Part shown: in pieces, positions 1-33,165 of the stretch
Position numbering within the stretch: position 1 is the first letter of the stretch
Layout of the letters: each line of letters opens with the position of its first letter
Origin: Firmicutes bacterium HGW-Firmicutes-21
Lineage (GTDB): Bacteria > Bacillota > Clostridia > Oscillospirales > CAG-382
Direction: 5' to 3'
Length of the DNA: 33,165 nucleotides
NCBI GenBank assembly: GCA_002841455.1
Contig: PGZT01000008.1
Location: 1-33,165, forward strand
Notes under the pieces: generated by a model
The model's database searches: none
Told to the model about the DNA's origin: nothing
The model's input: only the letters and a program-made list of their open reading frames with translations
Program-made: the position numbers and the translations under genes

Positions 1-478
1 TAAGCGGAAAATCCTCAAAAACCAGTCGTTTTACCGATTCGCACCCTAACTCGGGGAAGGCGACTTCATCACAGCTCTTTATATGCTTTGCCGCGACCGC
101 ACCCGCTCCGCCGATTGCTATAAAGTAAACGCTTTTATTGCGTACCAGTGCATCAATAATAACCTTATTGCGGTCTCCCTTGCCGATTGCTGCGGCAAGT
201 CCGCAGTCAAAGAGTTGCGGATAACCGTCCATCCTGCCGCTTGTGGTGGGACCGAACGAGCCGCATACCCTACCGTGCTTTGCGGGGGTTGGACCCGCAT
301 AATATATTACACCGTCCTTTAACGGGAACGGCAGAGCGGCGCCCTCTTCCATCAGAGCCACTATTTGCCTATGAGCGGCGTCCCGTGCGGTATAAACCAC
401 TCCGGATAAAAGAATCTCCTCCCCGCAGGAAAGGCTCTGTGCCCATTCTCTTATATTAACGGTATTAAATTTTTTCAC
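1..478 (-). CDS. Fumarate hydratase / tartrate dehydratase beta subunit (3' end cut by window)
   Basis: The ORF track misses this gene because it starts with GTG and runs off the window edge. Reading down from 478 gives about 159 open residues. The signature YYAGPTPAKHGRV followed by GPTTSGRMDGYPQLFD is the hallmark of the C-terminal (beta) half of class I iron-sulfur fumarases and L-tartrate dehydratases. This half pairs with an alpha subunit carrying the 4Fe-4S cluster and hydrates fumarate to malate, or dehydrates tartrate. The family is about 180-200 residues, so only the tail is missing. GTG was chosen because the frame begins there, 15 bases after the divIVA stop, with an AAAGGTAG-like site just upstream. 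The upstream neighbour is divIVA rather than the alpha subunit, so alpha must lie downstream, off the window, or elsewhere. Fumarase versus tartrate dehydratase cannot be decided from this half. Confidence 0.88.
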   Translation of the reverse strand, partial: MKKFNTVNIREWAQSLSCGEEILLSGVVYTARDAAHRQIVALMEEGAALPFPLKDGVIYYAGPTPAKHGRVCGSFGPTTSGRMDGYPQLFDCGLAAAIGKGDRNKVIIDALVRNKSVYFIAIGGAGAVAAKHIKSCDEVAFPELGCESVKRLVFEDFPL

Positions 479-493
479 TTTTTCTACCTTTAA

Positions 494-1105
494 TTACCTT
501 TTGATTGTTATAAGCGCTTCCACTTCTGCTATTGCTTCATAAATATGCTTGCGGGCCTGCTCAAGTCCCGCATTTATAAAAACCTGCTTTTTTTCATATT
601 CATCTATCGCCTTATAAACGCTCTCCGCGCGCTTGCTCGCTTCCTCAACAAGACGGTTTATTTCCTCACCGGCTTCGTCGGTTGCCTTTGCGAGTATATC
701 CTTAGCTTCCCTCTGTGCTGTTTTAACTATCTCCTCCGCACGCACATCGGCTACCAAAAGTCTCTCACCCATCCGCTCACACAGCTTTTTATAATCACCG
801 TTTTCCTCTGTTCTTATAATCGGTTCTACCGGAGCGGTGATTTTTTCTACAGACGGCTTTTGCTGTTCTATAAAATTCTGCCTCTCTGCGTTTAACCGCT
901 GAACCTCTTCGGTGAGTCGCTCATTGATAGCAATGGTTTCCTCAAAGCGTTGTTTTATCTCTATTATTTCGCCGCTGAGCTTTCGTGTCTCTGTGGCGAA
1001 ATCCTGCTGTTTTTGCTGTAGCTCTGTGTTGAGCTTTATTATAAACGCTTCAACCTCGTCGGGACTGTATCCCTTGAATACTTTTGTAAAATATATCTTG
1101 TTCAA
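494..1105 (-). CDS. DivIVA-domain protein
   Basis: The 203-residue protein opens with FTKVFKGYSPDEVEAFI, matching the DivIVA/GpsB N-terminal membrane-curvature domain (F..x.GY...EVD.FL). It continues as a long charged coiled coil (about residues 25-85 and 105-190) rich in E, K, Q and A. Such proteins sit at division septa or poles and recruit wall-synthesis or sporulation partners. The start is TTG at 1105, supported by AGGGGGAG seven bases upstream. A near-consensus promoter lies about 55 bases before the start. The fumarase beta gene follows after 15 bases and is probably co-transcribed. Family assignment is firm; which paralogue (DivIVA, SepIVA-like or other) is unknown. Confidence 0.85.
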   Translation of the reverse strand: MNKIYFTKVFKGYSPDEVEAFIIKLNTELQQKQQDFATETRKLSGEIIEIKQRFEETIAINERLTEEVQRLNAERQNFIEQQKPSVEKITAPVEPIIRTEENGDYKKLCERMGERLLVADVRAEEIVKTAQREAKDILAKATDEAGEEINRLVEEASKRAESVYKAIDEYEKKQVFINAGLEQARKHIYEAIAEVEALITIKR

Positions 1106-1158
1106 CTTTTTCTCCCCCTAAATTTATAAAATAAACATAGCTTCTCTATTTTATTTGA

Positions 1159-1187
1159 ATAATAGCATAAAATGCCGTGAATGTCAA
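1159..1187 (-). promoter_or_regulatory. Sigma-A promoter for divIVA
   Basis: On the minus strand TTGACA is followed by a 17-base spacer and TATTAT. It points at the divIVA start (1105) and fits a vegetative sigma-A promoter. Confidence 0.72.
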
Positions 1188-1218
1188 CATTTTCCGTTTT
1201 ATGCAATATAGCTCGTTG

Positions 1219-1971
1219 TTATAATCTGCGCATTGTCAGGCTGTGAGGCAGCAGCTTTGTTAAAACTCTGTACAGCTTGTATATAAATCTGTTTGTATAA
1301 ACAGCTCTGCCCTTTTTTGCTTTTATTATTGAAATTCGTACCACTTCCGATGTTTTGCACCTCGGGAGTAGCGAAAACAGCCTTGACCTTCCCTCAATAC
1401 CCGCAACGGCCATGAATTCCGTATCCATAGGTCCGGGGCAGACGGCAAGTACATTTATTCCCCTTTCTTTCAGCTCGTTCCGCAAGCCGAGTGAGAAGGA
1501 CAATATATATGCCTTTGTTGAGCTGTATACCGTCATTCGAGGAGTGGGGCAAAAAGCCGCAATGGAACAGACATTAATTATATTCGAGCCTTTTTTCATG
1601 TAAGGCACGGTAAGTAACGCTATCGCTGTCAGCGAGGCACAGTTGAGCATAACCATATCGGTTTGGTCCTTAAGTGGGATTTTTACCGCTTCACCGAGCT
1701 TTCCGTATCCTGCATTGTTAACAAGCATAACGACCTCCGGGTTTTTCTCGGCGAGTAAATTTCTGTATTCCGTAAAACTGTCGTTATCGGTCAGATCGAG
1801 CGGCAATACAAGGCTCGTTACATTCGGAACCTTATCCGCAAGCTCTTTAAGCTTACTCTCCCTGCGGGCAATCAGCCAGAACTCCTCCACCTCCGGACAT
1901 AGCTCCGTCAACGCTATAAAATACTCACTGCCCAATCCGGAGGAAGCTCCTGTAATAATAGCTGTTTTCAT
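1219..1971 (-). CDS. Short-chain dehydrogenase/reductase (SDR)
   Basis: A 250-residue classical SDR. The cofactor-binding motif TGASSGLG is at residues 8-15, NNAGYG near residue 85, and the catalytic Tyr-Lys pair appears as YSSTK with a serine (CSIAAF) upstream, followed by PGPMDT. These point to an NAD(P)(H)-dependent oxidoreductase on a keto or hydroxy substrate that cannot be named. The track starts 40 residues earlier at 2091, but that extension has no SDR character. The ATG at 1971 has GAAGGGGAC directly upstream and begins MKTAIITGASSG, so it is preferred. The gene is monocistronic in appearance and divergent from the AGCS symporter. Confidence 0.87.
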   Translation of the reverse strand: MKTAIITGASSGLGSEYFIALTELCPEVEEFWLIARRESKLKELADKVPNVTSLVLPLDLTDNDSFTEYRNLLAEKNPEVVMLVNNAGYGKLGEAVKIPLKDQTDMVMLNCASLTAIALLTVPYMKKGSNIINVCSIAAFCPTPRMTVYSSTKAYILSFSLGLRNELKERGINVLAVCPGPMDTEFMAVAGIEGRSRLFSLLPRCKTSEVVRISIIKAKKGRAVYTNRFIYKLYRVLTKLLPHSLTMRRL

Positions 1972-2011
1972 AACCGTCCCCTTCGTTAATGTTAAAATAC
2001 TGATTACCCGA

Positions 2012-2022
2012 ATAATACCATA
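2012..2022 (-). promoter_or_regulatory. Probable extended -10 promoter for the SDR gene
   Basis: Minus strand reads TATGG directly before TATTAT, an extended -10 element, with a weak TTAAAA 16 bases upstream of TATTAT. It lies about 40 bases before the chosen SDR start and supports 1971 over 2091. Confidence 0.4.
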
Positions 2023-2119
2023 AATAAAACCCGTTTTAAATATCTTTTGCAAAATAATATTCGGTATGCAAATATATCCGTATCCTGTCATATATATTTA
2101 CATAAAGGATTGATGTGTA

Positions 2120-3409
2120 TTGTCTGCTGAGGGAGTAAAAAACATAATTTGGGGTATGCCGACGGTATTTCTTATCCTTGTCATAGGAATATATTTTACA
2201 TTTCGCAGCGGCTGGTTCCCTATTGTCGGAATAAAGGAAATAACAAAACGCACACTCGGCTCGCTGAAAAAATCGAACGAAAAAGACGGCGACACAAAAA
2301 CCAAGGGCGGAGTTACCCCCTTTATGGCTGTTGCCACCGCTATCGGCGGAACCGTCGGAGTGGGTAGTATAGTCGGTGTCGGTTACGCAATCGCCACAGG
2401 CGGAGCGGGCAGTATTTTCTGGATGTGGGTTAGCGGCTTTTTCGGAATGATGATAAAATATGCCGAGGTTGCGATTGCGGTTAATCATCGCAAAAAAACC
2501 GAAAAAGGCTTTGCAGGCGGAGCTATGTACTGTCTTTCTTCCTTCGGCTATAAGAAGTTAGGCGTTCTGTTCTGCTTTCTCTGTATATTTGCTTCATTTG
2601 GGGTAGGTAACCTTGCTCAGACCAACGCAGTATCGTTAATTCTTGACGACATCGGCGTTTCTCCCATTATAACCGCAGCCCTGCTCTCCTTTTTCTTTTC
2701 GCTCATTATTTTCGGCGGACAACAAAAAATCGCTAAAATAAGCTCGGTTGTCGTCCCCCTCGTATCCCTTGTTTACCTTTCCTGCTCGCTTTACATAATA
2801 CTGCTCTTTCTTCCGCAGATACCAGCCGCATTCGGTAACATTTTCGGCGAAGCGTTTGGTTTTACAGCGGCTGTGGGCGGGTTTTCCGGTGCTTTAATCT
2901 CACGGGCGATACGGGTCGGCTTCGCAAGAGGGGTGTTCTCAAACGAGGCGGGAATGGGTTCCTCCCCAATTGCACATGCCGCCGCCGAGGACGCAACTCC
3001 GCACACGCAGGGCATGTGGGGGATAACCGAGATATTTATAGACACCTTCGTCGTTTCCACCATAACGGGGCTTATCCTTCTCTGTGCGGGGACAACCGAG
3101 GTTGGCGAGCTGTTTCATCACTGCTTCGGTTATTACGGCAGACCGCTGCTTGCGGTGCTTCTGACCGTGTTCGCCTTTGCATCAATGATAAGCTGGTGCT
3201 TTTACAGCGAGGGCTGTATTATATTCCTGTCCAAAAAGAAGGTGTATTTATCCCTTTACCGTGTTATCGCCGTTTTCGCAGCTTTTGCGGGCGCACTTGT
3301 TTCGGTTACGGTGATATGGGATATGGCTGATATTCTGAACGGGCTGATGATTTTCCCCAACCTGTTCTTATTGTTTATAAGACGGCACGAAATAACAAAA
3401 AGAGGTTAA
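2120..3409 (+). CDS. AGCS-family sodium/alanine(glycine) symporter
   Basis: A 429-residue polytopic membrane protein of the alanine-or-glycine:cation symporter family, which imports small neutral amino acids with sodium. Visible family blocks are FWMWVSGFFGMMIKYAEVAI (about residues 95-115), GGAMYCL, RGVFSNEAGMGSSPIAHAAA (about 270-290) and a late FAFASMISWCFYSEG helix. About ten or eleven hydrophobic segments are seen. It is slightly short compared with the usual 450-490 residues. The start is TTG at 2120 with AAAGGA ten bases upstream; an ATG at 2113 is out of frame and stops at once, and an in-frame TGA at 2111 rules out anything earlier. It lies 94 bases before the P-type ATPase on the same strand. 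The exact amino acid substrate is unknown. Confidence 0.9.
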   Translation: MSAEGVKNIIWGMPTVFLILVIGIYFTFRSGWFPIVGIKEITKRTLGSLKKSNEKDGDTKTKGGVTPFMAVATAIGGTVGVGSIVGVGYAIATGGAGSIFWMWVSGFFGMMIKYAEVAIAVNHRKKTEKGFAGGAMYCLSSFGYKKLGVLFCFLCIFASFGVGNLAQTNAVSLILDDIGVSPIITAALLSFFFSLIIFGGQQKIAKISSVVVPLVSLVYLSCSLYIILLFLPQIPAAFGNIFGEAFGFTAAVGGFSGALISRAIRVGFARGVFSNEAGMGSSPIAHAAAEDATPHTQGMWGITEIFIDTFVVSTITGLILLCAGTTEVGELFHHCFGYYGRPLLAVLLTVFAFASMISWCFYSEGCIIFLSKKKVYLSLYRVIAVFAAFAGALVSVTVIWDMADILNGLMIFPNLFLLFIRRHEITKRG

Positions 3410-3412
3410 ATT

Positions 3413-3503
3413 CCGAAGGATAAATCTTTCAGATACGGTTTTATGCCTAACCGCAGGAGGTGCGGTTATCCGGTCTACACCGGAGAAAGGACTGTTCATA
3501 TAT
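3413..3503 (+). promoter_or_regulatory. Structured 5' leader, copy 1 (upstream of P-type ATPase)
   Basis: Between the AGCS stop and the ATPase ATG there are three potential hairpins. The first is a weak one ending ATCTTTCAG. The second is an 8-bp stem, TAACCGCA/TGCGGTTA, with loop GGAGG. The third is TCCGGT/ACCGGA with loop CTAC. The third abuts the likely ribosome binding site GAAAGGA. The same block order, with compensatory changes in the stems, recurs on the minus strand before ogg (30744-30895). The shared single-stranded block is ATACGGTTTTRTGCC. It is either a cis-regulatory RNA or a dispersed repeat. It matches no riboswitch consensus that I can recall. Confidence 0.55.
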
Positions 3504-6011
3504 ATGTGGCATTCGAAAACAACGGCGTTTATATGTGATAAGCTTAACACCTCAAAGGAGGGTTTAAGCTCGGCAGAGGCATCTGCACGGTTAAACGCAA
3601 ACGGAAAAAATCTGTTGGAGCATAAGAAAAAGAAGAGCGTGGTAACTCGTTTCTTTATTGCAATGACAGACAAAATGACGGTCATTCTGCTGATAGCGGC
3701 GGCTGTTTCCTTCGCCGCTTCCGCAATAAGCGGAGAGAAGAATGCCGATCCATTAATAATCTTGATGATAGTGGTATTAAACGCCGCTATAGGCGTTTTT
3801 CAAGAGAGTAAAGCGGAAAAGGCTCTTGAGGCGCTCCGCTCGCTATCCTCTCCCGAGACAACCGTTGTCAGGGATAAAAGAGCGGTTAAAATAAAAAGCG
3901 AGGATATTGCGATAGGGGATTTTGTTTTATTGGAGAAGGGCTGCTTTGTCCCTGCCGATATAAGGCTGACAGACTCAAATGAGCTTATTATCGACGAATC
4001 TGCTCTTACCGGGGAATCTCTGGGAGTGAATAAGCAGGCGGATATTTTGTTCCCCGAAAAAACACATATAACCGATATACACAATATGGCTTGGTCGGGA
4101 ACGGCAATTGTAGGCGGCAGAGGGAGCGGCATTGCGGTTGCAACGGGAATGAACACCTATGTCGGCAGTATCGCAAAAATGCTGGACGGGGACAGCGGGC
4201 AGAAAACACCGCTTCAGCAGCGGTTATCCAAGGTAAGCGGTGTGCTGGGAAATGCCGCACTTATAATATGCGCGGTTATTTTTATACTGTCCATTATAGA
4301 AGGTCTGCCCGCAAGCGAGATGTTCCTGACCTCGGTCAGTCTCTCGGTGGCTGCGATACCCGAAGGGTTGCCCGCTATTGTAACCATAGTGCTGTCTATC
4401 GGAGTGCAGATGATGGCAAGGCAGAAGGCAGTGGTAAAGCGGCTGCCGGCCGTGGAGACCTTGGGCTGTGCGAGTGTAATCTGCTCCGACAAGACCGGAA
4501 CCCTTACGCAGAACAAAATGACGGTCACAGAGGTGTTCGGAGACGCAAAAAAGCTCTCTCTTCCCTTTATATTATGCAATAATTTCTCCTCACCGACCGA
4601 AACCGCTCTATTGGATTATGCAAAAATGTTTGTTCCCGATACAGATGCGATAATCACAAAATTCGAGCGGATAAACGAAATACCGTTTGACTCCAAAAAG
4701 AAGCTGATGGTAACCACCCATAAATACGGCAGCCGTTTCGTAATCTACATAAAAGGAGCGCCCGATGTATTACTTCCGCTCTGCCGAGGCGGTAAAGGTG
4801 CGGCGGAACGAGCGGTATCCGATATGGCGGGCAGGGCGCTTAGGGTAATGGCGTTTGCAAGGGCGGAGAGTGCTTTGCCCCCCGCAGACCCGTTTGAAGC
4901 AAGTTATGAGCTGGTCGGTCTCTGCGGTATGCTGGACCCTCCCCGTCCGGAGGTGTATGAGGCGGTTGCGGTTTGCAAAAGAGCAGGTATCCGCCCTGTT
5001 ATGATAACAGGCGATCATCTCGACACTGCTATCGCAATCGGAAAAAGCATAGGTATTTATAACGACGGCGACGAGTGTCATACGGAAAAGGAGCTTGAAC
5101 ACTTAGACAAGCGTCAGCTTGCTGAAGCGGTAACCAAATGTAGTATTTTTGCACGAACCACTCCCGAATTCAAGGTGAAAATCGTTGAGGCGTATCAGCA
5201 AAACGGTATGGTTGTTGCAATGACGGGCGACGGAGTGAACGACGCACCCGCACTTAAAAAAGCGGATATAGGTTGCGCCATGGGCATAAGCGGAACCGAT
5301 GTCGCAAAGCAGGCTGCCGACCTGATACTTACCGACGACAATTTTTCTACCATTATCGAGGCTGTAAGGCAGGGCAGAGGTATTTATTCCAATATAAAAA
5401 AGGCTGTGCATTTTCTGCTCTCTTGCAATATCGGTGAGATAATAACGGTTTTCGCAGCTATTCTTTTGGGGCTTCCCTCTCCGCTGACGGCAATACAACT
5501 GCTCTGGGTAAACCTTGTGACCGACAGCCTGCCCGCAATATCACTCGGCTTGGAGAAAACCGAACGGGATGTAATGAAGCAGAAACCGATAAAAAAGGGG
5601 GAATCGTTATTTTCCGGAGGTATGGTTCTCGAAATGGCCGCCGGTGGTATTTTAATAGGAGTCCTGTCCCTTATCGCCTACATAATCGGCATAAGGCTGG
5701 GAGGTCAATCGCTGGGCAGGACAATGTGCTTTCTGGTTCTGTCGATTTCGCAGCTGTTTCATTCCTTTAATCTGCACAGCAGAAGATCGCTGTTCAAGTC
5801 AAGTATTTTGAGCAACCCCTTTTTAGTGCTTTCCTTCTTCGTCTGCCTTTCCCTTCAGCTTGCGGTGGTTTTAATTCCGTTACTCTCCGGACTCTTCGGA
5901 ACGGTGATGATGAACGGTCGTGAATGGGCGATTGTTTTCCTGCTGGCGGTTGTTCCCCTTGCCGCATCCGAAATTTACAAATCGTTAATTAAGTTTTGCA
6001 GTAATAATTAA
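3504..6011 (+). CDS. Type IIA cation (calcium) P-type ATPase
   Basis: An 835-residue P-type ATPase that pumps cations, most likely calcium, out of the cytoplasm. In order: an N-terminal cation-ATPase domain (MWHSKTTAF.., LSSAEASARL), the first membrane pair, the actuator with ALTGES, the M4 motif PEGLPAIV, the phosphorylation motif CSDKTGTLTQNKM, the nucleotide domain with KGAPD, the hinge TGDGVNDAPALKKADIG, then M5 NIGE and M6 NLVTDSLPA. PEGLP, NxxE in M5 and the M6 aspartate correspond to the calcium ligands of SERCA-like pumps, so type IIA is well supported; manganese cannot be excluded. The length is typical of bacterial enzymes. The start is ATG 3504, preceded by GAAAGGA at the end of the structured leader. 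Confidence 0.92.
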   Translation: MWHSKTTAFICDKLNTSKEGLSSAEASARLNANGKNLLEHKKKKSVVTRFFIAMTDKMTVILLIAAAVSFAASAISGEKNADPLIILMIVVLNAAIGVFQESKAEKALEALRSLSSPETTVVRDKRAVKIKSEDIAIGDFVLLEKGCFVPADIRLTDSNELIIDESALTGESLGVNKQADILFPEKTHITDIHNMAWSGTAIVGGRGSGIAVATGMNTYVGSIAKMLDGDSGQKTPLQQRLSKVSGVLGNAALIICAVIFILSIIEGLPASEMFLTSVSLSVAAIPEGLPAIVTIVLSIGVQMMARQKAVVKRLPAVETLGCASVICSDKTGTLTQNKMTVTEVFGDAKKLSLPFILCNNFSSPTETALLDYAKMFVPDTDAIITKFERINEIPFDSKKKLMVTTHKYGSRFVIYIKGAPDVLLPLCRGGKGAAERAVSDMAGRALRVMAFARAESALPPADPFEASYELVGLCGMLDPPRPEVYEAVAVCKRAGIRPVMITGDHLDTAIAIGKSIGIYNDGDECHTEKELEHLDKRQLAEAVTKCSIFARTTPEFKVKIVEAYQQNGMVVAMTGDGVNDAPALKKADIGCAMGISGTDVAKQAADLILTDDNFSTIIEAVRQGRGIYSNIKKAVHFLLSCNIGEIITVFAAILLGLPSPLTAIQLLWVNLVTDSLPAISLGLEKTERDVMKQKPIKKGESLFSGGMVLEMAAGGILIGVLSLIAYIIGIRLGGQSLGRTMCFLVLSISQLFHSFNLHSRRSLFKSSILSNPFLVLSFFVCLSLQLAVVLIPLLSGLFGTVMMNGREWAIVFLLAVVPLAASEIYKSLIKFCSNN

Positions 6012-6020
6012 TTATTAGTA

Positions 6021-6029
6021 TGGTACAAT
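6021..6029 (+). promoter_or_regulatory. Possible extended -10 promoter for the SGNH esterase
   Basis: TGGTACAAT (TGnTACAAT) lies about 33 bases before ATG 6062. TTGCAG at 5996-6001 could be a -35 for an overlapping TATGGT, with a 17-base spacer. A CCCC...GGGG inverted repeat follows and would include the GGGGG ribosome binding site. Confidence 0.38.
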
Positions 6030-6061
6030 TCCCCTTGTATGATAAATTTGGGGGTTGTTAA

Positions 6062-7087
6062 ATGGAAAAAAAGTTGCCTGTTATCGGAGAAAAAGCATTA
6101 ATCCTTTGCGAAGATAACGGAAAATATCTCCGTACACACGGACGATATACAATAAAACAAGGATGTCTTGCTTTTGACTGGTCTAACAGCGGCATCAGCT
6201 TTAACTTTATGGGAACCGGTTTTATTCTGTCTTTCGGAAGGTATAATGCCGATGAACCCGCATATGTGAAGGTCTATCTTAACGGTGTCGAGCACCGTTA
6301 TGCGGTTTCGACAGGTAAAGAGAAAATTATATACGAGAACCTCCCCGAGAAAAGGCACAGAGTTACCGTTTTAAGGGTTACGGAAGGCGATTCACCCCTT
6401 TTGTTAAAGGACCTTGTACTGTTCGGCATGGACCATAAGTTTATGGCACCGCCGTTTGATAAACCGAGAAAGATTGAGTTCATTGGCGACTCCATAACCA
6501 GCGGTTACGGCGTTATTGCAAATCCGAGCGAGAGTGCTTACCACACCTTCCAGCAGGACAGCACCATGACCTATGCCTTCTTTACTGCAAAAGAACTGGA
6601 GGCGGATGCCAATTATATCTGCATCTCCGGCAAGGGTATTGTATGCAATTGCAACGGCGAGAAGGATAACGAGGAAATACCGCTGTTTTTCGAATACGCT
6701 TCGAGGGAAAAGGAGCCTTGGGATTTCTCGGTCTGGACTCCTAATATAGTTGTTATTAACGCAGGCACAAACGATGTTGCCGGAGCTATACACGACCAGA
6801 CCTTTACCGAGGCATCGGTTGGTTTTCTTAATCTTATCCGTTCAAGGTACCCCGACTCACATATTATATGGGTTTACGGAATGATGAACGATAAATATGT
6901 TTCGGCAATAAAATCAGCGGTCAAGGAACTTAATAAAACCGACGACAAGGTGCATTTTCTCTATGTTGAAAGCATAAATCAGCTCCAGGGCGAGACCGGA
7001 GCCAACGGACATCCAAACACAAGAGCGAATATGCGTGTCTCAAAACTTTTAGTAAAGAAAATAAAATCCGTTACAAACTGGAAGTAA
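6062..7087 (+). CDS. SGNH/GDSL esterase, carbohydrate esterase family 2-like
   Basis: A 341-residue protein with an N-terminal beta-sandwich-like region (about 1-125) and a C-terminal SGNH hydrolase. The catalytic serine block is FIGDSITSGYG (about residue 140), the Asn block is NAGTND, and the His is in GHPN near the end. This two-domain build resembles CE2 acetyl-xylan and related deacetylases that remove acetyl groups from plant or microbial polysaccharides. No signal peptide is visible, so it probably acts on imported oligosaccharides in the cytoplasm. The ATG is supported by TTGGGGGTTG upstream. It appears monocistronic and ends at a bidirectional terminator. CE2 placement is from domain layout and motifs; substrate is not determinable. 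Confidence 0.83.
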   Translation: MEKKLPVIGEKALILCEDNGKYLRTHGRYTIKQGCLAFDWSNSGISFNFMGTGFILSFGRYNADEPAYVKVYLNGVEHRYAVSTGKEKIIYENLPEKRHRVTVLRVTEGDSPLLLKDLVLFGMDHKFMAPPFDKPRKIEFIGDSITSGYGVIANPSESAYHTFQQDSTMTYAFFTAKELEADANYICISGKGIVCNCNGEKDNEEIPLFFEYASREKEPWDFSVWTPNIVVINAGTNDVAGAIHDQTFTEASVGFLNLIRSRYPDSHIIWVYGMMNDKYVSAIKSAVKELNKTDDKVHFLYVESINQLQGETGANGHPNTRANMRVSKLLVKKIKSVTNWK

Positions 7088-7104
7088 AACTGAATAATAA
7101 GCAA

Positions 7105-7144
7105 ATAACCGCATTGATACATTATTAAGTACCAATGCGGTTAT
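7105..7144. terminator. Bidirectional rho-independent terminator
   Basis: ATAACCGCATTG pairs perfectly with CAATGCGGTTAT over 12 bp across a 16-base loop. It sits between convergent genes, with T-rich sequence on the right and A-rich on the left, so it can serve both. Confidence 0.8.
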
Positions 7145-7157
7145 ATTTAATACTGCT

Positions 7158-7898
7158 TTATATTAGCTTTTTCAAATTGGTATAGCATCTTGCTATTGAT
7201 TCAAAATCGTCCTGTGCGTCCTTCTCAACAATCACCCAGGCACACTCGGGTGTGTTTTTCGATATGTCGATTACCGCTTTCCAGTCAATATCATCCTCAC
7301 CGATGACACAGTCATAAGCCTTTTCCTTAGAGAATGCCTTGTAATGCACGGTTACGCCCTTATCTGCGAATCTTTTATACAGTGCAATCGGGTCCTGTCC
7401 TCCGTTGAGCGCATTGCCGATATCGAGCTGCATAATAAAATCGCTCGGAGTTTGTTCTCCTATCATTTCCCATGCGCATTTTCCGTTTTCAAGTATGATC
7501 ATCTCACCCTTGTGAGCATGGAATCCAAAAACAAACCCCTCCTCACGAAAGCGTGCATTAAGCTTATTGAAGGCACAGATGGTTTCCTGCCATTCGGCAA
7601 CCGTTTTCTGGGGCATCCACGGAACAACCACATATTTACAGCCCAATTTCTTCATGTAGCTTATTGTATTAACAACCTTTTCCTCGGTCTCGAATTCCGC
7701 CCAACCTGTGTGGAAGCCGCATAGCTCCAGTCCGAATTCATCAAGGCAGGAACGCAGGAACTCCGCCGAATGAGTGGCGAGCGCTCCGAAAAGCTCAACT
7801 CCGTCATAGCCTATCTCCTTTACCCTTTTAAAGCTTTGCTTTACATCAGCGGCGTAAGCGTCTCTTACCGAGTAGATTTGAACACCTAACTTAAACAT
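7158..7898 (-). CDS. Sugar phosphate isomerase/epimerase-like TIM barrel
   Basis: A 246-residue protein beginning KLGVQIYSVRDA and containing GYDGVELFGA and QLDIGNALNGG, the style of the xylose-isomerase-like AP endonuclease-2 superfamily (sugar isomerases, epimerases, IolE/IolI relatives). Conserved acidic and histidine residues (GFHTGW, FGFHAHKGEM, LDIGNA, VIVEKDA) fit a divalent-metal site. The start ATG 7898 has ATGGAGGT just upstream. It is the last gene of the minus-strand cluster headed by pyridoxamine kinase and lies 28 bases after the metallo-hydrolase. Its substrate is unknown; proximity to galactokinase suggests sugar metabolism, but that is inference. Confidence 0.8.
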   Translation of the reverse strand: MFKLGVQIYSVRDAYAADVKQSFKRVKEIGYDGVELFGALATHSAEFLRSCLDEFGLELCGFHTGWAEFETEEKVVNTISYMKKLGCKYVVVPWMPQKTVAEWQETICAFNKLNARFREEGFVFGFHAHKGEMIILENGKCAWEMIGEQTPSDFIMQLDIGNALNGGQDPIALYKRFADKGVTVHYKAFSKEKAYDCVIGEDDIDWKAVIDISKNTPECAWVIVEKDAQDDFESIARCYTNLKKLI

Positions 7899-7926
7899 AA
7901 AATACCTCCATCATTTAATTATATTT

Positions 7927-8736
7927 CTATATTATTTTTACGGCGAGGGCAGGGGCAGCAACCGAAAGGTTGATGTCGCCGCCGTTGCCGTTTACACAGA
8001 CCTTAGCGCCGCAGGAGGCAAGCTTGCCCTTGCATTCACCGTATGCAATCTGCGGACGGTTGTTGTTCTCGCTTAAATGCGCAAGAACTATGCTTCTCGC
8101 ACCCTTTTCAACTAAAATGGGCAGGAAGTCGGCACAGTCTGCGTTGGAAAGATGACCTTTGTTACCGAGTATCCGCTTTTTCAGGAAATAGGGATAATCA
8201 CCTCTCCGCAGCATATCGGTGTCGTGGTTAGACTCTATTACCACATAATCACAGCCTATAAGCATTTTTGCGACATTGCCGCTCATATGTCCGATATCGG
8301 TCGCATAGCCGAGCGTTTTAGCGCCAAGCTCAATCCTGAACCCCACGCTTGCAAGCGAATCGTGCGGAGTAGCTACCGAACAAATCCGCATATTATCGAA
8401 CGATACGCATTTATTCTCTTCAAGCTCATGCATAATATCTGCCGTCTCCGGCTGCATCTGTGCAATACTACCCGCAGACAGAAAGGGAGCATATATCGGT
8501 ATTTTATAATGCTTGGAAATTATCTGCAAGCCGTTTATATGGTCCTTATGCTCATGGGTTATAAAAATCGCCTTAATGTTTTTTATGCTTGTCCCGATGT
8601 CGTTTAACGAGCAGCATATACGCCGTGCGGAAACGCCGGCATCGATGAGTATTTCATCACTGCCGCATTTTACATATGCGACATTCCCCCTTGAGGAGGA
8701 AAAGAGCATATACGCCTTCAGGTCGTTTTCACACAT
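7927..8736 (-). CDS. MBL-fold metallo-hydrolase, WalJ/YycJ type
   Basis: A 269-residue metallo-beta-lactamase-fold protein. The metal motif THEHKDH (HxHxDH) is at about residue 60. Further blocks SNHDTDML, ILGNKGHLSN and LAHLSENNNRP are characteristic of the YycJ/WalJ group, predicted DNA or RNA phosphodiesterases linked in Bacillus to cell-wall/division control. In Bacilli the gene usually sits with walRK; here it lies in a metabolic operon. Its ATG overlaps the galactokinase stop (TAATG), implying translational coupling. The name WalJ-type rests on motifs; activity has not been shown. Confidence 0.85.
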   Translation of the reverse strand: MCENDLKAYMLFSSSRGNVAYVKCGSDEILIDAGVSARRICCSLNDIGTSIKNIKAIFITHEHKDHINGLQIISKHYKIPIYAPFLSAGSIAQMQPETADIMHELEENKCVSFDNMRICSVATPHDSLASVGFRIELGAKTLGYATDIGHMSGNVAKMLIGCDYVVIESNHDTDMLRRGDYPYFLKKRILGNKGHLSNADCADFLPILVEKGARSIVLAHLSENNNRPQIAYGECKGKLASCGAKVCVNGNGGDINLSVAAPALAVKII

Positions 8737-10031
8737 TAAACTGCGGCTCCCTCATAAATTTTGTCGCTGTCGAAGCTTATCGCACCGTACGGACGAACAT
8801 TCAGGAACATACACGAATCCGCTCCGAATATACTCTCGAGTGCTTTTTTATATCCGTCCCTTTTATCGTTCGGCACAAACGCCTGAATTGTTCCGGCAAA
8901 ACCTCCGCCGTGAACACGGCAGACAACGCCCATTCTCTCCGATACGGCAAGCGCAAGCGATAAGCCCTGCTCGCTTATGTTTTTGTTTGTATATATGTTC
9001 TGAAGGAACTTAAACGAGGAGTTACCCGATTCGGCGGCAAGCCTGAGGAAGCAATCGATATCGCCGTCCTTTAACGCCGCCCGTTGATTCTCAACCCGGT
9101 CATTCTCACGGAAAAAGTGCATGGCACGCATTATCGCACGGTCACCCGCAAGCCCTCTCAGATAAGCGATACGGGAAATAAAATCCGCCTCGTCAACCTC
9201 ACGCAGAACATTCCTGCCCAGCAGATTTGCACAGGTGTACATCTCCTTGGGAACGGAAGCGTAATCCTCCGTTAAATCCGCATGATTTCCGCCGGTATTA
9301 ACTATACCGAGTGAATAACCGCAGCCTGAAAGGTCAAAATTCATCTTGTCTACCATGGGCGTATCGTTATGCTCAAAATCGATATACGAAAAACCGCCGT
9401 GCGCACATGCGGTCTGGTCCATAAGTCCGCAGGGCTTACCAAAATAAACATTCTCCGAGTATTTACCCGCTTTGGCAAGCTCGATAGCCGGGATTTTCCC
9501 GTTGTTGTAAAAATGCGAAATTATGTTTCCGCACATGACCTCAAACGCCGCCGACGAGGATAGCCCCGAACCGGTCAGCACATCGCTGGTTGTGCAGGCT
9601 AAAAATCCGCCGCAGGCGTAACCCTTAATCTCCAGAGCATCGCATACACCCGCAATAATGGCGGATGAGCTGTTCTTGCGGAACTTGGAGGGGTTTTTTA
9701 TCTTAATATCGACAACATCCTCCTTATATCCCTCGCTCTTTACTCGGATAACGCTATCGCCGCTTTTATATGCTACCGCAATAATGTCTATATCGACCGC
9801 CGCCGCAAGCACCTTGCCATTATTATGGTCGGTATGATTACCGGATATTTCGCTTCTCCCCGGAACCGAAAACAAGCTGACCTCAAGGTCTCCGTAAAGC
9901 GAGATAAAGCTCTCGGTCAACTTTGTGTATCGCTGTCTCTGTGCGTCAAGCCTGTCGGCTCCGTAGAGCAGCGTGAGCATTTTATCGTATTCCTTATCCC
10001 TTATTTGTTTTAGAGTTTCTGTTGCTGTCAT
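8736..10031 (-). CDS. galK: Galactokinase (GHMP kinase)
   Basis: A 431-residue GHMP kinase that phosphorylates galactose with ATP to galactose-1-phosphate, the entry to the Leloir pathway. The galactokinase signature GRSEISGNHTDHNNG is near residue 60, the ATP-binding loop LTGSGLSSSAAFEV near 150-165, and the third motif RVHGGGFAGTIQAF near the C terminus. Length fits Firmicute galactokinases. The ATG at 10031 has GAGG ten bases upstream and starts 12 bases after the flavin-reductase-like gene. galE and galT are not in the window, so the rest of the pathway must be elsewhere. Confidence 0.9.
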   Translation of the reverse strand: MTATETLKQIRDKEYDKMLTLLYGADRLDAQRQRYTKLTESFISLYGDLEVSLFSVPGRSEISGNHTDHNNGKVLAAAVDIDIIAVAYKSGDSVIRVKSEGYKEDVVDIKIKNPSKFRKNSSSAIIAGVCDALEIKGYACGGFLACTTSDVLTGSGLSSSAAFEVMCGNIISHFYNNGKIPAIELAKAGKYSENVYFGKPCGLMDQTACAHGGFSYIDFEHNDTPMVDKMNFDLSGCGYSLGIVNTGGNHADLTEDYASVPKEMYTCANLLGRNVLREVDEADFISRIAYLRGLAGDRAIMRAMHFFRENDRVENQRAALKDGDIDCFLRLAAESGNSSFKFLQNIYTNKNISEQGLSLALAVSERMGVVCRVHGGGFAGTIQAFVPNDKRDGYKKALESIFGADSCMFLNVRPYGAISFDSDKIYEGAAV

Positions 10032-10043
10032 CCTTGAAAATCC

Positions 10044-10541
10044 TCATTTTTTCAGTATTTGTTTTATCTCGCATATATAAACGGTATGGAAGTCGCCCTT
10101 ATACCACTGGCTTGGATCAATATCAACAAAACCGCTTTCCTTTATTGTGTCGGTATAAATCTTTCTGCCGCAGATAACCGTTTCCGCCTGTTCAAAATAC
10201 ACTATTCCGTTATCATTTATCGGAGTAAGTCCCGTCTCGGCTATTTTGTCGCAGTCCCTGCCGCTTTTACTTCCGCAAATTTTAAGCGTGTCCCGATATT
10301 CCTCCTCAAAAAAGGATAGGGTTATCTCGTTCGATTCCTCAGTAAACTCATGCGTGTAGCGTTGCGGACGAACAAAGCAGAAAAAAACATTTTTATTCCA
10401 CAAAACACCCATTCCGCCCCAGCTCGCTGTCATTGTGTTAAAGCTGCCGTCCGCTTTTTTTGCGGTTATAAGCATCCATTGCCTGCCTACCGCATTGAAA
10501 ACATTCTTATCAAGTTCCTCGGGTAAAATCCGTTTAAACAT
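10044..10541 (-). CDS. Flavin reductase-like FMN-binding split-barrel protein
   Basis: A 165-residue protein with the features of the flavin-reductase-like family: an N-terminal WMLITAKKADGSFNTMTASWGGMG flavin-contact block, FFCFVRPQRYTHEF, and LSFFEEEYRDTLKICGSKSG. Such proteins bind FMN as dimers and reduce flavins or act on small substrates. Its ATG overlaps the stop of the upstream ECF transporter gene (TAATG). Lying inside a vitamin B6 salvage cluster, it could act on a B6 compound, since the PNP oxidase fold is related, but this is speculation. Confidence 0.82.
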   Translation of the reverse strand: MFKRILPEELDKNVFNAVGRQWMLITAKKADGSFNTMTASWGGMGVLWNKNVFFCFVRPQRYTHEFTEESNEITLSFFEEEYRDTLKICGSKSGRDCDKIAETGLTPINDNGIVYFEQAETVICGRKIYTDTIKESGFVDIDPSQWYKGDFHTVYICEIKQILKK

Positions 10542-11053
10542 TACATCAGTTCCTCCTTTAAGGTATTATATGCTTTAACCTTGGAAAGAATTATCGAGAG
10601 TGTGATAAACAGCGTCGCATTTACCAATCCCTGTATTAGTGTAAATATCGCATTTGGAGCGGCTAACTCTTTTCCATATATAAACACCTCAGCAAGGAAA
10701 TAGCCCGCTACCAAAACAATCGTCGCTATTATAAGCGCCGAAATGTTTCTAACCGAAAAAACATTCTTTCTGCTTGTAAACCATACAGCCATCAGAGCTT
10801 TGATAATTATCGTGAAAGGCGCATAAACAGCCCATCCGGAGGTTATGTCCGCAAGGGACGCTCCTATAGCGCCGACAAAAATACCATATGGCATGGGAAG
10901 CAGCGTCGTAAATAAATATATCATCGAGTCGCCGGGGTGTATATAACCCGTTCCGTTAACTATGGGCATCTGAAAAAAGCGAGTGAAAATAAATACCAAT
11001 GCCGCACCCATTGCGGCTACCGTAAGCCTTTTTATATTCTTGTTTCTGTTCAT
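10541..11053 (-). CDS. ECF transporter S component (probable B6-vitamer uptake)
   Basis: A 170-residue integral membrane protein with five or six hydrophobic helices, of the ECF substrate-binding (S) component type. Blocks such as GYIHPGDSMIYL, GAIGASLADITSG and YAPFTIIIKALMAVWF are typical. S components bind a vitamin and use a shared energizing module (EcfT plus two ATPases) encoded elsewhere. It starts 3 bases after pyridoxamine kinase, a pairing known for predicted pyridoxine/hydroxymethylpyrimidine transporters (PdxU, HmpT), so a B6 vitamer is the likely cargo. Substrate is inferred from context only. Confidence 0.82.
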   Translation of the reverse strand: MNRNKNIKRLTVAAMGAALVFIFTRFFQMPIVNGTGYIHPGDSMIYLFTTLLPMPYGIFVGAIGASLADITSGWAVYAPFTIIIKALMAVWFTSRKNVFSVRNISALIIATIVLVAGYFLAEVFIYGKELAAPNAIFTLIQGLVNATLFITLSIILSKVKAYNTLKEELM

Positions 11054-11056
11054 ATT

Positions 11057-11896
11057 CTATAGCTCTCCGATCATTTCTTCAAACTCCAATCCCCATGCGG
11101 GAGGTGTGCCTAACTTTTTGGTGTGCGCAGACACCTTAGAGATAAACTGCACAGCGGTCTTAATGGATTCAAAAATACCGCTTCCGTTGAGAACATTCCC
11201 CAATAATATCGAGGCGAAAAGGTCGCCGCTCCCGGGGAAAAAGCAATCGCTGTATGAGGCAAAGCTGCTCCCGTAGGAAACCTCATTTTTATCCTTTATG
11301 GCAAAAACCGCTCCGATGGTGTCCTGCTGTTCGTTATGTACGCCTGTTATTATAACAGCCCGTTTTTCCTTCTTACCTATTTTCAGGAGCTTATCGAGCA
11401 AAATCCTCAGCTCGTCGGCATCCGATTGCTTTTTATACGCCTTGCCGAGCAGAATATAAGCCTCGGTCAGATTAGGAGTGATAATATCCGCCGATTCGCA
11501 GAGTGTCCTCATTCCGTCACACATCGCTTTGGTATATGTTTTATATATATGTCCGTTGTCACCCATAACAGGATCGACCAAAACCAGAGTTTTACCGCCG
11601 GAAAAATCCTGTAAAAAGCGTTTTACCGTCTCTATCTGCCGCTCGTCTCCCAAAAATCCGCTGTATATGGCATCAAACTCAAGCCCTAAACGCTTCCAGT
11701 GAGAGGATATTTTATCCATCTCGTCGCTCAAATCCAAAAAAGAGAAGCCCTCGAATCCGCCCGTATGCGTAGAGAGCAATGCCGTCGGCAGAGGACAGAC
11801 CTGATGCCCGAAATGGGACAAGGCAGGCCAAATTACCTGCATTGAGCACCTTCCGAAGCAGGCTATATCATGTATTGCGGCGATTCTCTTTGACAT
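11057..11896 (-). CDS. Pyridoxamine/pyridoxal kinase
   Basis: A 279-residue ribokinase-fold kinase that phosphorylates B6 vitamers, feeding pyridoxal phosphate synthesis. The N terminus RIAAIHDIACFGRCSM, the block LLSTHTGGFEGFS, VDPVMGDNG, and the anion-hole/catalytic region FPGSGDLFAS (GxGD) match the PdxK/PdxY group. The track begins 19 residues earlier at 11953, but family members start at MSKRIAAIHD, so the ATG at 11896 is preferred; AGGGG and GAGAAAG lie upstream. It heads a six-gene minus-strand operon running to 7158. Confidence 0.88.
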   Translation of the reverse strand: MSKRIAAIHDIACFGRCSMQVIWPALSHFGHQVCPLPTALLSTHTGGFEGFSFLDLSDEMDKISSHWKRLGLEFDAIYSGFLGDERQIETVKRFLQDFSGGKTLVLVDPVMGDNGHIYKTYTKAMCDGMRTLCESADIITPNLTEAYILLGKAYKKQSDADELRILLDKLLKIGKKEKRAVIITGVHNEQQDTIGAVFAIKDKNEVSYGSSFASYSDCFFPGSGDLFASILLGNVLNGSGIFESIKTAVQFISKVSAHTKKLGTPPAWGLEFEEMIGEL

Positions 11897-11985
11897 CTTT
11901 CTCACTTGCCCCTGTTTTCTGTATTCGTTAATCTGTATAATAACATAACACAATCAAAAAGAAAAGAATTTTTTCTTGTTTTTTT

Positions 11986-13062
11986 TCAATGCTCGGCAAA
12001 CAGGAAAACATCCCATGCGGGGACATATTCCTTTTTTCGTAAATAGAGCTTATATTTATAGTCATAGCTCCGTATTAACAACGGTATGTCAAGCAGGTCA
12101 TATGCTCGGTGATATAGAGCAACCATTATATTCGGTCGGCTATTGTAAAGCGTGTTGACCGCTCCCTGCAAGACCTCTTTATCGGCACCCTCGGCATCTA
12201 TTTTTATGCTGCCGACTTTAACTCCGTTATCGTTTATTGTGCGTTGGCCGCAATAGCCGTCAATACTGACAGTCCTAATATTGCCCTCGCTTTGTTTTAT
12301 AAAAGAGGATGCACGATTACCCTTTTGCGAAAACATCCCGACCCCATCCCTGTTTGTTACGGCTGTATTCTCACAAAGTACGCCTCTTATATGCGAGGTG
12401 TTCTTAACCAGCTTACGGAAATTAACCTTATCGGGTTCAAATGCCGCTATATCGGAATAGGTGCTGTTAATTGACGAGAATTCGATAACCGTATCACCGT
12501 CGAACGCTCCGACATCAATATGCCGTTTTGTATGTGTAAAAAAGCCCTGCGGAAACGAAAAGCTGTTTTTGCTCTCGAATAAATAATCCGTTTCTCCCGT
12601 GATATTGTACTTTAACAGCGAGACGAACAGCTCCCTTGACAAATCGTCCGCTAAATAATTATATAACCTCCGAACCCTGTCAATATGAGATAATATATAT
12701 TCCTTATCAAAAATACCCTCTCCGTAAACGGGCAGGTTAGGTGAATAAAGGGTATGAAATTTTTTAATCGATTTTATAATCCCGGTCTTCTCCCCCTCAA
12801 GAGCAAAGCATAAAACGGCGACAAAATCACCGTACTCCTTCTCCGCCTCGGCAAGACTCATCACAGGGAAGCCCAAAAAGCTCTGCCCTCTGACAAAACC
12901 CTCGCTTGCAAAAACGCCGCTTACCTTAACCGACCTTTTTACGAGTGTATTAAATATCTTCTCTGCTCCGTCTCCCATTCCGTAAAGTAAAATAGGGCGT
13001 TTTTCCGCCGCCAGCTCTTCATACATACAAGGCAGAGAGGCGAGTGTTTCCGTAATATTCAT
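11986..13062 (-). CDS. FkbM-family methyltransferase with N-terminal Rossmann-like domain
   Basis: A 358-residue two-part protein. The N-terminal part (about 20-130) has a nucleotide-binding-like loop LLYGMGDGAEKI and a Rossmann-like pattern. The C-terminal part carries the FkbM methyltransferase motifs IDVGAFDGDTV (SAM site) and IKIDAEGADKEVLQGA. FkbM enzymes O-methylate sugars or polyketides, often in surface glycan pathways; here no glycan cluster is adjacent. The track starts at GTG 13071, only 3 bases from AAAGG. ATG 13062 has a 12-base spacing and is preferred, though neither is ideal. Function of the N-terminal domain is unknown. Confidence 0.8.
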   Translation of the reverse strand: MNITETLASLPCMYEELAAEKRPILLYGMGDGAEKIFNTLVKRSVKVSGVFASEGFVRGQSFLGFPVMSLAEAEKEYGDFVAVLCFALEGEKTGIIKSIKKFHTLYSPNLPVYGEGIFDKEYILSHIDRVRRLYNYLADDLSRELFVSLLKYNITGETDYLFESKNSFSFPQGFFTHTKRHIDVGAFDGDTVIEFSSINSTYSDIAAFEPDKVNFRKLVKNTSHIRGVLCENTAVTNRDGVGMFSQKGNRASSFIKQSEGNIRTVSIDGYCGQRTINDNGVKVGSIKIDAEGADKEVLQGAVNTLYNSRPNIMVALYHRAYDLLDIPLLIRSYDYKYKLYLRKKEYVPAWDVFLFAEH

Positions 13063-13165
13063 TGTAAGCACATACCTTTCCCGATGTTAAAAAAGCAAGC
13101 GTTTGCTACCTTGAATATTTTATTAGAAAAACGAAAAAAAGTCTACCCTTTTTCCAAAATTTATG

Positions 13166-13171
13166 TATAAT
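13166..13171 (+). promoter_or_regulatory. Possible -10 element for the ADP-ribosylglycohydrolase gene
   Basis: A perfect TATAAT stands 23 bases before the ATG with GGAG between. No convincing -35 is seen at 16-18 bases. Confidence 0.35.
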
Positions 13172-13194
13172 GGGAGCAAAGGAGTTGAACCGTT

Positions 13195-14298
13195 ATGCAA
13201 AATACCCCGAAAAAAGAAAATACGATCGGGAAAATTACCCTGACCGAATACAAGGACAAGCTGAGAGCCGCTTTTTTAGGCAGAGCCGCAGGCTGCACGC
13301 TGGGCGCACCAGTTGAGGGCTGGACACTGCAACAAATGGAGGAATACGCAAAGGAGACAGGGCTTGCGGATTATCCGCTTAACGATTACTGGACAAAAAG
13401 CCCCACTCCGGATCAACAACGCTATATACACGAGACCTACAGCAGTTATCTTAAAAACAGTATGACGCATATTCCCTGCGACGACGATATAGGCTACACC
13501 CTGCTCTCGTTGTTTATTGCGGAGGAGGGTAACGGGCTTGACTTTACTCTTGAGGATGTCGCTAAGGCATGGGTAAAATATATAACCGTTGCCTATACCG
13601 CAGAGCAGGTTGCGCTTGATAACCTCAAAAAAGGTATCCCTCCCGAAAAAGCCGCCGAAATCGATAACCCGTACGATGAATGGATAGGAGCGGATATACG
13701 CTGCGACGGCTACGGCTACATGGCTCCCTGCAATCCGCGGAAGGCCGCCGATATGGCGGAAACCGACGCTCTTATCAGCCACCGGAGCAACGGCGTTTAC
13801 GGCTCCATGTACTTTGCCGCCGTCATTTCCTTGGGCTTTGGTTTATCCGATACCAAAAAGGCTTTAACAGCGGGGCTTGATTATATTCCCGCCGACTGCG
13901 ATCTTGCGGACGGAATCCGTTGGGCGCTTGATAATTACGAAACCGTAAAGGATTATCGCCACGCAGTCGAGCTGGTTGATGAACGCTACCCGGATATGAG
14001 CGCCGTACACACCATAAACAACGCCTGCTTAACTGTTTTTTCGCTTTCGCTCGGTAAAAAGGATATCGGCAAGGTTATTTCAAACGCCGTCGCAATGGCG
14101 CACGACTGCGACTGCACCGCCGCCACAGCAGGCTCGATTGCAGGTGCGTGTTATGGGATGGAGCACCTTGAAGATCATTGGTACAAGCCCTTCGGCGATA
14201 CGGTCGGCTCCTACTTTAACGGTGAAAAGAGTTATTCCATAAATGATATACTGAGCCGTTTTGAAAAATTCGCCTTGCTCGGCGGACAGATAATATAA
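13195..14298 (+). CDS. ADP-ribosylglycohydrolase family protein
   Basis: A 367-residue DraG/ARH-type protein. GRAAGCTLGAPVEGW (about 29-43) is the usual N-terminal block. CDDDIGYTLLSL (about 95-106) supplies the first acidic metal cluster, and HDCDCTAATAGSIAGA (about 300) the second, together a two-metal magnesium site. The family removes ADP-ribose from proteins, nucleic acids or small molecules. The usual DDT is DDD here and DCDTN is DCDCT, a distinct subgroup whose substrate is uncertain. The ATG has GGAG ten bases upstream. It is divergent from the FkbM gene and ends at a strong terminator. Confidence 0.86.
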   Translation: MQNTPKKENTIGKITLTEYKDKLRAAFLGRAAGCTLGAPVEGWTLQQMEEYAKETGLADYPLNDYWTKSPTPDQQRYIHETYSSYLKNSMTHIPCDDDIGYTLLSLFIAEEGNGLDFTLEDVAKAWVKYITVAYTAEQVALDNLKKGIPPEKAAEIDNPYDEWIGADIRCDGYGYMAPCNPRKAADMAETDALISHRSNGVYGSMYFAAVISLGFGLSDTKKALTAGLDYIPADCDLADGIRWALDNYETVKDYRHAVELVDERYPDMSAVHTINNACLTVFSLSLGKKDIGKVISNAVAMAHDCDCTAATAGSIAGACYGMEHLEDHWYKPFGDTVGSYFNGEKSYSINDILSRFEKFALLGGQII

Positions 14299-14317
14299 CG
14301 ATATGGAATATAGATAT

Positions 14318-14345
14318 GATAAACCGGTCGCTTGACCGGTTTATC
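14318..14345. terminator. Bidirectional terminator
   Basis: GATAAACCGGTC pairs perfectly with GACCGGTTTATC across GCTT (12-bp stem) between convergent genes, followed by T-rich sequence on the plus strand. Confidence 0.82.
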
Positions 14346-14368
14346 TATTTCTGTATATCGATATACCT

Positions 14369-15112
14369 CTACGCTTGTAAAAAATTTACGTACCATTTCC
14401 CTTGGACTTTAATGCAATAAGTCTGAAATATCTGCTTATCTTCCTCTTGATCTACGATATAATAATAAACAAGTGCAAATTCTTCAGCATCGTTTTTGTT
14501 ATATGATGTGATTCTTATGCTACTGATTTCATCCTGCTTAAAAATCATCGCATCCTTCACTATAATGGTTTTTTCTTGAATTTTTTCACATATTGAATCT
14601 AAATAATCATACATTGTGCTTGAATTAAATAAATATGCTGATTCTTCGGGAGCACCGTTTATTTCGTCATTATATATAGAGAGCCGCACTATCTCGTCCA
14701 TATCTTTTTCCTGCATTGCCACAAACATCCGCTCCACCGCTTTTTCGGGAGTAGCTCCTTGCTTTAAGGCAAGAATCAATCCGACGACAGACGCCAACAG
14801 AACACATACGACGACAGTTATTATTATGGATTTCTTTAATGCGCCGCCCTTATTCTGCGTTGTATTATACGCATATGGCTGAGCGTATTGCGGCTGCGTA
14901 AACTGCTGCGTCTCGGGCTGCTGTATTATCGGTTGCACGGGTGTCTGACCGGCTGTGTTATTCTCCGATTTTAATAAAGTCTGCCACTCGTTTTCCTTTT
15001 TGGGACGGAACGCCTCGTCGGTTGTCGCCTGCTGCGTCGGTATCGGTTTACCGCATGAAGCGCAAAACAAATCGGTATCGGATATTCCCCTGCCGCAATG
15101 AACACAAAACAT
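14369..15112 (-). CDS. Zinc-ribbon membrane protein with extracytoplasmic domain
   Basis: A 247-residue protein: an N-terminal zinc ribbon (CVHC...CASC, residues 3-21), a long Q/P/T-rich linker, one membrane helix (IIITVVVCVLLASVVGLILA, about 100-120), then an outer domain starting ATPEKAVERMFVAMQEKD that resembles DUF4878/NTF2-like lipocone domains. Proteins of this build are common in Clostridia and of unknown role. The track begins at 15118, but that ATG is too close to AGAGG; the ATG at 15112 has better spacing and begins at the zinc ribbon. It is divergent from dacF. Confidence 0.75.
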   Translation of the reverse strand: MFCVHCGRGISDTDLFCASCGKPIPTQQATTDEAFRPKKENEWQTLLKSENNTAGQTPVQPIIQQPETQQFTQPQYAQPYAYNTTQNKGGALKKSIIITVVVCVLLASVVGLILALKQGATPEKAVERMFVAMQEKDMDEIVRLSIYNDEINGAPEESAYLFNSSTMYDYLDSICEKIQEKTIIVKDAMIFKQDEISSIRITSYNKNDAEEFALVYYYIVDQEEDKQIFQTYCIKVQGKWYVNFLQA

Positions 15113-15154
15113 AATCATTACCTCTGTTTTAAAATTTTAATATCTCCTTTTATA

Positions 15155-15182
15155 ATAATACCATATATGTTGCGGATTGCAA
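15155..15182 (-). promoter_or_regulatory. Promoter for the zinc-ribbon gene
   Basis: Minus strand TTGCAA, 16-base spacer, TATTAT preceded by TATGG (extended -10). It lies about 45 bases before the chosen start. Confidence 0.55.
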
Positions 15183-15185
15183 CAT
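15167..15185. promoter_or_regulatory. Inverted repeat overlapping the -35, possible operator
   Basis: ATGTTGC and GCAACAT form a perfect 7-bp inverted repeat around GGATT, overlapping the -35 of the zinc-ribbon promoter. It could be a repressor site; no regulator is identified. Confidence 0.3.
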
Positions 15186-15287
15186 TTTTTTCACTTTTAT
15201 AAAAATAAAAATGCAAAAGTCATATAAACAGCCGTTTTTTCATATGCTTTTACCGTATTTATAATATTTCGGAAGGGATATGGGATT

Positions 15288-16487
15288 ATGAAAAAGATGC
15301 TTGTTTTTTTAACCGTTATATGTCTGCTGCTTCCTCTTTCGGCTTCGGCTACCGAGCAAGCCGCAGTTTACCCGTTTGAATACGCATGGGAGGAGTTCTG
15401 GTTTGAGGAAGCCGCTCAAACAGCAACCCTGTCCGGCGACTTTAGAGTAAAGAGTGCTTTCCTCATGGAGGCATCGACCGGAAAGGTATTATATTCCCTC
15501 AACGAGGACGAAAGGCTGCCCATTGCTTCGGTAACCAAAATAATGAGTACGCTTTTGATTATGGAGGCGTTGGACAGCGGAAAAATCAAGCTCGACGACA
15601 TTGTTGTTGTCAGCGAGAATGCGGCGTCCATGGGCGGCTCGCAGGTTTTCCTCGAGCCTAACGAGCAGATGAGTGTTGAGGAAATGCTTAAAGCGGTTGT
15701 CGTTGTCTCGGCTAATGACGCTACACTCGCACTTGCGGAGCATATCTATGGCAGCGAGGATTCGTTTATTATCGAAATGAATAACCGCGCCAAACAGCTC
15801 GGTATGGAGAACACCAACTTTGTCAATACAAACGGTCTGCCGATAGCGGACCATTATTCGTCCGCCGAGGATGTTGCGTTAATGACACAGGAGCTGTTAA
15901 AATATCCTCTTGTTCTCGAATATTCCACTATATGGATGGACACCATAAGAAACGGAAGCTTTGGACTCGCCAACACAAACAAGCTGATTCGTTTTTATAA
16001 GGGTGCAAACGGAATGAAAACGGGCTTTACCGACGAAGCTATGTTCTGCCTTTCCGGAACGGCTCTGCGTGACAATATGCAGCTTATCGCCGTTGTTTTG
16101 GGAGCGGATACAAGCGCCGAACGCTTCGGCACCGTAAAGAAAATGCTTGATTTCGGATTTGCGAATTATTCGATAGTAACTCCGGAAAAGCTGAATCTTG
16201 AGCCTGTCAGGATAATAAAAGGCGTAAAGGAATACGCCGAAATAGATTATACACCCGCTTCGATTCTGCTTGAAAAAGGAAAGAGCGCAAACATTGTACA
16301 AACCGCTCATATAGTCGAGCTGCCCGAGGCACCTGTGTCCGAAGGCGACAAGGTAGGTTATGTGGTTTATTCCATCGACGGCAAGGAGGTTGCCAAGGTT
16401 CCCGTTTATATAACCGAGGATGTCGGTAAAATCGGCTATTTTATAATTCTGGGCAGGATAATAAAGAATATATTTGCGTTTTTCTAA
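15288..16487 (+). CDS. D-alanyl-D-alanine carboxypeptidase, DacF/PBP5 type
   Basis: A 399-residue secreted penicillin-binding protein of peptidase family S11, which trims the terminal D-Ala from peptidoglycan stem peptides. A signal peptide (MKKMLVFLTVICLLLPLSASA) is followed by the catalytic SVTK (Ser81, Lys84), SAN (141-143) and KTG (244-246). The C-terminal beta domain is present, and the last about 20 residues form a hydrophobic/amphipathic anchor (IGYFIILGRIIKNIFAFF). Length matches DacF. The ATG has GAAGGGATATGG upstream. All catalytic residues are intact. Confidence 0.92.
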   Translation: MKKMLVFLTVICLLLPLSASATEQAAVYPFEYAWEEFWFEEAAQTATLSGDFRVKSAFLMEASTGKVLYSLNEDERLPIASVTKIMSTLLIMEALDSGKIKLDDIVVVSENAASMGGSQVFLEPNEQMSVEEMLKAVVVVSANDATLALAEHIYGSEDSFIIEMNNRAKQLGMENTNFVNTNGLPIADHYSSAEDVALMTQELLKYPLVLEYSTIWMDTIRNGSFGLANTNKLIRFYKGANGMKTGFTDEAMFCLSGTALRDNMQLIAVVLGADTSAERFGTVKKMLDFGFANYSIVTPEKLNLEPVRIIKGVKEYAEIDYTPASILLEKGKSANIVQTAHIVELPEAPVSEGDKVGYVVYSIDGKEVAKVPVYITEDVGKIGYFIILGRIIKNIFAFF

Positions 16488-16507
16488 AAAACCTTTATTA
16501 ATATCGG

Positions 16508-16536
16508 TTGACAAGGAATAGGGTTTGTCTTATAAT
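16508..16536 (+). promoter_or_regulatory. Consensus sigma-A promoter for pgi
   Basis: Perfect TTGACA, 17-base spacer, perfect TATAAT, about 50 bases before the pgi ATG. Strong constitutive expression is expected. Confidence 0.88.
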
Positions 16537-16585
16537 TAATAATCGATGCCCGCACGGGTAATATTGGAATAAAGGAAGTATAAAC

Positions 16586-17929
16586 ATGGTTAAGCTGAGG
16601 TACGCACATATAAAGAGCATTACAGAGGAGGACCTTGCGGCATTAAAGGCTCCGCTTGAGGCTGCCGACGGTAAAATAAGGAACAAAAACGGCGAGGGTG
16701 CAGAATATACCGGCTGGATTGACCTGCCGGTAAATTATGACCGTGACGAGTTCAACCGCATTAAGGCGGCGGCGGAGCTGATACGCTCAAACAGCGATGT
16801 TCTGCTTGTCGTCGGAATAGGCGGCAGTTATCTCGGAGCGAGAGCGGTAATAGAGTTCCTTTACTCCGCTTATTATAATCAAATAAAAAAGGATGCGCCC
16901 GAGATATATTTTATCGGCAACTCCTTTTCGGGGGATGAGCTTACACAGGTGCTCTCTCTCTGCGAGGGAAAACGCATCAGTGTAAATGTGGTGTCAAAGT
17001 CCGGAACAACAACTGAGAGTGCGGTAGCGTTCCGGCTTGTCAGGAGCTACCTCGAAAAGCGTTATACCGGGGAGGAATTAAAGCGACGGATATTTGCCAC
17101 AACCGATAAAAGGGCAGGCGCTCTAAAGGAGCTTGCCGATAAAGAGGGTTACGAGTGCTTTGTTATCCCCGACGACATAGGCGGCAGATTCTCTGTTTTA
17201 ACCGCAGTCGGTTTACTGCCTATCGCCGCAAGCGGTGCTGATATAGACGCACTTATGGCGGGCGCAGCCGCCTGCCGAGAGCATTTGTTTGCGGAAGGAC
17301 TCGGCAACGCCGCATATACATATGCGCTGCTGCGGAACGCCTTTCTTCAAAAGGGAAGAACAGTGGAGGTGCTTGCAAGCTATGAGCCGTCGTTCAGGTA
17401 TATGGGCGAATGGTTCAAGCAGTTGTTCGGAGAGAGTGAGGGGAAGGATAAAAAAGGTATCTTCCCTTCCTCGGTTATATTTTCATCCGATCTTCATTCT
17501 CTCGGACAGTTTATACAGGATGGCAATCCGATTTTGTTTGAGACCGTATGCAGGCAGGTATCTGCCTCGGAGGAGATTGCTGTGCCGTTTGACGAGCAGG
17601 ACACCGATAATCTGAACTATCTTGAGGGTGTATCCTTGAACGCTATAAACAACAAGGCGTTACTCGGCACGCTGCTCGCCCATGCGGACGGCGGAACCGA
17701 CAGTATTATTGTCGAATACGAGGGAAAAAACGAATTCTCGCTCGGCGAGCTTATATATTTTATGTTTATCTCCTGTGCCGCATCCGGCTATATTCTGGGT
17801 GTCAACCCCTTTGATCAGCCCGGTGTGGAGGCTTATAAAAAAAATATGTTTGCTTTACTCGGTAAACCGGGAAGTGAGAAAAAAAGAGCCGAGCTTGAAA
17901 ACAGGTTAAATTTACTAATGCTAAAATAA
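16586..17929 (+). CDS. pgi: Glucose-6-phosphate isomerase
   Basis: A 447-residue enzyme interconverting glucose-6-phosphate and fructose-6-phosphate in glycolysis. The sugar-phosphate-binding GIGGSYLGARAV and VVSKSGTTTES are seen, plus the PGI signature DIGGRFSVLTAVGLLPIA, and near the C terminus QPGVEAYKKNMF with the catalytic lysine. The length (about 450) is typical of Firmicute Pgi. ATG 16586 is preceded by AAGGAAG. A perfect consensus promoter precedes it and no clear terminator follows. Confidence 0.95.
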   Translation: MVKLRYAHIKSITEEDLAALKAPLEAADGKIRNKNGEGAEYTGWIDLPVNYDRDEFNRIKAAAELIRSNSDVLLVVGIGGSYLGARAVIEFLYSAYYNQIKKDAPEIYFIGNSFSGDELTQVLSLCEGKRISVNVVSKSGTTTESAVAFRLVRSYLEKRYTGEELKRRIFATTDKRAGALKELADKEGYECFVIPDDIGGRFSVLTAVGLLPIAASGADIDALMAGAAACREHLFAEGLGNAAYTYALLRNAFLQKGRTVEVLASYEPSFRYMGEWFKQLFGESEGKDKKGIFPSSVIFSSDLHSLGQFIQDGNPILFETVCRQVSASEEIAVPFDEQDTDNLNYLEGVSLNAINNKALLGTLLAHADGGTDSIIVEYEGKNEFSLGELIYFMFISCAASGYILGVNPFDQPGVEAYKKNMFALLGKPGSEKKRAELENRLNLLMLK

Positions 17930-17943
17930 ATACCTATTTGGGG

Positions 17944-17972
17944 TTGATTTTTTCGCAAATATAAAGTAAAAT
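17944..17972 (+). promoter_or_regulatory. Promoter for the P-loop/membrane protein pair
   Basis: TTGATT, 17-base spacer, TAAAAT, followed by a leader of nearly 90 bases before ATG 18068. Confidence 0.58.
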
Positions 17973-18067
17973 ATGATTAAGAAAGCGGTAAAAAATGTAT
18001 TATTTAGTCGTTATAATTATTTCTACGCCGCTTATACCGAAATATACTAAAAATGGAGGTTTTTATT

Positions 18068-18487
18068 ATGGTTCAGTTAATTGTAGGTCTTAAGGGAACG
18101 GGTAAAACCAAAGCGCTGATCAACGAGGTAAACAGAGCAGCTAAGGAATCACACGGTGCGGTTGTATGCGTGGAATACGGAAGGAAGCTCACCTATGACA
18201 TTAAATACCAGGCCCGTCTTGTCGATGCAAAGGATTATGAAGTAAACGATTCCTCCACGCTTTACGGTTTCATCTGCGGAATTCTTGCGGCTAACTATGA
18301 TGTTACCGAGTTATTTATCGACAGCGCACTTAAGATTTGTCAGGAGAATGTTGACGATTTTGAAGATTTTATTCTTAAAACCGACAGTATCACAAAGAAG
18401 AACAACATAAACTGTATTATAACCGCCTCTATTGAGCTTGAAAGGGTTCCTGCAACAATAACAAATCTGATAAGGGAAACGCATTGA
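18068..18487 (+). CDS. Small P-loop ATP-binding protein of unknown function
   Basis: A 139-residue protein with a clear Walker A motif GLKGTGKT at residues 7-14, then an alpha/beta fold with ELFIDSALKIC (possible Walker B-like strand) and CIITASIELE near the end. It consists of a single small NTPase domain, and no known enzyme is recognised; similar short P-loop proteins occur in Clostridia. The track start at 18053 is wrong: its ATGGAGG is the ribosome binding site, 8 bases before ATG 18068. It is followed by a membrane protein after 4 bases, so the two are probably co-translated. Confidence 0.78.
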   Translation: MVQLIVGLKGTGKTKALINEVNRAAKESHGAVVCVEYGRKLTYDIKYQARLVDAKDYEVNDSSTLYGFICGILAANYDVTELFIDSALKICQENVDDFEDFILKTDSITKKNNINCIITASIELERVPATITNLIRETH

Positions 18488-18491
18488 CACC

Positions 18492-18914
18492 ATGAACAAG
18501 GAAAAGGTTCAAAAATACAAGAGCTGCCTGTATAAATCACTGTTATTATACACAGTATTATCATACGGTTATTTAGCGGCGGTTGCTTCCTCTTCCGCAG
18601 ACAATACCAGTACGGCTATCTCCGTTTTTGCCAGGGAGCTGCTGTCCAACAATGCCGTATTGCTTTTATTCTCTCTGGTGTTCGGTTTTTCCTTCCTCAT
18701 ATTTACAATAAAAGGAATGCCGAATGCGGCGAAATGGACTATTCATATTGTGCTGTTGTATGCTTCAATGCTTCTGGCTTTTTTATCAATGGCAAGAGTC
18801 GGTGCCGATCCGAGGAGCAAGGTGTTGTTTATATTTATATCAACCCTGATATTTGCGGTTCTGTACAGTATATCGGCATTGATTGTGCATTTATATAAGA
18901 GAAAAAGGCGTTAA
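18492..18914 (+). CDS. Small four-helix membrane protein
   Basis: A 140-residue hydrophobic protein with four predicted membrane segments (about 14-31, 53-75, 80-101 and 109-135) and basic ends (MNKEKVQKYK..., YKRKRR). No family is recognised. It lies 4 bases after the P-loop gene, shares its promoter and ends at a terminator. A functional link with the P-loop protein is suggested by spacing only. Confidence 0.68.
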   Translation: MNKEKVQKYKSCLYKSLLLYTVLSYGYLAAVASSSADNTSTAISVFARELLSNNAVLLLFSLVFGFSFLIFTIKGMPNAAKWTIHIVLLYASMLLAFLSMARVGADPRSKVLFIFISTLIFAVLYSISALIVHLYKRKRR

Positions 18915-18927
18915 AATAAAGAAATTG

Positions 18928-18949
18928 GGGATGCTCATTCGAGCATCCC
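18928..18949. terminator. Terminator
   Basis: GGGATGCTC and GAGCATCCC form a 9-bp stem with loop ATTC, then GCTTTTTATTT. T-rich sequence on the other side lets it also serve the convergent glycosidase gene. Confidence 0.85.
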
Positions 18950-18968
18950 GCTTTTTATTTCTGTCTAT

Positions 18969-21950
18969 TTATTCATACAAGTTATAACTGCCCATGAAAT
19001 GCCGCTTAACCATCAGATAATCTATTGAAGTAATGTCGTCACCGCCCGCAACGCAGCCTGCCGCAAGGAAAGCACCCTCAAGGTTATAATTACCCATGAA
19101 TGCACGCTTAATGCGTAGATAATCAATGGCTGTAATTCTACCGTCTCCGCTGGTATCGCCTTTTATGACAATGGTATAGCTGTTCTGTCCGATTTGTATA
19201 ATACAACCCGTACCAACAAGGGCTGATCCCGCAAGTGTGGCACCGCTCGCATCCTTGACGGTTATAGTGCCGTCGAACATTGCGGTAACCTCCGTCACTG
19301 TCTGCAAGCTCCTGAGACCGTTTGCAAAATCATCCTCTAATCTCAGAGCGACTCCGGGCTTTAACGAAACATTCGTCTTAATGGATATATAACTGCCCGC
19401 AAGTGCCGTTCTGTTATTTATATTTATTCCGTGCAGCACAAGAACATCACCGACCTTGGCTGTGTTTGCATATGCTTTGTTTATGGCTCCATCGCCGCTG
19501 TCACCGTGAACACCTAATACAAAACCGTTTCCGGGAACTGTTTTAATCACATTGCTTCCGTTGCCGCTTGCGGTCTGGATAACAACATACGCTCCGATTT
19601 GCGGGTTCCACTGTGCCGCAATTGCCCTTGCCCAGTTTAGATTTGCATTATCCCCGTTAAGCTCCGGCGCATATCCGGGAGTGAATATAATACTATGGTT
19701 TGTAAGTATCTTGGAGTTGAAGCCCGTCAGGTATATTCCATCTGCAATCTGTACATCGCTCTTGTAAACCTCAAGCTCTGTGATGAACATAAACGGCTTT
19801 ATAGCACCACCCACCATATGAAACTTTACATATCTTCCGCTGACACCTTCCGCAAGAATCAGAGTATATTTTACATCGGTTCTTTGGATTTTTTCTGCGT
19901 TAGCTTCATCCGCTACGCTCCTGCACAGATTCGGCTGGTCTGCAACGGCTATACCCGCTTCGGTAAAGCTTACCCCGTCATCCGAAACAAGTATAACCAC
20001 CTTTGTGGGTGCTTCTATTCCCGCACCCCAATCGTGCTCCGAATAAGTAATGAATTCGGTTAGCTTGTTTTCTGTTTTATTTAAATCTATAATGACATCG
20101 TAATAGGGTTTGCCGTCCTCGGTTCCGGCCTTTAGAGAGCTGTGGAAGCCCACCCAAGCGGGTCCGTATGCGCCCGAAAGCAGCGAACCGATATTTCCGT
20201 CGGTTAATTCCTTATTGTCGGTATCCTCATAATTACCTGTCCATACTCCGCCTATTTTTGTATAGCTCTTTCCTTGAGCTATATTTATCAATGCGTCGCC
20301 GGTCATGTTCAACAACGCTCTGAGCTTCCTTGTCGCCTCTGCAATCTCCTCCGAGGTAGCGTCCGCATCGGCTCTTATGGCAGATGCTTCTTCGTATGTT
20401 TCCCAAATCATTTTAAGCACGGTATCGCTATAATCCTTGAAGTAAACTCCCGATGCCGCCGCAAGTGCGGCGTCCAGCTCCGCTTTACCGGAAATTGCTG
20501 ATTGAAGGAACATATATGCACGGGTGTAATCGCCCGGCATGCTGTTTGGGTTATCTAAAACCGCTTCGGCATTTGCAATCGCTTCTATGACCGCAGTTGT
20601 TGTGTTCTCTGCGTTATCCGCAATAAGCTGCTCGAGTGCGGTAACAATTTCTGTGTCCGGACTCTGTCTCTCGACTATATAGATACAGTTTGCGACATTC
20701 CGTCCATATGTACCCTCAGAGCTTTTAAGAGCGTATTCAAAATCACCGTTCGGTTTGGTAATCAGCATCTGTGTCGAGCCGCCTCCGTCGAGGTTATAGG
20801 CGGTTACACATCCCATCTGTACCATTATATCCGCAAGCTCATAAACCGTAAGTCCGGGTGCGCTGTCCGTAAGATTTCTGCCCGCTGTTGTTATCAGCAT
20901 TACCGAGCCGTCCGCTTTCAAGCCGATGGAGGACCTCTGCGCTCTTGCGCTCATAAAATCAGCGCCGAGCTGGCTAAGGGATTCCGCCGTATCCCTGACT
21001 CCGTTCTTTACGATGGGATACTGTGCGACAAGCGCTGCGTTTGCTCTCTCTGTGTACTGCTTGGATGCTTCTATTGTCTCACTGACTGCAATTTCAAAAA
21101 TGTCACCGACCGTAACAGAAGCCGCAACAGCCGCTTTAAGCGGCGAATCATTCTTGACATAGAGAACAAATTCATCCGCACCGACCGTGCTGTAATAGGA
21201 ATTTGTCCTTACCTCAAGCACCTGACCCTTAAGGTTTCCGCCTATTGTGAGCTGACCGTAGTCCAGCTTTTTACAGAGTATCTCAAGACCTGCGATAACG
21301 GAATCTGTTCTTGTTCCGCATTCGGTATCCCAATAATAAAATCTGTTGTCAACGGCGGTCGCCAATGATTTTTTATTTATATGAACAAGAGCGCTTGCAC
21401 CGCCTGAGGTTATCTCCGTTCCGTTGTGGTAAAGATTGAAATTAAGCTTTGATTGCACTATGTTCACTTGACCGTCCGAATCGAAGGTGATGATATCGTT
21501 CTGATACCCTAAGGTCGCTTGTGCAAGTCTGCCGTCATGCACCCAGTAGCCCGCATAGGTGCTTCCGGTATTCGTCGCATAAAATGTAGCGTTAATACCG
21601 CCGATTACATTTGCGCCGAACTGACTCTCCGCTTGCTGCGCCGATCTGTATATATCCGCTCCCGTGCCTGTCCACTTGCTGTATACATAAGGCATATAGT
21701 TGCTTGTGGTCGGATTAAACTCAAGCGCATATACCGCTTGCTGACGGCTTCCGCTGTCTGTAAACACCGCTTTTGAGTATGTAACGGCACCGTCCGTGGT
21801 TAGATTCCTGTTATCAACCGCTGTAATAATGCCCGTTCCAAGCGTTCCGCCAACGGAAAATGCAATTGCGGAAACCGACCCTGCCAACGACGACAATAAA
21901 ACCGTTACCGTCAGTAATAACGCAAGAATTTGCTTTTTTGTCCTTCTCAT
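18969..21950 (-). CDS. Secreted phosphodiester glycosidase (NAGPA)-discoidin-dockerin protein, paralogue A
   Basis: A 993-residue secreted protein. A signal peptide (1-28) leads to a NAGPA-type phosphodiester glycosidase domain (about 115-430) with GGINATFY, YAGYWVHDGR and NLDGGGSTQM. A helical FIVAR-like segment follows (about 435-550), then an F5/8-type discoidin-like domain (about 553-732, starting INIAQGKSY), two beta-rich regions (735-925) and a dockerin (about 930-991). The first dockerin repeat GDTSGDGRITAIDYLRIKR has the calcium ligands; the second (AGGDDITSIDYLMVKR) is degenerate. NAGPA domains cleave sugar-phosphate diesters such as GlcNAc-phospho-mannose. Secretion plus dockerin suggests attachment to a cohesin scaffold. 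Very similar to the next gene; substrate unknown. Confidence 0.85.
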   Translation of the reverse strand: MRRTKKQILALLLTVTVLLSSLAGSVSAIAFSVGGTLGTGIITAVDNRNLTTDGAVTYSKAVFTDSGSRQQAVYALEFNPTTSNYMPYVYSKWTGTGADIYRSAQQAESQFGANVIGGINATFYATNTGSTYAGYWVHDGRLAQATLGYQNDIITFDSDGQVNIVQSKLNFNLYHNGTEITSGGASALVHINKKSLATAVDNRFYYWDTECGTRTDSVIAGLEILCKKLDYGQLTIGGNLKGQVLEVRTNSYYSTVGADEFVLYVKNDSPLKAAVAASVTVGDIFEIAVSETIEASKQYTERANAALVAQYPIVKNGVRDTAESLSQLGADFMSARAQRSSIGLKADGSVMLITTAGRNLTDSAPGLTVYELADIMVQMGCVTAYNLDGGGSTQMLITKPNGDFEYALKSSEGTYGRNVANCIYIVERQSPDTEIVTALEQLIADNAENTTTAVIEAIANAEAVLDNPNSMPGDYTRAYMFLQSAISGKAELDAALAAASGVYFKDYSDTVLKMIWETYEEASAIRADADATSEEIAEATRKLRALLNMTGDALINIAQGKSYTKIGGVWTGNYEDTDNKELTDGNIGSLLSGAYGPAWVGFHSSLKAGTEDGKPYYDVIIDLNKTENKLTEFITYSEHDWGAGIEAPTKVVILVSDDGVSFTEAGIAVADQPNLCRSVADEANAEKIQRTDVKYTLILAEGVSGRYVKFHMVGGAIKPFMFITELEVYKSDVQIADGIYLTGFNSKILTNHSIIFTPGYAPELNGDNANLNWARAIAAQWNPQIGAYVVIQTASGNGSNVIKTVPGNGFVLGVHGDSGDGAINKAYANTAKVGDVLVLHGININNRTALAGSYISIKTNVSLKPGVALRLEDDFANGLRSLQTVTEVTAMFDGTITVKDASGATLAGSALVGTGCIIQIGQNSYTIVIKGDTSGDGRITAIDYLRIKRAFMGNYNLEGAFLAAGCVAGGDDITSIDYLMVKRHFMGSYNLYE

Positions 21951-22010
21951 CGCTTGATTTCTCCCCGTTAATTATTTTGTTTTTTTGTTTTGTATCAAAT
22001 AGTTCATTTT

Positions 22011-22039
22011 ATTATACAACTTTACCAAAAATAAGTCAA
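22011..22039 (-). promoter_or_regulatory. Promoter for paralogue A
   Basis: Minus strand TTGACT, 17-base spacer, TATAAT, about 60 bases before the ATG at 21950, which has a GGGGAG ribosome binding site. Confidence 0.82.
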
Positions 22040-22082
22040 TACAAACGATTATATTTTCTACATTTTTACGAAAAGCAGTAAA

Positions 22083-22110
22083 AAGCGGATGCAATGCTCT
22101 GCACCCGCTT
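22083..22110 (-). terminator. Terminator of paralogue B
   Basis: On the minus strand AAGCGGGTGCA pairs with TGCATCCGCTT (11 bp, one G-U) and is followed by TTTTACTG, just after the stop of paralogue B. Confidence 0.8.
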
Positions 22111-22133
22111 AAATATTGAGTTTTTACAAGCTG

Positions 22134-25130
22134 TTATTCCGCAAATATGTCGTAGGTGTTAAGAAAATGTCTTTTTATCCTTAGATAATCCTTGGAGGTC
22201 GGGACGGGAGTTCCCTCAAGAGCGCCTGCTCTCAGCTGTACTGCGTTAAGCGTATAAGAACCTATAAAAGCTCTCTTGGCAAACAGATAATCACTGGAAT
22301 TTATCCTTCCGTCGCCGTTAATATCGCCTTTAACAATAACGGTATAGCTGTTTGATCCGGCTTGAATGACGCAGCCCGTACCCACAAGAGCTGTTCCGGT
22401 GATGGTGGCTCCGCTCAAATCCTTTACAGTAACGCTGCCGTTGAACATCGCCGCAACCTCTGCCACCGTCTGCAGGTTCTTGAGACCGTTAGCAAACGCA
22501 CCCTCTAACTTTAAAGCTACTCCCGGTTTTAACGAGATAGCCTCCTCCGCTGTCTGAATGGTGATATAGCAACCCGCAAGCGCTGTTTTGCTGTTTATGT
22601 CGATTCCGTGCAGAACAAGTATGTCGCCGACTTTGGCGGTATTAGCATATGCCTTGTTTATAACTCCTTCGCCGTTGTCGCCGTGAACACCCAAGACAAA
22701 GCCGTTTTCGGGTACTGTTTTAATCACATTGCTACCGTTTCCGTGTGCGGTCTGAATAACTACATATGCCTGTTTTTCTTCATTCCACTGTGCAGCAATT
22801 GCTCTTGCCCAGTTTAGATTTGCGTTGTCTCCGGTAAGCTCCGCCGCATAATCGGGGGTGAAAATTATCGAGTGGTTCGTTAGGATTTTTGCGTTATAGC
22901 CTGTTAAAAACATTCCGCTTGTAATCGGCGAATCGCTCTTGTAAACCTCAAGCTCGGTAATAAACATAAACACCTTTGTAGCTCCGCCCACCATATGGAA
23001 CTTTACATATCTTCCGCTGACGCCTTCGGTAAGGTTAAGAGTATATTTTACATCTGTTCTTTGGATTTTTTCTGCGTTAGCTTCGTCCGCTACGCTCCTG
23101 CACAGATTTGATATGTCTGCAACGGCTATGCCTGCCTCGGTAAAGTTTACGCCGTTATCCGAAACAAGTATAACCACTTTAGTAGGTGCTTCGATTCCCG
23201 ATACCCAGTCATGTTCCGAATAAGTAACAAACTTAGACAGCTTGTTTTCTATTTTGCCAAGGTCAATTGTAACATCGTAAAAGGGTTTACCGTCCTCGGT
23301 TCCACCCTTGTACGAGGAATGGAAGCCCACCCAAGCGGGTCCGTATGCGCTGATAAGCAGCGAACCGATATTTCCGTCGGTCAACTCCTTGTCGTCGGTG
23401 TCAAGGTAATTATTATTTGCGGTCGGATGTGTACCGCCTAATTTGGTATAGCTCTTACCTTGGGACACATTTATCGACGCTGTACCCTTCATGTCCAACA
23501 GATTTCTGAGCTTCCTTGTCGCCTCTGTAATCTCTTCCGAGGTAGCGTTTGCATCGGCTCTTACGGCAGATGCCTCTTCATATGTTTCCCATATCATCCT
23601 AAGCACGGTGTCGCTGTAATCCTTAAAGAAAATACCCGATACCGCCGCAAGTGCGGCATCCAGCTCCGCTTTGCCCGATAGTGCCGATTGAAGGAACATA
23701 TATACACGGGTATAATCGCCCGGCATGCTTTTTGTGTTATTGATTACAGCCTCGGCGTTTGCAATCGCTTCCACAACCGCAGTCGCCGTGTTTTCTGCGT
23801 TATCCGCAATAAGCTGCTCGAGTGCGGTAACAACCTCTGTGTCCGGACTCTGTCTCTCGACTATATAAATACAGTTTGCGACATTCCGTCCGTTTGCACC
23901 CTCATTACTTATATGTACTTTTTCAAAGCTTCCGTTTTCCTTGATCACCATCTGTGTAGAGCCGCCGCCGTCGAGGTTATAGGCGGTTACACATCCCATT
24001 TGTACCATTATATCCGCAAGCTCATAAACCGTAAGTCCGGGTGAGGAATCGGTTATATTCCTGCCTGCCGAGGTTATAAGCACAACCGTTCCGTCCGCTT
24101 TTAAACCTATGGAGGACCTCTGTGCTCTTGCGCTCATAAAGTCGGCACCGAGCTGGCTGAGAGATTCCGCCGTATCCGCAACTCCGTTCTTTACGATGGG
24201 ATATTGTGCTACAATGGCGGCGTTTGCTCTCTCTGTATACTGCTTGGACGCCTCTATTGTCTCACTGACCGCAATTTCAAAAAAATCACCGACCTTAACA
24301 GAAGCCGCAACAGCCGCTTTTAGCGGTGAATCGTTCTTGACATAGAGCACAAACTCATCCGCACCGACCGCGCTGTTAAAAGAGTCCTCTCTTATTTGGA
24401 GAACCTCACCCCTCAGCGTACCGCCGATTGCAAGCTGACCGTAATCCAGCTTTTTACAGAGTATCTCAAGCCCTTCGATAACGGAATCTGTCTTTGTTCC
24501 GCATTCGGTGTCCCAATAATAAAACCTGTTATCAACGCCGGTTGCCAAAGATTTTTTGTTTATATGTACAAGACCGCTTCCGCCGCCTGAGGTAATCTCT
24601 CTGCCGTTATGAAAAAGGCTAAAATTAAGTCTTGAATTAACGATGTTAACCTGTCCGTCGGAGTCAAAGGTTATAATATCGTTCTGATACCCCAAGGTCG
24701 CCTGTGCAAGCCTTCCCTCATGTACCCAATAGCCCGCATAGGTGCTTCCGGTGTTCATCGCATAAAAGGTAGCGTTAATTCCGCCGATTACATTTGCGCC
24801 GAACTGGCTCTCCGCTTGCTGCGCCGTAGCCAATGCATTGCTTCCCGTGCCTGTATATTTACTGTATACATAAGGCATATAGTTGCTTGTGGTCGGATTA
24901 AACTCAAGCGCATATACCGCCTGCTGACGGCTTCCGCTGTCTGTAAATACGGCTTTTGAAAATGTAACCGCGCCGTCCGTGGTTAGATTCCTGTTATCTA
25001 CCGCTGTAATAATACCCGTTCCAAGCGTTCCGCCGACATTAAATGCGATTGCGGATACGGTAAGCGACATTCCGCCGACCGTAACAAGCAAAGCCAGCAA
25101 AGCCGCTAACAGCCTCGTTCTTTTATTCAT
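22134..25130 (-). CDS. Secreted phosphodiester glycosidase (NAGPA)-discoidin-dockerin protein, paralogue B
   Basis: A 998-residue paralogue of the downstream gene with the same domain order: signal peptide (about 1-27), NAGPA domain with GGINATFY and NLDGGGSTQM, helical segment, discoidin-like domain (INVSQGKSY), beta regions and dockerin. It differs by a few short insertions and a different signal peptide. The first dockerin repeat GDINGDGRINSSDYLFAKR is canonical; the second (LEGTPVPTSKDYLRIKR) lacks most calcium ligands. A perfect promoter precedes it and a terminator follows, so it is transcribed separately from A. Long near-identical nucleotide blocks show a tandem duplication. Confidence 0.85.
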   Translation of the reverse strand: MNKRTRLLAALLALLVTVGGMSLTVSAIAFNVGGTLGTGIITAVDNRNLTTDGAVTFSKAVFTDSGSRQQAVYALEFNPTTSNYMPYVYSKYTGTGSNALATAQQAESQFGANVIGGINATFYAMNTGSTYAGYWVHEGRLAQATLGYQNDIITFDSDGQVNIVNSRLNFSLFHNGREITSGGGSGLVHINKKSLATGVDNRFYYWDTECGTKTDSVIEGLEILCKKLDYGQLAIGGTLRGEVLQIREDSFNSAVGADEFVLYVKNDSPLKAAVAASVKVGDFFEIAVSETIEASKQYTERANAAIVAQYPIVKNGVADTAESLSQLGADFMSARAQRSSIGLKADGTVVLITSAGRNITDSSPGLTVYELADIMVQMGCVTAYNLDGGGSTQMVIKENGSFEKVHISNEGANGRNVANCIYIVERQSPDTEVVTALEQLIADNAENTATAVVEAIANAEAVINNTKSMPGDYTRVYMFLQSALSGKAELDAALAAVSGIFFKDYSDTVLRMIWETYEEASAVRADANATSEEITEATRKLRNLLDMKGTASINVSQGKSYTKLGGTHPTANNNYLDTDDKELTDGNIGSLLISAYGPAWVGFHSSYKGGTEDGKPFYDVTIDLGKIENKLSKFVTYSEHDWVSGIEAPTKVVILVSDNGVNFTEAGIAVADISNLCRSVADEANAEKIQRTDVKYTLNLTEGVSGRYVKFHMVGGATKVFMFITELEVYKSDSPITSGMFLTGYNAKILTNHSIIFTPDYAAELTGDNANLNWARAIAAQWNEEKQAYVVIQTAHGNGSNVIKTVPENGFVLGVHGDNGEGVINKAYANTAKVGDILVLHGIDINSKTALAGCYITIQTAEEAISLKPGVALKLEGAFANGLKNLQTVAEVAAMFNGSVTVKDLSGATITGTALVGTGCVIQAGSNSYTVIVKGDINGDGRINSSDYLFAKRAFIGSYTLNAVQLRAGALEGTPVPTSKDYLRIKRHFLNTYDIFAE

Positions 25131-25165
25131 CCTAATTCGCTCCTTTGTGTTTAGTTAATGTGTTT

Positions 25166-25194
25166 ATTATACAAATATTCGTAAACATTGTCAA
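25166..25194 (-). promoter_or_regulatory. Consensus sigma-A promoter for paralogue B
   Basis: Minus strand perfect TTGACA, 17-base spacer, perfect TATAAT. The -35 begins four bases after the maf stop, so no maf terminator fits and read-through is likely. Confidence 0.88.
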
Positions 25195-25198
25195 TAGA

Positions 25199-25774
25199 TT
25201 ATGTGTAACTTTCCGAATCAAGGATTTGGGATATCTTACATATCGGCAGCCCCATAACATTGAAAAAGTCACCCTTTATACACTCGACAAACGCAGACGC
25301 TCTGCCCTGAACACCGTAGGAGCCTGCTTTATCAAACGGCTCGCCGCTCTTTATATAGTCGATTATCTCCCGTTCGGAGAGGTTTCTGAATTTAACCTCG
25401 GTTACCTCATAACCGATATGCCGCCGCTCTCCGCAAAGTATCGCATAGCCTGTATATACCTCGTGCCAAGCACCCGACAGTTTTTTCAGCATAAGAAATG
25501 CGTCGGCGGTGTCCCTCGGTTTCCCAAGCAGAACTCCTCCCAAGTAAACCATGGTATCGGCGGCAAGGATAAGTGCGTCTGTAATTGCGATTTTTTGCTT
25601 TACATATAACGCTTTATCAAGCGCAATCCGCTTTACCGCCTCGGGAGGGGTTGCTCCCTCGGGAACCGTCTCGTCGGTAGCCGCCTCCTCAACCGTGAAA
25701 ATATACCCTGCGTTCCGTAGTATTTCCCGCCGACGGGGTGATTTTGATGCCAATATAATGCTTTTTTTATCCAT
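25199..25774 (-). CDS. maf: Maf-family nucleotide pyrophosphatase
   Basis: A 191-residue house-cleaning enzyme that hydrolyses non-canonical or excess nucleoside triphosphates (dTTP/UTP class) to monophosphates. LASKSPRRREIL (residues 8-19), AADTMV and DKAGSYGVQG are the family signatures; the last favours the YhdE-like dTTP/UTP group. ATG 25774 has AGGAG upstream. It is divergent from the proline genes. Motifs and length are complete. Confidence 0.92.
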   Translation of the reverse strand: MDKKSIILASKSPRRREILRNAGYIFTVEEAATDETVPEGATPPEAVKRIALDKALYVKQKIAITDALILAADTMVYLGGVLLGKPRDTADAFLMLKKLSGAWHEVYTGYAILCGERRHIGYEVTEVKFRNLSEREIIDYIKSGEPFDKAGSYGVQGRASAFVECIKGDFFNVMGLPICKISQILDSESYT

Positions 25775-25800
25775 TTACAATGCTCCTGTGTAAAAATGTC

Positions 25801-25829
25801 TTGCAAATATCGTGATATGTTATTATAAT
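25801..25829 (+). promoter_or_regulatory. Promoter for the proline operon
   Basis: TTGCAA, 17-base spacer, perfect TATAAT, 37 bases before ATG 25867. It also shows that the track start at 25828 lies within the -10 and cannot be translated from this transcript. Confidence 0.78.
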
Positions 25830-25866
25830 GTATATTATCTTATATGTAAACAGAGGGAATGAAGAA

Positions 25867-26691
25867 ATGAGCTTTGATTGTGAAATTGTTGGGAAAATAG
25901 GTTCCATGGCTCTTATTAATCATGAAATAAACGAGCTGGATTATAATACTTTCAGCAGAATAGGTAAATATCTCAGTCCCGGATGCGTATGGATAAGTTC
26001 GGGAGCTGTGGAGATCGGTAAAATAGATTATTACAAGAGGAATAACTGTGCCATTGTGCCGGAGGATGATATTGCCAAATCATTATACGCTTCACAAGGT
26101 CAGTGTATTTTAATCGAGAATTACAGACATTTTATAAAGCCGGAATATTCGGTCAGACAAATACTGCTTGAGCATAACCATTTCAATGACGAAAACAAAA
26201 GGGAATATATAAAGAAATTATTATTACGGTCAATCGAACAAAAAGCGATACCTATTATAAACTATAATGACTCCGTCAGTAATTACGAAATAATGAAAAT
26301 GGAGCTAAACAGAATACGGAACAAAAACGAGTCGGCTGTGGAGTGTATAGACAATGACGAAACCGCCTCTCAGATTTCGGTTTTATTAAAGTCAAAATAC
26401 TTGTTGATTATGACATCCGCCGACGGCTTGCTAAAAAATCCTGATGACCCTTCCTCTTTGATTGAAAGAGTGGAGGGAAAAGACGCATATGAGCTGACGG
26501 AAAACATTAACGGTCTTTTTCATCATTGCAACGGAACAAGCCGCAAGGGGTCAAACGGAATGCTGGCAAAGCTGCAGTATATAAAGGAACCGGTTAAGAA
26601 CGGTACGATTGTAATAATCGGCAGTCCGAAATATACCATTCCGGATTTGATTAAAGGAACTGTAAGACGAACTGTTATTTCAGTGCGGTAA
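25867..26691 (+). CDS. Divergent glutamate 5-kinase-like amino acid kinase
   Basis: A 274-residue amino-acid-kinase-fold protein. VGKIGSMALI replaces the usual KIGSSSL, SSGAVEIG matches the SSGAV motif, PIINYNDSVSNYE matches the PIINENDTVS block, MTSADGLLKNPDD matches TDVDGL, and SRKGSNGMLAKLQ replaces GTGGMxTKL. ProB phosphorylates glutamate to gamma-glutamyl phosphate, the substrate of ProA encoded 50 bases downstream. Context and motifs therefore agree on the first step of proline synthesis. It lacks a PUA domain and is unusually divergent. The start ATG 25867 has GAGGGA upstream. Confidence in fold is high, in ProB activity moderate. Confidence 0.8.
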   Translation: MSFDCEIVGKIGSMALINHEINELDYNTFSRIGKYLSPGCVWISSGAVEIGKIDYYKRNNCAIVPEDDIAKSLYASQGQCILIENYRHFIKPEYSVRQILLEHNHFNDENKREYIKKLLLRSIEQKAIPIINYNDSVSNYEIMKMELNRIRNKNESAVECIDNDETASQISVLLKSKYLLIMTSADGLLKNPDDPSSLIERVEGKDAYELTENINGLFHHCNGTSRKGSNGMLAKLQYIKEPVKNGTIVIIGSPKYTIPDLIKGTVRRTVISVR

Positions 26692-26741
26692 ACAAAACAG
26701 ACGGTGATTTTTATCAATTAAAACAGAAAGGATATAAATAT

Positions 26742-27971
26742 ATGCTTAAAAACAAATGCTTAAAGGCAAAAGAAGCGTTTGCCGTACTGTCCTCGTCAAC
26801 CGGACAGGTGCGTAACAGAGCGATAGCTCTTATGGCGGAGTCTCTTGAAGCCGAATACGAATATATTCTAACCGAAAACGAAAAGGATATTGCGGATGCG
26901 GCTCTAAAAAGGCTGTCCGATGCCATGACCGACAGGTTAAGGCTGACAAAGGAGCGTATTTTTGCTATCTCGGCTTCCCTTAGGAAGGTATGTATGCTCC
27001 CCGACCCGTTGGGCAAGGGCACGGTTTTTACCCATCTGAACGGGCTAACCATACAAAAGGTACAGGTTCCGCTTGGACTTATCGCCATAATATACGAATC
27101 CCGTCCGAATGTAACCGTCGATGCCGCCGCACTCTGCATTAAATCGGGTAACACGGTGATATTGCGGGGTGGCAGCGAGGCAATAAACTCAAATATCGCA
27201 TTAGCGAGGGTATTACGGAACGCACTTTCCGCCTCCGATCTCCCTGCCGACTGTATTCAGATTGTGGAGGATACCTCAAGGGAGACCGCAACCGAGCTTA
27301 TGAAGCTGAACGGTTATATTGACCTGCTTATTCCGAGAGGCGGTAAATCGCTTATACAGGCTGTCGTTGCCAACTCCACCATCCCTGTTATAGAGACGGG
27401 AGAGGGTAACTGTCATATTTATGTTGATGAGAGTGCGGATACCGAAATGGCTCTCAATATAATAAATAATGCAAAGACCTCCCGCCCTTCTGTTTGCAAT
27501 GCTGCGGAGAGCCTGCTGCTTCACCGCTCCGTCGCCGCCACACTGCTCCCGCTTATAAAAGCACGGATGCCGAAGGTAGAGCTTAGAGGATGTGCGGAGA
27601 CTCTTAAAATATTGCCGGATATTACCGCCGCAACCGATGAGGATTTCTACACCGAGTATCTCGACTATATTATGTCGGTCAAGATAGTTGCGGATGTTAA
27701 GGAAGCGGTAACTCATATAAACGAGTACAACACCAAGCATTCGGATGCTATTATTACCAAGAACCCCGACGCCGCAGAATATTTTACGGTGAATGTGGAT
27801 GCCGCCGCCGTTTATGTCAATGCCTCCACCCGTTTTACCGACGGCGAGGAGTTCGGATTCGGTGCCGAAATCGGTATTTCCACGCAAAAGCTGCACGCAA
27901 GAGGACCGATGGGGCTTGACGAGCTCACAACGATAAAATACAAGGTTATCGGCAACGGACAAATCAGATAA
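26742..27971 (+). CDS. proA: Gamma-glutamyl phosphate reductase
   Basis: A 409-residue enzyme reducing gamma-glutamyl phosphate with NADPH to glutamate-5-semialdehyde, the second step of proline synthesis. VPLGLIAIIYESRPNVT (about 107-123), ILRGGSEAINSN, and the catalytic cysteine in SRPSVCNAAE mark the family; the C-terminal GFGAEIGISTQKLHARGPMG is canonical. Length is typical. ATG 26742 has AAAGGATAT upstream. It follows the kinase and precedes the M24 peptidase by 23 bases, so the three form an operon. No proC is present. Confidence 0.95.
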   Translation: MLKNKCLKAKEAFAVLSSSTGQVRNRAIALMAESLEAEYEYILTENEKDIADAALKRLSDAMTDRLRLTKERIFAISASLRKVCMLPDPLGKGTVFTHLNGLTIQKVQVPLGLIAIIYESRPNVTVDAAALCIKSGNTVILRGGSEAINSNIALARVLRNALSASDLPADCIQIVEDTSRETATELMKLNGYIDLLIPRGGKSLIQAVVANSTIPVIETGEGNCHIYVDESADTEMALNIINNAKTSRPSVCNAAESLLLHRSVAATLLPLIKARMPKVELRGCAETLKILPDITAATDEDFYTEYLDYIMSVKIVADVKEAVTHINEYNTKHSDAIITKNPDAAEYFTVNVDAAAVYVNASTRFTDGEEFGFGAEIGISTQKLHARGPMGLDELTTIKYKVIGNGQIR

Positions 27972-27994
27972 AACAAGGGAGCAAGGACAATAAA

Positions 27995-29197
27995 TTGGAT
28001 ATCCAAACGCTAACAAAAAGGGAGCTGGAAAATAGGATAGCCCGTTTTTCCGGCGAGATGAATAAACGGAATCCCGATTGGGATACCGCTATAATAATCA
28101 GCAGGGTTAACCAGTATTATTTTTTGGGAACTATGCAGGACGGTATGCTGATTATTAAAAAGGACGGCACACTTTATTATTTTGCAAGAAGAAGCTATGA
28201 GCGGGCAATGGATGAGTCTCCGTTCGCCGAAAACGGATATATTTATCCCATGGAGAGCTACCGTGACGCAAAGGCTGTTATAGGAGCCAACCTCGGCAGC
28301 ACCTATATCGAATCGGAGGTTATGACCTGCGCTGTCGCAGACAGGCTCGGAAAGCATTTTACCTTTACCAAAACAGGTTCGCTCGACAGGACTATATTCG
28401 CCGTAAGAGCGGTAAAATCCGATTATGAGCTTGCGGTAATGGAGGAAGCGGGCAGACGACACAATCTCTTGTTGCAGGAGGCTGTTCCCGTACTTTTACA
28501 CGAGGGTATCAGCGAGGCTCTCCTTGCCGGAAAGCTGTATGCCGAGATGATGAGCAGAGGACACCAGGGATTAAACCGCTTTTTTATGTTCCAGACCGAA
28601 ATGGGTATCGGGCAGATTGCATTCGGAGAGAGCTCGTTATACCCCACCGGCTTTGACGGACCGGGCGGCTCGTTCGGTATGTATGCCGCTGTTCCCGTTA
28701 TCGGGAGCTATGACCGAAGGTTAAAAAAAGGCGATACGGTATTTGTGGACATCGGTTTTGGTATGTACGGCTACCACAGCGATAAAACGCAGCTGTATAT
28801 ATACGGCGCAGAGCCATCGGATAAGGTTAAAAACGCACATTCATTATGTATAAGAATACAAAAGGAAGTTGCCTCAAGATTAAAGACAGGAGCTGTTCCG
28901 TCCGAGATTTACCGCATGGTAACCGACGGGTTGACCGAGAAGGAAAAAGAGAATCTGGGCGGCTTCGGCAGCCGAAGGGTTAAATTCCTCGCACACGGCA
29001 TCGGCTTGCAGGTCGACGAATATCCCGTCATTGCCGAAGGGTTTGACGAGCCTCTTGAGACAAATATGCTCTTTGCCATCGAGCCTAAAAAAGGTATTGC
29101 CGGCATCGGAATGGTCGGAGTTGAGGACACCTTCGTTGTAACTCCCGAGGGCGGACGCTGTATTACGGGCGGCTGCAGTGATATAATAATAGTATAA
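27995..29197 (+). CDS. M24-family Xaa-Pro aminopeptidase-like metallopeptidase
   Basis: A 400-residue protein with an N-terminal creatinase-like domain (about 1-150) and a C-terminal pita-bread M24 domain. All five metal ligands are visible: Asp in VFVDIG, Asp in YHSDKTQ, His in AHGIG, Glu in FAIEP and Glu in GVEDTF. Such enzymes release N-terminal residues before proline. Its place after proBA suggests proline recycling from peptides. The start is TTG 27995 with AAGGA seven bases upstream. Whether it is a true prolidase, aminopeptidase P or a relative is not settled. Confidence 0.87.
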   Translation: MDIQTLTKRELENRIARFSGEMNKRNPDWDTAIIISRVNQYYFLGTMQDGMLIIKKDGTLYYFARRSYERAMDESPFAENGYIYPMESYRDAKAVIGANLGSTYIESEVMTCAVADRLGKHFTFTKTGSLDRTIFAVRAVKSDYELAVMEEAGRRHNLLLQEAVPVLLHEGISEALLAGKLYAEMMSRGHQGLNRFFMFQTEMGIGQIAFGESSLYPTGFDGPGGSFGMYAAVPVIGSYDRRLKKGDTVFVDIGFGMYGYHSDKTQLYIYGAEPSDKVKNAHSLCIRIQKEVASRLKTGAVPSEIYRMVTDGLTEKEKENLGGFGSRRVKFLAHGIGLQVDEYPVIAEGFDEPLETNMLFAIEPKKGIAGIGMVGVEDTFVVTPEGGRCITGGCSDIIIV

Positions 29198-29316
29198 AAA
29201 ATTCGTCAAAAAACTCTGTTTGTTTTTTTACAGCAAAAAATCTTATCCGACATTATTTTACTTTGCACCCATTGCGTATCTTCTTCATATTATTACTATT
29301 GAAGGGAGGATATGTA

Positions 29317-29412
29317 ATGGGTTGCTTTGATGGTTTATTTGGCGGCGGCGGCGGTAGCTGTTGCTGGATTATTATTCTCATTGCTATTGTAATTGTTTGC
29401 TGCTGCTGCTAA
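29317..29412 (+). CDS. Tiny Gly/Cys-rich membrane peptide (31 aa)
   Basis: Too short for the ORF track. An excellent ribosome binding site GAAGGGAGG lies 7 bases before the ATG. The peptide starts MGCFDGLFGGGGG, has a hydrophobic run WIIILIAIVIV and ends in four cysteines. The Gly-rich head and single helix recall the YjcZ/YhfH-type small spore or membrane peptides of Firmicutes, but the cysteine tail is unusual. A possible promoter (TTGCGT, 16 bases, TACTAT) lies upstream. The structured RNA begins 22 bases after the stop. Function unknown. Confidence 0.62.
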   Translation: MGCFDGLFGGGGGSCCWIIILIAIVIVCCCC

Positions 29413-29433
29413 GCCGGTAAATGAAACATAGTT

Positions 29434-29695
29434 AAGGAAAGGGATATGCGGCTTTAAACGGTTAATATATGCCGAAAAAGTTCTGCCTACGGTCGTAAAA
29501 CGCCGACTTATCTTTAATGCACTGAGATAACGGGGATTTTCCCAAAAAGCCAACCACCGCAATGGTGTAGGCGATGGGCAACGCTGCTGCGTCTTTTGCG
29601 GAAGCGTCTTCTGCGGAAGCGTGTTCCTATAAAGTGTCTCTTCCTTGGGAAAAGCTACAAAAAACCGCTTACTACTTTGCGTATAAGCGGTTTTT
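29434..29695 (+). ncRNA. Probable structured non-coding RNA (class unknown)
   Basis: The ends pair: AAGGAAAGGGA (29434-29444) with TCTCTTCCTT (29637-29646). Inside, GCCTAC/GTAGGC closes a multibranch region. It contains GTCG/CGAC, TTATCT/AGATAA, GGG/CCC and CACC-GCAA-TGGTG hairpins. Two CTTY-TGCG-GAAG hairpins follow. A terminator with an 11-12-bp stem ends it at 29695. This fills the 413-base gap between the two tiny genes. No 6S, RNase P, SRP, tmRNA or T-box motif was recognised. It may be the 3' part of the peptide transcript or independent. The folding was done by eye. Confidence 0.5.
29660..29695 (+). terminator. Terminator of the structured RNA
   Basis: AAAAACCGCTTA pairs with TAAGCGGTTTTT over 12 bp across a 12-base loop, with the T run built into the stem and followed by CTCTG. 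Confidence 0.8.
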
Positions 29696-29825
29696 CTCTG
29701 TATTTATATCGTTTTTAAGCGTTTTTGGGCTATTATGGTATTACGCATTTGGAACAAAAACGGTTTACTAAAGGTTTATATTGGAAATAATATATAACAT
29801 ATACTCGTAAACGGAGGGATTTAGT

Positions 29826-29924
29826 ATGAATCGTTTCAAAAAGCTGCTCTATTTAATCACCCCCGCTTTAATTATGTCGGCGGTTCTGTTTATTTACTCA
29901 TTTATTGCAAACCAGTTCTTTTAA
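29826..29924 (+). CDS. Small single-helix membrane protein (32 aa)
   Basis: Too short for the track. ACGGAGGGATTTAGT precedes the ATG, a strong ribosome binding site. The peptide has a basic N terminus (MNRFKKLLYL), a single hydrophobic helix (ALIMSAVLFIYSFIA) and ends NQFF. It overlaps the end of the convergent ogg gene by 27 bases. A weak promoter (TTTACT, 17 bases, ATAATA) lies upstream. No family recognised; the ribosome site and clean topology support it being real. Confidence 0.55.
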   Translation: MNRFKKLLYLITPALIMSAVLFIYSFIANQFF

Positions 29925-30743
29925 TATATTCCGCTCGTAATAAAACAGATATTGCTGGGCAATTCCTGCATTTTTCCCAAAGTAATCGGAAGTAAAATCG
30001 GCTCCGTAATGCCTCTCGATAACCCGTTTTACCCATACATCCTTGGGAAACGCCTCATAAAACCCAAAGGCAAACAGCAGCACACAGTCTGCGACCTTAT
30101 CGCCCACTCCCTTTATCTCTGTCAGCTTGTCCTTTGCCGACGGGTAATCAAGCTTGCATATGCTGTCTAAATCAACTATACCGCTCGCAACCTTTTCGGC
30201 GGCATCAACTATGTATTTTGCTCTGAATCCGCTTTTTATAGGTGCAAGCCCTTCTATGCCTGCCGCAGCGACCCTTTCGGCAGGCGGAAAAGAATATACA
30301 CCCTCACAAATCTGTTCACCAAGCAAGGCGCAGAGTGAACCGATTATTTTTTTTATTCTCGGGATATTATTGTTTTGCGAAATAATAAACGAGCAGAGAG
30401 TCTCCCAGCTGTCCTGCCTTAAAATGCGTATGCCTGCGGTTCTCTCGGCAGCTGTTCTGATTCTGCAATCAAAGGACAGCTCCTTTAAAATACAGGCATA
30501 ATCTCTTTCAAGGTCAAAGTACCGCTCCCATTTCTCCTTAAATTCTTCATATGAAACATCGAATAGGGTTATTACATCGGCTTCCTGCTTCAATAACAGC
30601 TCCCTGCCGAATGCAACCCCGCGAAAAAATCCACCGTCCTCCTTTTGAAAACGGAAGCATTGACCGCATTCAAAGGTCTGCTCAAGGTCAAAATTATCGC
30701 ACGAGCTTAATATTATATTATTGTTTTCCGAAATAATTCTCAT
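29898..30743 (-). CDS. ogg: 8-oxoguanine DNA glycosylase/AP lyase
   Basis: A 281-residue HhH-GPD DNA repair enzyme that excises 8-oxoguanine. An N-terminal OGG domain starts MRIISENNNII and contains FDLEQTFECGQCFRF. The helix-hairpin-helix reads LTEIKGVGDKVADCVLLFA, whose lysine is the Schiff-base nucleophile, followed by the essential aspartate in FPKDVWVKR. Length matches bacterial OGG1-type enzymes. The track starts at 30755, four residues earlier, but the family N terminus and the alignment with leader copy 1 favour ATG 30743. It is divergent from the DUF6062-like gene. Confidence 0.88.
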   Translation of the reverse strand: MRIISENNNIILSSCDNFDLEQTFECGQCFRFQKEDGGFFRGVAFGRELLLKQEADVITLFDVSYEEFKEKWERYFDLERDYACILKELSFDCRIRTAAERTAGIRILRQDSWETLCSFIISQNNNIPRIKKIIGSLCALLGEQICEGVYSFPPAERVAAAGIEGLAPIKSGFRAKYIVDAAEKVASGIVDLDSICKLDYPSAKDKLTEIKGVGDKVADCVLLFAFGFYEAFPKDVWVKRVIERHYGADFTSDYFGKNAGIAQQYLFYYERNILKELVCNK

Positions 30744-30895
30744 ATTTATGACCATTTCTTCCCCGGCGTATGCCGAAAAGTATGAAACGCACCTAAAGGC
30801 TGCGTTTCACGATTGTGCCGCTTTGTATGTAATACAAATGGCTGCACCTCTTGCAGCCAAGGCACAAAACCGTATTTGAAAGATTTATCTTTCAG
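30744..30895 (-). promoter_or_regulatory. Structured 5' leader, copy 2 (upstream of ogg)
   Basis: Read on the minus strand: CTGAAAGAT/ATCTTTCA hairpin, ATACGGTTTTGTGCC, an 8-9-bp hairpin GGCTGCA-AGAGG-TGCAGCC, an extra hairpin TTTGTAT/ATACAAA, a closing stem TTGTGCC/GGCACAA, then GTGAAACGCA/TGCGTTTCAT, and CGGC-ATAC-GCCG next to the GGGGAAG ribosome site. Block order and the region up to the ATG match copy 1 at 3413-3503, with compensatory stem changes. About 60 extra bases are present here. Confidence 0.55.
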
Positions 30896-30911
30896 ACTTA
30901 TATACCTGTGC

Positions 30912-30940
30912 TTGCAAATTTCTTCTTTGTCCTGTATAAT
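30912..30940 (+). promoter_or_regulatory. Promoter for the DUF6062-like gene
   Basis: TTGCAA, 17-base spacer, perfect TATAAT, 25 bases before ATG 30966. AAGGAG is the ribosome binding site. Confidence 0.8.
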
Positions 30941-30965
30941 ATAAAACATAAAGGAGTTATATATT

Positions 30966-31661
30966 ATGAAGGAAAAAATATATACCATACCGGTTAACGA
31001 GGCGTTTGAGCAGAGCGAGGGCGGATGTCCGTTTTGCCTTTTATTCAAAAGGCTTGAGGACATTGAGCTTGATCTGATTTTAGGTGCGTCCATGATGGAG
31101 CCGGATATAAGACAAATAACAAATAAAAAGGGTTTTTGCAAAACGCACTTCACAAAAATGTTCAACCTGAAGAACCGTTTAAGCCTTGCTCTTATGCTGG
31201 AGAGTCATCTTGAGGAGTTGAAGGGAGAGCTTAAAACGGGCGGGCTTTTTTCCAAAAATATAGGAGCAAAGTCCGCCGAACGGATAAGCACGCTTGAGAA
31301 GAGCTGCTATGTTTGCGACCGTGTTGAGGAAAAGCTTGAAAAAATGTTTGCCACAGCACTTTATCTGTATTCATCCGAGAGCGAGTTTGTAAGTAAATTC
31401 AACTCGCAGAAAATGTTCTGTCTGCCGCATTACAGGAGACTCCTGGAGACCGCGCAGCGCTCTATGGATAAAAAGAAGTACGAGTCACTTGTCAAGGATG
31501 CCGATAAAATCGTTACCGCTTACCTTGCCGCATTAAAGGAGGATATTTCCTGGTTCTGCAAGAAGTTTGATTACCGTTATGACGGCGAGCCGTGGGGTAA
31601 CGCAAAGAATTCGGTTGAGCGTTCGATACGGTTTTTAAGCGGTCCTACCGATATAGATTAA
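30966..31661 (+). CDS. DUF6062-like cysteine-motif protein
   Basis: A 231-residue soluble protein with cysteine/histidine pairs spaced along its length: CPFC (residues 20-23), GFCKTHF (about 57-63), CYVCDRVE (about 116-123) and FCLPHYRRLLE (about 152-162). The pattern CPFC...FCxxHF...CxxCxxxE...FCLPH suggests two metal-binding sites, zinc or iron. It resembles the clostridial DUF6062 family; function is unknown. ATG 30966 follows AAGGAG, with a strong promoter. It is divergent from ogg and ends at a terminator. Confidence 0.8.
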   Translation: MKEKIYTIPVNEAFEQSEGGCPFCLLFKRLEDIELDLILGASMMEPDIRQITNKKGFCKTHFTKMFNLKNRLSLALMLESHLEELKGELKTGGLFSKNIGAKSAERISTLEKSCYVCDRVEEKLEKMFATALYLYSSESEFVSKFNSQKMFCLPHYRRLLETAQRSMDKKKYESLVKDADKIVTAYLAALKEDISWFCKKFDYRYDGEPWGNAKNSVERSIRFLSGPTDID

Positions 31662-31691
31662 AGAAATTATTTTACTCATTATATATTTCCA

Positions 31692-31716
31692 AAAACCGGC
31701 AGAGATTGCCGGTTTT
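31692..31716. terminator. Terminator
   Basis: AAAACCGGCA pairs with TGCCGGTTTT across GAGAT (10-bp stem) and is followed by TATT. The reverse strand also ends in T-rich sequence, so it could stop tsaD transcripts too. Confidence 0.82.
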
Positions 31717-31740
31717 TATTGACATTATTTGGTGTATAAA

Positions 31741-31896
31741 GGTGGATTTTTGTTTACATAATACACGCTTAATGCACCTGATATAAATTATGGAGTCCAC
31801 ACTTTCCACAAGGTTATCCACCGTTAATGGAGTGTAAAAACATTATATTGGTGGATTATTGTTAAAAAACATATGTTTTCCACAGACTTATCCACA
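31741..31896. other. DnaA-box cluster between convergent genes
   Basis: One perfect TTATCCACA (31888-31896) and near matches TTTTCCACA (31876-31884), TTATCCACC (31814-31822) and CTTTCCACA (31802-31810) lie on the plus strand. Weaker reverse boxes are GGTGGATTA (31850-31858) and GGTGGATTT (31741-31749). The plus-strand boxes form two doublets, each spaced exactly 12 bases start to start. The surrounding DNA is AT-rich. It resembles an origin or DnaA-binding locus, but no dnaA or dnaN is adjacent. Confidence 0.5.
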
Positions 31897-31946
31897 ACAA
31901 GAGCCAAAACATTATGTATTATTGATTACTTAACAAAATTCCGTTT

Positions 31947-32963
31947 TTAAACACTTTTTGTCGCAAAAGCGTTCTGCGATAACGGTGCGGTTACGCCCGA
32001 AATCAGCTCAAAAAAACCCTGTGAAGCTATCATAGCGGCGTTATCTCCGCATAATGAAAGAGGGGGCATAAAGAGACCGACGCCGAAGCTGTCTGCAAGC
32101 TCTCCGACAGCCCGTCTGAGGTGCGTATTAGCCGCTACACCGCCCGCCATAACTATGGGCAGGGTGGAATCCCTCTCCAGCAAAATACGCAGCCTTGAGG
32201 TTATGGTGCGTACCAGAGCATCCGTATATGAAGCGGCGATATCCGCTTTGAATGCTTCGTCAGGTTCTACACCCTTGTTTTTTTCTGTATGGTTATGAAC
32301 GAGGTTAATTACGGCGGTCTTCAGTCCCGAGAACGAAAAATCATATTCGGCGTTATCAACACTGCTGACGGTGAATTTAACCGCCGTTTTATCGCCCTTC
32401 GATGCCATTCTGTCCATGGAAACTCCGCCCGGGTATGGAAGCCCCAGAACGCGAGCCGCCTTGTCAAACGCCTCTCCCGCCGCATCATCTCTTGTATGAC
32501 CGATGGATTCGTAATCCGTATATGTCAAAACCTTAAGAAGCGAGGTATGCCCGCCCGAAACCACCAATGCAATAAACGGAGGCTCAAGCTCTTTAAAGGC
32601 AAGGAAGTTAGCCGCAACATGCCCTCTTATATGATGTACGGGAACCAACGGTATCCCGGAGGCGAAGGATAAACCCTTTGCGAACGAAAGTCCGGTCAGC
32701 AGCGCTCCTATCAGACCGGGCGAATAGGTAACCGCAATCGCTCCTATATCCGAAAGGGTAACCGATGCCTTGTCAAGAGCCTTCTCCACCACTCCGTAGA
32801 TAGCTTCCGTATGTGCTCGGGAGGCTATCTCGGGTACAACCCCTCCGTATAAGGAATGGATATCGACCTGAGAAGCAATTATATTTGAGAGCAGCTCCCT
32901 GCCGTCCTTAACCACCGCGGCGGCGGTTTCGTCGCAGGATGTCTCTATACCTAATACCAACAT
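31947..32963 (-). CDS. tsaD: tRNA threonylcarbamoyladenosine transferase TsaD
   Basis: A 338-residue enzyme that transfers the threonylcarbamoyl group to A37 of ANN-decoding tRNAs, working with TsaB and TsaE. GIETSCDETAAAVV begins the protein, the metal-binding HHIRGH is at about 110-115, then VSGGHTSL, DDAAGEAFDKAARVLGLPYPGG, ANTHLR and CGDNAAMIA. Length is typical. ATG 32963 has GGGAGAT upstream. rimI precedes it by 46 bases on the same strand, the common tsaB-rimI-tsaD arrangement. Confidence 0.95.
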   Translation of the reverse strand: MLVLGIETSCDETAAAVVKDGRELLSNIIASQVDIHSLYGGVVPEIASRAHTEAIYGVVEKALDKASVTLSDIGAIAVTYSPGLIGALLTGLSFAKGLSFASGIPLVPVHHIRGHVAANFLAFKELEPPFIALVVSGGHTSLLKVLTYTDYESIGHTRDDAAGEAFDKAARVLGLPYPGGVSMDRMASKGDKTAVKFTVSSVDNAEYDFSFSGLKTAVINLVHNHTEKNKGVEPDEAFKADIAASYTDALVRTITSRLRILLERDSTLPIVMAGGVAANTHLRRAVGELADSFGVGLFMPPLSLCGDNAAMIASQGFFELISGVTAPLSQNAFATKSV

Positions 32964-33009
32964 ATTGTTTTATCTCCCAATACCTTTGTAATTATCACTG
33001 ACAGAAAAC

Positions 33010-33165
33010 CTACAAGCATTTTAGCTTCATAATTAATGACTGTTCGTTTTCGTAGAAACCCTTTCGCCGTCCGACGGCAACGAAGCCGAAACCCTCATAC
33101 AACCCGATCGCAGAGGTGTTTTCCGAGTCAACCTCGAGAGTAAAAACACCAACACCCCGCTCTTT
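33010..33165 (-). CDS. rimI: RimI-type N-acetyltransferase, C-terminal part (cut by window)
   Basis: The last 51 residues are visible. LEVDSENTSAIGLYEGFGF and VGRRKGFYENEQSLIMKL match the end of RimI, the GNAT enzyme acetylating ribosomal protein S18. The stop TAG is at 33010-33012. Its place just upstream of tsaD is the usual operon order. The first two thirds lie beyond the window, so the identification rests on this end and context. Confidence 0.85.
   Translation of the reverse strand, partial: KERGVGVFTLEVDSENTSAIGLYEGFGFVAVGRRKGFYENEQSLIMKLKCL

Follow-up and report, generated by a model that had tools for sequence, protein, structure and literature searches.

The locus reported here shares features with several described RNA systems of bacteria. 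Like the present RNA, the raiA motif RNA (ModT, RF03072) is a multi-stem Bacillota RNA of ~200 nt with a terminator at its end and no obvious target gene, and it has been found in over 2,500 species (PMC11706538). 6S RNA (RF00013) has a similar size and paired ends, and riboswitches with terminator platforms likewise consist of a multibranched domain and then a terminator. In the type I toxin messages Fst/RNAI, BsrG and SprG, as here, a tiny hydrophobic peptide is encoded by a structured message with a strong terminator, the ribosome-binding site being placed in a stem. Sequestering of the ribosome-binding site has been described for type I toxin messages, and the toxins themselves generally bear cationic residues (PMC8309996).

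The evidence set out below supports the conclusion that positions 29434-29695 of the window (the whole 33,165-nt stretch of DNA that was analysed) carry a structured, conserved RNA outside any catalogued family.

Genomic context

The window is contig C85 of assembly G000 (1.55 Mb), which derives from an uncultured Bacillota bacterium. The genus comprises three known species, all of them metagenome assemblies: G000 itself, G001 (JAKPGJ, 'Bacillota bacterium') and G002 (JAQVPJ, 'Eubacteriales bacterium'). Spo0A is encoded in all three genomes. The initial annotation, made from the sequence of the window, had placed the RNA between two tiny peptide genes, and this is borne out: the 5' neighbour is the gene of a 31-aa Cys-rich peptide (micropeptide 1), while on the 3' side a terminator is followed by the gene of micropeptide 2. 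The neighbouring genes are as follows.

29317..29412, + strand: micropeptide 1, MGCFDGLFGGGGGSCCWIIILIAIVIVCCCC (31 aa plus stop), MGCFD...WIIILIAIVIVCCCC
29826-29924, + strand: micropeptide 2, MNRFKKLLYLITPALIMSAVLFIYSFIANQFF, with its own ribosome-binding site, overlapping the convergent OGG gene by 27 nt
29898-30755, - strand: 8-oxoguanine glycosylase (OGG) gene, convergent (Pfam OGG_N and HhH-GPD)

The placement is the same in G001 and G002, with the Cys-rich micropeptide gene on one side and the OGG gene on the other, and in all three species the RNA is situated between the stop codon of micropeptide 1 and a terminator. Elsewhere in the window, an adjacent pair of highly similar secreted proteins of ~995 aa with C-terminal dockerin-like repeats (GDTSGDGRITAIDYLRIKR) is encoded on the - strand (18969-21950 and 22134-25130), apparently as a tandem duplication.

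Folding of the RNA

The observation of a structured RNA at 29434-29695 is confirmed. Its minimum-energy fold (-87.8 kcal/mol, where shuffled sequences average -69.9; z -3.71) was better than all 200 shuffled controls, whereas the opposite strand folds at a z of -1.8 only. The assertion of the initial annotation that such a density of pairing is not expected by chance thus stands as far as none of the 200 shuffles matched it, but the single-sequence signal is largely that of the terminator: with the terminator removed (29434-29658) the z is -2.0, and the RNA core without terminator gives -0.2 to -1.2, which is not exceptionally stable alone. Since the terminator accounts for so much of the signal, and since 7% of 148 sampled 225-nt folds across the window reach a z of -3, this claim can, from a single sequence, only be regarded as moderate. 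The parts named in that annotation were all found in their places. The elements of the RNA are listed below.

29429..29433, + strand: closing stem, 5' strand UAGUU, pairing with 29653-29657 (window-G002 alifold consensus)
29434..29658, + strand: structured RNA domain without terminator (folds, conservation and alifold)
29451..29482, + strand: hairpin GGCUUU...AAAGUU with inner CGGU/GCCG (minimum-energy folds; outer stem in the window-G002 consensus)
29489..29507, + strand: hairpin CGG-CGU/ACG-CCG (folds, window-G002 alifold; G002 counterpart GCGGCUU/AGGCCGC)
29532..29545, + strand: GGGGAUUUUCCCAA, a small GGG/CCC hairpin possible in all three species
29549..29572, + strand: hairpin GCC-CACC/GGUG-GGC (segment folds)
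29573..29592, + strand: conserved block AUGGGCAAMGCUGCUGC, with a small hairpin GGCA/UGCU in the window and G001
29593..29619, + strand: tandem hairpins CUUY[UGCG]GAAG x2, or a single long hairpin (sequence, folds; fast-evolving)
29653..29657, + strand: closing stem, 3' strand AGCUA (conserved block; window-G002 alifold consensus)
29660..29695, no strand assigned: strong intrinsic terminator AAAAACCGCUUA...UAUAAGCGGUUUUU, which could work in both directions (fold)

The closing stem lies slightly beyond the bounds first proposed for the RNA, begins 16 nt past the stop codon of micropeptide 1 and can be formed in all three species (in G001, by inspection, through UAAUU and AGCUUA with a single bulge). 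It explains the presence of a conserved block right after the stop codon and of a conserved AAGCU before the terminator; at its 5' strand, the block AACAUARYURAG is conserved in all three species. Meanwhile the end stem of ~10 bp described previously (AGGGAUAUGC / GCGUGUUCCU) is present in the fold of the window but only partly formable in G002 and missing from G001, which lacks the 5' third of the RNA and the UGUUCC stretch, so that both strands are gone together. The inner stem GCCTAC (29485-29490) / GTAGGC (29567-29572) can pair as suggested, although the computed optimum favours a shifted UGCCUA/UGGGCA; by inspection, the homologous bases of G002 are GCCUGC/GCAGGU, with pairing kept and an A-U changed to G-C.

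Two hairpins inside the closing stem are common to the window and G002 and lost in G001; that at 29451-29482, missing from G001, has the counterpart GCUUU...GAAGC with inner ACGGU/ACUGU in G002. In the window and G001 the segment GGGGAUUUUCCCAA can alternatively supply the 5' strand of a long-range helix, UUUUCCCAA / UUGGGAAAA (29645-29653). At the site of the 29549-29572 hairpin, G001 and G002 carry other paired sequences instead (segment-fold shuffle p 0.06, 0.045, 0.014). The GGCAA block and the stretch of hairpins after it are kept in all three species. Both UGCG-tetraloop hairpins reported initially, CUUU[UGCG]GAAG at 29593-29604 and CUUC[UGCG]GAAG at 29608-29619, are present, and the pair can merge into one long hairpin, which the computed optimum favours. 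The strong terminator was located by folding at the 3' end of the RNA, as had been stated, and in its region 38 of 43 aligned positions are identical in G001. In G002 the terminator stem (L003:1240-1310, minus strand) has an inner palindrome inserted, ATAGTGT...ACACTAT, and GGAATAAGCTAC is repeated on either side of this terminator.

Conservation among species

The comparison of the three species supports a real, evolutionarily conserved folded RNA at 29434-29695 and provides stronger evidence than single-sequence folding. In local alignments against shuffles, conservation of the RNA core reaches z 12.4 in G001 and 8.0 in G002, and that of the 5' extension z 7.0 in G002 and 2.0 in G001, where most of the extension is missing. 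For non-coding control DNA the z was 2.9 and 0.1 past the terminator, and -1.0 and 1.3 ahead of the micropeptide gene; identity of the neighbouring coding DNA among the species is 68-72%.

The homologues that the initial annotation proposed to look for were encountered, lying at the same locus in G001 and G002. Against column shuffles, alifold gives z -3.3 for the window-G001 pair and -3.1 to -3.5 for the window-G002 pair. The window-G002 consensus holds 36 pairs, of which 21 are unchanged, 10 show one-sided and 5 two-sided changes, a tally to be read with the caveat that the alifold optimum avoids broken pairs by construction. A plain three-way MAFFT alignment of the RNA is not significant (alifold z -1.1), as it misplaces both the tandem-hairpin part and the 3' strand of G002.

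Distribution and family assignment

The RNA had been described as unassigned, and the search against Rfam agrees, with nothing in the window at gathering thresholds; under permissive settings nothing credible appeared to E 10 in 29200-29900 or to E 5 in the homologous loci. No match to 6S RNA was obtained at the RNA locus, and each of the three genomes has a single above-cut-off 6S elsewhere (in G000 at G000:C81:24186-24421). Likewise, neither the window nor, at E 1, any of the three genomes of the genus gave a match to the raiA motif RNA. A covariance model built from the cores of the window and G001, whose own members score 174 and 151.5 bits, finds G002 weakly (17.3 bits) at the right place and nothing credible outside the genus among ~780 genomes, 394 from the order and 391 from the class. 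Weak matches of the model in three class genomes (E 0.002-0.07 per genome, 391 searched) were taken as chance; the best of them overlaps a long reading frame, and the micropeptide context is absent from the loci inspected. A match at contig C25 of G001 sits at a coding junction and was also taken as chance, as were three matches of a pattern scan of viral contigs, found without the context of the motif, and BLAST of phages and plasmids gave no match. As far as sequence can show, the RNA is restricted to its genus. A protein-coding reading was rejected: the 65-aa frame 29574-29771 shifts frame upstream in G001 and has an in-frame TAA in G002.

Micropeptide 1 and its 5' hairpin

Nearly every sampled genome of the family carries a single copy of micropeptide 1, and weaker relatives occur in other families of the order; homologues were found at 10 loci and, within the order, in 29 of 245 genomes, and the peptide has no match in Pfam or NCBIfam. 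In other genera it occurs without the present RNA, the gene being followed by a different sequence, often with a short terminator. Upstream of the gene lies a further structure.

29267..29322, + strand: 5' UTR hairpin over the Shine-Dalgarno sequence (29302-29309) and AUG (29317-29319) of micropeptide 1 (folds, alifold)

This hairpin is better conserved than the structured RNA downstream. It folds at z -5.6 in the window, -5.1 in G001 and -3.2 in G002, and the stretch that holds it, 29251-29475, has the lowest z of the window scan (-5.8). The three-species alifold reaches z -6.1, nearly all changes in the 5' arm keeping the pairing. The three species share an identical 3' arm; in the 5' arm, a variable stretch of 12 nt differs and is still complementary, which random 12-mers equalled at a rate of 0.02%, 1.7% and 0.1% in the three species. 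A promoter of the sporulation-sigma type (AC-17-CATANNNTA) within the hairpin was also weighed; this non-random complementarity argues that the stretch is transcribed, although both could hold, and all three genomes encode Spo0A. Weaker hairpins sequestering the Shine-Dalgarno sequence stand upstream of homologues in four other genera (L012, L026, L071, L075), whereas in genus g5 (L014, L016, L019, L020) there is no such hairpin and the Shine-Dalgarno sequence is largely free. Release of the 5' hairpin through pairing of its CCCAU arm with the AUGGGC block of the RNA was dropped as an idea, the match falling, by inspection, from 8 bp in the window to 6 in G001 and to none in G002.

Transcription and possible function

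A consensus scan for promoters yielded one candidate ahead of the 5' hairpin.

29227..29256, + strand: candidate sigma-70-type promoter TTTACA-18-CATTAT (consensus scan, 9 of 12 matches)

With such a promoter the transcript would begin near 29263-29266, at the base of that hairpin; this is suggestive only, three such sites being found in the region against 2.1 expected. No promoter-like site was detected from the micropeptide 1 gene to the RNA (29413-29500), and the only terminator-like match in the scan from gene to RNA, 29491-29508, is inside the RNA. The predicted full transcript 29264-29700 and its counterparts fold at z -5.2, -3.9 and -6.0. A single transcript of ~430 nt would be the simplest reading. 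Transcription would begin near 29264, pass the 5' hairpin in which the ribosome-binding site and start codon are hidden, continue through the 31-codon gene and the multibranched RNA domain with its closing stem, and end with the terminator at 29695. Translational silencing by the 5' hairpin and a role for the 3' domain are inferred on this model: the hairpin would hold translation of the peptide off until opened by something, and the 3' domain would guard against degradation of the message, or of a 3' piece processed from it, or would have other molecules as its targets after processing.

That the RNA is the structured 3' domain of the micropeptide 1 transcript has, in our estimate, an even chance of being correct. 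Weighing against it are the small number of species (three, all metagenome assemblies), the modest stability of the core without its terminator (z -0.2 to -1.2, and -2.0 for the longer stretch), the absence of the 5' third in G001, the three-way MAFFT result (z -1.1), the weak promoter evidence and the occurrence of micropeptide 1 in other genera without the RNA. Since no promoter-like site separates the gene from the RNA, a 3' UTR is likelier than a stand-alone small RNA that would have its own promoter in or just after the micropeptide 1 gene and act in trans by base pairing or protein binding. The closed domain, with its closing stem just ahead of the terminator, and a conservation independent of coding sequence would suit such a small RNA, which we consider possible though doubtful; however, the conserved CATARY block that follows the stop codon has a pairing partner at the 3' end, which leaves no need to read it as a -10 box, and the RNA is never apart from the micropeptide 1 gene in the three species. 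Ordinary 3' intergenic DNA, that is, a strong terminator with decaying, functionless hairpin repeats, would agree with the narrow distribution, the tandem hairpin repeats, the large indels between species and the modest stability without terminator. It appears improbable, given that the RNA is conserved well above the flanking non-coding DNA, at a coding identity of 68-72%, and that its pairing is conserved above column shuffles.

Two further explanations take the neighbouring peptides as their starting point. The locus might encode a type I toxin-like messenger, in which a toxic hydrophobic peptide is silenced by the 5' hairpin and the folded 3' region and the antisense antitoxin is still undiscovered. 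Micropeptide 1 has fewer than 60 aa, is hydrophobic and, judged by its sequence only, forms one membrane helix with a WIIILIAIVIV core; its Shine-Dalgarno sequence and AUG are computed to be sequestered, and the 3' region is long and structured. Yet neither micropeptide 1 nor its homologues contain Lys or Arg, the gene is single-copy in nearly all sampled family members, a largely free Shine-Dalgarno sequence as in g5 would not be expected of a silenced toxin, and no antitoxin was identified, so that this explanation also seems quite unlikely. The view of the initial annotation that this is a structured RNA of no known family is supported, and the RNA proves to be conserved, but its alternative of a long-domain riboswitch is not supported, as the micropeptide after the terminator is separate, with its own ribosome-binding site, and in another genus is present where the RNA is lacking. 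Control of micropeptide 2, past the terminator, by a riboswitch or attenuator would fit the order of terminator and small gene in all three species. We nevertheless regard it as very improbable, because relatives of micropeptide 2 adjoin OGG in genus g2 (L015, L027, L033) without the RNA; moreover, in G001 no ATG, GTG or TTG opens the frame of micropeptide 2 at the corresponding position, no conserved helix competing with the terminator was seen on inspection of the three species, and no Rfam riboswitch was matched.

Beyond the preferred reading of a structured 3' domain, the message may be a dual-function transcript, combining a family-wide Cys-rich membrane micropeptide, locked by a start hairpin, with a new regulatory RNA domain confined to the genus and acting in cis or in trans; this we hold to be rather unlikely. 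If the micropeptide and the RNA domain do work together, they would form a compact case in which the message itself regulates a small-protein gene.

Comparison with known systems

The locus adds an RNA without a family, backed by comparative genomics, to an uncultured lineage, together with a conserved, uncharacterised family micropeptide whose message bears a strong hairpin predicted to block translation. Compared with the messages of Fst/RNAI, BsrG and SprG, no sequence relationship was seen and no antisense antitoxin was found here, and the present peptide lacks cationic residues, is rich in Cys and is conserved in single copy across the family. The difference from riboswitches lies in the lack of a consistently associated downstream gene, of a visible competing antiterminator and of a family match. 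Unlike raiA, with its more than 2,500 species and no match here, the present RNA is known from one genus, and unlike 6S RNA it occupies a locus other than that of the real 6S of the genome.
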